From contig DATKHY010000003.1 of the NCBI GenBank assembly GCA_035544215.1, forward strand, positions 382,501-446,500: DNA of 64,000 nucleotides, written 5' to 3'. Below the pieces are notes generated by a model. The model had not been told where the DNA came from. It saw only the letters and a list, made by a program, of their open reading frames with translations, and ran no database searches. This DNA is from Candidatus Binatia bacterium. GTDB lineage: Bacteria; Vulcanimicrobiota; Vulcanimicrobiia; Vulcanimicrobiales; Vulcanimicrobiaceae. The position numbers were made by a program, and so were the translations under genes. Shown here in pieces: positions 1 through 64,000 of the stretch; within the stretch, counting starts at the first letter, position 1, and each line of letters begins with the position of its first letter.

Positions 1-1507
1 AATGAACCTGCGAGTTACTTGTAACGGGCTTGGTTAAGGTGTTGAGCCGGAGCCGTAGCGAAAGCGAGTCTGAATAGGGCGTTCGTCCGTTGCAGTAGAC
101 CCGAAACCGAGTGATCTATCCATGGCCAGGGTGAAGCGTGATTAACCTCACGTGGAGGCCCGAACCTGTTGTTGTTGAAAAAACATTGGATGAGCTGTGG
201 ATAGGGGTGAAAAGCCAATCGAACTCGGAGATAGCTGGTTCTCCCCGAAATAGTTTTAGGACTAGCGTTACGCGTTAACCCGCGGGGGTAGAGCACTGAC
301 AGGGCTAGGGGTCTTACCGGACTACCGAACCCAATCAAACTCCGAATACCGCGGCGAATTGCGTAGCAGTCAGACTGTGGGGGATAAGCTCCATGGTCAA
401 AAGGGAAACAGCCCAGATCAACAGCTAAGGTCCCTAATCGATGCTCAGTGGTAAAGGATGTCTTGTCGCTCAGACAACTAGGAGGTTGGCTTAGAAGCAG
501 CCACCCTTGAAAGAGTGCGTAATAGCTCACTAGTCGAGTGATGGGGCGCCGAAAATCCAACGGGGCTCAAGCATCGAACCGAAGCTTTGGGATTACTAAA
601 ATAATCGGTAGGGGAGCGTTGTGGTGTAGGCCGAAGCACGACCGCGAGGACGTGTGGACGAACCACAAGTGCGAATGCAGGTATAAGTAGCGATAAATGC
701 GGGTGAGAACCCCGCACGCCGGAAGTCTAAGGTTTCCTGAGCAACGTCAATCGTCTCAGGGTGAGTCGGGAGCTAAGCCGAGGCTGAGAAGCGTAGGCGA
801 TGCACAAGCAGTTCATATTCTGCTACCACCGACGACCGTTTAGACCTTGCGGTACAATGTTTAACGAGATCCCGCGAAGGATTTTTGCTCGAGCGCTAGG
901 AGCGCCGAAGGCACGGTCTATGGACCGTAACCGAGGCGCGACAACGCGATCGACAAAAATACCCGCGGCGTTGGACATCGTTCTGTAAGGTCTATGAGCC
1001 GAGGGGGTGACGCAGGAGGATAGGTCAGCGCGCCGATGGATGTGCGCGTCTAAGCCGGTAGGCGGTGTTGTAGGTAAGTCCGCAACACGTAACGCCGAGA
1101 AGCGAATGCGAGGCTCTTCGGAGCCGAAGTGACCAACTCCACGCTGCCAAGAAAAGCCCCTAGGTAGATCGTAGGTGCCCGTACCGTACACCGACACAGG
1201 TAGACTGGCAGAGCATGCTAAGGCGACGGGAGAATCCCTGTTAAGGAACTCGGCAAATTAACCCCGTAACTTAGGGAGAAGGGGTGCCTTCTTTGGTCTA
1301 GTGTTTACCACGAAAGCTAAGGGAGGCGGCACAAAATAGGCCCAAGCGACTGTTTAACAAAAACACAGGTCTCTGCGAACGCGAAAGCGGACGTATAGGG
1401 GCTGACTCCTGCCCGGTGCTGGAAGGTTAAAGGGAGTCGTCAGCGCAAGCGAAGCGGCGAACTGAAGCCCCAGTAAACGGCGGCGGTAACTATAACCGTC
1501 CTAAGGT
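1..1507 (+). rRNA. rrl: 23S ribosomal RNA, exon 1 (5' end outside window)
   Basis: Conserved 23S segments can be read in order, including the 'gatagctggttctccccgaaa' region near 230 and 'gcgtaatagctcac' near 517. The exon ends at 'cctaaggt' (1500-1507), equal to E. coli U1931. The 5' several hundred bases of the gene lie before the window. A branched expansion of well over 100 nt sits in domain III at about 826-1000. Open reading frames on either strand here are rRNA shadows. Confidence 0.97.
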
Positions 1508-1781
1508 GACATAATCGTTGCCTCATCGCACGGTGACGTGCGATCGAAAACCTGGCTATATGCGGGAACATCCTGAGAGCCTCAACTACTCGATCGCGTT
1601 GTAACGACGCGGTCTGTAACAATGTTGAGGATTGGACAATCCGCAGGAAACCTCGAGTCTGTTGATTCGGGGGATCCTCAGAGACTATACGCTAGGCTCC
1701 ACAGACGAGTTGAACCGTGCGCGGTTCTCTTAGTGGATGAAGATAGAGTCCGATCCGGCGTGAAAGCGCCGGAACCAATCG
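1508..1781 (+). ncRNA. Group I self-splicing intron at 23S position L1931 (no ORF)
   Basis: The expected exon run 'cctaaggt|agcgaaattcc' is split by 274 nt. The 5' exon ends in U (1507) and the intron ends in G (1781), as group I splicing requires. P1 can be drawn: exon AGGU (1504-1507) pairs with GCCU (1520-1523), with a U.G wobble at the splice site. Core elements appear in order: P-like 'tgcgggaacatcc' (1561-1573), Q-like 'aatccgcaggaaacc' (1638-1652), R-like 'cagagactatac' (1679-1690) and S-like 'agatagagtcc' (1741-1751). GACU (1683-1686) and AGUC (1747-1750) can form P7. No endonuclease gene fits inside. The subgroup is not assigned. Confidence 0.93.
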
Positions 1782-2325
<544 letters not shown>

Positions 2326-3139
2326 CAAGAAGGGCTCCTCATTCGAGCGATCGGATGATGAACAGTGGCTCATATCGGTGAAACCCTTTCTAAAAGGGCA
2401 ATACCGAGGGAAGAGAGTTTGTCGTAGAGACATTGTTTGGCCGTCACGCTCGAGCGACTCCGTTTAGTTCCCGTGAATGGGAACTAGTGATCGGATCGTT
2501 GCTCGGTGACGCGACGTTGCTGAAGACCACAGCCGGCTACTGCTTCCGGGTTCATCACGGACCTCGGCAGCAACAGCTTGTGGATTGGAAGTATACCGAG
2601 CTCGCACGCTTCGTGCGAACGGCGCCACGACTGTCCGGGAATGGATACTATTTTCGGACGGTAACGCATCCAAAACTCGCGGAACTCCGCGAGTGGTTCT
2701 ACACCGGCGAGAGAAAGATCGTGCCGATCGAGCTGCTTGCGAGCAGCCTGAATGAGTTCGGTCTGGCGGTGTGGATTATGGATGACGGTGCGGCTGAAGG
2801 CAATCAGCTGCGCCTGAACACTCAGGGCTTCTCAGTCTACGAGGCTGAGGAACTCGGATGTCTCATACGAGCTAAGTTCGGCATTGTGATGACGATTAAT
2901 CAGGACAAGAATCGGCCACGGCTGCGCTGCAAGGCAGCAAGCATGAACCGCCTTGTCGAGTTGGTACGGACTCACACCCTGCCGAGTATGCTATACAAGC
3001 TCTCCCTGTAACGACTTCTCGTTTGCCGACGAGAGATGGACGCGCGGCGCGCGTAGCGCGCAAATCTATCGCGTTCATAACACGCCACCATCTCGAAAGA
3101 GATGAAGGTATAGTCTGCGCTGCAAGTGATTGCAGAACG
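2326..3139 (+). mobile_element. Group I intron in 23S at about E. coli 2473, carrying a homing endonuclease gene
   Basis: The normal 23S run 'cccccaagagt|ccacatcgacgggg' is interrupted by 814 nt. The 5' exon ends in U (2325) and the intron ends in G (3139). P1 can be drawn as exon GAGU (2322-2325) with GCUC (2334-2337), giving the usual U.G wobble and an 8-nt loop. GG at 2332-2333 can pair with CC at the start of the 3' exon (P10). The segment around 2376-2412 (CGGUGAAA ... CAAUACCGAGGG) resembles a P3-P4/P6 core. AGAC (2428-2431) can pair with GUCU (3113-3116) as P7, inside the typical 'gaaggtatagtct' block. The endonuclease gene lies between the two P7 strands, so in the P8 region. This is a mobile intron by architecture. 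Confidence 0.93.
2433..3011 (+). CDS. LAGLIDADG homing endonuclease encoded in the 23S intron
   Basis: The 192-residue protein is predicted to cut an intronless 23S allele at the exon junction so that repair copies the intron in. Two LAGLIDADG-type helices are visible: [12 protein letters not shown] (about residues 19-30, acidic D26) and [12 protein letters not shown] (about 109-120, acidic D117/D118). The spacing and the WIMDDG form resemble the LAGLIDADG_2 group. The only start in this position is TTG at 2433, directly after the 5' strand of P7, with no clear Shine-Dalgarno. Expression from within an rRNA precursor is expected to be weak. The frame is open and both acidic residues are kept, so the enzyme may still be active. 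Confidence 0.9.
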
Positions 3140-3563
<424 letters not shown>

Positions 3564-3713
3564 ACAAACGCTCCTCGTGACGCCTGGAAGTTCTTCTCTG
3601 TACAGCTTTGCAAGCTTCCCGGCGCGATCGGCTCGAGCTCCGGCTCGCCATCGCGCTCGGGGACCAAGGTTTGGACCCCAAAGGACTAACGTCGTTTGGG
3701 GAACCCAACAAGG
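3564..3713 (+). other. 23S-5S internal spacer, no tRNA seen
   Basis: About 150 nt between the two rRNA genes. I find no cloverleaf or T-arm motif. It is expected to be processed out of the rRNA precursor. Confidence 0.6.
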
Positions 3714-3833
3714 TTTCTGGCGCCCATGGCGGTGGGGTCCCACCCGTTCCCATCCCGAACACGGCAGTTAAGCCCGCCAGCGCCGATGATAGTCGGGCCG
3801 CAGGGCCCCTCGAAAGTAGGACGGTGCCAGATT
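3714..3833 (+). rRNA. rrf: 5S ribosomal RNA
   Basis: A 120-nt segment with the 5S landmarks: 'ggtcccacccgttcccatcccgaacacgg' in the loop B/C region and 'gccgatgatagt' further on. The closing helix pairs 'tctggc' (3716-3721) with 'gccaga' (3826-3831). Confidence 0.93.
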
Positions 3834-3846
3834 ATTTCGAAAGCAT

Positions 3847-3883
3847 GAGCCCGCTGTAACTGCAGTGGGCTCGTTGCTTTTTT
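3847..3883 (+). terminator. Rho-independent terminator of the rRNA operon
   Basis: A perfect stem, GAGCCCGCTG with CAGTGGGCTC, encloses a short loop and is followed closely by a run of T (3878-3883). It lies directly downstream of 5S. Confidence 0.85.
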
Positions 3884-3898
3884 GCGGGAGAACTTCGC

Positions 3899-4870
3899 AT
3901 GCATCGCGCGTTGTGCTGCGCCCTATCCTTGGGCGTGCTGCTCGTTTCGACGGCCGCGGTCGCCGCGGCCGAGACTACACCGCCCGAAGTCGCCCAGGCG
4001 GAGCGGCTCTACTCGGACGGTAGGTTCAAGGAGTCGCTCGCGATCTTGAACGCGTACCTCAAGGATCATCCGCGCGATGCGACGGCGCTGACCGACCGGG
4101 GCGACGACTACGAGGCGCTCAACGACCAGCGGTCCGCGATCGCGGACTACACCGCGGCGCTGTCCATCAATCCGGACTACGCCTACGCGCTCGCGTCGCG
4201 CTGCGAGTCGTACCGGGAGGTCGATGATTCGCAGGCGGCGCTGAAAGATTGCGACGCGGCGATCAACTTGAACCCCAAGTCTGCCTACGCCTACCGCGAG
4301 CGCGCTCTCCTCAAAGTCGCTAGCAACGACCTGCAGGCGGCGCTGGCCGACGCCGACCAATCCGTCGGCTTGGCGCCGAACAACGCCTTCGGTTTCGCCG
4401 TCCGCTGCCGGATCTACGTCGAGATGGCGAGCTACTCGAAGGCCCTGAGCGACTGCAACAGCGCGATCGCGATCGACAATTCGGAGCAGTACGCATACTT
4501 TCAGCGTGGCCGCGTGGAGATCGCGCAGAGCCAGTGGAACGCGGCGGTCGCCGATTTCGAAAAGACGCTGCTGTTGGACTCGAGTCAAACCGGGTCTTAC
4601 TACTGGCTCGCAATCGCGCAGCTCAACCTTGGCGCGTATCCGGCGGCGCTCGCACAAGCGGATCGCTACATCAGCAGCAACGTCGACGATGCCGACGGCC
4701 ACCTGTTGCGCGCGCAGATCGAAGCGAAACTCGGGAATACGGCGGAGGCTCGTACCTCCGCGGCCGATGCCTTGCGGCACTATCGCATCGTCAATGACGA
4801 ATCGGGCGCCGCGAAGGCGCAGGCGCTCCTCGACTCGCTCGGCGCGAGCGCCACCCCGGCCCCTCAGTAA
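3899..4870 (+). CDS. Secreted tetratricopeptide repeat (TPR) protein
   Basis: A 323-residue protein with an N-terminal signal peptide (hydrophobic stretch about residues 6-23, cleavage after AVAAA) followed almost entirely by TPR helices. Several copies of the TPR pattern are visible, for example around YEALNDQRSAIADYTAALSI, and alanine/tyrosine-rich repeats continue to about residue 300. TPR arrays are protein-binding scaffolds. Here the scaffold would act in the periplasm or at the cell surface, and its partner is not identifiable. It starts 15 nt after the rRNA terminator and is followed 15 nt later by the bicupin gene, so the two may share a transcript. Confidence 0.8.
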   Translation: MHRALCCALSLGVLLVSTAAVAAAETTPPEVAQAERLYSDGRFKESLAILNAYLKDHPRDATALTDRGDDYEALNDQRSAIADYTAALSINPDYAYALASRCESYREVDDSQAALKDCDAAINLNPKSAYAYRERALLKVASNDLQAALADADQSVGLAPNNAFGFAVRCRIYVEMASYSKALSDCNSAIAIDNSEQYAYFQRGRVEIAQSQWNAAVADFEKTLLLDSSQTGSYYWLAIAQLNLGAYPAALAQADRYISSNVDDADGHLLRAQIEAKLGNTAEARTSAADALRHYRIVNDESGAAKAQALLDSLGASATPAPQ

Positions 4871-4885
4871 GCGGAGTTAGGTTAC

Positions 4886-5920
4886 ATGAGCGACCTTCCC
4901 GATTTCAAGTTCGACCTCGAGAAAGCCGAAGGCTGGAGCGGCGCGTCGGGCTCGGCAAAACAGCACACCGTGAACGAGTTTCCCGTGTCGCAGAGCTTTG
5001 CGGCCGTCTCGATGCGCCTGCGGCCAGGCGCGCTGCGCGAGCTGCACTGGCACGCTATCGCTGCCGAATGGGCCTACGTCATCTCCGGCCGTTGCAGGGT
5101 TACCGTGATCGCGCCGTCGGGCGATGCCGAGATCTCGGACTTCGGTCCCGGCGACGTCTGGTATTTCCCGAAGGGGCACGGGCATTCGATTCAGGGCCTA
5201 GCGCCGGACGAGTGTCACTTCCTCTTGATCTTCGACGACGGCCGGTTCTCCGAGTTCGGCACGTTCAGCATCACCGATTGGATGGCGCGCACGCCGCCCG
5301 ACGTGTTGGCGCAGAACCTCAGCCTGCCTCCGGACGCGATCGCGCGGCTTCCGAAGGAGGAGGTCTACATCGTCCAGGGAGATGTCCCGCCGCCGGCGCC
5401 GCCCGCCGCGATGAACGCGAACCTCGAGCCGAGCCAGCTCAACCATAAGTTTCGGCTCGGCGCGGCGCCGCTCATGAGCTTCGCCGGCGGCAGCGAGCGG
5501 CTGGTCTCGCAGCAACAGTTTCCGATCTCTTCGACGATCACCGGCGTGTTGCTCACGCTCAGGCCGGGCGCACTGCGCGAGCTGCACTGGCATCCGAATG
5601 CGGACGAGTGGCAATACTACATCAAGGGGCGGTCCGAGATCGGGATCTTCGGCGCGAACGGCAAGCACCGGCAGGACGAGTTCGGCCCTGGGCAGGTCGC
5701 GTTCATCAATCGCGGCTTCGGACACTACACCCGGCAGATCGGCAACGAGGAGACGCAGATTCTCGTCGCGTTCAACAGCCCGGAATATCAAGAGATCTCG
5801 CTATCGGCGTGGCTGGCGTCGAACCCGCCGCGACTGCTCGCGGACAACTTCGGCATCGACGTCGCGGTGGTCGAGAAGATGCCGCACGCCGCGCGGTTCA
5901 TCGTAGGAGCCGCAGGATGA
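4886..5920 (+). CDS. oxdC: Bicupin of the oxalate decarboxylase (OxdC) type
   Basis: The 344-residue protein holds two cupin barrels. Metal ligands of the first are H54, H56, E61 and H100 (LHWHAIAAEW ... GHGHS). The second repeats LHWHPNADEW with a late histidine in GFGHY. Oxalate decarboxylases carry a flexible lid, SENS in Bacillus OxdC, whose glutamate is the proton donor. The aligned stretch here is SEFG at residues 122-125, so E123 is kept. The protein would use manganese to convert oxalate to formate and CO2. No signal peptide is seen, so it is likely cytoplasmic. The stop overlaps the next start (ATGA). Another bicupin substrate cannot be excluded. Confidence 0.82.
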   Translation: MSDLPDFKFDLEKAEGWSGASGSAKQHTVNEFPVSQSFAAVSMRLRPGALRELHWHAIAAEWAYVISGRCRVTVIAPSGDAEISDFGPGDVWYFPKGHGHSIQGLAPDECHFLLIFDDGRFSEFGTFSITDWMARTPPDVLAQNLSLPPDAIARLPKEEVYIVQGDVPPPAPPAAMNANLEPSQLNHKFRLGAAPLMSFAGGSERLVSQQQFPISSTITGVLLTLRPGALRELHWHPNADEWQYYIKGRSEIGIFGANGKHRQDEFGPGQVAFINRGFGHYTRQIGNEETQILVAFNSPEYQEISLSAWLASNPPRLLADNFGIDVAVVEKMPHAARFIVGAAG

Positions 5921-6699
5921 CGGAGAAGTTCTGGGGTCGCGGCGTCGCCGACTGGGTCGGAATCCAGGAGCCGCTCCACCGGCCACTCTACGATGCGCTG
6001 CTCGATGCTTTTGCGAGCAACCCGGGGGATAAGCTGCTCGACGCCGGCTGTGGAAGCGGCGTCGTGTGCGTGCTCGCAGCCGAGCGCGGCCTCGACGTCA
6101 CCGGGGTCGACGCCTCGCCGGCGTTCATCGACGTCGCGCGCGAGCGCTGCCCGGCGGGGCAATTCTCCGTAGGCGACTTGCGCGAGGCGTTGCCGTTCGA
6201 GGCAAACTCATTCCATGCGGTCGTCTTTAGCAACTCGCTACAATTCGTGCCGAACGCGAGCGACGCGATGCGCGAGGTCGCGCGAATACTGCGGCCCGGC
6301 GGGCGCGTCGCGATCGCGGTCTTCGACGCGCAAGAAAAATGCGACGGAAGCCGGCCGATAGGCGCGATCCTGTCATTCTTAGCCACGCCGCCTCCCGGCT
6401 CGCCAGGTCCATTCGCGTTATCGAACGAGGCGATGCTCGAAGCGCTCGTCCGCGGCGCCGGGCTCGACTTCGAAGGCGTCCGCCGGGTCGAGACGCCTTG
6501 GGTTTATCCCGATCTCGAAACCGCGCGGCGCGCCTTTCTGTCGGCCGGTCCCTCGCAACAGGTGCGCGAGCTCGGACGCGAGGTGGAGCTGCGCGCCGCG
6601 ATCGACGCCGCTAACTCATCGTTCCGTCAGCCCGACGGCACGTATCTGTTGCAAAACGCCTTCATGTTCGCGATCGGCAGGAAGCCGGAGGCGAGCTAA
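5917..6699 (+). CDS. Class I SAM-dependent methyltransferase
   Basis: A 260-residue protein with the Rossmann methyltransferase motifs: LLDAGCGSGVVCVLA (motif I, about residues 41-55), VTGVDAS after the next strand, LPFEANSFHAVVFSNSLQF (motif IV/post-II) and ILRPGGRVAIAVFD (motif VI). It resembles the Methyltransf_11/25 group. The substrate cannot be told from sequence. The start at 5917 is chosen because it makes an ATGA overlap with the bicupin stop. A longer in-frame ORF begins at 5608 but only shadows the bicupin. Confidence 0.85.
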   Translation: MTEKFWGRGVADWVGIQEPLHRPLYDALLDAFASNPGDKLLDAGCGSGVVCVLAAERGLDVTGVDASPAFIDVARERCPAGQFSVGDLREALPFEANSFHAVVFSNSLQFVPNASDAMREVARILRPGGRVAIAVFDAQEKCDGSRPIGAILSFLATPPPGSPGPFALSNEAMLEALVRGAGLDFEGVRRVETPWVYPDLETARRAFLSAGPSQQVRELGREVELRAAIDAANSSFRQPDGTYLLQNAFMFAIGRKPEAS

Positions 6700-7934
6700 G
6701 ACAGCGCGACCCGCTCGAACTGCGCCCGAAACTCGTCGGGGCCGAGGTTCGTCTGCGCGGCGAGTGCCTCGAGCTTTTCGCGATCGGTGAAATCCGCCGG
6801 CTCGAGATAGACCATGTAATCGCGAGCCACGCGATAGGCCTCGGTCGTCAGGTCGACCTGGCGCGTTCGTATTCGTCCCGTCGCCTCATCGAGCAGTTCT
6901 TCGAGTGAAAGCGGATGTAGGCGGCCGCCGGAGAGCGCGATCAACGCGCCGCTTCCGCCGTCGACCAAATACCGCACGGCACCGAACCCGAGCGTGCGCG
7001 TGTAGTCGACGTCGAACGGCAGGGGCTTCGCGCAGCGCAGCTCGTAGCCAATGTCCTTCGCGTGAACGACGGAGTCGAGTCCGATCTCGCTCAGTCGCCG
7101 GCGCACCGTGTCGCGCAGCACGAGGCCGAGAGGAACGTCGGCCAATGCCACGTTACCGAACGCGTCGTGCGCGAAGTTCGTCGCGCCGAGCGCCGCGTCG
7201 TCGATTCGCTCGGCGACACCCTCGGCGACCACCGCCACGCCGTGCTCGCGGCCGAACGAGCGGCGCTTCACGATCGCGCCGACGATCGTGTCGGCTACGG
7301 ACGCGAGCCGCGCGTGCTCGGGAAACTCCTCGGGCAGCACGGCCAGCGTCGAGCCCGCGGCCTTGCACATGCCGAGCGCGAGCGAGCCGGACTTCCGGCC
7401 CATGCAGACGACGACGTACCATCGTGCCGTCGAACGTGCGTCTTCCATCAGGCTCTCGAGGATGTCGGCACCGACGGAACGCGCGGTCTCGAATCCGAAC
7501 GTTGGGGCGTTGTCCGGAAGCGGAAGGTCGTTGTCGATCGTCTTCGGCACCGTCGCCACGCCGATCCGCCCGCGCGTGCGCTCGGCGATCTTCGCGGCTC
7601 CGAACGTGGTGTCGTCGCCGCCGATGCAGACCAGGTAGCGAACGTCCAGCGCGCCGAGCGCATCGACGCAGCGCTGCAGTGTCGCCGCGTCTTTTGCGGG
7701 GTTGGTGCGCGACGTGCGTAAGATCGAGCCCCCGCTCGTGTGGATGCGGGATACGCGGTCGAAGCTGAGCTCTACGGTCTTAGGCGCGCGCCCGGCCGCG
7801 AGGTCGCGATATCCGTCGTAGATGCCGATCGCGCGCAGCCCGCACTTCGACGCTTCCATGGCCGCCGAAGCGATGACGCCGTTGATTCCGGGCGCCGGTC
7901 CGCCTCCGACGAGGATCGCGAGCGTGTCAGCCAT
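6696..7934 (-). CDS. pfp: 6-phosphofructokinase, pyrophosphate-dependent type
   Basis: The protein has 412 residues from ATG 7934 (MADTLAILVGGGPAPG). It phosphorylates fructose 6-phosphate in glycolysis. The phosphofructokinase signatures GGGPAPGINGVI (10-21), GGDDT (105-109) and PKTIDNDLPLPD (130-141) are present. ATP enzymes have Gly at the second Asp of GGDD and Gly at the Lys of PKTIDND. D108 and K131 here are the known PPi-type residues, so PPi rather than ATP is the likely phosphoryl donor and the reaction would be reversible. The start is inside the end of the upstream sugar dehydrogenase gene (8-nt overlap). The tail overlaps the convergent methyltransferase by 4 nt. Confidence 0.88.
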   Translation of the reverse strand: MADTLAILVGGGPAPGINGVIASAAMEASKCGLRAIGIYDGYRDLAAGRAPKTVELSFDRVSRIHTSGGSILRTSRTNPAKDAATLQRCVDALGALDVRYLVCIGGDDTTFGAAKIAERTRGRIGVATVPKTIDNDLPLPDNAPTFGFETARSVGADILESLMEDARSTARWYVVVCMGRKSGSLALGMCKAAGSTLAVLPEEFPEHARLASVADTIVGAIVKRRSFGREHGVAVVAEGVAERIDDAALGATNFAHDAFGNVALADVPLGLVLRDTVRRRLSEIGLDSVVHAKDIGYELRCAKPLPFDVDYTRTLGFGAVRYLVDGGSGALIALSGGRLHPLSLEELLDEATGRIRTRQVDLTTEAYRVARDYMVYLEPADFTDREKLEALAAQTNLGPDEFRAQFERVALS

Positions 7935-9160
7935 GCGCGGGACGCACGCGGTAGACGAGTCCGGCGCCGTCATCGCCGACGAAGAGGCTGCCCTTGGGAC
8001 CAACGGCGATGCCGGTCGGGCGCCCGATGCGCGCGGTGCAGCCACTCTGGAATCCCGCGAGGAAATCGGACCACTGCGTCGTCGGATCGCTCCAATCCAC
8101 GTGCTTCGCCGGCCGGTCGCCGTTCATCGCGACGAAGACGACCCGTGGGGGCGCCGCGCTGCAGCCATGGCCGTCTAAGTGCCACGAGCCGTGAACCGCG
8201 GCGAAGAGCCCGCCGCGGTAGCGCGGCGGAAACGCATACGGTCCCGATTGACGATCCGGATAAAACGTCGCACCTATGATCGTCGAATATGCCGGCAACT
8301 CGACCAGCGGCTCGACGGTCTTCGTGCACGTGTATCCGGGCCAGTAGACGTGGCGATTCTCCTCGCATTCCGGCCAGCCGTAGTCGGCGTCGCCGGGATG
8401 TGCAGAAAGGTCGTCGAGAAATTCGTACGGATGCCCGAACGCGAGATCGTCCTGACCCGCGTCGCCGACCCAGACGGATCCCGTCGCCGGATTGACCGCC
8501 AGCGCGATTGCGTTGCGAATCCGTTTGGCGCGCTGCGTGAAGTCGGCGCCGTCGGGTTTCATCACGGAGATCGCGGCACGCGTCGGGTCGACCTCCGTGC
8601 AGGGCTCGTTGCCGTCATCCATCGTCGCGTTGCACGATGATCCAGCGGCGGCGTAGACGAGGCGGCCGGAATAGGCGACGGACGTGGTTTTGTGGATGTC
8701 GCCGTCGGTGCCGGGCGCGACCGGACCCTGGCGCACGTCGGCGATGCGTCGAATTCGCAGCGGCTTGCGCTCGCCGTGGTACGGAATCGCCCACACGTGA
8801 TGCTCCGTCGCCACGTAAATTTCGTTGCGTTCCGCGCTAAATGTGACGCCGGACGCCCGCTGGTCGTCCAGCGTCGCGAAGACCTGCGGCGCGCCCTCCC
8901 GACCTTCGGCATCGGGGACGACGTAGACGTCGCTGCCGCCCGTTCCCACGAGCAGGTCGCCGTTCGGCAGGGGCGCTAGCTCTCGCGCACCATCGATGTG
9001 TGCGATTTGCTCGACGGTGAAACCCTTGGGCGTATGCAGATCCGGCACCGGCGCTGCGGAGGCGACCGCCGCCCCGTTGCGCGCCGAGCTCGTGGCGCCG
9101 CCGCACGCGACGAGCGCGACTAACAGTGGAAAGGGTCGGATTGATACCTGCCAGGCGCAT
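7927..9160 (-). CDS. Sorbosone dehydrogenase-like (PQQ-type sugar dehydrogenase) lipoprotein, apparent frameshift near start
   Basis: About 400 residues of a six-bladed soluble glucose/sorbosone dehydrogenase-like propeller. Typical marks are HGSWHLDG and GRPTGIAVGPKGSLFVGDDG near the C terminus. Such proteins oxidise sugars or aldoses outside the cytoplasm with PQQ. A lipobox LVAC follows a hydrophobic stretch. The only good ribosome site, AAGGAG with 5-nt spacing, serves ATG at 9158-9160. That ATG lies one frame away from the propeller. Removing one C from the CCC run at about 9132-9135 would join them as MRLAGINPTFPLLVALVAC. In the propeller frame there is no ATG, GTG or TTG just before the lipobox. 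This is either an assembly error or a damaged gene. Confidence 0.65.
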
Positions 9161-9218
9161 CGGCTCTCCTTACGGGTTAGTTCTACCCTTGGAGGCCGAC
9201 GCGAAGAGTGCCTTTGCG

Positions 9219-9698
9219 TTACTGCGGCGGAGCTGCCGGCGGCCCTTGGTCCGCCGGCGGTTGTCCACCCGGCGGCGGCCCTTGATACTGCTGCGGCGGA
9301 CCTTGGTTCTGTGGCTGTCCCTGCTGCATCTGGCCCTGGCGCTGCTGCATCGCGGCGCGACGCGCGCGCATCTCTTGCTGGAACTGGTTTTGCTGATCGC
9401 TCGACAGTACGCCCATGATCTGGCGACGCAGCTCGCGCCGAGCGTTGGGATCGACGGCGCTGCCTTCCGGATGCGCCTGTGAATACTGATCGATCATCGA
9501 CTGGACGCGCTGCTGTTGATCGTTCGAGAGATTGAGATGCGAGAGTCGCCGCTGCCAACGATGTTGGATTCGGTCGTGATTTGGCTCGACCGCCTGTCCC
9601 TGACCCTGTTGCGGATACTGTTGTTGCTGGGCGTCGGCGCCGAGCGGCATGGCGAGCGCTGCAGCGAGAGCCCCCACCGCCAAGAGGTTGGTTTTCAT
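9219..9698 (-). CDS. Periplasmic Gln/Pro-rich protein, Spy/LTXXQ-like
   Basis: A 159-residue protein from ATG 9698 (GTG at 9704 is the alternative). The signal peptide is MKTNLLAVGALAAALAMPLGADA. A helical middle segment contains LNLSNDQQQRVQSMIDQY and LSSDQQNQFQQEM, which resemble the paired LTxxQ motifs of Spy/CpxP-type periplasmic chaperones. The tail from about residue 110 is low-complexity Gln-Gly-Pro. A role in envelope stress or folding is inferred only from the motif. It lies between the sugar dehydrogenase and pckA on the same strand. Confidence 0.7.
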   Translation of the reverse strand: MKTNLLAVGALAAALAMPLGADAQQQQYPQQGQGQAVEPNHDRIQHRWQRRLSHLNLSNDQQQRVQSMIDQYSQAHPEGSAVDPNARRELRRQIMGVLSSDQQNQFQQEMRARRAAMQQRQGQMQQGQPQNQGPPQQYQGPPPGGQPPADQGPPAAPPQ

Positions 9699-9745
9699 AG
9701 CCACGATCTTAGCGGGTCGAACCCCAACGGCGCCTGAACGTCCGA

Positions 9746-11320
9746 TTAGGACCTAGCAAGCGGCCGAATTGCCACCGCGTTGACCGCACTCGAAACGTGA
9801 TCCTGGAAGCGCTGAAAGTTGTCGAAGAAGAGTTGCGACAGCTTGCGTGCCTGCTCGTCGTAAGCGGCCTTATCCGGCCAAGCGTTGCGCGGGTTGAGCA
9901 CGTCCGCCGGCACATCCGGGACGGTCTTCGGGATCATCAATCCAAAAAACGGCTCGGTCTCGTATTCCTTGGGAATGCGGCCCTCGATCGCCGCGTTCAC
10001 CATGGCGCGCGTGTGGGCGATCGACATCCGGTGCCCCACGCCATACGGTCCTCCGGTCCAGCCCGTGTTGACGAGCCAGCACTCCACGTCGTGCTCGTCG
10101 ATCTTTTGGCCAAGGAGACGCGCGTAGACGGTCGGATGATGAACCATGAACGGCGCTCCGAAACACGTTGAGAACGTCGCCTGCGGCTCGCTCACGCCGC
10201 GCTCCGTCCCCGCGACTTTAGCCGTATATCCCGAGAGGAAGTGATACATCGCCTGCTCGCGAGAGAGCTTCGAAACTGGTGGCAGCACGCCGAACGCATC
10301 GGCGGTCAGCATGAGGATCGTTTTGGGATGGCCGCCCTTGCTCGACGGCACGATGTTCGGGATGAATGACAGCGGATACGCCGAGCGAGTATTCTCGGTC
10401 TTCGCATCGGAATCGACGTCGAGCGCGCGGGTACGCTCGTCGTACACGACGTTCTCGAGGACCGTCTCGTAGTGATTCGTGGCGGCCCAGATCTCGGGCT
10501 CCGCGCTGGCCGAGAGGCGAATGACCTTTGCGTAGCAGCCGCCCTCGAAATTGAACACGCCGTCGGCCGACCAGCCGTGTTCGTCGTCGCCGATCAACGG
10601 CCGGCGCGAGTCGGAGGAGAGCGTGGTCTTGCCGGTTCCCGAGAGCCCAAAGAGGATCGCGACGTCGCCGGCCTTGCCGGCGTTCGCCGAGCAGTGCATC
10701 GGCAACGTGTCGCGCAGCGGAAGCAGATAGTTCATCAGGGTGAAGACCGACTTCTTGATCTCACCCGCGTAGCGAGTACCGCCGATCAGGATGATGCGCC
10801 GGGCGAAGTTGACGAGGATGAACGTGCCCGAACGCGTTCCGTCGCGCTCGGGGTCGGCCGTAAAGAGCGCGGCGTCGACGACGGTAAATTCGGGAAGGAA
10901 ATCCTCTGCCGGCCGCTCCGGAGTGATGAAAAGATGGCGCGCGAACAGGTTGTGCCACGCAAGCTCCGTGTACACGCGCAGCGGGACGCGATAGCGCTCG
11001 TCGGCGCCGACGTAGCAGTCGAGGCAGTACGCTTCCCGTTCCGAAAGGTAGGCCGCCACGCTATCGAACAGGGCGTCGAAGCGCTCAGGGGAGATCGCCT
11101 GGTTCGTGTCGCTCCAGTCGATGTGTTCTTCGCTCGAGGGTTCCCGGACGAAGAATTTATCCTTGGGCGAGCGGCCCGTGTGCGGCCGAGTGTCGACGAT
11201 TAGCTGGCCGCTCGCGCCCAGCACGCCCTCGCCCCGTGCGATGGCGTGTTCGATCAGTTCCGGCGCCGAGAGGTTCTCCCAGAGCTTGACGACCTTGAGT
11301 TTTTCGGGAACGGAAAGAAT
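9746..11320 (-). CDS. pckA: ATP-dependent phosphoenolpyruvate carboxykinase
   Basis: Converts oxaloacetate and ATP to PEP and CO2, the entry to gluconeogenesis. Signature sites are HTGRSPKDKF (substrate arginine region), GLSGTGKTTLSSD (kinase-1a P-loop) and FNFEGGCYAK. Family members have about 520-540 residues. The first standard start, GTG 11224, would give only 492. In-frame sequence upstream still reads like the family N terminus (KLWENLSAPELIEHAI). It continues to an excellent ribosome site, AGGAGGGG (11326-11333), followed 5 nt later by ATT at 11318-11320. No ATG, GTG or TTG occurs in frame between the upstream stop (11371) and 11224. I therefore infer an ATT start, giving 524 residues. 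A sequencing error is the alternative. Confidence 0.85.
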   Translation of the reverse strand: MLSVPEKLKVVKLWENLSAPELIEHAIARGEGVLGASGQLIVDTRPHTGRSPKDKFFVREPSSEEHIDWSDTNQAISPERFDALFDSVAAYLSEREAYCLDCYVGADERYRVPLRVYTELAWHNLFARHLFITPERPAEDFLPEFTVVDAALFTADPERDGTRSGTFILVNFARRIILIGGTRYAGEIKKSVFTLMNYLLPLRDTLPMHCSANAGKAGDVAILFGLSGTGKTTLSSDSRRPLIGDDEHGWSADGVFNFEGGCYAKVIRLSASAEPEIWAATNHYETVLENVVYDERTRALDVDSDAKTENTRSAYPLSFIPNIVPSSKGGHPKTILMLTADAFGVLPPVSKLSREQAMYHFLSGYTAKVAGTERGVSEPQATFSTCFGAPFMVHHPTVYARLLGQKIDEHDVECWLVNTGWTGGPYGVGHRMSIAHTRAMVNAAIEGRIPKEYETEPFFGLMIPKTVPDVPADVLNPRNAWPDKAAYDEQARKLSQLFFDNFQRFQDHVSSAVNAVAIRPLARS

Positions 11321-11429
11321 GACGACCCCTCCTCTTATCCAGTAACGCTTCCACGAGTCCTTGAGTCCTTACCCGCACCTGACGGGCGAGCCTGCAGGCA
11401 GCCCTCGCACGGAGTCCAATGCACCATGC

Positions 11430-12587
11430 ATGCGACCGATGCTTTTCGTTTTGCCGCTCGCGGCAATCGTGCTGGGCAGCGCCGCTCGCGCAAGCGCAGT
11501 GTTGCCATTTCACTTTGGACTCTTCGTGCCGGGACCCCTGGACGCGATCACCGACGTGCCCGGGGTCCGGGTCGGACATGTGACAAAAATCGAAGGCAGC
11601 GACATCCGTACGGGAGCGACCGCCGTTCTGCCCAACGCGGACCCCTGGGATCACAAGGTTTCGGCTGCCTTCTTTGCCTTCAACGGCAACGGCGAAATGA
11701 CGGGAACGCACTGGATCACCGAGTCGGGCTATCTCGAGGAGCCAGTGGTGCTGACTGACACGCTCGACGTCGGCAGGGCGGCGGACGGGGTCGTGAGCTG
11801 GGTAATCGAACACCATCCGGCCGTCGGTCGCGGCGACGACGTTCCGCTGCCGGTCGTGGCCGAATGCGACGACGCGTTGCTTAATGACATTCAAGCCAGG
11901 GCGGTAACGGCGTCGGATGTCGTGGCGCTGCTCGACGCCGCCGCGCCCGGCCAGTTCGCGCGCGGCAGCGTTGGCGCGGGAACCGCGATGAACGCGTTCG
12001 GTTTTCGCGCGGGCATCGGCTCGGCATCGCGCGTTCTCCCGAGCGACGCGGGAGGCTATCGTGTCGGCGTGTTGGTCAACGATAACACTGGGAGCAGCCG
12101 GCGTCAGCTGACGATTCTCGGGGTTCCCGTCGGGGAGCGTCTGCGCAACGAGTACCGGCCGGTCTTTCACGAACATACCGCGCTGAAGGGCAGGCTCGGC
12201 AGCGGGAGCATCATCATCGTCGTCGCTACCGACGCGCCGCTGGACGGCCGTCAGCTGCGCGCGGTCGCGCTGCGCGCGGCGATGGGAATGGCGCGCACCG
12301 GGCTTACGTCGTCCGTCGGCAGCGGTGACCTGATCGTCGCGTTCTCGACGTCGCACGTCTTCGAGCGCGTCGCCAACTTCACCGTCGCGGCACCGAAGCA
12401 GCCGATCCTCGAGGACGACGACGCGCTCGACGCGCTCTACACGGCGACGGCCGAGGCGACGCAAGCGGCGATCTACGACGCTCTCTTCGAGGCGAAGACG
12501 ATGGCAGGCCGCAGGGCAACGGTCTACGCGTTGCCGGTCGATCGCGTCATGCAAATGCTCCGGGCGGCAAACGCGATCAACCCGTAA
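11430..12587 (+). CDS. Exported S58 (DmpA/P1) family aminopeptidase
   Basis: A 385-residue protein from ATG 11430, chosen because MRPMLFVLPLAAIVLGSAARASA is a clean signal peptide. An ATG at 11361 would add 23 residues before it. DmpA-type enzymes are autoprocessing N-terminal nucleophile peptidases that cleave N-terminal D- or L-residues or beta-peptides. Family marks are ITDVPGVRVGH near the mature N terminus, the Asn/Gly-rich NAFGFRAGIGSASR, and GRLGSGSIIIVVATDAPL, which contains the expected processing site and nucleophilic Ser. The 3' end overlaps the convergent aldehyde dehydrogenase remnant by 11 nt. Confidence 0.85.
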   Translation: MRPMLFVLPLAAIVLGSAARASAVLPFHFGLFVPGPLDAITDVPGVRVGHVTKIEGSDIRTGATAVLPNADPWDHKVSAAFFAFNGNGEMTGTHWITESGYLEEPVVLTDTLDVGRAADGVVSWVIEHHPAVGRGDDVPLPVVAECDDALLNDIQARAVTASDVVALLDAAAPGQFARGSVGAGTAMNAFGFRAGIGSASRVLPSDAGGYRVGVLVNDNTGSSRRQLTILGVPVGERLRNEYRPVFHEHTALKGRLGSGSIIIVVATDAPLDGRQLRAVALRAAMGMARTGLTSSVGSGDLIVAFSTSHVFERVANFTVAAPKQPILEDDDALDALYTATAEATQAAIYDALFEAKTMAGRRATVYALPVDRVMQMLRAANAINP

Positions 12588-14119
12588 GAGCGAGCAGCGC
12601 GACCTTGGCCATCGCGAGAGGCGATCGCGCGATCTCGAAGTCGCAAAGCGCCGCGCCGATCGCGGCCTGATTGCGGTTCGTGACGTACCACGGCGGCTTC
12701 GGAAACGGCGCGAACGGCGCGTAGATCACCGCCTTCTGCGTCGCCGCGAGCAGCCGGCTGTTGTGCACCACCCCGTGGCCGCTTCTGAAGCTGTTGCGGT
12801 CGTCGCCGCGGTACGCGCCCCACGGCAGCTGCGGCAGTAAGAAGCCGACGCCGCTCCAGGCGTTGAGGCTGATGCAGCCGTAGCGCAGCGTGGCGATCGC
12901 AACGTCCAACTCGGGCGCGTGCGCACCACGACGCGCGATCAGGTTGACCGCGAGATCGCCGGCGAGGCCTTCGTTGGCGAAGGCAACGGCGCGTTCGAGA
13001 TAGGATTCTGGCTCGCCCGGCAGCGTGACGACGGCGAGCAGCGAGCAGAACGCTTCTTCGCGAAACAGCGGTTCGCTCGAGTCGTCCGGGAAGAGGTGAA
13101 CGATTGGGGACGCCTTCCCGCGGGCCAGACGCGCGAAGCGCTCGGCGGCGCCGGGGTAATACGGGACGAAACGGAGCGTCGCGTAAAAGGCGTTCGATGC
13201 GCGACAGCAACGCCTGTCGCCGGTCCCATTGCGCCGGCAGGATCAGAATCTGCGGCGCGACGCAGTTGAATCCGGCGTTGTGCAGCTTGGCGGACGCGAC
13301 GTTAGCGGCTGCGGCAGCGACGTCGGCGTCGCTCCAGCGATCCGGAACGACGATCGTCGGCGTCACGTTGCCGAGCTCGCCGGTGACGCGCTTTTCCGAT
13401 CCGGCTTCGGCAACGACTCGCTCGTAGGTTGTGAAACTGCCGGTGACGTGAACTCGGTCGACCAGCGGGTGGGCGGCCAAATACGCGCCGGCGGCCGCGT
13501 CCCCGCGCGTAATGGCCAGATATCCCTCTGTCGCGAGAGGCGCGAACGCCTCTTCGACGATCGGCGCCAGATCGTCGAGGAGCGGATTCAGCTTGAGGAT
13601 GCACGCGTCGCCTTCCGCGACGAGAGCGTAGAGGGCGTCGAGTGGGCCGATCGACGTGATATTGCCGGCGCCCAGCACGAGCCCAACGCGGGGCTCCGCG
13701 TTGCGCCGCAGCACTGTCGGCGCGGCTCCGGGGCGGAGCCAGACTTCCGCGCGAACGCCCGGCAGGAGGAAACGGTCGTAGGCGTCTTCTGGAAAGACGC
13801 CGACGACGATCTGTCCTCCGGGGCGTTGGCGAACCGCCCGCGGATCCAGCGGAGGAGCGCCCGAGCGCTCTATCCGGCCCAGCGTGGCGATATAGCGGTT
13901 CAGCGCCGCCGCGAGCGCCCACGGGCCCGTCATCGCCTCTTCGCCCGCCGCCGGCGTTCCGGTGACTCCTTTTATCGCCGCCGCCGCTGCCGTCCAGTCT
14001 CGCGCGACGCGTCCGGTGGCATCACGGCACGCCGCCAAGAGCTCGATCTTACGAGAGACGGGGAGCGACGCCCAGCCGTGCGCGCCCGCGCGCAGGCGCG
14101 CGAGCCGGTGATCCAGCAT
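12577..14119 (-). pseudogene. Aldehyde dehydrogenase family protein, broken by a one-base frameshift
   Basis: Two minus-strand frames together make one aldehyde dehydrogenase of about 510 residues. The N-terminal part (ATG 14119 to about 13190) has GAGNITSIGPLDALYA, the Glu motif TGELGNVTPTIVVP and the catalytic-Cys motif NAGFNCVAPQ. The C-terminal part (about 13185 to 12577) continues with YATLRFVPYYPGAAERFARL, then EEAFCSLLAVVTLPGE and SLNAWSGVGFLLPQLPWG. They join if one base is removed in the CCTTTTA run (plus strand about 13183-13192). The reading is intact on both sides, so this is a recent mutation or an assembly error. It is divergent from dnaE with a 42-nt gap. The substrate is unknown. 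Confidence 0.8.
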
Positions 14120-14161
14120 GCGAGAAGATATCGTTCGCGTCGTACCGTAAGACGCATTCAC

Positions 14162-17100
14162 GTGAGTCAGTTCGTCCATCTGCACGTTCACTCGGAGTAT
14201 TCGCTTCTCGACGGAGCGTGCCGGATCGACCGCCTCTGCCGGCGGGCGGCCGAAGAAGGAGCGACGGCCGTGGCACTCACGGATCACGGCGTAATGTACG
14301 GCGCGATGGAGTTTTACTATGCGGCGCGCGAGCTCGGTCTCACGCCGATCCTGGGGTGCGAGGCGTACGTGGCACCGCGCGGGCGCTTGGACCGCACGGC
14401 TCGCGAGGAGGCGCACGTCACGCTGCTCGCCGCCGATCTGGTCGGCTATCGCAACCTGATCGCGCTGGTCTCGAAGGGCTTCCTCGAAGGCTACTACTAC
14501 AAGCCGAGGATCGATCTCGAGCTGCTCGCGCAGCATCACGACGGCCTGATCGTGCTCTCCGGCTGCATGTCGGGCCTGGTCGCAGCACCGCTGCTGCGCA
14601 ACGATTACGCCACGGCTTTGCGCAACGCCAAGACATACGTGGAGATCTTCGGCGATCGCTTCTACATCGAGGTGATGCGCCACGGCATGAAGGAGCAAGA
14701 CACTATCAACGAGGGCCTCGTGAAAGTTGCACGCGAGCTTCAGCTGCCGATCGTCGCCACTAACGATTCGCACTATCTCGAGCAGAAGGATGCGCCGGCT
14801 CACGACGTGCTGCTGTGCATCGGTACCGGTAAGACCGTCTCGGACACGAACCGCATGCGCTTCTATTCCGATCAGTTCTATCTGAAGTCCGATCGCGAGA
14901 TGCGCGAGCTCTGGAGCGACCTCCCCGAGGCCTGCGACAACACCCTGCGGATCGCGGAGCGAGTCGACATTCGGGTTCCCGAGAAGATCTTCCACGTGCC
15001 GCAATACCCCGTCCCTCAAGCACCCGAGCAGCAGGAGAGGAGCGACGCAGAATACCTGCGCGAGATCTGCGAGATCGGACTGCTCGAGCGCTACGGGGCG
15101 GAGCGCGGCGCCGGCGATCCCGCGCTCCGGGCGCGGCTCGACTACGAGCTCGACGTGATCACGACGATGGGATTCTCGTCGTACTTCTTGATCGTCTGGG
15201 ACTTCGTGAAATACGCCCGTGACCGCGGCATCCCGGTCGGCCCGGGGCGCGGCTCGGCCGTGGGATCGCTCGTCGCGTACTGCCTCCGGATAACGGACCT
15301 CGACCCGCTGCACTTCGATCTCCTGTTCGAGCGCTTCCTCAATCCCGAGCGCATCTCGATGCCGGACATCGACACGGATTTTTGCGTGGAGCGGCGCGAC
15401 GAAGTGATCGAGTACGTCACCGAAAAGTACGGCAAGGATCGCGTCGCGCAGATCGTCACGTTCGGCACGATGGCGGCGCGCGCCGCGATCCGCGACGCCG
15501 GCCGCGCGCTGGGCGTGCCGCTGCCCGACGTCGACCGGATCGCGAAGCTGGTCCCCTCGGGGCCGGGCGGCATGCCGATAGCGCGGGCGATCGAGCAGAT
15601 CGCCGAGGTAAAGGCGCTTTACATGACGCGGCCGGAGATTAGGAAACTGCTCGACACGGCGAAAGAGATCGAGGGGCTGGCGCGCAACGCCGGCACGCAC
15701 GCCGCCGGCGTCGTGATATCGGCGGGCCCCCTGACGGACTACACTCCGCTCGTGCGGTTCGGTGACGGCGGCGTCAACACGCAGTACGACATGGACTGGA
15801 TCGAGCGCATCGGCCTGCTAAAGATGGACTTCCTGGGCTTGCGCAATCTGACCGTCATGCAGAACGCCGTCGAGGAGATTCGCCGGACGATAGACGCCGA
15901 CTTCGATCTCAGCGCCGTTTCGTTCGACGACACGAAGACCTACGAGATGCTGGGGCGGGGCGAGACGATGGGCGTGTTCCAGCTCGAGTCGGAAGGCATG
16001 AAGCGCGTGTGCGGCGAGCTGCGGCCGTCGCGCTTCGAGGACATCATCGCGCTCGTCGCGCTTTACCGCCCGGGACCGATGGATTGGATCCCGCAGTACA
16101 TCGCGAACAAGCACGGGCGCTCCAAACCGAAATACTTGCACCCCAAGCTGGAGCCTATCTTGGCGGAGACGTACGGCACGCCGGTTTACCAGGAGCAGGC
16201 GATGCAGATGGCTCGCGACATCGCGGGCTTTTCGATGAGCGAGGCCGATGAGCTGCGCAAGGTGATCGGCAAGAAGCAAAAGGAGAAGATTCCGTTCTAC
16301 CAGGAGAAGTTCGTAGCCGGCGCGGCGGCGACGTCCACGATCGACCGGCCGCTGGCGGAACGGCTCTTCCATTTCATCGAGCCGTTCGCCGGTTACGGCT
16401 TCAACAAGTCGCACGCGGCGGCGTATGCGCTGATCGCCTATCAGACCGCGTACCTCAAGGCGAACCATCCGCTGCAGTACTTCGCGGCGCTGATGACGTC
16501 CGTCAAAGACAAGACCGATAAGCTGGTCGAGTACATCGACGAGGCGAAGACGGTTGGGATCGACGTGCTGCCGCCCGACGTCAACGAATCGCTCGTCGAC
16601 TTCGCAGTCGTCGGGAACGCGATTCGCTTCGGGCTGGCCGCGGTGAAGGGCATCGGCGAGGCCGCGGTACGCGCCATCATCGAGACGCGCGAGACGAACG
16701 AACGGTTCGTCGATCTCTTCGACCTAGCGGGACGCGTCGACGCGAAGCAGGTCAACCGCCGCGCATTCGAGGCGCTGATCAAGTGCGGCGCGCTCGACGG
16801 GATCCCAGGGAACCGCGCGCAGAAACTCGCCGCACTCGACACGGCGCTCGAGCTCGCGGCGCGGACGACGCGCGACGCGGAGCTCGGCCAGGTGTCGCTG
16901 TTCGGCGACGCACAGGATCAGGCGCCGACACTCGCGCCGAAGCTGCCCAACGTGGCGGCGCCGACCACGCGTGAAATGCTCACGTGGGAGCGCGAGACAC
17001 TCGGCATCTTCGTCTCCGGTCATCCGCTTGCGGAGGTCGCGCCCGCGCTGGCGCGGACGGGCGCGATGCCGATCAAGGATCTGCAGAACGCTCCGGACGA

Positions 17101-17629
17101 TGCCGCCGTCACCGTCGCGGGCTCGGTCGCGAGCGTGCGCCGGACGCTGACGAAGGCGGGCCAGCAGATATTGATCGCGCAGGTCGAGGACACGACCGGG
17201 GTGTGCGACGTCGTCCTGTTTTCGAAGGGGTATCCGCAGCTGCATCATCTCTTCGAAAACGATGCGATCGTCATCGTCAAAGGGCGGCTGCGGCTGCGCG
17301 AACGCCCCGGCGCCGCGCCGGGCGACGAGCCGCGCATCGAATGGTCGGTGGCCGCGAACGACGTGACGCGGTTCGTGCCGCCGCCGATCGCGGTCGTCCC
17401 GCAAGGTGCCCGCGGCTGGCACGTGGACGTCACCGATCGCGAGCAGATCGATCGGCTCGCGCGGCTGATCGACGAGTGGCCGGGCGAGGTGCCGGTCGTC
17501 ATGCACGTGCAGGGGCGCTCGCAGCGCGTCGGGCGCGCGATCGCCAACGACGTGCGCGTGCGCGGTGAGCTCGAACGCATCTTCGCGCCGCAAGGCGTGC
17601 GCGAAGGCACGTTGGACACCTACGGATGA
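14162..17629 (+). CDS. dnaE: DNA polymerase III alpha subunit
   Basis: The replicative polymerase has 1155 residues from GTG 14162. A longer open frame reaches back to 13229 but only shadows the aldehyde dehydrogenase. The N-terminal PHP domain begins FVHLHVHSEYSLLDG with the HxH metal motif. The polymerase core has GPGRGSAVGSLVAYCL and the catalytic MPDIDTDF block, then FQLESEGMKRV and FNKSHAAAYALIAYQTAYLK. A tandem helix-hairpin-helix region and an OB fold (about residues 970-1060) close the protein, as in DnaE1 enzymes. There is no proofreading exonuclease insert, so it is not PolC. The stop overlaps the next start by 4 nt. Confidence 0.97.
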   Translation: MSQFVHLHVHSEYSLLDGACRIDRLCRRAAEEGATAVALTDHGVMYGAMEFYYAARELGLTPILGCEAYVAPRGRLDRTAREEAHVTLLAADLVGYRNLIALVSKGFLEGYYYKPRIDLELLAQHHDGLIVLSGCMSGLVAAPLLRNDYATALRNAKTYVEIFGDRFYIEVMRHGMKEQDTINEGLVKVARELQLPIVATNDSHYLEQKDAPAHDVLLCIGTGKTVSDTNRMRFYSDQFYLKSDREMRELWSDLPEACDNTLRIAERVDIRVPEKIFHVPQYPVPQAPEQQERSDAEYLREICEIGLLERYGAERGAGDPALRARLDYELDVITTMGFSSYFLIVWDFVKYARDRGIPVGPGRGSAVGSLVAYCLRITDLDPLHFDLLFERFLNPERISMPDIDTDFCVERRDEVIEYVTEKYGKDRVAQIVTFGTMAARAAIRDAGRALGVPLPDVDRIAKLVPSGPGGMPIARAIEQIAEVKALYMTRPEIRKLLDTAKEIEGLARNAGTHAAGVVISAGPLTDYTPLVRFGDGGVNTQYDMDWIERIGLLKMDFLGLRNLTVMQNAVEEIRRTIDADFDLSAVSFDDTKTYEMLGRGETMGVFQLESEGMKRVCGELRPSRFEDIIALVALYRPGPMDWIPQYIANKHGRSKPKYLHPKLEPILAETYGTPVYQEQAMQMARDIAGFSMSEADELRKVIGKKQKEKIPFYQEKFVAGAAATSTIDRPLAERLFHFIEPFAGYGFNKSHAAAYALIAYQTAYLKANHPLQYFAALMTSVKDKTDKLVEYIDEAKTVGIDVLPPDVNESLVDFAVVGNAIRFGLAAVKGIGEAAVRAIIETRETNERFVDLFDLAGRVDAKQVNRRAFEALIKCGALDGIPGNRAQKLAALDTALELAARTTRDAELGQVSLFGDAQDQAPTLAPKLPNVAAPTTREMLTWERETLGIFVSGHPLAEVAPALARTGAMPIKDLQNAPDDAAVTVAGSVASVRRTLTKAGQQILIAQVEDTTGVCDVVLFSKGYPQLHHLFENDAIVIVKGRLRLRERPGAAPGDEPRIEWSVAANDVTRFVPPPIAVVPQGARGWHVDVTDREQIDRLARLIDEWPGEVPVVMHVQGRSQRVGRAIANDVRVRGELERIFAPQGVREGTLDTYG

Positions 17630-18903
17630 ACGTCATCGCCGCCTCGGACTCCGCGGCCCTTGCCGGGATCCTGGATGCTGCGTGGGATCCTCCCGCCGGC
17701 CTCGTAGCGGACGTAGCGGAGATCCTCGCCGATGTGCGCGAGCGCGGCGACGCCGCCGTCGTCGACCGCACGCGCCGCTACGACGACGAAGGCTACGGAG
17801 CATCGAGGCTGCGCGTGCCGATTCCGATGCTGGAGGCCGCGCGGGCGCTGGTTACGCCGGAAGTCGCCGCCGCACTCGAGCTCGCGAGAATACGGATAGC
17901 GCGCTTTCACGAGCGCCAGCGGCAGCCGGACGTCGCGTACGTCGAGGAGGATGGTTCGCGCTACGCGGTCAGGCGGCGGCCGCTGCGCTCGGTCGCGGTC
18001 TACGCGCAGCGCAGCAGTCCCGCGTGTGCAGTTCTGATGGGTGCTGTTCCGGCGAAGATCGCCGGTGTCGCACGCGTCGTCGTCCTGACGCCGCCTAGGG
18101 CCGACGCGCTCCTCGCGCCGGTGCTTTTTGCGTGCGCGCTGTCGGGGGTCGATGAGCTCTATGCGGTCGGCGGCGCGCAGGCCATCGCTGCGGCGGCATA
18201 CGGCACCGGTTCGGTTCGTTCGGTCGAAAAGATCGTGGGGCGCGGCGGAATATGGACGACCGAGGCCAAGCGCCAGGCGTTCGGGCGCTGCGGGATCGAC
18301 TCGCTGGCGGGACCCGCCGAAGTGCTGATCGTCGCGGACGAAGGGGCGAACAGCGAATATGTCGTCGGCGAGCTGCTCGCGCAGGCGGAGCGTCGCGGCG
18401 TGACGCGCCTCGCCGTTCTGTCTGAGTCGCGTTCGCTGCTCGAGGCCGTCGCGCAGCTGATCGATACGCTCGATCTGCGCACGCTCGAGCGCAGCGAGCT
18501 CGTGAGCGCGACAATCTCGAACCACTGCCGCTTGATTGCTGCGAACGATCGCCGCGAGCTCTTTGACGTGCTCAATCGATTCGCACCCGCCTACCTCTGC
18601 TTGCAAGTGCGCGACGCGACACCGTATCTAGAGCACGTCATGGCTGCCGGCATCGTGTTCGTCGGCGACATGACCCCGCTGGTCAGCGGAGAGTATCTCG
18701 CCGGGAGCAGCCGCGTCGCTCCCACCTCGGGAACCGCGCGCTTCGCGTCCAGCCTCACTCTGAGCGACTTGACGCACAGCATCACCGTAGTGGAGAACAG
18801 CTCCGATCGCATGACGAGCGACGCAGATCTCCTCGCGGCGCTGGCTGAATCCGAGGGGCTGCCGCACCACGCGCACACCGCTCGATTGCGGAGCGGCAGT
18901 TGA
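17626..18903 (+). CDS. HisD-family protein lacking the histidinol dehydrogenase active site
   Basis: The 425-residue fold matches histidinol dehydrogenase along its length (VLFACALSGVDELYAVGGAQAIAA, FGRCGIDSLAGPAEVLIVAD, PTSGTARFASSL). Against E. coli HisD the key residues are changed. Ser237 is A231 (GPAE instead of GPSE). Zinc ligand His262 is R256 (QAERR instead of QAEHD). Catalytic Glu326-His327 are A322-Y323 (APAYL instead of APEHL). Zinc ligand Asp360 is E356 and His367 is R363. Gln253, Glu410 and His415 remain. It should not oxidise histidinol to histidine. It may have a different or non-enzymatic role. ATGA overlap with dnaE, and an overlap with the following HAD gene, suggest one transcript. 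Confidence 0.85.
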   Translation: MNVIAASDSAALAGILDAAWDPPAGLVADVAEILADVRERGDAAVVDRTRRYDDEGYGASRLRVPIPMLEAARALVTPEVAAALELARIRIARFHERQRQPDVAYVEEDGSRYAVRRRPLRSVAVYAQRSSPACAVLMGAVPAKIAGVARVVVLTPPRADALLAPVLFACALSGVDELYAVGGAQAIAAAAYGTGSVRSVEKIVGRGGIWTTEAKRQAFGRCGIDSLAGPAEVLIVADEGANSEYVVGELLAQAERRGVTRLAVLSESRSLLEAVAQLIDTLDLRTLERSELVSATISNHCRLIAANDRRELFDVLNRFAPAYLCLQVRDATPYLEHVMAAGIVFVGDMTPLVSGEYLAGSSRVAPTSGTARFASSLTLSDLTHSITVVENSSDRMTSDADLLAALAESEGLPHHAHTARLRSGS

Positions 18904-19712
18904 GGCTGCCGCCTCGGCTCGTCGCGTTCGACCTCGACGGGACCCTGGTCGGTCGCGATCTGACGATCTCGCCGCGCGTTCGGCAGACGATAGCGCGAAT
19001 GCGCGACGCGGGGGTCGCGGGATGCCTCGTCACGGGGCGGATGTATCGCTCGACGCTTCCGTTCGTGCGCGAGCTGCACTTCGACGCGCCCGTGATCTGC
19101 TATCAAGGCGCGGCGATCATCGACCCGGCAACAGACGACGTGCTCGATCACGTCGCGCTCTCGAACGAGAACGTTCGAGAGCTCATCGCGGCGGCGGAAG
19201 CGGATCGCATGCACCTACAGCTCTATCGCAACGACGAATACTACTGCGAGGCGCGCAACCGATATTCCGAGTTGTACGCCTCGCTGGCGATGACCGAACC
19301 GGTGATCGTGCCGTCGTTGCGCGAGGCCTTCGCGTACAGCCCGGCCACGAAGGCCGTCGTCGTCGCCGACGCGCCGGCGGCGCAGCGTTACGCGGAGCGG
19401 CTCTCGGAGCGCCTGCGCGGCCGTGCCTACGTGACTCGCAGCCTGCCGGAGTTCGTCGAGGTGCTCGATCCGACGGTCGACAAGGGGGCCGCGCTGCGGT
19501 TCGTCGCAAAGCGGCTCGGCATCGCGGCGGACGAGACCCTTGCGATCGGAGACTCGTGGAACGACGCGCCGCTGCTGCGGGCTGCGGGCTTCGGCGTCGC
19601 GATGGGCTCGGCGCCGCCCGAGTTGCGCGAGATTGCTGACGCTTGCGTGGACGATCTCGCTCACGACGGCGTAGCGCAGGCGCTCGAAGCCTATGTGCTG
19701 AGGGCGGCGTGA
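18900..19712 (+). CDS. Cof-type HAD-IIB phosphatase
   Basis: A 270-residue cytoplasmic phosphatase. Motif I is VAFDLDGTLVGRD (about residues 8-20, nucleophile in DLDGT). Motif II is CLVTGRMY, motif III is the lysine in DPTVDKGAALRF, and motif IV is LAIGDSWNDAPLL. A C2B cap lies between about residues 85 and 190. Family members dephosphorylate sugar phosphates, nucleotides or pyridoxal phosphate, and the substrate is not predictable here. The start is TTG at 18900, overlapping the previous stop. It lies between the HisD-like gene and ftsQ. Confidence 0.88.
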   Translation: MRLPPRLVAFDLDGTLVGRDLTISPRVRQTIARMRDAGVAGCLVTGRMYRSTLPFVRELHFDAPVICYQGAAIIDPATDDVLDHVALSNENVRELIAAAEADRMHLQLYRNDEYYCEARNRYSELYASLAMTEPVIVPSLREAFAYSPATKAVVVADAPAAQRYAERLSERLRGRAYVTRSLPEFVEVLDPTVDKGAALRFVAKRLGIAADETLAIGDSWNDAPLLRAAGFGVAMGSAPPELREIADACVDDLAHDGVAQALEAYVLRAA

Positions 19713-20446
19713 CGGCGCGCAGGCGCAAACGCTCGGCCGCCGCGCGCATTCGTCCGTTCTGGGTGCCGATCGGGCTGGCCGGGCTCGCCGCGGTGGCCGC
19801 CGGCGCGTTCGCGGCTACCTGGTCCGGTTTCGATCCGAAGAACGTGCAAGTCACCGGAAATCGCAGGGTCTCGACGGCTCAAATCCTGCGCGTCGCCGGC
19901 ATCGCGCCGCACATCAGCATTTGGCTGCAACCCACTAGAGCGATTGCGCGGCGAATCGAGTCAATTCCCTACGTCGGCACGGTCTGGATTCACCGCGTTC
20001 CGCCGGCGTCGTTGCGCATCGCGGTAGCGGAACGCGAACCGTTCGCGATCTTAGACAGCTGGCCGGAGGACGCGGTCGTCGATCGCAACCTTCGGGTGCT
20101 CGAAGCGGCGACCGGTGACGAGTCGCTGCCCGAGTTGATCGTGCGGCCGGATATCGCCCTGCGCCCGGGGGCGTTCGTCGTGACGCACGACGCTGCCGAA
20201 CTGCGGGACGCGTACGAGGCCATGGCTACGAGGCAGATCGTGCCGCGGTCGCTCGCGCTCGACCGCTACGGCGGTCTCGTCGTTACGCTGCGCGACGGCC
20301 TGCGGGTGCTCATCGGGCAGCAAAACGATCTGGGGCAAAAACTCACGCTGGTCGACGCGATCCTCGCGCAAATCGTGCGCGGGCAGCGCCGCGTCGCGGC
20401 GATTGACGTGCGGGCGCCGTCGGCGCCCGTGATCGTGTATCGGTAA
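19709..20446 (+). CDS. ftsQ: Cell division protein FtsQ/DivIB
   Basis: A 245-residue bitopic membrane protein from GTG 19709, which overlaps the upstream stop. It has a basic cytoplasmic N terminus (ARRRKRSAAARIR) and one transmembrane helix (about residues 15-33). A POTRA-type domain starts at FDPKNVQVTGNRRVSTAQIL, followed by an FtsQ beta domain. FtsQ links the early divisome to the FtsW/FtsI septal synthase through FtsL and FtsB. No mur genes precede it, unlike the usual dcw cluster. Confidence 0.88.
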   Translation: MTARRRKRSAAARIRPFWVPIGLAGLAAVAAGAFAATWSGFDPKNVQVTGNRRVSTAQILRVAGIAPHISIWLQPTRAIARRIESIPYVGTVWIHRVPPASLRIAVAEREPFAILDSWPEDAVVDRNLRVLEAATGDESLPELIVRPDIALRPGAFVVTHDAAELRDAYEAMATRQIVPRSLALDRYGGLVVTLRDGLRVLIGQQNDLGQKLTLVDAILAQIVRGQRRVAAIDVRAPSAPVIVYR

Positions 20447-20453
20447 GTGCGGT

Positions 20454-20741
20454 TTAGTGGCTGGTGAGGTCGGCGTAGACGACCACTTCGCCCTTGATGA
20501 GCGAGAGCTTGATCTGGTCGTTCGTCTGGATTTTCGAAAAATCTACGCTGGCCCGCCCCGCAGGCAAGGTGGTTTCCTTGCCGTCGATGACGACCTGCAC
20601 GTGCTTCGCGTCGACGACTTTTTCCACCGTTGCCGTGTACGTGCCGTCCGGGAAGCTCGCCGGATCCACCATCGCCGCTCGCGCGCAAAGCGGAGCTAGG
20701 CATCCGGCCAAGAGGGCAAACGAGAACACGATGTTTTTCAA
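20454..20741 (-). CDS. Small secreted protein of unknown function
   Basis: A 95-residue protein with a signal peptide (MKNIVFSFALLAGCLAPLCARA) and a short beta-rich mature part (FPDGTYTATVEKVVDAKHVQVVIDGKETTLP). I do not recognise the family. The first ATG in frame (20765) lies 8 codons upstream, but AGGAG within that stretch sits 8 nt before TTG 20741, so translation should start at the TTG. It is inserted against the direction of ftsQ and ftsA. Confidence 0.65.
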   Translation of the reverse strand: MKNIVFSFALLAGCLAPLCARAAMVDPASFPDGTYTATVEKVVDAKHVQVVIDGKETTLPAGRASVDFSKIQTNDQIKLSLIKGEVVVYADLTSH

Positions 20742-21015
20742 GAGTCCGGCTCCTACGATGTGCAAACGGTTAAGAACGAATCATAGCGCAACTTCGCCGA
20801 CCGTTCTAGTGGTAGCGGCGAAGGCCCTTATGGGATTTCTTTGAGCTCTTTTTGATTTGCCCTTCGCGCCGGAACCGAAAGCTCTGCAGGCATACACAGG
20901 TTCTCCACCGCCCGCTACGGTTGTCCTCAAGGAGATGCCCGAGTGCTCGCCAAGGAGTGCAAGCCGGACTGGGTCCGGGCTATCGATAGTAGGAATTGGC
21001 GGCGAGAACCACAAT
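20742..21015 (+). other. ftsA upstream spacer
   Basis: About 270 nt between the divergent small secreted gene and ftsA. It should hold promoters for both. An in-frame extension of ftsA to 20857 is open but has no family similarity. I see no clear -35/-10 pair, riboswitch or terminator. Confidence 0.5.
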
Positions 21016-22236
21016 ATGTCGTGGTTAATGAAGCACGAGACCGTATGCGGGCTCGATATCGGGACGACCAAAACCTGCACTGTCGTCGCGGTCGCCGGCC
21101 CCACCGGGCTCGAGATCGTCGGGATGGGCGAGGCGCCGTCCCTGGGAATGCGCAAAGGCGTCGTCGTCGACCTTGACGAGACCATCAAATCCATCGAAGC
21201 GGCGACCGAGAAGGCTGAGCGCATGGCCGGCATCCATTTCGGCGAGGTCGTCGTGGGGATCACCGGAGATCACATCCGCAGCACCAATAATCGGGCTGTC
21301 GTCGCCGTCTCCGGCGAGGATCGCGAGGTTACCACCGGCGACGTGCGCCGCGTTATCGACGCGAGCAAGATCATAAACTTGCCCAGCGACCGGCAGATCA
21401 TCCACGCGCTTCCGCGCTACTTCACCGTAGACGGCCAGGAGGGCGTAAGCGACCCGATCGGGATGGCCGGCGGAAGGCTCGAAGTCGATACGCACATCAT
21501 CACGGGGAGCACGAGCTTCATCACCAACGTGCTCAAGTGCGTCCAGCGCGCAGGTCTCGAGACGATGGGCGTCGTCTTCGAGCCGCTGGCGAGCTCCGCA
21601 GCCACGCTGCAGCAGGAAGAGAAACAAGTCGGAGTCGTGCTGCTCGACATCGGCGGCGGCACGACGGACATCGCCGTCTACTCGCTCGGCAGCGCGATCT
21701 ACACCGCCACGATTCCGGTGGGCGGCAACGTGCTCACCAGCGACATCTCGCTCGGTCTCAAGACGACGCTGGCGGAGGCCGAAGACGTCAAGAAGCGGCT
21801 GGGCGCGAGGCAAGGCGACGAGAGCTTCGCCGTACGCACGCTCGACGGTCGCTCGACTCGGGAGCATACGACCGCGGAGCTGAGGCAGATCGTCGTGCCG
21901 CGGGTCGTCGAGACGCTGCGCATGGCGCGGCAGAAGATCGTCGACAACGTTCCGCGCGATCTCGTGCTGGGCGAAATTGTCATCACGGGGGGCGGTGCGC
22001 TGCTGCCCAACATCGAACCCCTGGCCGAAGAGGTCTTTGGTCTGCCGGTGCGGATCGGGACGGCGAACACGATCGGAGGTCTAACCGACGCGATGACCGC
22101 TCCCCAATACGCCACGGCGGTCGGGCTCGTTCTCTTCGGCCACAACGGCGACCGTGACGACGCGATGCGCGTCGGACGGCGACGCGGCGGGATAGTGGCG
22201 CGAGCCCAGCGCTGGCTGGCGGACCTGTGGACCTAA
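21016..22236 (+). CDS. ftsA: Cell division protein FtsA
   Basis: The actin-like membrane tether of FtsZ, 406 residues from ATG 21016. ATG 21028 is an alternative start. ATPase motifs are CGLDIGTTKTCTVVAV (phosphate 1), VVLLDIGGGTTDIAVY (phosphate 2) and EIVITGGGALLPNIEPLAEEVF (adenosine motif). The SHS2 insertion domain lies at about residues 80-160. The C terminus, RAQRWLADLWT, is a short amphipathic helix of the kind that binds membrane. ftsZ starts 32 nt downstream. Confidence 0.95.
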   Translation: MSWLMKHETVCGLDIGTTKTCTVVAVAGPTGLEIVGMGEAPSLGMRKGVVVDLDETIKSIEAATEKAERMAGIHFGEVVVGITGDHIRSTNNRAVVAVSGEDREVTTGDVRRVIDASKIINLPSDRQIIHALPRYFTVDGQEGVSDPIGMAGGRLEVDTHIITGSTSFITNVLKCVQRAGLETMGVVFEPLASSAATLQQEEKQVGVVLLDIGGGTTDIAVYSLGSAIYTATIPVGGNVLTSDISLGLKTTLAEAEDVKKRLGARQGDESFAVRTLDGRSTREHTTAELRQIVVPRVVETLRMARQKIVDNVPRDLVLGEIVITGGGALLPNIEPLAEEVFGLPVRIGTANTIGGLTDAMTAPQYATAVGLVLFGHNGDRDDAMRVGRRRGGIVARAQRWLADLWT

Positions 22237-22268
22237 ATCTCTTTCATCGAACGGAGGAACCCCTAGCA

Positions 22269-23348
22269 ATGGCTGAAGTGCGACGTTCTGTATCGGAGCC
22301 GGAACACGCGGCGACCATCAAAGTCATCGGCATCGGGGGCGGCGGTTGCAATGCCGTCAACCGAATGATCGCGGCCGGTCTCTCCGGAGTCGACTTCTTC
22401 GCCGTCAATTCCGACGTGCAAGCCTTGCGCGGCGCGCTCACTGAGAACCGCGTCCATGTGGGAGGCGGTCAGACGCGCGGCCTCGGCGCCGGCGCGAACC
22501 CGACGCTGGGGCGCGAAGCCGCCGAAGCGTCGCGGGAAGATTTGGGGCTGATCTTGGAAGGTGCCGACCTCGTGTTTTTGACCGCCGGGATGGGCGGCGG
22601 GACGGGCACCGGCGCGGCGCCGGTAATCGCTGAGCTCGCGCGCGAGTCCGGAGCACTCACGATCGCCGTCGTCACGAAGCCGTTCGCGTTCGAGGGCAAG
22701 AAGCGCATGCAAATTGCGGAGAACGGGATCGCGGAGCTCGAGGCTAAGGTCGACACGCTGATCACGATTCCCAACGAGCGAATCCTCCAGGTCATCGAGA
22801 AGAAGACGCCGCTCAACGAGGCGTTCTCGTACGCCGACGACGTGTTGCGCCAGGGCATTGCGGGAATCAGCGACCTCATCACGCAGCCGGGTCTGATCAA
22901 CCTTGACTTCGCCGACGTCAAGACGATCATGACCGACGCCGGGTCGGCGATGATGGGCATCGGCGAGGGAAGCGGCGAGCATCGCGCGGCCGACGCCGCC
23001 CAGAAGGCCATCGCGTCACCGCTGCTCGAGACGACGGTCGAGGGCGCGCACGGCGTGATCTTTAACATCACCGGCGGCCCGGACATGGCGATGTACGAGG
23101 TGAACGAGGCTGCGGAAATGATCAGCCGCGCCGTCGATTCGGAGGCGCAGATCATCTTCGGCGCGTCGATCGATCCATCGATGTCCGGAAAGGTCCGGGT
23201 CACCGTGCTTGCGGCCGGATTCGGCACGCGCCGCGGTTACCGCGCGGCGCAGTCGGGATACGCATTCGATACGGGGAGACTCGACGCGGTGGCGCCGGTG
23301 ACGATGGACGACATCGACGTGCCGGCGTTCCTGCGTTATCGCGGCTAA
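22269..23348 (+). CDS. ftsZ: Cell division protein FtsZ
   Basis: The tubulin-like GTPase that forms the division ring, 359 residues from ATG 22269. GGAGG lies about 11 nt upstream. Motifs are IKVIGIGGGGCNAVNRM (nucleotide binding), the tubulin signature GGGTGTGAAPVIAELA, and NLDFADVKTIM with the catalytic-loop aspartate. The C-terminal linker is short. It ends in MDDIDVPAFLRYRG, a well-kept conserved tail that binds FtsA and other partners. Confidence 0.97.
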   Translation: MAEVRRSVSEPEHAATIKVIGIGGGGCNAVNRMIAAGLSGVDFFAVNSDVQALRGALTENRVHVGGGQTRGLGAGANPTLGREAAEASREDLGLILEGADLVFLTAGMGGGTGTGAAPVIAELARESGALTIAVVTKPFAFEGKKRMQIAENGIAELEAKVDTLITIPNERILQVIEKKTPLNEAFSYADDVLRQGIAGISDLITQPGLINLDFADVKTIMTDAGSAMMGIGEGSGEHRAADAAQKAIASPLLETTVEGAHGVIFNITGGPDMAMYEVNEAAEMISRAVDSEAQIIFGASIDPSMSGKVRVTVLAAGFGTRRGYRAAQSGYAFDTGRLDAVAPVTMDDIDVPAFLRYRG

Positions 23349-23386
23349 GCCCGGCGGAGCCCGCGTTCCGAGTGTTGTCGGAACCG

Positions 23387-24307
23387 ATGAACGCTAGCCA
23401 GGCACAGGAAAGGGTCCGCGTGGAGGCGCTGGACGCGATACTTGGCGTCGCGCTGCAAGTCTTAGACGACGGGTTCGTGCGCGTCGTCGATTACATGGGC
23501 GGCGATAGGTCGATCGTTCAGGCGGCTCGCGTTTCGTACGGAGCAGGGACGAAGCGAATCTCCGAAGATCGCGGCTTGATTCGCTACCTCATGCGTCATC
23601 GGCACACGACGCCGTTCGAGATGTGCGAGATCAAACTGCACGTTCGAGTGCCGATGGATTGCTGGCGACAGTGGATCAGGCACAGAACGGCGAGCGTCAA
23701 CGAATATTCTACGCGGTACTCCCTCGCCATAGATGCGGCGCAATCGACCCCGGAAGGCGACTGGCGCCGTCAAGCGGCGCTGAACCGGCAAGGCAGCGAC
23801 GAAGCCATCGACGTCGACACGGGGACTACGCTGTCGGAGAGAGAGCGGCAGCTCCAGGAACTTGCGCGGCAAGTTTACGAGGAGCGCATCGCGGCGGGCG
23901 TCGCCCGCGAGCAAGCTCGAAAGGACCTGCCGATTTCGACCTACACCGAAGCGTACTGGAAGATCAACCTTCACAACCTCCTGCATTTCCTGATGCTGCG
24001 CATGGATAGTCACGCGCAGGAAGAGATACGCAGTTACGCCAGGGTAATCGGTCGGAAAGTCGTAGCGGTTTGGTGTCCATTCGCGTGGGAGGCTTTCGTC
24101 GACTACGAACTTGAATCGATCCGGCTTTCCCGGCTGGAGAGAAAAATAGTGCGCCTGCTCAGTGCGGGGGAGCCCGCGGCGGCGATATCGGAATTAGAGA
24201 ACGCCGGCCTCCTCAAGAGAACGGCCGAGGGTCTTGCTCGGAATCGTGAACGTGCCGAGCTGGAAGAAAAGCTGAGAGAGTTCTGCATCGACGTCCCGTG
24301 GCTTTAG
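23387..24307 (+). CDS. thyX: Flavin-dependent thymidylate synthase ThyX
   Basis: Makes dTMP from dUMP with FAD, NADPH and methylenetetrahydrofolate. The ThyX motif RHRTASVNEYS is complete. RYLMRHRHTTPFEMCEIKLHV and the C-terminal LRMDSHAQEEIRSYA are the other conserved blocks. The protein has 306 residues from ATG 23387 (TTG 23372 is possible). It is longer than the common 220-250 because of a charged helical tail after about residue 250. No thyA is seen in this window. Confidence 0.95.
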   Translation: MNASQAQERVRVEALDAILGVALQVLDDGFVRVVDYMGGDRSIVQAARVSYGAGTKRISEDRGLIRYLMRHRHTTPFEMCEIKLHVRVPMDCWRQWIRHRTASVNEYSTRYSLAIDAAQSTPEGDWRRQAALNRQGSDEAIDVDTGTTLSERERQLQELARQVYEERIAAGVAREQARKDLPISTYTEAYWKINLHNLLHFLMLRMDSHAQEEIRSYARVIGRKVVAVWCPFAWEAFVDYELESIRLSRLERKIVRLLSAGEPAAAISELENAGLLKRTAEGLARNRERAELEEKLREFCIDVPWL

Positions 24308-24323
24308 GCGAGCGGACCGATCG

Positions 24324-25010
24324 ATGATGGGGCGCACCCTGTGGGGTCTCGGGCCACTCTACCACAGCTACCGCCTCTTTGGGGTTAACAATGAGCAACG
24401 CCCTGAGTACGCCGTCAACCAACGGGTCAAAGAGCCGATCATCTTAGGCCACATCGCGCTCGCGCTGGGGAAAAGCCGGCGATCCATCGACGACGCCGTC
24501 TCGTTCGCGGAGCTGTTTTGCGCCGACGGCTACTACGCGATGCTGGCGGCGTGGCTGGGGGCGTCACCGTCGGTCGGCATCGACAACGATCGGGACGGAT
24601 TCAGCAAACCCGTGACCCAGATCGCGCGCCGCCTGGGGCTGAGCGTGGAGTTTGCGCGGCGCGACGTGAACGACTTGAACGAGAGCGACGTTTACGACGT
24701 CGTCGCGAACGTTGGCGGGCTCTATCACGTGCGCGATCCCATCGACGTCCTGCGCAAGTCGTGGGCCCTGGCAAGACGCTACCTGATCGTGCAGAGTGTC
24801 GTCTCGCTGGCGAACGAGGGTGCGGATTACCTCGAAGCGCCGGCGCCGGGCTGGACTCATGGAAGCCGATTCAGCGCCGATTTTCTTTTCGGCGCGGTGC
24901 GCGCCGAAGGCTACCGCGTGATCGACTCGTCCCGCAACGTGCTAGAGGGCAACGAACGGCCGGAAGATCGCGGGAGCGTGTACATGCTCATCGAGAAGCG
25001 TCCGGCGTGA
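24324..25010 (+). CDS. SAM-dependent methyltransferase-like protein
   Basis: A 228-residue protein with a Rossmann-type layout. A glycine motif is seen in FAELFCADGYYAMLAAWLGA, an acidic end of strand 2 in VGIDNDRDGF, and DVVANVGGLYHVRDPIDVLRKS resembles the post-motif II segment of tRNA-wobble-uridine or DUF1698-like methyltransferases. The substrate is unknown. It starts 14 nt after thyX. The C-terminal end overlaps the convergent GT87 gene by 23 nt. Confidence 0.65.
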   Translation: MMGRTLWGLGPLYHSYRLFGVNNEQRPEYAVNQRVKEPIILGHIALALGKSRRSIDDAVSFAELFCADGYYAMLAAWLGASPSVGIDNDRDGFSKPVTQIARRLGLSVEFARRDVNDLNESDVYDVVANVGGLYHVRDPIDVLRKSWALARRYLIVQSVVSLANEGADYLEAPAPGWTHGSRFSADFLFGAVRAEGYRVIDSSRNVLEGNERPEDRGSVYMLIEKRPA

Positions 25011-26391
25011 CATCAGGTTTGCGCGCCGAGGCGAACCACGCCGTGGCGATGGTCGCGATTAGCCCTGCCCACGTCGGCACCTTGACGGCGAGCCACGTGA
25101 GGCTCACCCGGGGCAGCGCCTTCGCGTAGGCGATCCATGCCGCGCCGGCGAGATCGCTTGCGGCGAACGTGCCCGGCGTCGTTGCCACTAGCGGCGCGGG
25201 AGGGGCCAACTCGAGGAGGTATATGGCGGCGCCGACGCCGCCGAAGGTCGCGAGCGAGACGGACGCGCTCGTGCGCAGGCGCAGCAGCAGCGCTGCAACC
25301 ACGAAGAGCGACGCTAAGAACAGCTTCTTGGTGATCCAAACGGGGATCCACGGTATCGCGAGAAGGCAGAGCGCGACGGCAACTATTTGGCGCGCGTTGC
25401 CGCGCAGCGTGAACGCCAAAACGAGCGCAGCGGGAATCGCGAACGGCAGGTCGACCATATGCACGTAGGGACCGCCGATTACGCTGCAGGCGGCGGGCAT
25501 GAAGGCGATCATCTCGGCACGTGCGAGTCGTCCCTGCAGGCGGCGCCCGAGCCAGACGCCGACGACGAGCATGGCGGCGTAGGACGCGTCACCCAGGACG
25601 AGCGCCGCGTTCGCCGGGACAGCGAGCGTGGTGAGCAGATACGTCAAGCCGTACTGATACGGGTGTGCCACCTCGGCGGCGGCTTGCAGCGGGAGCACGC
25701 GCGACACGTATTCGACGGTCGCGCCCACGCCGACGGTGAAAACGCCGGCGCCGAGAAGAACGACCGCGGTCGCGATGAGGGGGATGCGGCTGCGGGGCAG
25801 CCAGAGCAGAAGCGCTACGCAGACCGGCAGGCCGAGATGCGGCTCGATCGCGACCAGCGCGCCGAGGACGCCGGCGATTGCGTCGCGCCCTCGGGCGAGC
25901 GCGACGCCGCATAGGACCAGTGCCAGGAGCGCGAATGGCACGACTTGGCCGGCGTCGAGCAACACGTAACCCGCGGGAAGCAGTAGCGCGGGCGCAGCCG
26001 CCTCGAGCGGAACCAGCGCACCCATCGCGACGATGGTGGCGATCACCGCCGCCGCGATCGCAACGGCGGCCAACTGCCGCGCGGTCGCGTAGTTCAGGCG
26101 CGCCGCGAGCATGAAGGGCGGAAAGTCGTACGGAGGCAGCGGCGCGGGCGTTACGCGCGCCGGATCGTTGCGATAGATGGCGCCGGTGTCGACCGCGTGC
26201 TCGCAGCGGTGGAGCGGCTCGTAGCGATAGGGATCGGCGCCGGTGTCGAGCGCCGCGCCCGCGCAGTAAAAGTCGGCGAAGTCGTAGAGCTGCCGCCAGG
26301 GAAGCGCGTCGCCGAGGCGCGCGACGTCGCGAATTGCCGCGGCGGCCAGCAGAGCGAGCGCCACGAGCACGATGCCGCGCGACGCTTTCAT
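24988..26391 (-). CDS. GT87-type (DUF2029) membrane glycosyltransferase, copy 2
   Basis: A 467-residue polytopic protein from ATG 26391 with about ten hydrophobic segments. The first loop has the acidic motif QLYDFADFYCAGAALDTGAD followed by PYRYEPLHRCEH, typical of GT87 polyprenyl-phosphate-sugar transferases, where the aspartate is catalytic. It would transfer mannose or another sugar from a lipid carrier outside the membrane, and the acceptor is unknown. It overlaps the neighbouring paralogue by 4 nt and shares its motif, loop lengths and C-terminal topology. This is a tandem duplication now well diverged. Confidence 0.78.
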   Translation of the reverse strand: MKASRGIVLVALALLAAAAIRDVARLGDALPWRQLYDFADFYCAGAALDTGADPYRYEPLHRCEHAVDTGAIYRNDPARVTPAPLPPYDFPPFMLAARLNYATARQLAAVAIAAAVIATIVAMGALVPLEAAAPALLLPAGYVLLDAGQVVPFALLALVLCGVALARGRDAIAGVLGALVAIEPHLGLPVCVALLLWLPRSRIPLIATAVVLLGAGVFTVGVGATVEYVSRVLPLQAAAEVAHPYQYGLTYLLTTLAVPANAALVLGDASYAAMLVVGVWLGRRLQGRLARAEMIAFMPAACSVIGGPYVHMVDLPFAIPAALVLAFTLRGNARQIVAVALCLLAIPWIPVWITKKLFLASLFVVAALLLRLRTSASVSLATFGGVGAAIYLLELAPPAPLVATTPGTFAASDLAGAAWIAYAKALPRVSLTWLAVKVPTWAGLIATIATAWFASARKPDVTPDASR

Positions 26392-27824
26392 GCCGTTGGG
26401 TAATCGCTCCGTGGCTGCGACTCCTGCAGCGTGACGACCAGGGCCGCAACGAGCGCGGCCCACGCCGGTATCTTGATCGCGATCCACAGCATATCGGAAG
26501 AGGCGCGCCGGGCGGTGTAGTCGCTCCAGGCCGCCTCGGCAAGCGCAGCCGCCGGATAAGGCTGCGTTATTGCGGCGGGGACGGGCAGATGGGGCGGGTG
26601 GAGCTCGAACAGATACAGCGCGACGCCGATTGCGCAGAAGATCAGCACCGCGCTCCAGCGCTCGACGCGCAGACGCAGCAGGATTACCGCGCAAACGAAC
26701 ATGCTCGCCAAGAACAGCTGCTTTATGCCCCACACGGCGATCCACGGAATCGCCAGCACGCAGAGCGCCGCCGCGAACGCGGATTGCGCGCGGCCGCGGG
26801 TACTCGCCGCGAGCACGAGCAGCGCGGGCAACGCGAAGCACAACTCCTCCTGGTGGACGAAGGCGCCGCCGATGACGGAGCAGAGCGCCGGCAGAAAGAC
26901 CAGGAGCTCGCGGCGGTCGAGCGCCGCGGCTGCACGCGGTGCGGCGTACAATCCGATCGCCACGACGACGAGATAAGAAAGCGCTCCGCCGAGCCGCGCG
27001 AATGCCGCGGGCGCGTGCGCGTACGCGAGCAAATACGTGAGGCTGTACTGGAACGGGAAGCCGATCTCGGCGGCCGCGTGCGCCGGGAGCACGCCGGTGA
27101 CGTACTGCACGAGCCCGCCTACGCCCACTAGGGTTACGGCGACGAGCGCGAGGGACGCGGCGGCGAGCAGAAGCGCTAAGCGTGCTCGTGGAACGAAAAC
27201 AATCGTCGCAACCATCACCGCCACGCCGAGGCTCGGCTCGACGGCGGTCAGCGCGGCCGCGACGCCGGCGGGGGCGTAGCTATCCCGCCGCAGCAGCCAG
27301 CCGCAGCCGGCGAGCGCGAGCAGCGCGAAAGGAACGATCTGCGCGGTGTTGAGCGAGGCGAACAGGGCCGACAGAAGCAGCGCCGCCGCGACGACGACGA
27401 TCGGCACGCCCAGACCTGCGATCGTGGCCACGCACAGCGCGACCGCAGCGACGATCGCGACCGCATCGATGTCGCGGGCAGCGCCTGGCGACAGCCGTGC
27501 GAGGGCCATGAATGGAACGAAATCATAGGGAGGCTGCGGGGCGGGAAACGCAAGCGCCGGATTCGTTTGAAAGATTCGATCTCGCAGCGACGCGCCGGCG
27601 TTCACGAGATGCTCGCAGCCGTGCAACGGTTCGTAGGTGTACGGGCTTGCGTGCCGATCGATCACCGATCCCGCGCAATAGAAGTCGGCGAACTCGTCCA
27701 TAGTTTTCCAGGGCAGCGCACCGTCCAGCCGGCTCAAGTCGCGTAATGCGGCGATGGCCAACAATCCGACGAGCACGCCGAGGACCAGACGGTTCCGCTC
27801 CTTAACGACGACGATCTCGCTCAA
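26388..27824 (-). CDS. GT87-type (DUF2029) membrane glycosyltransferase, copy 1
   Basis: A 478-residue polytopic protein, the first gene of a two-gene unit. After transmembrane helix 1 it has KTMDEFADFYCAGSVIDRHA then PYTYEPLHGCEHL, matching the downstream paralogue and the GT87 acidic loop. About ten more hydrophobic helices follow. Later shared blocks (QYSLTYLLAY, PALCSVIGGAFVH, IKQLFLASMF) show the copies are homologous over their full length. Confidence 0.78.
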   Translation of the reverse strand: MSEIVVVKERNRLVLGVLVGLLAIAALRDLSRLDGALPWKTMDEFADFYCAGSVIDRHASPYTYEPLHGCEHLVNAGASLRDRIFQTNPALAFPAPQPPYDFVPFMALARLSPGAARDIDAVAIVAAVALCVATIAGLGVPIVVVAAALLLSALFASLNTAQIVPFALLALAGCGWLLRRDSYAPAGVAAALTAVEPSLGVAVMVATIVFVPRARLALLLAAASLALVAVTLVGVGGLVQYVTGVLPAHAAAEIGFPFQYSLTYLLAYAHAPAAFARLGGALSYLVVVAIGLYAAPRAAAALDRRELLVFLPALCSVIGGAFVHQEELCFALPALLVLAASTRGRAQSAFAAALCVLAIPWIAVWGIKQLFLASMFVCAVILLRLRVERWSAVLIFCAIGVALYLFELHPPHLPVPAAITQPYPAAALAEAAWSDYTARRASSDMLWIAIKIPAWAALVAALVVTLQESQPRSDYPTA

Positions 27825-27986
27825 TCCCTATCTACTTTCGTAACTCGACCGGAAACCATTCCGCATCGCGCGTACGCGGCGTCTACGCCATATTGCGCTT
27901 TGAGGTCGCGTGGTGTATAACGAGGGAACCGGGGCGGCGCCTCCGCGCGGTCACGGATTTTTGGCGAACGAAGCTGAGGTTTGGGT

Positions 27987-28670
27987 GTGGCTCTTTGCTT
28001 TCGTGCAACGCCGTTGCGCCGCGAGCGCATCGTCGCGGATTACTGGTACCTATGTCGGCGCGCAGCGCGCCGCTTCATGCGGCCGGGTCTCGATCGCGCG
28101 GATCTCGAGCAGATCGGCGCGATCGGTCTGATCAAGGCCGTCGATCGTTATGATTCCCGGCAGAGCGCGCCGTTCGAGGCGTATGCGTGGCTCCTAATCG
28201 TCGGCGAGCTGATGCACTACGCGCGGGACGGCGAGCGCGTGCTGCGCGCACCGCGGAAAGTTCGCGACTTGGAGCGGCGCTGGGCGATCGCCGAGCGCGA
28301 GCTCTGGACGCTGCTCGGTCGCGAGCCGCACGACTCCGACGTCGCGCTGCTAACGCATGCGACGCCCGCGGAGGTTCGCGAGATTCGCGCATATCGTGCG
28401 AGCAGTCGCGTCGTCTCTCTGGAGCTGCTGCACGACGCGGAACGCGGGGTCGGGCAGTACGCCATCGAGGACGTTCTGGACCGGCTCACGGTAGAAAACA
28501 TCCTCGAAGGTCTTTCGCCGCTCGAGCGGCAGATCGTGCGCTCGATTCACCTGGATGGCGCCACCGTCGTGGAGCTCGCAGCGCGGCTCGGATACTCGCG
28601 CCGGCACGTGACTCGCCTGCATCGCGGCGCGCTCGAACGGCTGAAATCCTTGGCGAACCTAGTGAAGTAG
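27987..28670 (+). CDS. RNA polymerase sigma factor, SigB/SigF (group 3) type
   Basis: About 227 residues. Region 2 is seen in RIVADYWYLCRRAARRFM, then DLEQIGAIGLIKAVDRYD and FEAYAWLLIVGELMHYARD (regions 2.2-2.4). Region 3 follows (VRDLERRWAIAERELWTLLG). Region 4 has LSPLERQIVRSIHLDG and a helix-turn-helix VVELAARLGYSRRHVTRLHRGALERLK. This matches stress or sporulation-type sigma factors controlled by partner switching. GTG 27987 is preferred because GAGGT lies 6 nt upstream, and TTG 27981 is the alternative. STAS antagonists and a PP2C phosphatase occur elsewhere in the window. Confidence 0.85.
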   Translation: MALCFRATPLRRERIVADYWYLCRRAARRFMRPGLDRADLEQIGAIGLIKAVDRYDSRQSAPFEAYAWLLIVGELMHYARDGERVLRAPRKVRDLERRWAIAERELWTLLGREPHDSDVALLTHATPAEVREIRAYRASSRVVSLELLHDAERGVGQYAIEDVLDRLTVENILEGLSPLERQIVRSIHLDGATVVELAARLGYSRRHVTRLHRGALERLKSLANLVK

Positions 28671-28702
28671 GCTCCGATTGGGCCGCCGAAAGGGATCGCG
28701 TC

Positions 28703-29859
<1,157 letters not shown>

Positions 29860-29863
<4 letters not shown>

Positions 29864-30393
29864 AACGCCATGTGGCGTTGGTCGGCTTCATGGGATCCGG
29901 AAAATCGACGGTAGGACGACGACTCGCGCGGCGGATGGGATGCGCGTTCGTAGACACCGACGTCGTCGTGGCGCGCGAGCACGGCCCCGTGCCGGAGATC
30001 TTCGTGCAGGAAGGCGAGGCGGCGTTTCGGCGCTACGAACAGGCCGCGATCCGCGGCGCTCTCGAGAGCGCGGAACCGGTCGTACTCGCCTTGGGCGGCG
30101 GAGCACTCACGGTAGCGGCTAATCGCAACCTGTTGGCAGGCCGGGCGTATCGCGTCTTCATTCGCGCATCGCCCGAACAGGTGCTGGCGCGGCTGCGTAA
30201 GGCGAAGGAGATGCGGCCGCTGCTCGGAGATACGCCGACGCTTGCGACGATACGAGCGCTTTACGACAAGCGCATGCCGCAGTACGAGGTCGCGGACCAC
30301 GTCGTCCGGGCCGATCGCCTGAGCGGCCGGCAAGTGCTCGATGACATCGTCGAGTGGCTGCGCAGCAGCCGAATAACGTTGGGACGATCGTGA
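29860..30393 (+). CDS. aroK: Shikimate kinase
   Basis: A 177-residue P-loop kinase phosphorylating shikimate at the 3-hydroxyl. Walker A is LVGFMGSGKSTVGRRLA. DTD follows in CAFVDTDVVV. FRRYEQAAI stands for the shikimate-binding FRxxE, and LALGGGAL is the GGG loop. The lid arginine is in KEMRPLL. The start overlaps the aroC stop (ATGA). Confidence 0.94.
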
Positions 30394-31469
30394 GCAACGC
30401 TTCGGTCAACGACGACCTAGGCTATCCCATCGTCGTCAGCGAGGACGCGCGATCCGAGGTCTCGGCGTTCGCGCGCAAGGCGGGACGACGCACGATCGTG
30501 TTGTGCGATGCCAACCGCGTCGTTGCGGCGATCGCGCGCGGTATCGCGGCCGCCGCCGGAGCGGGAGCGCCGTTTGCGTTTGTTTTAGGCGAGCGGCGCA
30601 AGCGCCTGAGCACGGTCGAGCGTGTGCTCGACGCGATGCTGGAGGCTAGCGTTGAGCGTGACGCGCTCGTCATCGGCGTCGGCGGCGGCTTGGCGAGCGA
30701 CGTCTTCGGATTCGCGTGCGCGACGTACATGCGTGGCGTGGCCTTCGCACACGTCGCGACGACGCTCGTCGCGATGGTCGACGCCGCGATCGGAGGAAAG
30801 ACCGGCGTCAACTTGCGCGGCGGAAAGAATCTCGCGGGCTGCTTTCGCGATCCCGCGGGCGTGTTCTGCGACGTCGCGGCGCTGAGCACGCTGCCCGAGG
30901 CCGCGCTGCGCGAGGGCCTGGCCGAAGTCGTGAAGGCCGCAATCATCGAGGGTGGCGATCTCTTCGAGTGGCTCGAGGAGCTCTCGCCGCATCCGCTCGC
31001 GCGCTGGCCGTGGGCCGCACTCGTCGCCGAAGCGGTCAAGGTCAAGACCATGAGCGTGGCGGACGACCGGCTCGAGAGCGGCGCGCGGCAAGTGCTCAAT
31101 CTCGGCCACACCTTCGCGCACGCCATCGAGCGCGCGTCGGGCTATCGGGTCACGCACGGTCAGGCGGTCGCGCTGGGTCTGCGCGCCGCGGGCCTGCTCG
31201 CGCTGCGGACGGGCCGGTTCAGCGAGGCCGAACATCTGCGGGTGCTGACGCTGTTGGCGTTGTTTGGACTGCCGCTCCACACGTCGCTCGACGGCGACGC
31301 GGTGCTCGCGGCGATGCGCCACGACAAGAAGACGCGCGCTGGCCGTCAACGGTTCGTCCTGCCGCGCGCGATCGGCGACGTTGAGTACGGTGTGGAATGT
31401 GCGCCGGCGAGCGTGCGCGCTGTACTGCGCAGGCTGCAAAAATCCCCCGGAACCAAAGGGGATCTCTGA
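30390..31469 (+). CDS. aroB: 3-dehydroquinate synthase
   Basis: A 359-residue NAD- and metal-dependent enzyme converting DAHP to dehydroquinate. The start is GTG 30390, overlapping the aroK stop. Motifs are ALVIGVGGGLASDVFGFACATYMRGV (NAD binding), TTLVAMVDAAIGGKTGVNLRGGKN, EGLAEVVKAAIIEG and LNLGHTFAHAIE with the metal histidine. ATG 30354 in frame lies within aroK. Confidence 0.94.
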   Translation: MSNASVNDDLGYPIVVSEDARSEVSAFARKAGRRTIVLCDANRVVAAIARGIAAAAGAGAPFAFVLGERRKRLSTVERVLDAMLEASVERDALVIGVGGGLASDVFGFACATYMRGVAFAHVATTLVAMVDAAIGGKTGVNLRGGKNLAGCFRDPAGVFCDVAALSTLPEAALREGLAEVVKAAIIEGGDLFEWLEELSPHPLARWPWAALVAEAVKVKTMSVADDRLESGARQVLNLGHTFAHAIERASGYRVTHGQAVALGLRAAGLLALRTGRFSEAEHLRVLTLLALFGLPLHTSLDGDAVLAAMRHDKKTRAGRQRFVLPRAIGDVEYGVECAPASVRAVLRRLQKSPGTKGDL

Positions 31470-33853
31470 TTCGCGCCGTTGATGCGCTGCCGGCAATTCG
31501 CTCGTCGCGTTTCGATTTGCCGCTAACCTACGACGCGGGAACGCTGGACCTGGCGGTCGGCGACGTCGTGCGCGTTCCGCTCGGGGGCCGCGACGCCGTC
31601 GCATTTGTCGTCTCGCCGGTGCGCGAGTGGGGCGAACCGGAGCACGCGCTCAAGGCGGTGCGCCAGCGGCTGGACGTCCCGCGGGCATTCGATGAAACCG
31701 GCCTGCACCTCGCGAAGTTCGTCGCCGAGCAGTACTTGTGCACGCTGGGCGAGGCGCTAAACGCGGTCGTGCTCGCGGACGCGGTTCCGCGCATACGCGA
31801 TTCGTTCGTGCTCGGCCCGCGGCCCAACCCGCGGCGGTTTCCGTCGGTGCCGGCTCGACTGATCCGGCTGATCTGGGAAGAGTTTCCCGACGGCTTCGCG
31901 CTCGAACAGCTGCTGCGCCACCCGGAGGCTCGTCGCGCCGCCGACCGGCGCGCGCTCCTCGTACACGTGCGCGCCCTCGTACGATCCGGAGTGCTGCAGC
32001 GCGAGCGCCGGCTCGTGGAACCGCGTACGTCGGAGTATCGCGTGCGCACGCTCTCGCTCGGTGACGGCGCGATCGCGGGGAAAAAGGCGCAGGCGTTGAT
32101 CGCGTTCGTACGGGCGCAGCGCGAAGTAGCCCGCGCCGATGCGCTGCTCGCCGGCTTTAGCAACAGCGTGATCGCGCGTGCGGTTCGCGTGGGTGCCCTG
32201 CGCGAGCATTACGAGCGGCCGAAGCCGAGCCGGCGATCCCGCACCGCTGCGGACCCGATCGCGTCGCCTACGCCGGAGCAGGAGCGCGTCCTGGAATGGA
32301 TCGACGCGGCGCTCGAGCGGGGTGGTTTCGATGCGGCGCTGCTCCACGGCGTGACCGGAAGCGGCAAGACCTTCGTGTACACCAAGGCGATCGAGCGCGT
32401 CGTAGGACAGGGGCGGCGCGCCATCGTGCTCGTGCCGGAGATCTCGCTGACGCCGCAGGCGGCGCAGCGATTCGAAGCGGCATTCGGCGATCGCGTCGCG
32501 GTGCTTCATTCGGCGCTGTCGCAGCGTGAGCGCTTCGATGCGTGGCAGGCGTCTGGGCGCGGCGAGATCGACGTGGTGGTGGGGGCGCGCAGCGCCGTAT
32601 TCGCTCCTTTGCGCGACGTGGGATTGCTCGTCGTCGACGAGGCTCACGATCCGTCGTACCGGCAGGAGACGGTGCCGCGCTACAACGCGGTGGAGGTCGC
32701 CCGGGAGCGCATGCGCTGTGAGCGCGGGCTGCTCGTGCTCGGGAGCGCCACGCCGTCGCTGGAGAGTTACGCTGCGGCGGAGCGCGGGCAGGTCGTGCGT
32801 CTGGAGATGCACGAGCGCGCGACGGCGCAGCCGCTGCCCGAGGTCCGCATCGTCGATCTGCGTAAGGAGTTCGAGGTCGGCAATCGCGGGATCTTCGGCA
32901 GCGCGCTCGTACAAGCGATCGGCGAGCGGCTGAAGCGCGGCGAGAAGAGCCTGCTCTTCGTGAATCGCCGCGGCAGCGCCGCGTCATTGATTTGCCGCCG
33001 CTGCGGAACGACGCCCGAGTGTCCGCGCTGCAGCGTCGCGCTCTCCGTGCATCGCGCCGAGCGGTTGTTGCGCTGCCACTACTGCGATTATCAGGCAGGG
33101 ATTCCGCGCGTATGCTCGGCGTGCGGGTTCGAGGGCATCGTGGAGCTGGGGATCGGAACGGAGCGGGTCGTCGAAGAGGTGGCGCGCCTGTTTCCGAAGG
33201 CCCGCGTGCTGCGCATGGACTCGGACACGACGACGCGCGTCGGCGACCATGCGCGCATCCTCGCAGCGTTCGAGTCCGACGGCGACGTGTTGGTCGGAAC
33301 GCAGATGGTGGCCAAGGGGTTGGACTATCCGACCGTGACGCTGGCGGCAGTCGTGGCCGCGGATCTCGGCCTGCACCTCCCGGATTTTCGCGCGGCCGAG
33401 CGCAGCTTCGCGCTAATCGCGCAGGTCTGCGGGCGCAGCGGCCGGGGCCGGCGCGGCGAGGCGATCGTACAGACATACGCACCGGAACATCCGGCCATAC
33501 GCTTCGCGGCGCAACACGACTACGAGGGCTTCGCGGAAGCGGAACTGCAGGAGCGGAACGCAGCGGGATTTCCTCCGGCGCGGCGACTCGCATACTTGGG
33601 CGTCATCGGGCGCGACCGTCGACGCGTCACGGAACGCGCCGCGCGTTACGCGGCGCAGCTGCGCGAGGCGGAGTTCGTGGAGGTCTTGGGGCCGGCCCCC
33701 TACCCGATCGTTCGCGTCAATAACGAATGGCGCTACCGAATCGTCCTTCGAACGACGAAGCCTGCAGCATTGCGAGATCTGATTCGCGCGGCGATTCTTC
33801 CGCTCGCCAACGCTGACCGCGCCACGCGGCTCGCGATCGCCATCGACCCCTGA
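31397..33853 (+). CDS. priA: Primosomal replication restart helicase PriA
   Basis: A 3'-5' helicase that reloads the replisome at stalled forks. An N-terminal DNA-binding domain is followed by Walker A LLHGVTGSGKTFVYTKAIE, LVVDEAHDPSYRQ (DEAH box) and LVLGSATPSLES. A two-zinc cysteine cluster (CRRCGTTPECPRCS, then CHYCDYQ and CSACG) and the C-terminal helicase half with VGTQMVAKGLDYP complete it. ATG 31397 is the only standard start, but it overlaps the aroB end by 73 nt. The family sequence seems to begin near ALPAIRSSRFDLPLTYD, so a CTG at 31466, overlapping the aroB stop and with AAAGGGG just upstream, is a reasonable alternative. Confidence 0.93.
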   Translation: MCAGERARCTAQAAKIPRNQRGSLIRAVDALPAIRSSRFDLPLTYDAGTLDLAVGDVVRVPLGGRDAVAFVVSPVREWGEPEHALKAVRQRLDVPRAFDETGLHLAKFVAEQYLCTLGEALNAVVLADAVPRIRDSFVLGPRPNPRRFPSVPARLIRLIWEEFPDGFALEQLLRHPEARRAADRRALLVHVRALVRSGVLQRERRLVEPRTSEYRVRTLSLGDGAIAGKKAQALIAFVRAQREVARADALLAGFSNSVIARAVRVGALREHYERPKPSRRSRTAADPIASPTPEQERVLEWIDAALERGGFDAALLHGVTGSGKTFVYTKAIERVVGQGRRAIVLVPEISLTPQAAQRFEAAFGDRVAVLHSALSQRERFDAWQASGRGEIDVVVGARSAVFAPLRDVGLLVVDEAHDPSYRQETVPRYNAVEVARERMRCERGLLVLGSATPSLESYAAAERGQVVRLEMHERATAQPLPEVRIVDLRKEFEVGNRGIFGSALVQAIGERLKRGEKSLLFVNRRGSAASLICRRCGTTPECPRCSVALSVHRAERLLRCHYCDYQAGIPRVCSACGFEGIVELGIGTERVVEEVARLFPKARVLRMDSDTTTRVGDHARILAAFESDGDVLVGTQMVAKGLDYPTVTLAAVVAADLGLHLPDFRAAERSFALIAQVCGRSGRGRRGEAIVQTYAPEHPAIRFAAQHDYEGFAEAELQERNAAGFPPARRLAYLGVIGRDRRRVTERAARYAAQLREAEFVEVLGPAPYPIVRVNNEWRYRIVLRTTKPAALRDLIRAAILPLANADRATRLAIAIDP

Positions 33854-33871
33854 GCGGGGCCCTATCGCAGT

Positions 33872-34162
33872 TTATTTCTTCGCGCGGCCGGATTTGGTTT
33901 TGGCGCTCTTCGACGGAGCGACGGCGACGCGTTTGATGGCCTTGGCGAGCCGCGCCTTTTTGCGCGCCGCTTTGTTCGGGTGCACGATTCCCTTGGAGGA
34001 GGCCTTGTCGAACGCGCTCTCGACGGAACGAGCTGCGTCGGGCTCTCTCGATGCGACGGCGCCCTTGAAGAGCGTCTTCAGGCGGCTCTTGACGGCCTTG
34101 TTAAGCGTCTCGCGCCGTTCGGATTGGAGCACCCATTTTTCGGCGGCCTTGATGTTCGGCAA
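33872..34162 (-). CDS. rpsT: Ribosomal protein S20
   Basis: A 96-residue basic protein that binds 16S rRNA early in 30S assembly. The start is TTG at 34162 (reads MPNIKAAEKWVLQSERR), with AAGGAA 6 nt upstream. The family block KGIVHPNKAARKKARLAK is complete. The tail is extended by a Lys/Ser-rich stretch. It is convergent with priA. Confidence 0.94.
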   Translation of the reverse strand: MPNIKAAEKWVLQSERRETLNKAVKSRLKTLFKGAVASREPDAARSVESAFDKASSKGIVHPNKAARKKARLAKAIKRVAVAPSKSAKTKSGRAKK

Positions 34163-34242
34163 GAAGAGTTCCTTTTAGTGGAAGGGGTGGCGACAACGGC
34201 GTGTATCATAGCAGTTGCACGCGAGCGATGTCCACCGTGGCG

Positions 34243-35022
34243 CTAGCTTGGTTCGAGGAGGATCTTGCGGTAGCTGGCGTAGCGGCTGGCCGCGATACCT
34301 CCCGCAGCGACCGCGGCCTGGACCGCGCAGCCCGGCTCCTGCAGGTGGGTGCAGTCGCGAAACCGGCAGCGGGTCGCGGGCTCGCACATCTCGCGAAAGG
34401 CGGGGGCCAGCGTCTGCGCGTCGATTGCCCCCAGGCCGAACTCGTTGATCCCGGGGCTGTCGATGAGGAAGCCCGCGGGCAGCCGATAGAGGCGCCCCGC
34501 CGTGGTGGTCTGGCGGCCCAGCCCGTGGCGGGAGACGGCGCCGACCTGCGTGTCGCCGCCGAGCGCCCTGAAAATCGTGCTCTTGCCCACGCCGGAGTTG
34601 CCGACCAGCAGCGCGCGGCGGTCGCGGATCAGCTCACGGAAGGCCTCGAGGTTCTCGCCGGTCTTGGGATTGAGGCGCATCGTCGAATAGTCGAGTCCCC
34701 GATAGAACGCCGTCAGGCCGGCGGTCACCTCCGGATCTCCCAGGTCGGGCTTGGTGAAAATGACTGCGGCTGCGATGCCCTCGAGTTCGGCAAACGCCAG
34801 GAGTTGATCGAGCGTGACGAGACGAGGCGCCGGATTGGCAAGCGCGGTGACGGTGACGAGCAGATCGACGTTGGCGGCCATGGTTTTCGTTCGGCCGACC
34901 GCGCTGCGGCGTTCGAGCGTAAACCCACGCGGCTCGATGCGTTCGACGACCGTCTGACCGTCTTCCAACATGCGCACTTGGACGACGTCGCCGGGAACCG
35001 GCATAAAACGCTTGCCGCTCAT
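34243..35022 (-). CDS. rsgA: Ribosome small subunit-dependent GTPase RsgA
   Basis: A 259-residue circularly permuted GTPase that checks late 30S maturation. The order is OB fold (about residues 1-55), then G4 FTKPDLGDPE, then G1 LLVGNSGVGKSTIFRAL, then G3 LIDSPGINEFGL. The C-terminal zinc knuckle has the pattern C...C...H...C in MCEPATRCRFRDCTHLQEPGCAV. It is next to rpsT on the same strand and divergent from the cdaA cluster. Confidence 0.93.
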   Translation of the reverse strand: MSGKRFMPVPGDVVQVRMLEDGQTVVERIEPRGFTLERRSAVGRTKTMAANVDLLVTVTALANPAPRLVTLDQLLAFAELEGIAAAVIFTKPDLGDPEVTAGLTAFYRGLDYSTMRLNPKTGENLEAFRELIRDRRALLVGNSGVGKSTIFRALGGDTQVGAVSRHGLGRQTTTAGRLYRLPAGFLIDSPGINEFGLGAIDAQTLAPAFREMCEPATRCRFRDCTHLQEPGCAVQAAVAAGGIAASRYASYRKILLEPS

Positions 35023-35062
35023 GCGCCGCAGCTGCGCGAGGCGCGGCGCCGTTTCGCCGTCA

Positions 35063-35650
35063 ATGGAAATCCACGCGGAGTTTTTTCCGGTCGAGACGAC
35101 GAACGCGCGATGGAGCGTGGCTTATGTGACCTTGAGCATCGCTGGAACGCCCGACGAGCGGCAGCGCGCAGCTATCGACGAAACCGTTCGCGCGCAGGGC
35201 GGCCGGACGGCGTGGCGCGTGCATCCGAAGATCGGCCGTTCGTACGCGCTGATCGAAAGCGCCGTCCCCGTCGACGCGCAGTCGATCCGCTCGGTCTCGG
35301 GCGGCGAGGCGTACGCATCGGCGGTCATTGCTTTGGCAGTTTCCCCGGCCGTCCCGCAAGCCTTGCCGAGCGTACAGGAAGCGCTGGGCGGTCCGGGGCG
35401 CCCGGCCGGAGTTCTCGCCTGCCATCCGTTTCCCGGCGGCGCCGTGATCGAGTGGGATCCGGACGTGTCGAGCACCGCACTCGTGATGGGTCTCATCGAC
35501 GTCGAGTTGCGGCGCTTCGCCAGCGGACGCACCGCGGAGGTGCTCGGGCCGCTCCCCAGGTCTGCGATCGCGAAGATCGCGGCGGACGGTCTGCAAGCTC
35601 CCGAGATACGGCTCGATCGCGTCTTGGAGGCACTGGTCGATGACGCTTAG
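35063..35650 (+). CDS. Hypothetical protein leading the cdaA operon
   Basis: 195 residues from ATG 35063; an in-frame ATG at 34970 lies within rsgA. I do not recognise a family. No signal peptide or transmembrane helix is seen. It looks like a small alpha/beta protein with conserved-looking hydrophobic strands (SYALIESAVPV, ASAVIALAVS, GGAVIEWDPDV). The last 11 nt overlap cdaA, so translation is probably coupled. A link with c-di-AMP synthesis is inferred from position only. Confidence 0.7.
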   Translation: MEIHAEFFPVETTNARWSVAYVTLSIAGTPDERQRAAIDETVRAQGGRTAWRVHPKIGRSYALIESAVPVDAQSIRSVSGGEAYASAVIALAVSPAVPQALPSVQEALGGPGRPAGVLACHPFPGGAVIEWDPDVSSTALVMGLIDVELRRFASGRTAEVLGPLPRSAIAKIAADGLQAPEIRLDRVLEALVDDA

Positions 35651-36515
35651 CGCGCTGGGCCCCGTCGGAGTCTCGGACGTGATCGACGTCATCGCGACGA
35701 GCGTGTTGATCTATTACGTGTTGCTGCTGATCCGCGGCACGCGCGCGGTGCAGATTCTGATCGGGATACTCGTGGTCGTCGGGCTGCTCGGCATCGCGAA
35801 TCTGCTCCACTTGTCCATGCTGGGAACGGTGCTGCGCCTGATCGTGGTGGGCGCGGCGGTCTCCATTCCGATCGTGTTTCAGCCCGAACTACGACGCGCG
35901 CTCGAGCAGATCGGTCGCGGTGGCCTCTTTCGGATGGAGGCTGCGGACGGCGAGCCGGGTTGGGGACGCCCGGAGGATCGGGCGATCGTAGTGATCGCGC
36001 GCACCGCATCGCTGCTCGCACGCAACCGCCGCGGCGCGATCCTCGTGATCGAGCAGCAGACCGGGCTCAAGGAGTATTGCGAGAGCGGGACGATGTTGCA
36101 CGCCAACATCTCCGAAGAGTTACTGCTCTCGATCTTCGCGCCGGCATCGCCGCTGCACGACGGCGCCGTCGTGGTGCGCGAGGGCCGGATCGAGGCCGCG
36201 GGGTGCTTTTTGCCGCTGGCGGAGCAGCCGCTGACGAACCTGCGCATCGGGACGCGGCATCGCGCCGCACTCGGCCTGACCGAACAGACCGACGCCGTCG
36301 TGCTCGTGGTTTCCGAACAGACCGGCGCGATCACGATCGCCCGCGCAGGCAGGCTGTCGCGCCCCATCGATGACGAACAGCGGCTCGTCAGAATGCTGCT
36401 GGCGATCACGCGGCCGCCCCGGCGCGAGCGCCGCCGAACGAACGACATAATCTCGAACCTGCGCCTACGCATGCGCTCGGGACGCCGCGAGCGCGAATCG
36501 CATGCAGTTCATTGA
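35640..36515 (+). CDS. cdaA: Diadenylate cyclase CdaA
   Basis: Makes the second messenger c-di-AMP from two ATP. The 291-residue protein has three N-terminal transmembrane helices (about residues 12-80), a coiled linker, and a DAC domain with the DGA motif D174-A176 (PLHDGAVVV) and the RHR motif R206-R208 (IGTRHRAALG). The C terminus is extended and very basic (about 30 Arg-rich residues). The operon order cdaA-cdaR-glmM is the classic one and connects c-di-AMP with cell-wall precursor supply. Confidence 0.96.
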   Translation: MTLSALGPVGVSDVIDVIATSVLIYYVLLLIRGTRAVQILIGILVVVGLLGIANLLHLSMLGTVLRLIVVGAAVSIPIVFQPELRRALEQIGRGGLFRMEAADGEPGWGRPEDRAIVVIARTASLLARNRRGAILVIEQQTGLKEYCESGTMLHANISEELLLSIFAPASPLHDGAVVVREGRIEAAGCFLPLAEQPLTNLRIGTRHRAALGLTEQTDAVVLVVSEQTGAITIARAGRLSRPIDDEQRLVRMLLAITRPPRRERRRTNDIISNLRLRMRSGRRERESHAVH

Positions 36516-37170
36516 GAAGAACTTCTCGCTGAAGCTGCTGGCGTTAGGACTAGCGATCGTCGGCTGGGCCTACTTTCGCTTCGCAAACAGTCCCACCGGG
36601 GCCGCGGCGCCCGACCAGCAACTGTCCATTCCGATCGCGGCGGTGAATCTGCCGCTTGGGTACGTTGCGCATTTCGCCGATCACCAAGCCGTCGTGACCG
36701 TTGCCGCCAAAGGCGGCGAGCCGGCCGTCAAACCGGAGGAGATCAAAGCGGTGCTCGACCTTTCGAACAAGGGCACGGGAATCTATAACGTTCCGGTACA
36801 GCTGGTCGCTCCCGACGTCGTGGTCCAGAGCCTGAGCCCGGCGTCAATCACGCTGACGGTCGAGCCGATCGAGCAGCGTCCGTTCCCGGTCACCCTGCAT
36901 TACGTAGGAGCGCGGACCGGCGGCATCGTCGTCGCGAGCGGCCGAGTCGAACCGCAGACGGCGGTCGTCCGCGGGCCCGCTTCCGTGCTCGGGCAGGTTT
37001 CCGCGGTCCAGGCCGACGTCGCGCTGCCGAGCGCGGCCGGGGACGTCGACGAAATGGTCCGAGCCGTCGCCGTGAACTCGGGCGGCACGGAGGTTTCGGG
37101 ACTCTCCGTCGCCCCGAATCTCGTTCGCGTGCAGATGCACTCCGCCGCCGGCACCGGAAAGACGAAGTGA
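36502..37170 (+). CDS. cdaR: CdaR, YbbR-domain regulator of diadenylate cyclase
   Basis: A 222-residue protein with an N-terminal membrane anchor (FSLKLLALGLAIVGWAYFRF) and extracytoplasmic YbbR repeats (ITLTVEPIEQRPFPVTLHYVG is a typical repeat start). CdaR proteins bind and modulate CdaA. The start overlaps the cdaA end by 14 nt. Confidence 0.88.
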   Translation: MQFIEKNFSLKLLALGLAIVGWAYFRFANSPTGAAAPDQQLSIPIAAVNLPLGYVAHFADHQAVVTVAAKGGEPAVKPEEIKAVLDLSNKGTGIYNVPVQLVAPDVVVQSLSPASITLTVEPIEQRPFPVTLHYVGARTGGIVVASGRVEPQTAVVRGPASVLGQVSAVQADVALPSAAGDVDEMVRAVAVNSGGTEVSGLSVAPNLVRVQMHSAAGTGKTK

Positions 37171-38525
37171 GCCGGCTGTTCGGAACCGACGGCGTGCGGG
37201 GCGTCGCGAACCGCGAGCTCACGCCGGAGCTCGCGATGCGCATTGGCCGCGCGGCGGCGAGCCTGCTTCCGGACGGGATCGAGCAGCGCCCGGTGATCGT
37301 CGGGCGGGACACGCGCGTCTCCGGAACGATGCTGGAGGCGGCGATCGTCGCCGGCATCACGTCGGTCGGGAGGGACGCCGTGTCGGTCGGCATCGTTCCC
37401 ACGCCTGCGATCGCGTGCATTACGCGCGCCGAGGACGCGGCGGCCGGAGTCGTCATCAGCGCGTCGCACAATCCGATTGCGGACAACGGCATCAAGTTCT
37501 TCGGGTCGGACGGGTTCAAGCTTTCCGATAGCCTCGAGGACGAGATCGAGGCACTGCTGGATTCCCACACGCTTCCGCGTCCGACCGGAACCGCCGTCGG
37601 CGTGGCTCGCGTGGCGCAAAATCTTGCGCGCCACTATTACGCAGAGCTGTACGACGGCAGCCCCGATCTGCGCGGGCTGCGCGTCGTCGTCGACGGCGGT
37701 TTCGGCGCGGCCTACGCGATCGCGCCGTACGCCTTGCGCAAGCTCGGTGCGGAGGTCACGGAAATCAACTGCGACGACGACGGAGCGCGCATCAACGTGC
37801 AATGCGGCGCGACGAATCTGAAAGCGCTGCAGGAGGCCGTCGCGGCCGAAAACGGCGGGAGCGGACGGAAGGCGATTGGCGTCGCCTTCGACGGCGATGC
37901 CGACCGGGTACTGTTCGTCGACGAGACCGGCGCCGTCGCGACCGGCGATCACGTCATGTTTGCGCTGGGCCGCGGAATGCACGCGCAGGGCGAGCTGCGG
38001 GGCGATACGATCGTGGGAACGGTGATGAGCAACATCGGTTTCGAGCGTGCGCTGCGCCGGCACGGCATTACGCTGCTGCGTACGCCGGTCGGCGACCGCT
38101 ACGTGCTCGAGCAGATGCGCGAGGGAGACTTCGCGCTCGGCGGAGAGCAGTCCGGGCACGTGGTCGACTTTCGTTACAACACGACCGGCGACGGACCACG
38201 CACGGCGGTGACGCTTCTCGCGCTGATAGCGGCGCACGCGACGACGCTGCACGAACTCGTTCGTGAGGTCGTCATCGCGCCGCAGGTATTAGTAAACGTG
38301 CGCGCGGGCAATCGCGAGGTACTCGCGGCGCCGGCGGTCCGCGAGGAGATCGCCGCGGCCGAGGCCGCGCTGAACGGAAGCGGCCGACTCCTCATACGGC
38401 CGTCCGGGACCGAGCCGCTAATTCGCGTGATGGCCGAGGGCGACGATCGCGCTTTGGTCATCGCGCTGGCAAGCCGTGTTGCCGCTCGAATCGAGCAGGA
38501 GGTCGAACGAACCGGCTCCGCCTAG
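37167..38525 (+). CDS. glmM: Phosphoglucosamine mutase
   Basis: Interconverts glucosamine 6- and 1-phosphate for peptidoglycan synthesis. It has 452 residues from GTG 37167. The phosphoserine is S100 in VVISASHNP, the metal loop is AFDGDADRVLF, the sugar-binding GGEQSGH is present, and the phosphate loop is RPSGTEPLIRVM. In other bacteria GlmM binds and inhibits CdaA. The partner glmS is cut by the window's right edge, 25 kb away. Confidence 0.96.
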   Translation: MSRLFGTDGVRGVANRELTPELAMRIGRAAASLLPDGIEQRPVIVGRDTRVSGTMLEAAIVAGITSVGRDAVSVGIVPTPAIACITRAEDAAAGVVISASHNPIADNGIKFFGSDGFKLSDSLEDEIEALLDSHTLPRPTGTAVGVARVAQNLARHYYAELYDGSPDLRGLRVVVDGGFGAAYAIAPYALRKLGAEVTEINCDDDGARINVQCGATNLKALQEAVAAENGGSGRKAIGVAFDGDADRVLFVDETGAVATGDHVMFALGRGMHAQGELRGDTIVGTVMSNIGFERALRRHGITLLRTPVGDRYVLEQMREGDFALGGEQSGHVVDFRYNTTGDGPRTAVTLLALIAAHATTLHELVREVVIAPQVLVNVRAGNREVLAAPAVREEIAAAEAALNGSGRLLIRPSGTEPLIRVMAEGDDRALVIALASRVAARIEQEVERTGSA

Positions 38526-38562
38526 CCTTCAGACGAGCTTCAGATTTGCGAAGTACAACACC

Positions 38563-38790
38563 CGGGGAGGGCGACTCAGGTTAACGCCGAAGCGCCCGAG
38601 CCAAGGGGCTCCCAACGGAGCGAGTTAGCTCAATAGGGTGACCCCAATGCCTAAGTATAGGTCACTGAGTCGGGACATTGCGTCCCGAGCGGGGGATTTC
38701 TCCGGTAGGGGTGAGTGGGCCGGTCGGCCCTAGGGCGATTCTTTCCCGCCCGAACCCGTCAACTAACCCCGCAAGTGTCGTGAAAGAGGA
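38563..38790 (+). ncRNA. ydaO/yuaA-type cyclic di-AMP riboswitch
   Basis: The leader between glmM and the NlpC/P60 gene contains the ydaO landmarks in order. A GGGG-CCCAA segment (38604-38615) is followed by GGGUGACCCC (38636-38645). An AGGGGUGAGUGGGC stretch comes next. The closing block is CCCGAACCCGUCAACUAACC (38749-38768), with GCAAG and GUCGUGAAAGAGGAG just before the start codon. The same end is found in Bacillus ydaO. The 3' end runs into the Shine-Dalgarno, so control of translation or termination is possible. Edges are approximate. Confidence 0.88.
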
Positions 38791-38798
38791 GCGGTTTC

Positions 38799-39407
38799 TT
38801 GCGTCATGCGTTACTCCTAGGGGCACTTGCCCTATTGATCGGTGGTTCGAGCGCGCTGGCTCGCGCCGATTCCATCTCCGGTCCCCAGCTCGATTATTCT
38901 GGCTCGTCGCAGGCGGCCAGTGCCCAAGCCCTAAGCCCTGACGTCGCCGAATGGACGTCCCACCTCATCATCTCCGCCCCACAGCGCCATCGCCTTGGGA
39001 TCGGCCGCTTCGCCGGCGGCGTGCTCGCCCGTACGTCTCGGATGGCCGCTGCGCTCACGCGCAGCGCGCTGCGCTTCTTGGGCGTGCCCTACTCGTTCGG
39101 CGGCACCTCCACCGCGGGGTTTGACTGCTCGGGCTTCGTCCAGCACGTATTCGCCATGCTCGGCATCCCGCTTCCGCGCACGGCGGACGCCCAGTACGAC
39201 GTCGGCCACAGTGCAGTCGGGGGCCCGCATCCCGGAGATCTCGTCTTTTTCGATACCTACGGCGGCGTCTCGCACGTCGGAATCTATCTCGGCGGCGGCA
39301 AGTTCGTTCACGCGAGCTCGAGCCACGGCGTGATGGTGAGCCGCCTTTCGGAATCGTATTGGGCGTCCCGCTATGTGGGAGCGAAGCGCCTCATCGCCAC
39401 GCGCTAA
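38799..39407 (+). CDS. Exported NlpC/P60 cell-wall endopeptidase
   Basis: A 202-residue protein with a signal peptide (about residues 1-23), a linker, and a NlpC/P60 domain. The catalytic Cys is C110 in FDCSGFVQHVF, and the histidine is H159 in SHVGIYLGGGKF, with H171 as the probable third residue. It should cut stem peptides of peptidoglycan. The start is TTG at 38799 with GAGGAG about 7 nt upstream. The c-di-AMP riboswitch lies directly in front, matching the usual ydaO targets, which are wall hydrolases. Confidence 0.9.
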   Translation: MRHALLLGALALLIGGSSALARADSISGPQLDYSGSSQAASAQALSPDVAEWTSHLIISAPQRHRLGIGRFAGGVLARTSRMAAALTRSALRFLGVPYSFGGTSTAGFDCSGFVQHVFAMLGIPLPRTADAQYDVGHSAVGGPHPGDLVFFDTYGGVSHVGIYLGGGKFVHASSSHGVMVSRLSESYWASRYVGAKRLIATR

Positions 39408-39499
39408 GGGTTCGCAGCAGGTCCCACGCCGCTGAAAAGGGGGCCGGTCCACGCGCCGATAACGCTTGGCCGTTAGTTTTGGCATAATAGCCAGAGCGA

Positions 39500-39571
39500 T
39501 GGGGTGTAGCCAAGCGGTAAGGCAGCGGACTTTGACTCCGCCATGCGTTGGTTCGAATCCAGCCACCCCAG
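39500..39571 (+). tRNA. tRNA-Gln (anticodon TTG)
   Basis: A 72-nt cloverleaf. The acceptor pairs TGGGGTG (39500-39506) with CACCCCA (39564-39570) with discriminator G. The anticodon loop is CTTTGAC with TTG, the T arm is GTTGGTTCGAATCCAGC, and CCA is not encoded. A -10-like CATAAT lies at 39483-39488. Confidence 0.95.
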
Positions 39572-39577
39572 CTTTCC

Positions 39578-39609
39578 CATGGCGGAGTCAAGGCCCGATG
39601 CCTTACCGC
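39578..39609 (-). repeat. Inverted partial copy of the tRNA-Gln gene
   Basis: The reverse complement of 39578-39609 matches tRNA bases 39514-39545 (D arm to anticodon stem) at 29 of 32 positions. It begins 7 nt after the tRNA, so tRNA and copy could fold into a long hairpin. Confidence 0.9.
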
Positions 39610-39683
39610 AGCGCAGGCGCGAAGCGCCGGAGCGGAATCTTCAAAATGAAGGGGCCCCCGAAGCGCAAAGCGCTTTGGGGAAG

Positions 39684-39735
39684 AGGCAGCGGACTTTGAC
39701 TCCGCCATGCGTTGGTTCGAATCCAGCCACCCCAG
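39684..39735 (+). pseudogene. 3' fragment duplicate of tRNA-Gln
   Basis: 52 nt identical to 39520-39571, that is, the anticodon arm, variable loop, T arm and 3' acceptor strand. The 5' acceptor strand and D arm are missing, so it cannot make a tRNA. It is a direct repeat, as expected for the far side of an integration event or of a recombination between tRNA copies. Confidence 0.92.
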
Positions 39736-39789
39736 AACCAACCTAGCAAAAGTTAGGTCTTTCCGGCTGCTTCCGCCAACGATAGAACG

Positions 39790-40374
39790 GTGGATATAAG
39801 CCCGTTCTACGGCGTGCTCACCGCGCTTACCGCGATCTCGTCTGGTTTTGCGGGGGCGCGCGCCGCTTTTCTCAGTAGACAGGTGGGACTGCCCGCGGTG
39901 CCGTTAGAGCCGGATCGCTCGCCCAGTTCCAAGGACATCGGTCGCGTCCAACGCGGCGTCTACGATGCGATCTCGGAGCGCTACGCCGGCGCACAGAACG
40001 CCGCGGCCTGGCTCGCGACCTCGACGGCTTTGTTCGGCGTCTCCAGTACGCGGCCGGCCGCGGACGCGATCGGCATCAGCTTCCTCGTGATCGGCGCGGC
40101 ACTCGTAGCCGTCGCGGTTCAGGCGATTCTGCGTGCGAACGAAGCCGCTAGGCTGCCGCCGGCGCGAGCGGCTTTCGAGAGTTGGTATCCGCCGTGGATC
40201 CATTCACAGATCGTTGCCGGCGCGCGACCGATGGATGAAGAGGTCGCGGACGCATTTGCGCGCGTGAGCCCGTCGAGCGCTTCGCTCATGCGGCGATTTG
40301 AGGTTTGGCCGTTTTACCACCCGCATGGCGACGACACGATCCACCTGAGCGAGGCTGGGCGTCCAGGCTGGTAA
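39790..40374 (+). CDS. Hypothetical membrane-associated protein
   Basis: 194 residues from GTG 39790. A hydrophobic N-terminal stretch (about residues 8-30) and a second pair of hydrophobic segments (about 72-115) suggest membrane insertion. The C-terminal half is soluble and Trp/Pro-rich (FESWYPPWIHSQIV). I do not recognise a family. It lies directly after the tRNA-derived repeats and before the S53 peptidase remnant. Confidence 0.5.
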   Translation: MDISPFYGVLTALTAISSGFAGARAAFLSRQVGLPAVPLEPDRSPSSKDIGRVQRGVYDAISERYAGAQNAAAWLATSTALFGVSSTRPAADAIGISFLVIGAALVAVAVQAILRANEAARLPPARAAFESWYPPWIHSQIVAGARPMDEEVADAFARVSPSSASLMRRFEVWPFYHPHGDDTIHLSEAGRPGW

Positions 40375-40439
40375 ATCGTTGCCGGGCCACTACATGGGCT
40401 CTGATAGCCTTCTCGTTTGGCTGCCGTATACCGGTGAAG

Positions 40440-40722
40440 AATGCGAGCGTCTTCCGGCGACAGCGGAGCAGGCAATGTGGGTGCACCGTCCGTGTTCGAC
40501 AGCGTGGCGGCGATCGGCGGCACGCTGCTTACCAAGAGCGGCTCGACGTCGCCGGCGTATTCGGCTTGGCGTGAAACGCCAAGAAGCAGCACGGGGGCGA
40601 GACGTTCTGGAAGGCGAAGCATCACAAGCACCTGTGGAACATCTCCGGCTCGTGCACTTATCGTCAGGGACGATACAGGGAGTGCGCGGGTTGGGGTTCG
40701 CCTAAGGGAATCGGGGCTTTCA
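40440..40722 (+). pseudogene. Decayed 3' fragment of a second S53 peptidase gene
   Basis: The segment is closely similar to two parts of the intact S53 gene just downstream. 40440-40550 matches about 41421-41520 (around SGDSGAGDVGAPAVFDSVAAIGG), and 40590-40720 matches about 41780-41905 (from the FWKAKHHKHLWNISGSCTYR region to the end). The stretch between, including the catalytic-serine region, is largely missing, and the two parts are not in one frame. It is the scar of a tandem duplication followed by decay. Confidence 0.85.
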
Positions 40723-40752
40723 AGGCATCATCAATAAGGAGCAAACACTTAC

Positions 40753-41910
40753 ATGACATTGAAAACGTTGTACGCCTCTATCGTCGGCATCTGTGCGAGC
40801 TTGGCGCTCGCCGCATGCGCCGGCAATTCGAGCGTACCGAGCGGCGTTCAGAGCTCACAGACGCTGAGTGCGGGTGTCGCAAGGGTCGCGCATTCGGCGT
40901 GTCCGCAAGTCGCTTTCGGTAAGGCGACGTGCTACGCGCTGAAGGTGGACAAAGGCGTCCAGCCGCTGTGCACGGGCGCGACGTGCGGCTTGGCGCCGAT
41001 CGACATGGAGACGCGCTATAAGTTGCCGATCACCAAAGGATCCGGTCAGATCGTTGCGATCATCGACGCGGGCGACAACCCCAGTGTGGCGACCTCCCTC
41101 TCGACCTATCGCACGCAGTTCGGTCTCGGCACGGCGAACTTCAAGAAGTACAATCAGAGCGGACAGCAGAGCAACTATCCGACCTACACCGGGTGGTCGG
41201 TCGAAATCGCGCTCGACGTCGAGATGGTGTCGGCGGCGTGCCCCCTGTGCACGATCTATCTGGTCGAGGCGAACAGTTCTTCCAGTAGCGACCTCAACAC
41301 GGCGGAGCTCGAGGCGGTCAAGCTCGGCGCGCACATCACCAGCAACAGCTGGGGCTGCTATGGTTCCCTAGGCTGCGCTGACCCGAATGACTTCGATACA
41401 AAGGGCGTCACCTACGTCGCCGCGTCGGGCGACAGCGGAGCGGGCGACGTGGGTGCACCGGCCGTGTTCGACAGCGTGGCGGCGATCGGCGGGACGCAAC
41501 TTACCAAGAGCGGATCGACGTATAGCGAGTCGATCTGGAACGGCAGCACGTACGGTTGCGCTACGGGCATCACGAAGCCGACGTGGCAGAAGATCATTCC
41601 CGACAGCGTCTGCGCGTACCGGGTCGCGGACGATGCGTCGGCCGAGGCCGGCTGTTCGCCCGGCGTCGCGGTCTACGATCAGTTCGACGGCGGCTGGGGC
41701 AGCGTTTGCGGCACTAGCGCGGCTTCACCGATGGTCGCCGGCATATTCGCCTTGGCCGGCAACGCCACGAAGCAACACGGTGGCCAGACGTTCTGGAAGG
41801 CAAAGCATCACAAGCACCTGTGGAACATCTCCGGTTCGTGCACTTATCGTCAGGGTAAATACACGGAGTGCGCGGGTTGGGGTTCGCCTAAGGGAATCGG
41901 GGCGCTCTAG
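40753..41910 (+). CDS. S53 (sedolisin-like) peptidase, lipoprotein
   Basis: A 385-residue secreted serine-carboxyl peptidase. The lipobox LAAC gives lipid attachment at C22. Catalytic residues are E151 and D155 (GWSVEIALDVEM), the oxyanion aspartate D226 (ASGDSG) and the nucleophile S321 (GTSAASPMVAG). There is no long N-terminal prodomain of the sedolisin type, only about 65 residues before the catalytic domain. The calcium-site tail is short (CAGWGSPKGIGAL). AAGGAG lies about 10 nt upstream. S53 enzymes are generally active at low pH. Confidence 0.87.
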   Translation: MTLKTLYASIVGICASLALAACAGNSSVPSGVQSSQTLSAGVARVAHSACPQVAFGKATCYALKVDKGVQPLCTGATCGLAPIDMETRYKLPITKGSGQIVAIIDAGDNPSVATSLSTYRTQFGLGTANFKKYNQSGQQSNYPTYTGWSVEIALDVEMVSAACPLCTIYLVEANSSSSSDLNTAELEAVKLGAHITSNSWGCYGSLGCADPNDFDTKGVTYVAASGDSGAGDVGAPAVFDSVAAIGGTQLTKSGSTYSESIWNGSTYGCATGITKPTWQKIIPDSVCAYRVADDASAEAGCSPGVAVYDQFDGGWGSVCGTSAASPMVAGIFALAGNATKQHGGQTFWKAKHHKHLWNISGSCTYRQGKYTECAGWGSPKGIGAL

Positions 41911-41920
41911 CGGAGGTACG

Positions 41921-42847
41921 ATGGCGCGATCCGCGGCGACGTTGCACGTCACCAACGGCGACGGGGCGCTCTATCTCCTCAAAAAAGCAGGGATCCTCGG
42001 GACGCATCTCGCCTGGCGTGACGCGCTCAACGAGGGTCCCGCACCGGCGGGCCTTTCGTTGGAAGAGACGAGCGCCATCCGCGCCAACTACCTCGCGCAG
42101 CGCGGCTTCGCGAACCCGATCCGGTTGATCCACGACTTCGCGCGGCGCGACGCGCAGCTGCGCAGCGCGGGCGACTTCGAGGAGGTCGTGCTCTGGTTCG
42201 AGCACGACCTCTTCGATCAGCTCCAGATGCTGCAGGTGCTCACGTCGTTGGAGGAGCTCGACCTTGAGCCGGGCCGCATCGCCGTCGTGCAAACCGATCA
42301 CTATCTCGCGAGCATGACTGTCGACGAGATCCTCCCGCTCCTTCCGAAGCGGCGCACGGCGACCGCCGCGATCTTCCGATCGGCGCGGCGCAGCTGGGAA
42401 CGCTTCACGTCGCCGTCGCCCGCGGAGCTGTACTCGGCTGCGGGAGAAGACGCAATCGGCTTACCCTTCCTGCGGGCGGCGCTGCAGAGGCTATGCGAAG
42501 AGTATCCGTGGACGCGCGACGGTCTGTCGCGCACGCAGCGGCAAGCGCTCTATGCGGTTGCGCAGGGGCGTGCGCGCGAGGAGGAGCTCTTTTCGCGGGC
42601 ACAGTCGCGCGAGGAGGCGTTCTTTCTCGGCAACCGCGCCTTCTCGAAGGTGCTCGACGATCTGCGCGGCGGCGCGCTAATCGAAGACGAGGGCGATGCA
42701 CTCGTGCCGACGGCGCTGGGGCGCCGGGTGATCGCGGGCGACGCGGACTGGCTCGACGAGCATCCCATAGATCGCTGGATCGGCGGCGTGCACCTCGTAG
42801 CGGAACGCGTCACGCGCTGGGACGAAGACTCGGGACGGTTCTTATGA
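41921..42847 (+). CDS. DUF1835 domain-containing protein
   Basis: 308 residues from ATG 41921, with CGGAGGT 4 nt before it. The N-terminal HVTNGDGALYLLKKAGILG and LAWRDALNEGP are the DUF1835 signature. The C-terminal half resembles a winged-helix-like DUF3658-type region (LSRTQRQALYAVAQGRAREE, then FLGNRAFSKVLDDL). Function is unknown. It starts 10 nt after the S53 gene, and the longer frame from 41387 shadows that gene. Confidence 0.8.
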   Translation: MARSAATLHVTNGDGALYLLKKAGILGTHLAWRDALNEGPAPAGLSLEETSAIRANYLAQRGFANPIRLIHDFARRDAQLRSAGDFEEVVLWFEHDLFDQLQMLQVLTSLEELDLEPGRIAVVQTDHYLASMTVDEILPLLPKRRTATAAIFRSARRSWERFTSPSPAELYSAAGEDAIGLPFLRAALQRLCEEYPWTRDGLSRTQRQALYAVAQGRAREEELFSRAQSREEAFFLGNRAFSKVLDDLRGGALIEDEGDALVPTALGRRVIAGDADWLDEHPIDRWIGGVHLVAERVTRWDEDSGRFL

Positions 42848-42905
42848 ATATCTCATCGATCCATCCAGGCCATGCCGGCTTCCGGCACGAAGCCAGGCGC
42901 GAACG

Positions 42906-43280
42906 ATGACGCACGACGAATTGAGTATTGACTTAAAGACCGAGGACGCCGGCGACACGCTCGTCTTTCGGCTTCGCGGCAGCCTCGATCTCGCGACGGC
43001 GCCGACGGTGCGAGCCGCGCTGAACGACGCAACCGACAACGACAGCCACCACATCATCGTCGATCTCACGCAGCTCGAATTTCTCGACTCGACCGGCCTG
43101 GGTGTGTTGATCGGTGCGCACCGGCGTACGGCGGAGCACGGCGGGTCGCTGCGCCTGGTCGTGCACGATGGCCCGATCTCGCGCCTGCTGCACATCACCG
43201 GACTGATCGGCGTCTTCGCGGTGTACCACTCGCTCGACGATGCCCGAGCCAATCGGGGCCGGCTGGGCGCAACGGTCTAG
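42906..43280 (+). CDS. Anti-sigma factor antagonist (SpoIIAA/RsbV-type STAS)
   Basis: A 124-residue single STAS domain. The phosphorylation site is S62 in LEFLDSTGLGVLIGAHR, matching RsbV/SpoIIAA. When dephosphorylated such proteins bind the kinase/anti-sigma factor and free a SigB-type sigma factor. Candidate partners in this window are the sigma factor at 27987 and the PP2C phosphatase at 50565. Confidence 0.92.
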   Translation: MTHDELSIDLKTEDAGDTLVFRLRGSLDLATAPTVRAALNDATDNDSHHIIVDLTQLEFLDSTGLGVLIGAHRRTAEHGGSLRLVVHDGPISRLLHITGLIGVFAVYHSLDDARANRGRLGATV

Positions 43281-43286
43281 GTTTCC

Positions 43287-44561
43287 CTAGGCGTTGAACG
43301 CGTCGTCGAGCAGCTCGACGACGTGCTTGACCGTGGCTCGATAGCGCGCCTCGCGCAGTCCAGCGGAGAGCTGCATCGCACAGCCCGGATTCGCAGTCGC
43401 CACGATCGCCGCGCCGGTGCGCCGGATCGCCGCGATCTTGCGGCGCTGCAGGCGTTCCGCCATCTCGGGCTGCGTGAGGTTATAGATGCCGGCGCTGCCG
43501 CAGCAGACGGCGCTTTCGTCCATCTCGACGAGGCGCAGGCCGGGGACGCGCGCGAGTAGCCGTCGCGGCGCGGCCGCGACGCGTTGCGCGTGCACGAGAT
43601 GGCATGCCTCTTGATAGGTGACCGTCGCGTCGAGAGCGCGCACAGGAGCGCCGAGCTCCATCGCGTCGAGCACCTCCGTGATGTCGCGGACGCGCTGCGC
43701 GAAGCGCGCCGCGCGGTCGGCCCAGTCATCGTCGCCGGCGAAGAGGTCGCCGTACTCCTTGAGCGCGCTGCCGCAGCCTGCAGCGTTGACCACGTACACG
43801 TCGGCGCCGCTGCGCTCGAAGGCAGCGATGTTGCGCCTGGCGAGCCGGCGGGCGAAGTCGATGTCGCCGGCGTGCACGGCGATCGCGCCGCAGCAGCCCT
43901 GTTCGACCGGAACGGTGACCGACAACCCGGCGCGCCGCAACATGCGCAGCGTCGCCTCATGCACTTGCGGGAACGCGAGGGGCATGATGCAGCCGGCGTG
44001 CAGGAAGCCTAAGCCCTGCGGCTGCGGCGCCTCGATGCGCTGCCCGCGCGCGACGAAAAACTCGCTCGGAATAGACGGAGCGAGCTTGGCCGCGCGTGCC
44101 GCACCGAAGAGCCCGGCGAGGGCGATCAGGCGCGTGCGCTGCGCGAAGCGCAGCAGCCGTGCGAGGTTACGCAGCAGGTTCGTGCCGCCGAAGAGGCGGC
44201 GCAGCACCGGTCGCGCGTCGCGGCGAGCCGGCTCGCGGGATGCGCGCGCTCGCTCGATTTGGCTTCGCGCCGTCTCGACCAACTGCCCGTAGCGGACGCC
44301 GGAGGGGCAAGCGGCCTCGCACGCGCGGCAGTCGAGGCACTGCCACATCTGTTCGACGAAGCCATCGCTCAAGACGTCCAGACGCGACTCGCCGACCGCT
44401 TTGATGAGACTAATCCGGCCGCGAGGTCCCGACGTTTCTGTCATAGTTTCGAGATAGGTTGGACAGGACGGCAGGCATAGGCCACAGCGTATGCACATGT
44501 CGTAGATGCCGGGGCTGGGCTGATCTGCTCCGCTGTATCCAGTGATCGTCTCGTGGGTCAT
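43287..44561 (-). CDS. glcF: Glycolate oxidase iron-sulfur subunit GlcF-like
   Basis: A 424-residue protein with two 4Fe-4S motifs (CIRCGLCLPSCP and CLDCRACEAACPSG) and two C-terminal CCG domains (VEQGCCGAIAVHAGD and DESAVCCGSAGIYN). It carries electrons from a flavin subunit (GlcD/GlcE) that oxidises glycolate or lactate. Those subunits are not in the window, so lactate utilisation or another Fe-S oxidoreductase is possible. It is divergent from mdh with a 72-nt spacer. Confidence 0.85.
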   Translation of the reverse strand: MTHETITGYSGADQPSPGIYDMCIRCGLCLPSCPTYLETMTETSGPRGRISLIKAVGESRLDVLSDGFVEQMWQCLDCRACEAACPSGVRYGQLVETARSQIERARASREPARRDARPVLRRLFGGTNLLRNLARLLRFAQRTRLIALAGLFGAARAAKLAPSIPSEFFVARGQRIEAPQPQGLGFLHAGCIMPLAFPQVHEATLRMLRRAGLSVTVPVEQGCCGAIAVHAGDIDFARRLARRNIAAFERSGADVYVVNAAGCGSALKEYGDLFAGDDDWADRAARFAQRVRDITEVLDAMELGAPVRALDATVTYQEACHLVHAQRVAAAPRRLLARVPGLRLVEMDESAVCCGSAGIYNLTQPEMAERLQRRKIAAIRRTGAAIVATANPGCAMQLSAGLREARYRATVKHVVELLDDAFNA

Positions 44562-44633
44562 CGGCGTAGCTCGCTTCGCCCCCAGAGAGCGAGAGCTCTC
44601 TAGGACGGACCGCCGTCAGCTATTGGAGGAAGT

Positions 44634-45629
44634 GTGAAGAAACGTATCACCGTCGCCGTCACCGGCGCCGCAGGACAAATCGGATACGCGCTGCTGTTTC
44701 GCGTGGCCTCGGGCCAGATGTTCGGGCCCGACACCGAGATCGAGCTCCAGCTGCTCGAGCTCGAGCAGGCGCTTGGAGCGCTCGGCGGCATCGCCATGGA
44801 ACTCGAAGATTGCGCGTTTCCGATGCTGAAGGCGGTGCGCTTCGGTTCCGACGTCGACCAGGCGATGCGTGGCGTCAACTGGGCGCTGCTGGTTGGCGCG
44901 GTCCCGCGCAAGGCAGGCATGGAGCGCTCGGACCTGTTGCGCGTCAACGGCGGGATCTTTAGCGAACAGGGCCGCGCGATCGACCAAAACGCCGCGGAGG
45001 ACGTGCGCGTCTTCGTCGTGGGAAATCCGGCCAACACGAACTGTCTCATCGCCATGAACAACGCTCCGACCGTCTCGAACGATCGTTTCTTCGCTATGAC
45101 GACGCTCGACGAGCTGCGCGCTCGTGCGCAGCTGGCGCGCCGGGCCGGCTCGGACACGACCGGCGTCTCGCAGATCGTGGTTTGGGGGAATCATTCGACG
45201 ACGCAGTTTCCCGATTTCGCGCACGCGAAGATCGGAGGCCGCAGCGCGCAGGAAGCCATCGGCGACCGCGACTGGCTCGAGGGTGAGTTCATTACAACCG
45301 TGCAAAATCGCGGAGCCGAGGTGATCAAAGCCCGAGGCGCCTCGTCGGCGGCGTCCGCCGCCAACGCCGCGATCGTCGGTGTCTACAATCTGAGCCACGA
45401 TACGCCGCCCGACGAGTACTATTCGGTAGGCCGCTGCTCGCACGGCGAGTACGGCGTCGATCCCGGCCTGATCTTTTCGTTTCCGTCGCGCACTGAAAGC
45501 GGCCTCTCCCGCATCGTGGAGGGCATCGAGCACGGCGAGTTCGGGCAGCGCAAGCTTGCCGCTACGCTCGAGGAGCTGCGCAAGGAGCGCGAGGCGGTGG
45601 AAGAGCTCGGATTGATACCCGCGAAGTAG
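44634..45629 (+). CDS. mdh: Malate dehydrogenase
   Basis: 331 residues from GTG 44634 behind [28 protein letters not shown] is the NAD-binding N terminus of the cytosolic/proteobacterial-type [19 protein letters not shown] contains substrate arginines, [13 protein letters not shown] follows, and [14 protein letters not shown] carries the catalytic histidine. It interconverts malate and oxaloacetate in the TCA cycle and supplies oxaloacetate to PckA. Confidence 0.95.
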
Positions 45630-45634
45630 CGGGC

Positions 45635-46099
45635 ATGTCCGGTACCCCGAGGGAGCGTTTGGAACTCGAGCTCGTCCACGTGAACGTGGCGTCTACGGCT
45701 GGCGCCTATACGGTTGGCAGCGCCTCGTTCTTCCGGTACATCCTACGCCTCGGAGAGCTCGGCTTGCCGCTGTCGATCGCCGATCAAGAGGCCGTCGACG
45801 TGCTCTCTGCCGTTCCGCACGCCCTCGGTTCCGAGCAGGACGTTTCGTACGTTTCCGGGCGCGGTTGGCGCGTCGTGCCGGCCCAGGGCGACCTGGACTG
45901 GCCCGTGCTCGAGGCGACGCCCGGCCGCCTGCACAGCGCGCTGGAGCGAGCCCGCCACCTGTTGTGGACGCACGCGGCCCGATTCCAGGTCAGCGCCGGC
46001 GAGATCGCCGCAATAGAAGAAGAGCTCGATGCGGTCTACGGCGTCCTGATGCGCGCCGAAGCCGCGGGCGTCGCCGTCAACATCTCCTACGTAGCCTAA
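45635..46099 (+). CDS. Hypothetical protein
   Basis: 154 residues from ATG 45635, starting 5 nt after mdh, so probably co-transcribed. It has no signal peptide or transmembrane helix. The first half is mixed alpha/beta and the second half is helical (LHSALERARHLLWTHAARF, then AIEEELDAVYGVLMRAEAAG). I do not recognise a family. Confidence 0.65.
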   Translation: MSGTPRERLELELVHVNVASTAGAYTVGSASFFRYILRLGELGLPLSIADQEAVDVLSAVPHALGSEQDVSYVSGRGWRVVPAQGDLDWPVLEATPGRLHSALERARHLLWTHAARFQVSAGEIAAIEEELDAVYGVLMRAEAAGVAVNISYVA

Positions 46100-46108
46100 A
46101 CCGTCACC

Positions 46109-47005
46109 GTGCGCATTCTCTGCGAGATGCCGCTGCGGGGCGCGGGCGGCGAGCCGATTTCGTTTGAGCGCACGATTCACTCACACGGCTGCGCGCGACT
46201 GGCACCGGCCGTCATCGAGGAGTCCCCGCTCGTTTATCGTCGCACCTTTCGCGTGGGGCAGCGTGTCGTCGAGGTCGCGATACGCGGGACCGGCGGCACC
46301 CTCGTCGCGGAGACCGAAGGATCGCTGCCGCGGCGCGGTGCCGGCGCGATCGGGGCGGCGATCCATCGGATGTTCCGGTTCGATGCCGACTTGTCGCCGT
46401 TTTACGCGCGGATTGCCGGGGATGCATCGCTCGCATGGGCCGCCGACGGCGCGGGTCGGATCCTCGCGAGTCCGAGCGTGTTCGAAGACGTAGTGAAGAC
46501 GATCTGCACGACGAATTGCGCCTGGTCGGCGACGATCCGCATGACGCGCGCTTTGAGCGAGCTCGGCGGCGGCGCGTTTCCGGAACCCACGGTGCTCGCG
46601 GCGACGCCGGAGTCATGGTTCCGCGAAATCGCGCGCATGGGCTATCGCGGACCGTACGTAAGGGCGATCGCGCGCGACGTGGCGGCCGGCACGCTGGATC
46701 TCGAGGCGCTGTTAGACGAGCGCACATCCGATGCGGAGGTCGAGGCGGCGCTACTCGCGCTGCCCGGCATCGGTCCCTACGGCTCCGCGCACGTGATGCA
46801 GCTCCTCGGACGCCACCGCCGCCTGATTCTCGATTCCTGGACGCGGCCGAAGTATCGCCGGCTGGCAGGCAAGAAGCGCGCCGCGGATTCGACGATACGA
46901 CGCGCCTTCGCGCGCTATGGAGAGTACGCCGGATTGGCTTTTTGGCTCTATCTGACGCGCGACTGGCTGGAGGAAGAAGAGAAAGCAAAGGAAGCGACCC
47001 CCTAA
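46109..47005 (+). CDS. HhH-GPD DNA glycosylase (AlkA/OGG-like)
   Basis: 298 residues from GTG 46109. The glycosylase core has FEDVVKTICTTNCAWSATIRM, then the helix-hairpin-helix LLALPGIGPYGSAHVMQLLGR and LILDSWTRPKYRR, whose aspartate is the likely catalytic residue. The lysine of bifunctional enzymes is not evident, so a monofunctional base-excision glycosylase acting on alkylated or oxidised purines is likely. The N terminus resembles the TBP-like domain of AlkA/OGG. Confidence 0.82.
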   Translation: MRILCEMPLRGAGGEPISFERTIHSHGCARLAPAVIEESPLVYRRTFRVGQRVVEVAIRGTGGTLVAETEGSLPRRGAGAIGAAIHRMFRFDADLSPFYARIAGDASLAWAADGAGRILASPSVFEDVVKTICTTNCAWSATIRMTRALSELGGGAFPEPTVLAATPESWFREIARMGYRGPYVRAIARDVAAGTLDLEALLDERTSDAEVEAALLALPGIGPYGSAHVMQLLGRHRRLILDSWTRPKYRRLAGKKRAADSTIRRAFARYGEYAGLAFWLYLTRDWLEEEEKAKEATP

Positions 47006-47021
47006 CCGATAATCTCCCCTA

Positions 47022-50000
47022 ATGCGTTGCTCGAAGTGGATCGCGGCGGTCGTTTTGGCCGCCGTGTGTTTTCCTTTGCAAACGGTTGCCGGGACGACGG
47101 GCGGCATCACGGGGCGCGTCGTCGACGCACAGACGCGCGCTCCGATCGCCGGCGTGGCCGTCACCGCCGCCTCGCCGTCGCAAACCGCGACCTCGACGAC
47201 GGACTCGAGCGGCACGTTCCGTTTCCTGACGCTCGCGCCGGACACGTACACGCTATCGTTTGTGCGCGGCGGTTACGATCCGCTCGCGCAGCCGGGCCTC
47301 ACCGTGGTTGCCGACCAGGTGCAGACCTACAACGCGTCGCTCAACCGCACGCTGAAAACCATCGCCCGCGTCGTGGCGCAGTCCGCGGCAAGCCTCGTCA
47401 AGCCGGGTACGACGAGCGACGTGTACTCGGTGAACGCGGCGGGTCAGCAGGCCGCACAGGGCCTGAGCGGGCCGGGCAGCCTGAACAACGCGTATGGCGC
47501 GATTGCGTCGGTTCCGGGCGTTTCGCTCGATACGAACGAGCAGGGCTGGTGGCAGACGCTGAAGGTGCGTGGCGGCGACATCGACCAGGTCGGCTACGAG
47601 CTCGACGGCATTCCGGTAAACCGCGCCTACGACAACGCGCCACAGACGATGCTCTCGAGCCTGGGCAGCCAGGAGGTGCAGGTCTACACCGGCGGCGTGC
47701 CGGCGAGCTCGGACGCTCAGGGCATCTCGGGTTACGTCAACCAGGTGATCAAGACGGGCACGTACCCCGGCTACGGCGACGGCAATCTCTCCGTCGGCTA
47801 TCCCGCGTTCTACCATCAGGCGTCGATCGAGGCCGGGGGCTCGACGCCCGACCGTCTGTTCAGCTATTACGTCGGCTTAGGGGGCAGCAACCAAGACTTC
47901 CGCTTCGTCGACAACAACAATGGCGCCGGCATCCCGTTCTCGTTCTTCTATCCCGTCAGCGCGGTGCCGGGCTACACGTGCGGCCTGACGTCGTGCACGG
48001 CGATCGCGCACTCCAACGGCTACGTCTATACGGGCGCGCCGTCGCCTGTGCTGTTCACCAGCGGCCTGGGATTCGCGCTGGCTACGCAGTCGCTGCGCGA
48101 CTCGATCGTTGACCTGCACTTCGGGATCCCGCACAAGAGCAACGGCCTGCGCGACGACGTCCAGGCGCTGTGGATGACGAGCGAAAACCTCAACCAGTAC
48201 TACAGCTCGATCAACGACTTCGGCGCCAACACCCTTCAGGCGCTCTTCGGCCCGCTCGTGTGGGACGACAGCTACCTGTACCACGGTACCCCGATGCAGC
48301 CGTTTAACCAGTCGCAGCTGACGAAATACTTCGTGCCGTCGAGCCCGCCGCACGCGTTCCAAGGACCGCTCCCGTTCGACATTCGCGACCCCAACGACAA
48401 CGGGGTAGCCGTCGAAAAGCTGCAGTACCAGCACGAATTCACACCGTCGTCGTACGTCCGGCTCTACGGCTTCGCAATGTACTCCAACTGGGACATCAAC
48501 GGGTACAATTCTACCGCACAGCCGTTTTACGGCTGGGAGCTGCCGTACTTTCTTCCCGATCACACGTACGGCTTTCACCTCGACTATACGAACCAGCTCA
48601 GCGCGCAGCACCTGCTTAGCGTGACCGGCAACTACACGTACTCGAAACTGCAGCGCTGGGACGTGACCTTCTTTCCGTCCGATTGGAACATCACGAATTT
48701 CGTCGGGAGCAACGGCAAGTGTTACGATCCATCGAGCGGCGCCCACATCGGCTGCTACGACCAGACGCAGGGGACGCTGACCAACCCGTCGCCGCCGCCG
48801 ACCTACTCGTGCAGCTCGAGTCCGAAGCCGCCCGCGTGTGCCTCGGGCATCAACCCCCGCTGGCTCGTCACCAACACGACGTTCAACGGCAACCTCAATC
48901 AGGTGAACTCCGCGTTCACGGGCTACTCGATCGCCGACCAATGGCGCCCGGACGATCGGCTCAACGTCAACGTCGGCTTGCGCGTCGAGGATTTCCAGTA
49001 TCTCTTCGGCGACACGAGTCCGGGGGATCCGGCACGCGCGTTTTGGTTCAACGCGTACAACGCCGAGTTTTGCTTCGCGCCGGGCGTCAACAACAACAAG
49101 CCGATCGACCGGACTAATAGCGGCGTCGGGCCGTGCCCGGTCGTCAACGGCGTGCCGACGGTACCCCTCGCGCAATCACCTTACGGCGCGCTCGTCAATA
49201 CGAGCGGCGGGTCGTATACGACGGCGCGCTTCCAGCCGCGTCTGGGTGTTACCTACACGCTGAGTCCCGACGACGTGCTGCGCGCGTCGTTCGGCATCTA
49301 CGCGCGCCCGCCCAACTCGTCGTGGGTGCAGTACAACACGCTGCAGCAGAACCTGCCGCTGTTCCTCGGCAACCATTTCTACGGCTACGGCTTCAATACG
49401 CCGGACCACCTGATTCGGCCGGATACGTCGTACAACTACGACCTCTCGTGGGAGCGGCATCTGCGCGGAACGGACTGGAGCCTCAAGATCACGCCGTTCT
49501 TCCGCGCAACCCGCGATCAGCTTCAGAACTTTTACATCGACCCGCAAGGCGGCCTGGAGTCCGGGCTCAACGTCGGCAACCAACAGAGCAGCGGCGTCGA
49601 GCTGGCGATCGCGAAGGGCGATTTCTCGCGCGAGGGGCTCAGCGGCCAGCTCGCCTTCACGTACACGCACAGCCAGATTCGCTACCAGAACTTCAGTGGC
49701 ACGTCGCAGAACGTTATCGATCAGCTCAACGGCTACATCCGCAACTACGACTCGTTCCTGCGCGGGCACGGCGGCTTCCCGTGCTATTTCTACGAGTCCA
49801 ACGGCTCGCCGGGTGCGGGAACGAACAATTGCAAACAGGCCGGAATCGTCGCGAATCCCTACTACAATCAGCCGTACCAGAATATCTTTACGGACACCGC
49901 ATGGTACCCGACCTACGACGTGATTCCGGGGCCGGTCGCCGCTGCCAACGGCTATGCCGTCCCGTACATCGCCGCGCTGATCCTTAACTACCGGCACAAG

Positions 50001-50546
50001 CGCTTCAACGTCACGAACTCGTGGAATTTCTCGTCGGGCGCGGAGTACGGAGCGCCGACGGCTTGGCCGGGCTACAATCCGACGTCGTGCTATCACCCGA
50101 ATAGAGCGTGGATCGCGGCGCACGGCAACGGCGCGGATCCGGCGGCGTGCGACGACTTCGGCACGCTGCCCGTCTTCATTCCGGACAAGTTCACCGGCGG
50201 ATTCGACAACCTCGGCGCGTTCAAGGAGCCGTGGCAGCTGCAGATGGGCCTCGCGTTCAGCTACGACGTGACTCCCCGTGTCACGGCGCGGCTGAGCTTC
50301 ACGAACCTGCTCGACATCTGCGGCCAGCGCGGCTATCCGTGGGACAATCCGTCGGTCTGCGTCTACGGGTCGCTGCCGACGAACTTCCTGTATCCTTCCG
50401 GAAACTTCTATCCGAACTCGAACTCGGCGCACCCACCGCCCCAGCTGCAGTATCCCTACGCGTTCTGGTTCAACGGAAACAACACGGGATTCTTGGGCGT
50501 CACGGCGCCGATGCAAATCACCGGCTCGGTCAACGTAAAACTCTAA
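47022..50546 (+). CDS. TonB-dependent receptor-like outer membrane protein with N-terminal carboxypeptidase-regulatory domain
   Basis: The 1174-residue protein has a signal peptide (residues 1-23), then a carboxypeptidase-regulatory-like beta sandwich (GGITGRVVDAQTRAPIAGVAV, about 25-110). A plug domain follows (VRGGDIDQVGYELDGIPVNRAYD, about 150-260), and a large Tyr/Asn-rich barrel makes up the rest. Family members import large nutrients through the outer membrane using TonB energy. The ligand is unknown and no TonB box is obvious. The last residues, SVNVKL, lack the terminal aromatic residue common in outer membrane proteins. The gene stands alone between the glycosylase and the phosphatase. 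Confidence 0.87.
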   Translation: MRCSKWIAAVVLAAVCFPLQTVAGTTGGITGRVVDAQTRAPIAGVAVTAASPSQTATSTTDSSGTFRFLTLAPDTYTLSFVRGGYDPLAQPGLTVVADQVQTYNASLNRTLKTIARVVAQSAASLVKPGTTSDVYSVNAAGQQAAQGLSGPGSLNNAYGAIASVPGVSLDTNEQGWWQTLKVRGGDIDQVGYELDGIPVNRAYDNAPQTMLSSLGSQEVQVYTGGVPASSDAQGISGYVNQVIKTGTYPGYGDGNLSVGYPAFYHQASIEAGGSTPDRLFSYYVGLGGSNQDFRFVDNNNGAGIPFSFFYPVSAVPGYTCGLTSCTAIAHSNGYVYTGAPSPVLFTSGLGFALATQSLRDSIVDLHFGIPHKSNGLRDDVQALWMTSENLNQYYSSINDFGANTLQALFGPLVWDDSYLYHGTPMQPFNQSQLTKYFVPSSPPHAFQGPLPFDIRDPNDNGVAVEKLQYQHEFTPSSYVRLYGFAMYSNWDINGYNSTAQPFYGWELPYFLPDHTYGFHLDYTNQLSAQHLLSVTGNYTYSKLQRWDVTFFPSDWNITNFVGSNGKCYDPSSGAHIGCYDQTQGTLTNPSPPPTYSCSSSPKPPACASGINPRWLVTNTTFNGNLNQVNSAFTGYSIADQWRPDDRLNVNVGLRVEDFQYLFGDTSPGDPARAFWFNAYNAEFCFAPGVNNNKPIDRTNSGVGPCPVVNGVPTVPLAQSPYGALVNTSGGSYTTARFQPRLGVTYTLSPDDVLRASFGIYARPPNSSWVQYNTLQQNLPLFLGNHFYGYGFNTPDHLIRPDTSYNYDLSWERHLRGTDWSLKITPFFRATRDQLQNFYIDPQGGLESGLNVGNQQSSGVELAIAKGDFSREGLSGQLAFTYTHSQIRYQNFSGTSQNVIDQLNGYIRNYDSFLRGHGGFPCYFYESNGSPGAGTNNCKQAGIVANPYYNQPYQNIFTDTAWYPTYDVIPGPVAAANGYAVPYIAALILNYRHKRFNVTNSWNFSSGAEYGAPTAWPGYNPTSCYHPNRAWIAAHGNGADPAACDDFGTLPVFIPDKFTGGFDNLGAFKEPWQLQMGLAFSYDVTPRVTARLSFTNLLDICGQRGYPWDNPSVCVYGSLPTNFLYPSGNFYPNSNSAHPPPQLQYPYAFWFNGNNTGFLGVTAPMQITGSVNVKL

Positions 50547-50564
50547 GGCCCGCTATGGTGTCGA

Positions 50565-52580
50565 TCAGCGTTGAGCCGTACTGAGCACCGCGCGCGCATG
50601 CGATCCGCCGTCGTAGCGCTCGGTAACGTTAAAATCTTCCGCGAGCGACGACACGATGAAGAGACCACGACCCCGTTCGCTCAGTAGATCCGACGGAAGC
50701 TTCGGCGAAAGCGTGAAACCGGGGCCGCGATCGAGCACGTGAAGGACCGGTGGGCCTTGGGTCCAGTCGAACATGATTTCAATCGGCCCTGGAGCGAAGC
50801 GCACGACGTTTCCGAGTAGCTCTCCGAACACGAGTTCCGCTGAGTAGAGATCTCTTCCGTGCACCCCGCCCTCGCGGAGGGCGGCGACGAAGGAATGCCT
50901 GGCTCTGCGAGCGACCCGCACGTCTTTCGTGTCAAAGGCCCACCGCACCGTGCGATCGCCGGCGGCAGCTCCTTCGTGCGGGGCGTCGAGCCGCAGCGTC
51001 AGCACGACGACGTCGTCGGTGTGCCCGCGTTTTAAGGCCGCACGGTAGATTGCCGCCGCGGGATTGGCACTGCCGGCAACCTCGGATCGCGACGTTGCCG
51101 CTACTAGTCGATTGTGACCTCGGATCACGTCACGCTCCGCCTCGATCAGCCCGTCGCTATAGAAGACGACGAGGCCGGGGCTCGGAAGCACCGTCGTCGT
51201 GGCGGTATCGCCACGGACGCGAAGGCCCAACGGGAGTCCGCTGGTTCCCAACGAGGCGACTGCGCCGCCTGCGTCCCGCAGCAACGGCGACGGGTGTCCC
51301 GCCGAGGCATAGGTCAGCGCTCGAGTGACCGGGTCGAACACGCCGACGAACGCCGTAACGAAGGTATCCGGATATTCGGTCTTTAGCGTGCGATCGGCCG
51401 CGTCCAACATCGAGATCGGATCGGCGTGGACTTGGGCGACGCCGCGAATAACCTGACGCATCGACGACATGATGACCGCGGCGGCAAGACCGCTGCCGGC
51501 GACGTCGCCGATCGACACGACGATGCGTCCGTCGCTCAGACGCAGCGCATCGTACCAGTCGCCGCCTACGAGCTCGCGATCGCTCGACGGCACGTAGATG
51601 CCGCTAAAGCTAATGCCCGGCACTTGCGGAAGAGAGATAGGGAGTGCGGCACGCTGAAACTCGGCCGCGATCTCGCGCTCGCGTTCGTAAAGGCGCGCAT
51701 TTTCGATCGATACCGCAGCCCTCTTCGTCAACTCCTCGAAAAGCGGCATGTCCTCTTCCAGATATTGGCGCGGCGTTTGCGCCCAATACGCAACCAGCGA
51801 GCCGATCGTCCGCCCCCGCGTACGCAGGGGCACCGTCACGGTGGATCGCGGCGCGAGCTCGCGAATGACGGAGAGCAGCCTGGGCGCCGCGGCTCTCTTG
51901 ATCAGCTCGTCATGGACTTCCCGCACGATGAGCGGGCGGTTCTTGCGAAGGACCTCCGCGATCTGCGGTTCGACGCGCGGATTGTGGTTGTAGCGGCCAA
52001 GCAGCCGCTCTACCAGCCGCATTTTCGCCGGATCGCCGTGAATCACGGCGACGGTCTTCAGGCGATCGTTTTCATCGAAGAGATCCACCGCCGCCCAGTC
52101 TCCGAACTCGGGGACGATGATTCCGAGCAATCGATTGAGCGTCGTCTTCAGATCGAGGGACTCAGCGAGTACCTCTCCTGCCTTCGCAATGAAAGCGAAG
52201 TGCTGGCCTTGCCGCTTATAGTCGTCAATGTCGGTACAGAGCGCAAGCCACCGTTGCGCGCGACTCTGGGTACGGTCTAGCGGCGAAACCACAACACGAA
52301 ACCACCGGGCGACCCCATCCGCCCGCCGCAAACGAAACTCTAGGGCGAAGGCCGAGCCGCGCGTGATGCCGTCGGTGACTGCCAGCCGGGCGCGGTCTGA
52401 ATCGTCGCGATGAACCCGCGCCCGCCATTGCCTAGTGAGGCTCTTCGAGTTTCTGTGCGGTGGGGGCCGCGCGCCGGTGTACTCGTACCATTTCTTATTG
52501 AGCCACGCTACTTGGCCGGTGACCGTCGTGATCCACGCGATGTGTGCGATGCCGTCAAGCGGATCGGTCCGAAAATGCAT
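50565..52580 (-). CDS. PAS-GAF-SpoIIE (PP2C) phosphatase with C-terminal HATPase domain
   Basis: A 671-residue cytoplasmic signalling protein. The domain order is PAS (about residues 10-120), GAF (140-300), an RsbU-type PP2C domain (320-530; VGGDWYDALRLSDGRIVVSIGDVAGSG carries the metal aspartates, VFYSDGLIEAERD follows) and a C-terminal RsbW-like HATPase (SAELVFGELLGNVVRFAPGPIE and LSERGRGLFIVSSLAEDF). It may both dephosphorylate a STAS antagonist and act as the anti-sigma kinase, so one protein could carry two of the partner-switch activities. Input is probably a small molecule or redox signal through PAS/GAF. Confidence 0.9.
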   Translation of the reverse strand: MHFRTDPLDGIAHIAWITTVTGQVAWLNKKWYEYTGARPPPHRNSKSLTRQWRARVHRDDSDRARLAVTDGITRGSAFALEFRLRRADGVARWFRVVVSPLDRTQSRAQRWLALCTDIDDYKRQGQHFAFIAKAGEVLAESLDLKTTLNRLLGIIVPEFGDWAAVDLFDENDRLKTVAVIHGDPAKMRLVERLLGRYNHNPRVEPQIAEVLRKNRPLIVREVHDELIKRAAAPRLLSVIRELAPRSTVTVPLRTRGRTIGSLVAYWAQTPRQYLEEDMPLFEELTKRAAVSIENARLYEREREIAAEFQRAALPISLPQVPGISFSGIYVPSSDRELVGGDWYDALRLSDGRIVVSIGDVAGSGLAAAVIMSSMRQVIRGVAQVHADPISMLDAADRTLKTEYPDTFVTAFVGVFDPVTRALTYASAGHPSPLLRDAGGAVASLGTSGLPLGLRVRGDTATTTVLPSPGLVVFYSDGLIEAERDVIRGHNRLVAATSRSEVAGSANPAAAIYRAALKRGHTDDVVVLTLRLDAPHEGAAAGDRTVRWAFDTKDVRVARRARHSFVAALREGGVHGRDLYSAELVFGELLGNVVRFAPGPIEIMFDWTQGPPVLHVLDRGPGFTLSPKLPSDLLSERGRGLFIVSSLAEDFNVTERYDGGSHARAVLSTAQR

Positions 52581-52663
52581 TCGTTACTTTTTCGCCCTTG
52601 GGATCGGTTCTTGGTGAGGCGGGGATGCCAAACCTTCGCTTGCCTAAGCGCTCGCCTGGCGGC

Positions 52664-52795
52664 TTAACGATCGGCGACGCGAGACTCTCGTGGCAGGGGC
52701 GGCGGACGGTCTCGAGGTCGACTCCGTCCTCTACGAGATTCGTCGCGAGCTAATGGCGAAGCGTGTGTCCAACGGACTGGCGACCTCCGCTTTCG
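52664..52795 (-). pseudogene. Remnant of a tyrosine recombinase C-terminal region
   Basis: The minus strand reads HTLRH, then a TAG stop, then LATNLVEDGVDLETVRRPC and HESLASPI. The intact recombinase at 53941 reads HTLRHSFATHLVENGVDLETV and then RELLGHESLATTG. The Arg-His active-site motif survives. There is an internal stop, a 5-nt insertion before it (about 52768-52772), and nothing recognisable past it on either side. No expression is expected. The following 140 nt to 52937 hold only a weak hairpin (52842-52860) and the next ribosome site. Confidence 0.85.
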
Positions 52796-52937
52796 ACTTA
52801 AGAGCGTCCGGCAGTCAAATACGGCCGCTGCGAGCAAAGGCAAGGACGCCTTCCGTCCTTTTGAAACCACAGGCGAATCCGCCGCGTCGTGGTTATCGTC
52901 GCCCAAGGCGGCACGCTGTGAATCCGGGAGGAATGAG

Positions 52938-53906
52938 ATGCAACAAACTGCCGTTTCAACGATGAAGGCGATCGTTGTGGACGAATACGGTTCACCGAAA
53001 AATGCTCGGTTGACCGATATCGACACTCCAAAAGTCAAAGACGGTTTTTTGCTCGTGAAGATGCGCGCGGCGGCAGTAAACCCGTTCGACGTACGGATCG
53101 TCACCGGCATGGTGAAAGATTGGGTACCCGTCGAGTTCCCATACGTTCCGGGAATGGATGGAGCCGGAGAGGTAGTCGACATCGGAGAGGACGTCCGAAA
53201 TTGGCGCAAAGGTGACGCGGTGCTCGCACAATTTCCTCGCGGCGCATTCGCGCAGTACGCCTTGATTTCGGCAAGCGACAAGAAGCTTGCGCGTAAACCG
53301 TCAGCTTTGGATTTCGAACGAGCGGCCGCGATTCCAGAAGCCGGACTAACCGCGAACACGATGGTTCGAGCCGCTAACCTGAAAGCGGGTGAAACTGTGC
53401 TGATCGTTGGCGCGACCGGCGGTCTGGGGCTCTTCGCGACCCAGTTGGCCAAAGCCGAAGGCGTGCGCGTGGTCGCGACCGGCAAGGCGGAAGACGAGCA
53501 TTATCTGCGCCAGCTCGGCGCCGACGAGGTCGTCGATTACTCCGGCGGCGATGTCATAACGCAAATGGTTCAACGCTACCCCAAAGGAATCGACGTGGTC
53601 TTGGATGTCATCAACATGGGCGAAACGTTGCTTCGCGATGCCGAAGTATTGCGGGAATCGGGAACGATCGTTTCTTCACTTGGCGGTCCGGGACAAAACG
53701 AATTCAAGAAAGACGTAAGCGTTCACTACATTCAGCTGACGGCGCAAGATGGCGATCTGGAAGATCTCGCGCGTCGCGCCGCGGAAGGCAAACTGCGCGT
53801 CGAAATTGGAGGCACCTATGACCTGGCGCAAGCGCCCCAGGCATTAGCTGACCTGGTCGATCCCGCTAAGCACACGAGAGGGAAACTCGTGATACACATC
53901 CCGTAA
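52938..53906 (+). CDS. Zinc-independent NADPH:quinone oxidoreductase-like protein (MDR family)
   Basis: A 322-residue medium-chain reductase. The N-terminal GroES-like part has MRAAAVNPFDVRIVTGMV and FPYVPGMDGAGEVVDIGEDV. The Rossmann part has LIVGATGGLGLFATQLAKAEG. Zinc ligands of alcohol dehydrogenases are absent, so quinones or enones reduced with NADPH are likely substrates. GGAGG stands 6 nt before ATG. Codon use is visibly more A/T-rich than in neighbours (for example Lys AAA, Ile ATT). It lies between an intact recombinase and a dead one, so recent acquisition is likely. Confidence 0.88.
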   Translation: MQQTAVSTMKAIVVDEYGSPKNARLTDIDTPKVKDGFLLVKMRAAAVNPFDVRIVTGMVKDWVPVEFPYVPGMDGAGEVVDIGEDVRNWRKGDAVLAQFPRGAFAQYALISASDKKLARKPSALDFERAAAIPEAGLTANTMVRAANLKAGETVLIVGATGGLGLFATQLAKAEGVRVVATGKAEDEHYLRQLGADEVVDYSGGDVITQMVQRYPKGIDVVLDVINMGETLLRDAEVLRESGTIVSSLGGPGQNEFKKDVSVHYIQLTAQDGDLEDLARRAAEGKLRVEIGGTYDLAQAPQALADLVDPAKHTRGKLVIHIP

Positions 53907-53940
53907 TCAGGCGCGTGACGTGCCGAAGAAGAGGTCGCGC

Positions 53941-54903
53941 CTAGCGGTTGTCCACGCGGTCGCGGGGGTGCGCCTCGTCGTAGGCGCGGCGCTTGTGTCC
54001 CATGGCGAGCTGCAAATAGACGCCCGTCGTCGCGAGGCTCTCGTGGCCGAGCAGCTCGCGCACCGTTTCCAGGTCAACGCCGTTCTCCACTAGGTGCGTC
54101 GCGAAGGAGTGACGCAGCGTGTGCGGACTGGCGTGCTTTTGAACGCCGCTCACGCGGTAGATGTCGCGGAAGATGCGCCAGACGTGCTTCGGCGTCAACC
54201 CGGTGCCCGTGCGGCCGAGGAAGAGCGCCGGGTCGGCGCTGCGAGGTCGCACCCGCAGATACTGCTCGATGGCGGCGGCCGCCGCGCGGTTGATCACGAC
54301 GGTGCGTTCTTTGTTGCCTTTGCCGGTGACGCGGATGGTCCGCTCTGCCAGGTCGACGTCGGCGAGCCGGACGCTCGCGACCTCCGCGCGGCGGATCCCG
54401 CTGGCGTAGAGGAGCTCGAGGATCGCCCGATCGCGCAGCCGCGCCACGTCGGTCTTGCCCGCGAGCGAGGTGCGCAGCAGCTTCATGACCTCGTCGACCT
54501 TGAGCGGGGCCGGTTTGCGCTTGGCCACGGAGGGGCCGGGGATCGCGAAGGCCGGGTCACTCTCCAGAACGCCGGTGATCTTCAAGAACCGGTACAGCGC
54601 GCGGATCGACGAGAGCTTGCGGCAGACCGTTCGCGCGTCGTACCCGTGCGCATCGAACATGTACGCGATGTACTGGCGGATCCGGGATGCCGTGACGTTG
54701 CGCAGCGCAGCGTCGCCGCCGCTGCGCCCGAGGAACTCGGAGAACTCCTTGAGGTCGCGCGCATAGGCCGCGACGGTCAGCGGGCTGCGCTTGCGCTCGG
54801 TCAGCAGGTAGCCGGCGAGGTCTCGGACCAGCGGGTCGAGGCCCTCGGGCAGGGCCGCCTCTGCCACGGGGCGCGGCTTCTTGGCTCTGGCTGGATGCGA
54901 CAT
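53941..54903 (-). CDS. xerD: Tyrosine site-specific recombinase, XerC/XerD-like
   Basis: 320 residues from ATG 54903. The N-terminal SAM-like core-binding domain has SPLTVAAYARDLKEFSEFLG. The catalytic residues are R in ASGIRRAEVASVRL, K in TGKGNKERTVV, HTLRHSFATH, GHESLATTG and Y in TGVYLQLA. It may resolve chromosome dimers at dif or serve a mobile element; a single copy is seen here and the partner is not visible. A 19-bp inverted repeat begins 5 nt upstream of the start. There is no clear Shine-Dalgarno. The longer frame to 54987 runs through that repeat. Confidence 0.85.
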   Translation of the reverse strand: MSHPARAKKPRPVAEAALPEGLDPLVRDLAGYLLTERKRSPLTVAAYARDLKEFSEFLGRSGGDAALRNVTASRIRQYIAYMFDAHGYDARTVCRKLSSIRALYRFLKITGVLESDPAFAIPGPSVAKRKPAPLKVDEVMKLLRTSLAGKTDVARLRDRAILELLYASGIRRAEVASVRLADVDLAERTIRVTGKGNKERTVVINRAAAAAIEQYLRVRPRSADPALFLGRTGTGLTPKHVWRIFRDIYRVSGVQKHASPHTLRHSFATHLVENGVDLETVRELLGHESLATTGVYLQLAMGHKRRAYDEAHPRDRVDNR

Positions 54904-54907
54904 AATA

Positions 54908-54962
54908 ACAGTTTTATCGCATTCGCGAGAAGAAAACCTTCCAGCGAATACGATAAAACTGT
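54908..54962. repeat. 19-bp inverted repeat in front of the recombinase gene
   Basis: Left arm 54908-54926 (acagttttatcgcattcgc) and right arm 54944-54962 (gcgaatacgataaaactgt) are complementary except for one base, with a 17-nt spacer. It is AT-rich compared with its surroundings. It could be a recombinase core site, an operator or an attenuating hairpin. dif sites are shorter (two 11-bp arms with 6 bp between), so it is not a plain dif. Confidence 0.85.
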
Positions 54963-54999
54963 GGGGTGGGGTTGAGATATACTGCACCCAAGGGGGGCT

Positions 55000-56301
55000 A
55001 TGAGAATGCGTTGTTTCTCCTCCGTGTGGTCCGTGGTGGGGATTAGCGTCGCGGTGACGGTGCTAGCGGGCTGCGGGGGAACACAGCCGGTGACCGGCGT
55101 GCCTGCGGTCAGACCACTGACTGATCCTTCGATGCGGCACCCGCCCCGGCGTCGGATTGAGCACCTGATCGTCGTCGTTCAGGCGCAGCGCACCTTCGAT
55201 GACCTGTTCTCAGGGTATCCCGGTGCAAGCGCCCCTGGCTACGGCTGCGCGAGCCGCGGGACGGCCCGCCCGCCGCTCGGCCTCTCCGGCGGCTGCCCAC
55301 CGGGGGACACGCGCGTGCCGCTGAAAGCAAAGCGTCTAGCGGCGCCGGCGTGCCGGCTGTCGTCTACGTTTACGGACTACTTCAAGGTTGCGTGGGACGA
55401 CGGGAGGATGGACGGCTGGAATCAGCTGGACCCAGCGGATCCGCTCTGTCCTTATACGCACGTCGAGCGGAGCGATACGCAGAAGTACTGGGCACTTGCG
55501 AGGCAATACGGTATCGCCGACCACGCGTTCCCGTCGACCCATTTCGGCTTCTTCCCGGACCAGCTCTACCTCGTCGCCGGCACGTCGGAGATCGCACGCA
55601 AGGCATGGGTCGTCGGCATACCGGACGAGGCGCCCTGGGGCTGCGACGCACCGCCGGGGACCGTCACGACCGCTCTCGCTCACGGCCGCATTGGCGTCGG
55701 ACCCTTCCCGTGCTTCACGCAGTTCCCGACGATGGCGAATCTATTCGATAACGCGGGAGTCAGCTGGCGGTTTTACTACGACGCCCGTGACGCGTTCAAC
55801 TGGAACCCGTTCCAGGCCATTAAGCACGTCTTCGAGGGCCAAGACTGGAAGCGCGACATTAGTTCGCCTGCCACGAACATCTTCGGCGACCTTACGAACG
55901 GCAATCTCGCCGCCGTGTCGTGGGTGCTTTCGCCCTACGCCAATTCGGATTCTCCCGGAACGCGCGACGGGCCGCGCTGGGTGACGTTCATCGTTGATGC
56001 GGTGATGAAGAGCAACTATTGGCAGAACACGGCGATCGTGGTCATCTGGAATAACGAAGGTGACGGCCGGTACTATGACAACGTCGCGCCCCCGCAGCTC
56101 GACGACGTCGGCCTGGGCTTCCGCGTGCCGATGCTCGTCGTGTCGCCGTACGCTAAGCGGCACTACGTCTCGCACACGGAATACGAGTTCGGCAGCCTGC
56201 TGAAGTTCATGGAAGAGAACTGGAACCTGCCGCCCCTCGGCGGTTACGCGACCGATCAGCGCGCCAGCAGCATCTCCAACATGTTCGACTTCGGCCGCTA
56301 G
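55000..56301 (+). CDS. Phosphoesterase-family lipoprotein with altered metal-site motifs
   Basis: A 433-residue protein with lipobox LAGC (C25) that matches the phospholipase C/acid phosphatase AcpA-type phosphoesterase family. In the family N-terminal motif, QENRSFDHYF, the Glu-Asn pair binds metal; here it is QAQRTFDDLF, so these are A62-Q63. In the later motif the family has DExGGFYDHV, and here it is NNEGDGRYYDNV (residues 351-362), so Asp and His become Asn. The central fold (FPDQLYLVAGTSEI, FPTMANLFDNAGVSWRFYYD) remains. Catalysis as in the family looks unlikely, and binding or a changed chemistry is possible. Confidence 0.8.
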   Translation: MRMRCFSSVWSVVGISVAVTVLAGCGGTQPVTGVPAVRPLTDPSMRHPPRRRIEHLIVVVQAQRTFDDLFSGYPGASAPGYGCASRGTARPPLGLSGGCPPGDTRVPLKAKRLAAPACRLSSTFTDYFKVAWDDGRMDGWNQLDPADPLCPYTHVERSDTQKYWALARQYGIADHAFPSTHFGFFPDQLYLVAGTSEIARKAWVVGIPDEAPWGCDAPPGTVTTALAHGRIGVGPFPCFTQFPTMANLFDNAGVSWRFYYDARDAFNWNPFQAIKHVFEGQDWKRDISSPATNIFGDLTNGNLAAVSWVLSPYANSDSPGTRDGPRWVTFIVDAVMKSNYWQNTAIVVIWNNEGDGRYYDNVAPPQLDDVGLGFRVPMLVVSPYAKRHYVSHTEYEFGSLLKFMEENWNLPPLGGYATDQRASSISNMFDFGR

Positions 56302-57137
56302 CGCGGACAGATCAGGATCCAAGCCGTCAGCTGAAGCTTCTTCAGTATCGCCGTGTCGTGATTCTTCGCGGCCTCTGAGCAGTTGCCGTGCAGAAATCGC
56401 CGCTGATCGCTGTAGTATTCGACGTCGACGACGAGGCGATTGGTGTTCGTGTAGGCGTCGAACTGCTTGCACCAGCCCTGCGCGTAGCACTGCTCGACGA
56501 CGGCGAAGTCGAACACCTTGACGAGGTCCTTCACCTGGCCGTTATCGCCTTTTTCGTCGGCCGTGAGTCCGCGCGCGTGCGCAGCGCTCGCCACCCACGT
56601 ATCGTACTCGAGCTGCTCGGCGTACGTGAGCGGGAATCCGGTGCGGTTCTGATAGCCGTCGAGATTGTCGGGATCCACGCCGTCGAATCCCTTGCTCTTG
56701 CAGAGATCGAGGCGCTTGCCCATGATCGGCTCGAGGATCTTCGTCGCGCGGATGTCGAGCCAGCGTTCGCCGGGCCAGTGGCCGTCCGGCCTGCCCAGCA
56801 CTTTCTTGGGAAACTCGCGCGCGTCGGGGCGCCAGTTCTCCCACGTGCCGACGTCGACGTAGCACATGACGCGCCGCCCGTTGTCGTGCAACCGCTTCAC
56901 GACCGACGTGGGCGTGTCGAACATATCGAGATCATAGATGTCCGCCTTGACATGCAGATCGAGCTTGCCGGTGTATTGGATTTGGTACGACGTGCCGGGA
57001 GCCGGAATCCAGCGCGAGGCCCCGCTCGCGAGGCCGTCGGGCGCGACGCCGGGCGCCATCGGCGCGACCCCGCACGCGCTCAGCAGCGCCGCGAGTGCCG
57101 CCGGCGCCAGTCGCGCAAAGAGGTCCCGGGCACCCAT
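56298..57137 (-). CDS. GH114 family endo-alpha-1,4-polygalactosaminidase-like lipoprotein
   Basis: A 279-residue protein with lipobox LSAC (C22) and a TIM-barrel GH114 domain (WIPAPGTSYQIQYTGKLDL, CYVDVGTWENWRPD, GFDGVDPDNLDGYQNRTG). The aspartates of DPDNLDGY are the likely catalytic acids. The family cleaves galactosamine-rich exopolysaccharides such as Pel or fungal galactosaminogalactan. Its last 4 nt overlap the convergent phosphoesterase gene. Confidence 0.85.
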   Translation of the reverse strand: MGARDLFARLAPAALAALLSACGVAPMAPGVAPDGLASGASRWIPAPGTSYQIQYTGKLDLHVKADIYDLDMFDTPTSVVKRLHDNGRRVMCYVDVGTWENWRPDAREFPKKVLGRPDGHWPGERWLDIRATKILEPIMGKRLDLCKSKGFDGVDPDNLDGYQNRTGFPLTYAEQLEYDTWVASAAHARGLTADEKGDNGQVKDLVKVFDFAVVEQCYAQGWCKQFDAYTNTNRLVVDVEYYSDQRRFLHGNCSEAAKNHDTAILKKLQLTAWILICPR

Positions 57138-57152
57138 CGAAAGCGTAGGTTC

Positions 57153-57869
57153 GTGAGGCTTCTTCTGCTTCTTCTTCCCGCCGCCGCGCTTGCTTCGTGC
57201 AGTTCCGCTCCCCCGTATTCGACGACCGTCGGTATCCTGAAGCCGGGCGCGACGCTCGAGGTGCGCGTCGCGCAGGCCACGCTCAACGCCTATCAGCCGG
57301 AGAACGGGCAGCGCCGCGACCTATTCACGGTCGCGGCGACCGTCGCGGCGAAGGCCAAACCGCCGCCGGCTCCGCGGCTGCTCGCAACCCGGCATGGCGT
57401 CGTCGTGAACGCGCCGAGCGCGCTGCAATCGCTCCTTGTGCGCGTGCCCGACGCTGCGAGTCTCGCCGTCCAGTCCCGCCAGGGCGACGTCAACGTCACC
57501 GACATTCGCGGCAGCGCCATCGTCGTCGCGTCGCACGGCAACGTCACGATGATGCTGCCGGCCTACGGCCAGGCGGCGGTCGGGCAGGGGAACGTCACCG
57601 CGACGATCGGGTCAACCGACTGGCCGGGCACGCTGCATTTCTCGACGCAGCGCGGCGACGTCGTGCTGCGCGTTCCCGCGATCGCCGCGTTCGCCGTGCA
57701 CCTCCACACCGGTTCCGGCACGCTCTTTACGAACTTCGCGCTGCGCGGGACGTCGCAGGGTTCGTCCGAGACGATTGACGGGAGCGTCAACGGTGGTGGC
57801 GCGCGACGGATCGACGTCGAGGTGACGGCCGGCTCGATCCGGCTGCTAAAGCTACAGCCCCAGCCGTGA
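57153..57869 (+). CDS. Lipoprotein with a DUF4097-like beta-solenoid
   Basis: 238 residues from GTG 57153. The lipobox is LASC (C16). The body alternates short strands (VQSRQGDVNVTDIRGSAIVV, HGNVTMMLPAYG, TQRGDVVLRVP), the pattern of DUF4097/DUF2807 adhesin-like surface proteins. The start is 15 nt from the divergent GH114 gene. Function is unknown. Confidence 0.7.
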   Translation: MRLLLLLLPAAALASCSSAPPYSTTVGILKPGATLEVRVAQATLNAYQPENGQRRDLFTVAATVAAKAKPPPAPRLLATRHGVVVNAPSALQSLLVRVPDAASLAVQSRQGDVNVTDIRGSAIVVASHGNVTMMLPAYGQAAVGQGNVTATIGSTDWPGTLHFSTQRGDVVLRVPAIAAFAVHLHTGSGTLFTNFALRGTSQGSSETIDGSVNGGGARRIDVEVTAGSIRLLKLQPQP

Positions 57870-58787
57870 GCGTGCGAGCAGCGCCTCGCGTGCCTTGATC
57901 AGCCGCACCATCGCATCGTTGTAGGGCGTCGGCGTTGCGGTGCGGCGCCCGAACGCCACTACCGCGCCGTTGATGTGGTCGATCTCGCTGGGATGCCCGG
58001 ATTCGAGGTCGTATGCCATCGAGCTCTTGGCGTCGGCGCCGAGCGCGATGACCTCGGTGACGTACTGCCACGGGTTGACGAACGGGAGATTGATCTTGAG
58101 CGCAGCCGCGACGCTTGCGGTCTCCTCCGCGAGCGCTTCGGCGAGGCGCGCCGCGTTGGGATCGCGAGGTATCTCGCCCGCGTCGCAGTCCAGGATCGCC
58201 GACAGGGCGTTGACCGACGCGTTCGCGACCAGCTTGCCCCATAGATGCGGCCGGATGTCGTAGACGACGGACGCGCGCAGGCCGCTGCGCGTCAGCAGGT
58301 CGGTTACCGTGCGCGACGTCGTCGTCGACGCGCTCATCGAGCCGATGATCGTGTTGCCCTGCTCGGAGCTGCGCACTCTCCCTAGCGCGACGGTCTGCGA
58401 CGATTCGGTTGTGATGCCGAGGATGACGGGCACCGCGCCTCCCAGGGCGGTCTTGATCGCGTCCTCGTTGCCGACGCCGTTCTGCAAGGACACCACCGGT
58501 GCGGCCGGATCGAGCTCGCCCGCGAACGCGCGCAGCGCACGCAGCGTGTCGACCGCCTTCACGAAGAGAAACAGCACCTGCGATCCGTACAGGTCGCGGG
58601 CCCGCCGAGCCACTGCGACGTTGCGCGCGTGTTCGTCGTTGACGCGCAGCCCGTCGCGCTCGACCGCATCGGCGACCGACGCGTTGTCGTCGAGCATCGT
58701 AACGTCGCAGCACGCGGCGAGGTGAAAGCCGAAGAGCGTGCCCATCGCCCCCGCTCCGATGATCCCGACGCGCGGCCGATCTGCCAC
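57852..58787 (-). CDS. panE: 2-dehydropantoate 2-reductase (ketopantoate reductase)
   Basis: A 311-residue NADPH-dependent enzyme of pantothenate synthesis. VGIIGAGAMGTLFGFHLA is the Rossmann glycine motif. VKAVDTLRAL, VSLQNGVGNED and the catalytic lysine in HLWGKLVANASVNALSAIL follow. HPSEIDHINGAVV is the C-terminal catalytic block with the Glu-Ile-Asp motif. The 3' end overlaps the convergent lipoprotein gene by 18 nt. Confidence 0.9.
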   Translation of the reverse strand: MADRPRVGIIGAGAMGTLFGFHLAACCDVTMLDDNASVADAVERDGLRVNDEHARNVAVARRARDLYGSQVLFLFVKAVDTLRALRAFAGELDPAAPVVSLQNGVGNEDAIKTALGGAVPVILGITTESSQTVALGRVRSSEQGNTIIGSMSASTTTSRTVTDLLTRSGLRASVVYDIRPHLWGKLVANASVNALSAILDCDAGEIPRDPNAARLAEALAEETASVAAALKINLPFVNPWQYVTEVIALGADAKSSMAYDLESGHPSEIDHINGAVVAFGRRTATPTPYNDAMVRLIKAREALLARSRLGL

Positions 58788-58797
58788 TGTGGTTCCG

Positions 58798-60333
58798 TTA
58801 AAACTGGTACTGGAGGCCGAAGGTGTTACGCCGCGAGGCGTGCGTGATGTCGCGCTGTCCGAAGAAGAGCTGCAGCCCCGGGGTGACGTGCAGGTTGCCG
58901 TAGAGGTCGATCATCGGATAGGTCAGGTCGTAGATCCGCGTCTCGAGCCCGAAGCCGCGCAAGGGCGCGTACTGTCCCAGCACGCCGATCTGCGAATACA
59001 ACACGCCCGCGCCGTAACGGAAGTTCCCGCTCTGCTGCTGGAGCACGGCGTTCCAGGTCGTGTTGTTGCCGATGGCGTTCGCGCCGAACATCACGTTCGT
59101 GTGCGCGTGCGGGAGCACGACGACATTGATGTCGCCGAGCGGGCCTTGGCTCTGCGTCAAGACGGGGTTCAGCCCCGGATTGTGCTGGGGCGAGAGGCCG
59201 CTCAACCGCACCTGGAGGGCGACGAGGCTGTTCGCGAGGTTGGCGAGCTTGGCGTGGAGATTCGCGCGTGCCTCGGGCGAGACGCCGCCGGGGGGAGGAC
59301 TCGTGCCCGGAGCCGCGCTCGCACCCGGCGCGGGCGTTGCGCCCTGGTCGACGCCGTAAACGTGGCTCGTCCCGCCCAGCTCGCCGAGCAGCGAGTCGGC
59401 CTTCTGCATCACGGCGTCGAGGTTCGCGATCGTGTTGCGCAGCTGGGCCTGCGTCTGCGGATCCCCCGTGACCGTGCGCAAGTCTTTGGTCATAGCGGCG
59501 ATGGTCGCGGTGGTGTCGGCGATGTTTTGCGTGGTGGCCAGGATGTTGGCCTTCAGGCGCGGATCCGTCGCGAGGCCCTGCAGCGCGGTCATCGAGCGGT
59601 CGAGCGCCAGGGCCGTGGAGTTGAATCGGTCGAGCAGCACGCCGAGCTTTCTGGAATCGGTCGTCGCTGCGCTGTCGAGCGTTGCCGAGAGCTCGTCGAT
59701 GTTCGCGCCCGCCACCGACAAACTGCGATTCAGGTTCGCGCCGAGTGCGAGAAACTCGCCCGACAGCCGCTGCAGGTCGGCTTTCGTGCTCACGGTCAGA
59801 TCGTTGGCGTTGCTGAGCGTGCTCTGCAGCGTGTTGAGCAGCCGAGGCGTGCGCGCCTCTAGCAGCGCCATCACGTGGTCGAAGCGCCTAATCTCATTCT
59901 GCCCCTGCTGCAGCACGTCGGCGATCGTCGCGGTGTTCGTGCCGTGGGGCTGCTGCGCGATCGGCAAGACCTGGCGCGGCAGCAGCGCGACCGGCGGCTT
60001 TCGCCGCGGGGGCACGATGACGACGGACGGCGTGCCGGTGAGCGGCGCGGCGATCAGGAACCGCGATTCGGCCGGAATGTCGATGTCGCGGTTGATCGCT
60101 AAGATGACGTCGACGGTGTTGTCCGGCAGCAGCTCGATCGAGTCCACCGAGCCTACGTCTACGCCGCTGAAATACACCAGCGCCCCTGGCGTAACGCCCG
60201 CGGCGGACTGAAAGTGGACGCCCACCCGATACCCCGTGTGCCGCGTGGCGAAGTCCGTGATGACGTAAAAGATCCCGAAGAGTAACAGCAGCGCGACGAT
60301 CGTAAACGCACCGACCTGGGCCTGCCTCGTCAT
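58798..60333 (-). CDS. mlaD: MlaD/MCE domain protein
   Basis: 511 residues from ATG 60333. One N-terminal transmembrane helix (VGAFTIVALLLLFGIFYVI) is followed by a single MCE domain (GVTPGALVYFSGVDVGSVDSIEL). A long helical part (about residues 140-340), then a Pro/Gly linker, and a C-terminal beta-rich part of about 110 residues (LLYSQIG ... NTFGLQYQF) with a terminal Phe complete it. MCE proteins form rings or tubes that carry phospholipids between membranes. The C-terminal end looks like a small outer-membrane-like module. The MlaE/MlaF genes lie 850 nt away. Confidence 0.88.
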   Translation of the reverse strand: MTRQAQVGAFTIVALLLLFGIFYVITDFATRHTGYRVGVHFQSAAGVTPGALVYFSGVDVGSVDSIELLPDNTVDVILAINRDIDIPAESRFLIAAPLTGTPSVVIVPPRRKPPVALLPRQVLPIAQQPHGTNTATIADVLQQGQNEIRRFDHVMALLEARTPRLLNTLQSTLSNANDLTVSTKADLQRLSGEFLALGANLNRSLSVAGANIDELSATLDSAATTDSRKLGVLLDRFNSTALALDRSMTALQGLATDPRLKANILATTQNIADTTATIAAMTKDLRTVTGDPQTQAQLRNTIANLDAVMQKADSLLGELGGTSHVYGVDQGATPAPGASAAPGTSPPPGGVSPEARANLHAKLANLANSLVALQVRLSGLSPQHNPGLNPVLTQSQGPLGDINVVVLPHAHTNVMFGANAIGNNTTWNAVLQQQSGNFRYGAGVLYSQIGVLGQYAPLRGFGLETRIYDLTYPMIDLYGNLHVTPGLQLFFGQRDITHASRRNTFGLQYQF

Positions 60334-60457
60334 GGCCTTGCGTATTGGCGTTCCGGGGCCAAGTGCCTCGCGGCCAAGCGGCCAAGCGAGGACGGCCGGG
60401 CTGTTATGAACAGCAGGACGGGCACGGCGATCGTTGTAACGCCGTCGGGAGGGCTCC

Positions 60458-60883
60458 ATGACACACACCGGGCGCGCAAGCGAAATCGAGCAAGGCCCCT
60501 TCGAGCTGGAGGCGTTCATCATCAGCCTCGTCGGTGATTTCGACATCGCCGAGCGCGCTCGACTGCTCGATGCTTTCGCGATCGCCACGAGCGCCGCGGT
60601 CGTCGTGATCGATTTGAAGAAAACGCGCTACTTGGACTCGACCGTGCTAGAATGCATCGTCGCCCTGAGGCACGCCGTCGCCGAGCGGGGAGCGAGGCTC
60701 GTTCTCGTGGGTCTTAGCCCCGACATTCGCCGTATCTTCGAGATATGTAATCTGGAGCGGCTTCTCGAAATTCGACCCTCCCTCGGCGATGTAACGAATG
60801 AATTGAGCGGCGATGCTCCGCGCTTGCGAAGGTTATCGCTCATCGCCGAGCCGCTCGAAACGACAAAACCGCCACCGAATTGA
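60458..60883 (+). CDS. STAS domain protein
   Basis: A 141-residue single STAS domain with VVVIDLKKTRYLDSTVLECIVALR, where S61 stands at the usual phosphorylation position. It may be an anti-sigma antagonist, or an MlaB-like subunit since it stands between mlaD and mlaFE genes. The opposite strand and the RHH gene next to it argue for regulation. A C-terminal tail of about 35 residues is unique. Confidence 0.8.
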   Translation: MTHTGRASEIEQGPFELEAFIISLVGDFDIAERARLLDAFAIATSAAVVVIDLKKTRYLDSTVLECIVALRHAVAERGARLVLVGLSPDIRRIFEICNLERLLEIRPSLGDVTNELSGDAPRLRRLSLIAEPLETTKPPPN

Positions 60884-60898
60884 GACGGAGTGACGCAC

Positions 60899-61156
60899 AT
60901 GACGCGACCTAAGCGTGCCGACGACAACGAGGCCGTCCTTTCGCAGCAGATCGGGCACCCCGCAGACGCCCAGCGGTTCACCGTCAATCTTTCGGCGGGG
61001 ATCGGCCACGAATTGCGCGACATTGCCGCGCGGCACCGCGTGAGCGAGAGCTCGGTCGTCGAAATCGCGCTGCGTCAGCTGTTTCGACGGGTTAGCGGCG
61101 CGGCGCTCGGAGTTTTTCTGCGCGATCGGGGAGCCTGTCTGCGCCGGCGTTCCTGA
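60899..61156 (+). CDS. Small ribbon-helix-helix-like protein
   Basis: 85 residues from ATG 60899, with GACGGAG 8 nt upstream. The core, AQRFTVNLSAGIGHELRDIAARHRVSESSVVEIALRQLF, matches a ribbon-helix-helix DNA-binding fold (beta strand, then two helices). It ends in a Cys/Arg-rich tail. It starts 15 nt after the STAS gene, so they are probably co-expressed. Confidence 0.65.
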   Translation: MTRPKRADDNEAVLSQQIGHPADAQRFTVNLSAGIGHELRDIAARHRVSESSVVEIALRQLFRRVSGAALGVFLRDRGACLRRRS

Positions 61157-61186
61157 AGCGCCCCGCCGCTCGAGCGGGTCTCGACG

Positions 61187-61954
61187 CTAGATCGGGATCG
61201 GTCCGATCTCGGACCCGCTCAGAAACTGCTGGACGATCGGGTTGCTCGAGTTGCGGATCCGATCCGCGGTGTCGTAGGCGATGATCGCCCCCTCGAACAG
61301 CATCGCGACGTAGTCGGCCATTGCGAAAATCGACGGCAGATCGTGTGAGATCACGACCGCCGAGCCGTTGAGCTTCTCTCGGAGCCGCAGGATCGTGTCC
61401 GTGATGAGGTTCGTCACGATCGGATCCAACCCGGTCGTCGGCTCGTCATATAGGACGAGCTCCGGGCGCGTGACGATCGCGCGCGCGAAGCCGGCGCGTT
61501 TGAGCATTCCTCCCGAGAGCTCCGCTGGGAGATTGTCGTAGGCGCGCACGAGCCCGACGCTGTCCAGCGCGTCCATCACGGTTCGCCGGATCTCCGCCTC
61601 CGAGAGCCGCGTGTGCTCGCGCAGCGGCAGCGCGACGTTGTCGCCGACCGTAAGGCTGTCGAGGAGGGCCGAGAACTGGAATGAGAGGCTGATCTTCTGG
61701 CGGACCTTGTTGAGCTGCTCTTCCGACATATGGCAGATGTCGCGCCCGCGTACGTACACGTGCCCGGCGCTCGGTAGGAGCAGGCCGTCGAGCAGCCGCA
61801 GGATCGTCGACTTGCCCGCGCCCGAGAGCCCGATGATGCAAGTGATCGCGCCTTCGACGATGTCTATGCTGCAATTCTTGAGGATCACGCGATCGCCGAA
61901 CGCTAGGGTGGCATCCTCGATTCGCGCGATGATCCTCGAGTTTCCGTCGCTCAT
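61187..61954 (-). CDS. mlaF: ABC transporter ATP-binding protein MlaF-like
   Basis: A 255-residue ATPase for phospholipid trafficking. Walker A is IIGLSGAGKSTILRLLDG, the Q-loop is SLSFQFSALLDSLTVGDN, the signature is LSGGMLKRAGFARAI, and Walker B is LVLYDEPTTGLDPI with switch histidine in VVISHDLPSIFAMAD. The gene is 5 nt downstream of mlaE and is the last of the minus-strand unit. Confidence 0.93.
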   Translation of the reverse strand: MSDGNSRIIARIEDATLAFGDRVILKNCSIDIVEGAITCIIGLSGAGKSTILRLLDGLLLPSAGHVYVRGRDICHMSEEQLNKVRQKISLSFQFSALLDSLTVGDNVALPLREHTRLSEAEIRRTVMDALDSVGLVRAYDNLPAELSGGMLKRAGFARAIVTRPELVLYDEPTTGLDPIVTNLITDTILRLREKLNGSAVVISHDLPSIFAMADYVAMLFEGAIIAYDTADRIRNSSNPIVQQFLSGSEIGPIPI

Positions 61955-61959
61955 CTCGG

Positions 61960-62730
61960 CTAACCGAACAGGAAGAACGACAGCACGAAGTTGGAGATGA
62001 AGATCAGGATGATCGCCAAGACGACGGCGAAGGTGGTCGATCGCCCTACGCCGGCCGCGCCGCCCCGAGTGGAGAGGCCCTGATAGGCGCCCACCATCGC
62101 GATGATCGTCGCGAACACGAACGCCTTCACGATTCCTTTGAGCACGTCCGCCATGCCGATGGATTCACGCACAGATGAGATGAACGACTCGTAGGAGATG
62201 TGAGCGTAGACCTGGGCGATCCACGCGCCTCCGGCGATCGAAACGACGTCGGCGAAGATCGTCAGCAGCGGAAGCATCACCAAGAGCGCCACGAGCCGCG
62301 GGACGACCAAGAATCGGGACGGCTCGAGGCCCATCGAGCGCAGCGCCTCGATCTGCTCCGTCACGACCATCGAGCCGAGCTCGGCCGCGATCGCGGCGCC
62401 CACCCGTCCCGCCACTACGACGGCCGTGAGCATCGGCCCCAGCTCGCGCACGGACCCATAGGCCACCGCGCCGCCGACAAAGGCGCTGAAGCCGTACGCG
62501 ACCGCTTGCTGCGCCGACTCCAGCGATATAACCGCGCCCGTGAAGAGCGAAGTCAACAGGACGATGACGAGCGATTGGACGCCGAGAAGCGCGGCCTGCG
62601 AAATCGTCTCCGCGACGCGGATGCGCAGCCGCACTATGAATCCGAGCGACTCCGCCGAGAGCAGCGTCAAACCGCCCGCGTACTCGAAGAAATTGGTCGT
62701 CGCCCGCCCGAAACGATCGAGGAACTTCAT
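61960..62730 (-). CDS. mlaE: ABC transporter permease MlaE-like
   Basis: A 256-residue permease of the MlaE family with about five membrane segments. Characteristic blocks are GAVISLESAQQAVAYG, GRVGAAIAAELGSMVVTEQIEALRSMG, VVPRLVALLVMLPLLTIFAD and GLSTRGGAAGVGRSTTFAVV. It moves phospholipids together with MlaF and an MCE protein. It starts inside the end of the preceding 113 aa gene. Confidence 0.94.
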   Translation of the reverse strand: MKFLDRFGRATTNFFEYAGGLTLLSAESLGFIVRLRIRVAETISQAALLGVQSLVIVLLTSLFTGAVISLESAQQAVAYGFSAFVGGAVAYGSVRELGPMLTAVVVAGRVGAAIAAELGSMVVTEQIEALRSMGLEPSRFLVVPRLVALLVMLPLLTIFADVVSIAGGAWIAQVYAHISYESFISSVRESIGMADVLKGIVKAFVFATIIAMVGAYQGLSTRGGAAGVGRSTTFAVVLAIILIFISNFVLSFFLFG

Positions 62731-63068
62731 CTGTTGGATCCGTCCGCCTCGTTCAAGGCGAGGAGGACCGTCTGCGTGGCCTCGATGCGCTTCACGGCCA
62801 CGCCGCGCTCGGCCGTCAGGTTGAAGTGGACCTGGTTGACGTGCTCCAGCCGCCGGTCGACGTCGCGGAGATGCGCGCGCGCCTCGCCGTTGAAGCTCGC
62901 AAAGTACTTGCGTGCCGCCGCGAGATACGCGGCGCGCGCGCGATCGTCCACCGATCCGCTCGCGATCGCGACCTCTATGTCGTGCTGGGCGCGTTTCATC
63001 GAGCGGTCCGTAACGTGAAACGCGCCGATGCGCGCTACGAGCTCCGCCAGCGCTGCGTCAACTGGCAT
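62727..63068 (-). CDS. Small helical protein in the rph-mlaE unit
   Basis: 113 residues from ATG 63068. It is entirely helical and highly charged ([40 protein letters not shown]), suggesting a coiled coil. It is joined by overlaps to rph (11 nt) and mlaE (4 nt). I do not recognise a family. Location suggests a helper of the lipid transporter, but this is only positional. Confidence 0.68.
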
Positions 63069-63798
63069 GAACCGGCGAGGTTGCCGCGAGTGCGGCGTCC
63101 TGCAACGCAAATAGCCGGCGAATCCCCAGATCCGCGAGGCCGAGCAGCGTGTCGAGCTCGCGCCGATCGAAGGGCGCGGCCTCCGCGGTTCCCTGCAGTT
63201 CGACGAACCGCCCGGCATCGGTCATGAAGACGTTCATATCGACGAGAGCCTTGCTGTCTTCGTCATAAGCGAGGTCGAGCAGCGGCTGTCCCGCAACGAT
63301 GCCGACGCTGACGGCGGCGACCATCTCGACGAGCGGCCAGTGCGCGCGATCGGCAGGGTCGAAGCGCGTGCGCAGGGCCAGCGCGAGCGCCACGCAGGCG
63401 CCTGTTACCGCCGCCGTCCGCGTCCCGCCGTCTGCCTGAATCACGTCGCAGTCGAGCCAGACGGTCCGCTCGCCCAAGCGCGCCATGTCCGTCACCGCGC
63501 GCAGAGCGCGCCCGATGATGCGCTGAATCTCGTGCGTCCTTCCGCCGAGGCGTCCCTTGGAGGACTCGCGCTGCGTGCGCTCCTGCGTCGCGCGCGGAAG
63601 CATAGCGTACTCCGCGGTGACCCAGCCGACGCCGCGGCCCTTCATCCACGCCGGCACGCGATCCTCGATCGATGCGGCGCACAGCACGCGCGTGTTTCCC
63701 ACGCTGATCAGCGCGCTGCCCTCCGCGTACTTCAAGAACCCCGGGTCGATAGTTACCGGCCGCAGCTCGTCCGCACGTCGGCCGTCGCTGCGAATCAT
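63058..63798 (-). CDS. rph: Ribonuclease PH
   Basis: A 246-residue phosphorolytic 3'-5' exoribonuclease that trims tRNA and rRNA precursors. Signatures are [85 protein letters not shown] and [19 protein letters not shown]. The start overlaps the glmS stop (ATGA). Confidence 0.96.
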
Positions 63799-64000
63799 TC
63801 GACGGTTACTGTCTTTGCTAGATTGCGCGGCTGGTCGACGTCCTTGCCCTCGATGTCGGCGATGTGATAGGCGAGCAGCTGCAGCGGGATGACGTTGACG
63901 ATCGGCGACAGCAGCTCGTCGACCTTGGGCACCCAGAACACGTGATCGGCGACGCTCTTGGCTTCGGCGTCGCCTCGGTTGGCGACGACGATGACCGGCG
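63795..64000 (-). CDS. glmS: Glucosamine-fructose-6-phosphate aminotransferase, C-terminal end only
   Basis: The last 67 or so codons lie in the window. They read [20 protein letters not shown], then [30 protein letters not shown], the conserved end of the GlmS isomerase domain with its catalytic Lys. The rest is beyond the right edge. It makes glucosamine 6-phosphate, the substrate of GlmM. Confidence 0.92.

Follow-up and report, generated by a model that had tools for sequence, protein, structure and literature searches.

In Firmicutes, cdaA, cdaR and glmM form an operon of three overlapping genes, in the same order as at the locus described here. Riboswitches of the ydaO type are best known in Gram-positives, as a preliminary description of this locus had stated in agreement with the literature. 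In C. glutamicum, as here, a ydaO-type aptamer precedes an NlpC/P60 peptidase gene (nlpC, cg2402) without a terminator; this riboswitch represses translation, and a pseudoknot (CTCC/GGAG) between a loop and the ribosome-binding site was proposed for it (PMC9960051). Cell-wall hydrolases also stand under c-di-AMP riboswitches in Streptomyces, with rpfA and other hydrolase genes (PMC10117811). The B. subtilis ydaO/kimA aptamer shares with ours the family RF00379 and the loop-tail pseudoknot, which is present in the crystallised ydaO RNA, the printed sequence including CUCCUUCG and CGAAGGAG (PMC5393176). Here we describe a locus of Candidatus Eremiobacterota (Vulcanimicrobiota), a phylum of soil and rock bacteria, in which such an aptamer lies between glmM and an NlpC/P60 gene, behind the synthase operon. 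The window, i.e. the whole stretch of DNA analysed, comprises 64,000 nt.

Genes of the locus and their host

The coordinates of the locus are given in Table 1. CdaA scores above the TIGR00159 equivalog cut-off and carries DAC and CdaA_N domains (profile search); inspection of its sequence shows the DGA and RHR motifs. The NlpC protein has 202 residues, with a complete NlpC/P60 domain (PF00877 profile positions 1-105) behind a signal-peptide-like N terminus; its C/H/H motifs were read as FDCSGF, SHVGIY and FVHASS. The genes cdaA, cdaR and glmM lie on one strand as in the canonical operon, with overlaps of 14 nt (cdaA/cdaR) and 4 nt (cdaR/glmM). From the end of glmM, the spacing is 127 nt to the aptamer and 273 nt to nlpC. 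The profile matches, the coordinates and the aptamer just before nlpC bear out the preliminary description in its gene identities, its overlaps and spacing, and its adjacency of synthase, riboswitch and hydrolase; its start at 35063 takes in a separate upstream ORF, for which GTG 35117 is the likelier start.

Table 1. Features of the cdaA-nlpC locus, with positions in the window
Feature	Position	Strand	Remarks
Gene of a conserved protein without known function	35117..35650	+	probable GTG start 35117; 11 nt shared with cdaA
cdaA, membrane diadenylate cyclase	35640..36515	+	TIGR00159 220.9 bits (cut-off 188.8), PF02457 DAC, PF19293 CdaA_N
cdaR, YbbR-domain regulator	36502..37170	+	PF07949 2.4e-12, two stretches
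glmM, phosphoglucosamine mutase	37167..38525	+	TIGR01455 equivalog, 524 bits (cut-off 447.6)
c-di-AMP (ydaO-type) riboswitch aptamer	38653..38793	+	RF00379 78.5 bits, full length
P1 helix, 5' strand CACU	38663..38666	+	cmscan alignment
Pseudoknot loop strand UUCUUUC	38739..38745	+	pairs with 38782-38788; covariation across the phylum
P1 helix, 3' strand AGUG	38774..38777	+	cmscan alignment
Pseudoknot 3' strand GAAAGAG	38782..38788	+	overlaps the Shine-Dalgarno sequence
nlpC Shine-Dalgarno sequence GAGGAG	38786..38791	+	7 nt 5' of the TTG start (38799); read from sequence
nlpC, NlpC/P60 endopeptidase, TTG start	38799..39407	+	PF00877 3e-34

The protein encoded upstream of cdaA is conserved in families f1 and f2 (28-70% identity) and has no Pfam or NCBIfam match. 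Its AlphaFold2 model (mean pLDDT 91) shows a tandem ferredoxin-like fold, for which fold comparison yielded no assignable PDB relative, the matches to tandem ferredoxin-like proteins being weak.

The DAC domain of cdaA and the NlpC/P60 domain of nlpC are each the only one in the genome, and RF00379 has a single match in the whole 3.23-Mb assembly (97% complete). In the host genome no PgpH-type phosphodiesterase was found, and DHHA1 domains are confined to two products, a DHH/DHHA1 protein of 326 residues and an open frame of 937 residues; the former, with its gene beside a truB-like gene, is a plausible candidate for a DhhP-type c-di-AMP/pApA phosphodiesterase, and the latter is probably alanyl-tRNA synthetase. 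As the genome encodes one Omp85 protein and the cultivated relative Vulcanimicrobium alpinum has an LPS-covered outer membrane by electron microscopy (PMC9758169), we regard the host as diderm, as the preliminary description had held. V. alpinum tolerates only 0-0.1% NaCl (PMC9758169).

Three further observations were made in the window. The rsgA frame (34243-35130, minus strand) extends 5' of its first ATG with the typical N-terminal strand VVSTGKNSAWISIDG, without an ATG, GTG or TTG start. At 39500-39735, a tRNA gene (TTG anticodon by eye, Gln) precedes a weak, partial copy of a tRNA (27 bits) and inverted fragments that resemble tRNA. The 23S rRNA gene at 1-3564 exceeds the model span by about 1.2 kb and has a group I intron match at 1498-1772 (70.9 bits).

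The nlpC leader

By its covariance-model match, the riboswitch belongs to RF00379 (gathering score 38, E 1.4e-16, model positions 1-134, plus strand, scan of the 64 kb). A ydaO-type leader before the endopeptidase gene had been proposed, with this Rfam model as the means of checking it; the full-length match is well over the cut-off, so that the objection of a missing covariance hit falls away. A second structured RNA in the gap between glmM and the aptamer was rejected, having no Rfam match. The aptamer of several relatives begins anywhere from 16 nt inside glmM to 24 nt past it, which points to an intercistronic element. No promoter-like site was found on the plus strand within 38300-39600; the glmM-aptamer gap of the window could hold a separate promoter. 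We infer that cdaA-cdaR-glmM may be co-transcribed through nlpC.

The loop-tail pseudoknot of the crystallised aptamers is present as UUCUUUC/GAAAGAG, with compensatory variants across the phylum. The stem score averaged 15.8 over 107 riboswitches from the phylum, compared with 9.9 after shuffling the loops and 14.0 (sd 0.24, maximum 14.6) after swapping partners between genomes. The loop/tail combination CUUUC/GAAAG occurs 69 times, CUUCC/GGAAG 12 times and CUUCC/GAAAG not at all; since these counts take in related genomes and carry no phylogeny correction, the Fisher value of 2e-10 cannot be taken at face value as a probability. Two copies that are not fused to a Shine-Dalgarno sequence pair via ACGGGA/UCCCGU and CGGGCA/UGUCCG, and several relatives have a pairing of only 5 bp. 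A TTG start is present in 90 of the 107 riboswitch loci, and wherever a TTG start goes with a recognisable Shine-Dalgarno motif, this begins within the pseudoknot strand (82/82); in the window the pseudoknot covers part of the motif only (38786-38788 of 38786-38791). A hairpin GUGACC...GGUCAC upstream, competing with P1, was seen in the window and not in relatives, and was discarded.

Riboswitches of this class are best known to act by transcription termination, as B. subtilis ydaO/kimA does (PMC9960051), but no terminator-like hairpin was found between the aptamer and the nlpC ORF, and the Shine-Dalgarno sequence and start codon lie within about 10 nt of the aptamer, which renders this mode improbable here; termination by Rho or within the coding region is a possible variant of it. 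The leader has the features of C. glutamicum-type translational control: the pseudoknot can reach the Shine-Dalgarno sequence, and no terminator was found. Given the overlap of the two and the missing terminator, translational repression by c-di-AMP is the simplest reading: the platform is likely translational, and c-di-AMP is predicted to turn NlpC off.

The opposite polarity would result if the 3' strand of the ligand-free aptamer paired with the UUG start and the first codons, and c-di-AMP released these. In the window and its close relatives, CGCAAG of the aptamer is indeed complementary to CUUGCG at the start codon, and the fifth codon is frequently TTA, a rare codon for Leu. This anti-aptamer pairing, striking in close relatives, was rejected: the duplex energies of 97 loci are no different from those after synonymous recoding (mean z -0.17, with a null that is GC-richer and biased against the idea), and the complementarity is lost where the aptamer strand differs (CGUACG genera). 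We consider an ON switch very improbable and retain the predicted OFF switch.

Conservation across the phylum and joint loss in a sister family

In a sample of 149 genomes of the phylum, a DAC domain was found in 131 and the riboswitch in 99. In 79 of these 99, the aptamer follows the DAC domain on its strand at a distance of 1.7-4.3 kb (median 2285 nt); in the other 20, DAC and aptamer are mostly on different contigs (contig breaks), or the aptamers are extra copies, and in one genome (G027) the synthase is 15 kb from the aptamer. Nearly all members of the host's family share the order unknown gene-cdaA-cdaR-glmM-aptamer-nlpC, including a genome assembled as one contig of 3,508,363 bp (G025, locus L033), and the sister family f3 has the same order without a detectable unknown gene. 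Within 36 control genomes (Bacillota and one Thermoleophilaceae), chosen by a DNA pattern scan for the riboswitch and not at random, none of the 150 riboswitches among the matches listed, which are the higher-scoring ones, is within 10 kb of a DAC domain.

Four genomes of family f3, from three genera (G041, G042, G051, G054), have kept the NlpC/P60 gene and lack both DAC and riboswitch. At the same locus they carry rpsT (S20), glmM, nlpC, a tRNA and the gene usually upstream of cdaA; cdaA and cdaR are missing, the usual cdaA-upstream gene ends 11-26 nt before glmM, and no aptamer was found in the glmM-nlpC interval of 130-270 nt. A GlmM tree groups three of the four in one well-supported clade within f3 and places the fourth apart from them, and therefore one or two joint losses took place. 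Two further genomes (G108, G053) were rejected as cases of a synthase without riboswitch, owing to contig breaks, one of them inside the aptamer itself. Since the joint loss leaves glmM and nlpC in place, the presence of the aptamer depends on the synthase, and that of the hydrolase does not. Three of the four aptamer-less relatives retain a TTG start with a similar Shine-Dalgarno sequence; the nlpC start region is therefore not unique to riboswitch control, and the TTG start, which rpsT of the window has as well, was not read as a riboswitch feature.

The preliminary description had guessed at one circuit, and the class-wide conservation, the lack of such linkage in the control set and the joint loss of synthase and aptamer back this guess. 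It could be held that the riboswitch controls nlpC but lies next to the synthase through inherited gene order, without extra regulatory meaning: the neighbouring housekeeping genes priA, rpsT and rsgA are equally syntenic, and c-di-AMP diffuses, so that adjacency is not needed for sensing. The aptamer has, however, gone with cdaA-cdaR while glmM and nlpC stay neighbours, which shows dependence on the signal and says nothing of adjacency itself; we regard passive synteny as somewhat unlikely. A decayed or re-targeted relic that has lost c-di-AMP binding would fit one core base, A against G of the Rfam consensus (GUCAACUAACC), and bit scores below the best Bacillota ones, but appears extremely improbable for an aptamer that is conserved class-wide with its pseudoknot maintained, whose presence and absence track the synthase, and whose other copies in the phylum precede typical c-di-AMP targets. 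Such copies lie 5' of kdpA, alanine racemase and SLT lytic transglycosylase genes (L067, L038 and L056).

Additional riboswitches were met as follows. Three members of the host's family have a second riboswitch 5' of a GT4 glycosyltransferase gene (L125:4165-5403, L127 and L136, in G103, G101 and G079), followed in L127, and by eye in L136, by a sucrose-6-phosphate phosphatase-type gene (PF05116, 9e-46). This placement before GT4 and phosphatase-type genes suggests that sucrose, a compatible solute, is under c-di-AMP control in the genomes concerned; no report pairing a c-di-AMP riboswitch with sucrose phosphate was found in the literature searched. In f3 (L044, L046, L031, L040, L047, L063, L076), extra riboswitches lie 5' of genes for a secreted phosphoesterase family (PF04185) and also of a second secreted family, weakly similar to GHL15, neither being a usual c-di-AMP target. 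Two c-di-AMP riboswitches in tandem, at a spacing of about 300 nt, were seen in Thermotalea, Anaerosolibacter and Geosporobacter (L145, L149, L184, L197).

Proposed circuit and comparison with known systems

We consider it likely that the locus is a self-contained module. In it, CdaA, controlled by CdaR and probably GlmM, would make c-di-AMP, which would bind in cis to the aptamer between glmM and nlpC and stabilise the pseudoknot, the 3' strand of which extends into the Shine-Dalgarno sequence. High c-di-AMP would then block translation of the predicted periplasmic NlpC/P60 endopeptidase and low c-di-AMP release it, and wall cutting would thereby track a signal made beside a wall-precursor enzyme. 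For the outer-membrane phylum at large, we lean, with some reserve, towards the view that an intercistronic riboswitch within the synthase cluster serves as the main, and often the only, RNA-level c-di-AMP output, directed at one wall endopeptidase, with synthase, regulator and aptamer lost together in one or two lineages.

If this is correct, the locus would be an autonomous signal-sensor-effector cassette instead of a dispersed regulon. C-di-AMP is tied to turgor and wall integrity, and it is difficult to tell the wall targets on which it acts directly from its potassium targets. In the present genome, which is otherwise simple, a single synthase, a single riboswitch and a single NlpC/P60 enzyme share one locus, and no other NlpC/P60 protein could stand in; the relatives with joint loss of synthase and aptamer provide a built-in natural comparison. 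As the locus occurs in the family of the cultivated V. alpinum, a living strain may allow a test of whether c-di-AMP, wall cutting and osmotic sensitivity are linked.

None of the parts is new by itself: the aptamer class, its occurrence before NlpC/P60 genes, its action on translation and the cdaA-cdaR-glmM cluster have all been described. The novelty, as judged from the genomes compared, lies in the conserved joining of aptamer and nlpC to the synthase operon in a phylum with an outer membrane. In the literature searched, no report was found of the one-locus combination, of its class-wide conservation as the single riboswitch of most genomes or of the joint loss, and none that joins Eremiobacterota with c-di-AMP.

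The sampled Bacillota differ from this arrangement in that, among the matches listed, no c-di-AMP riboswitch follows the operon, and B. subtilis ydaO/kimA differs in its transcription-terminating platform and in controlling a K+ importer. In Streptomyces, six or seven such riboswitches are present per genome, synthesis is DisA-based, and rpfA was reported to be controlled by transcription termination (PMC10117811). C. glutamicum makes c-di-AMP with DisA, whose gene is reported to share an operon with radA; its nlpC belongs to a separate operon under several further regulators, and rpf1 is predicted to have a second riboswitch (PMC9960051), whereas the locus described here has CdaA as the adjacent synthase and a single-copy circuit in a diderm.
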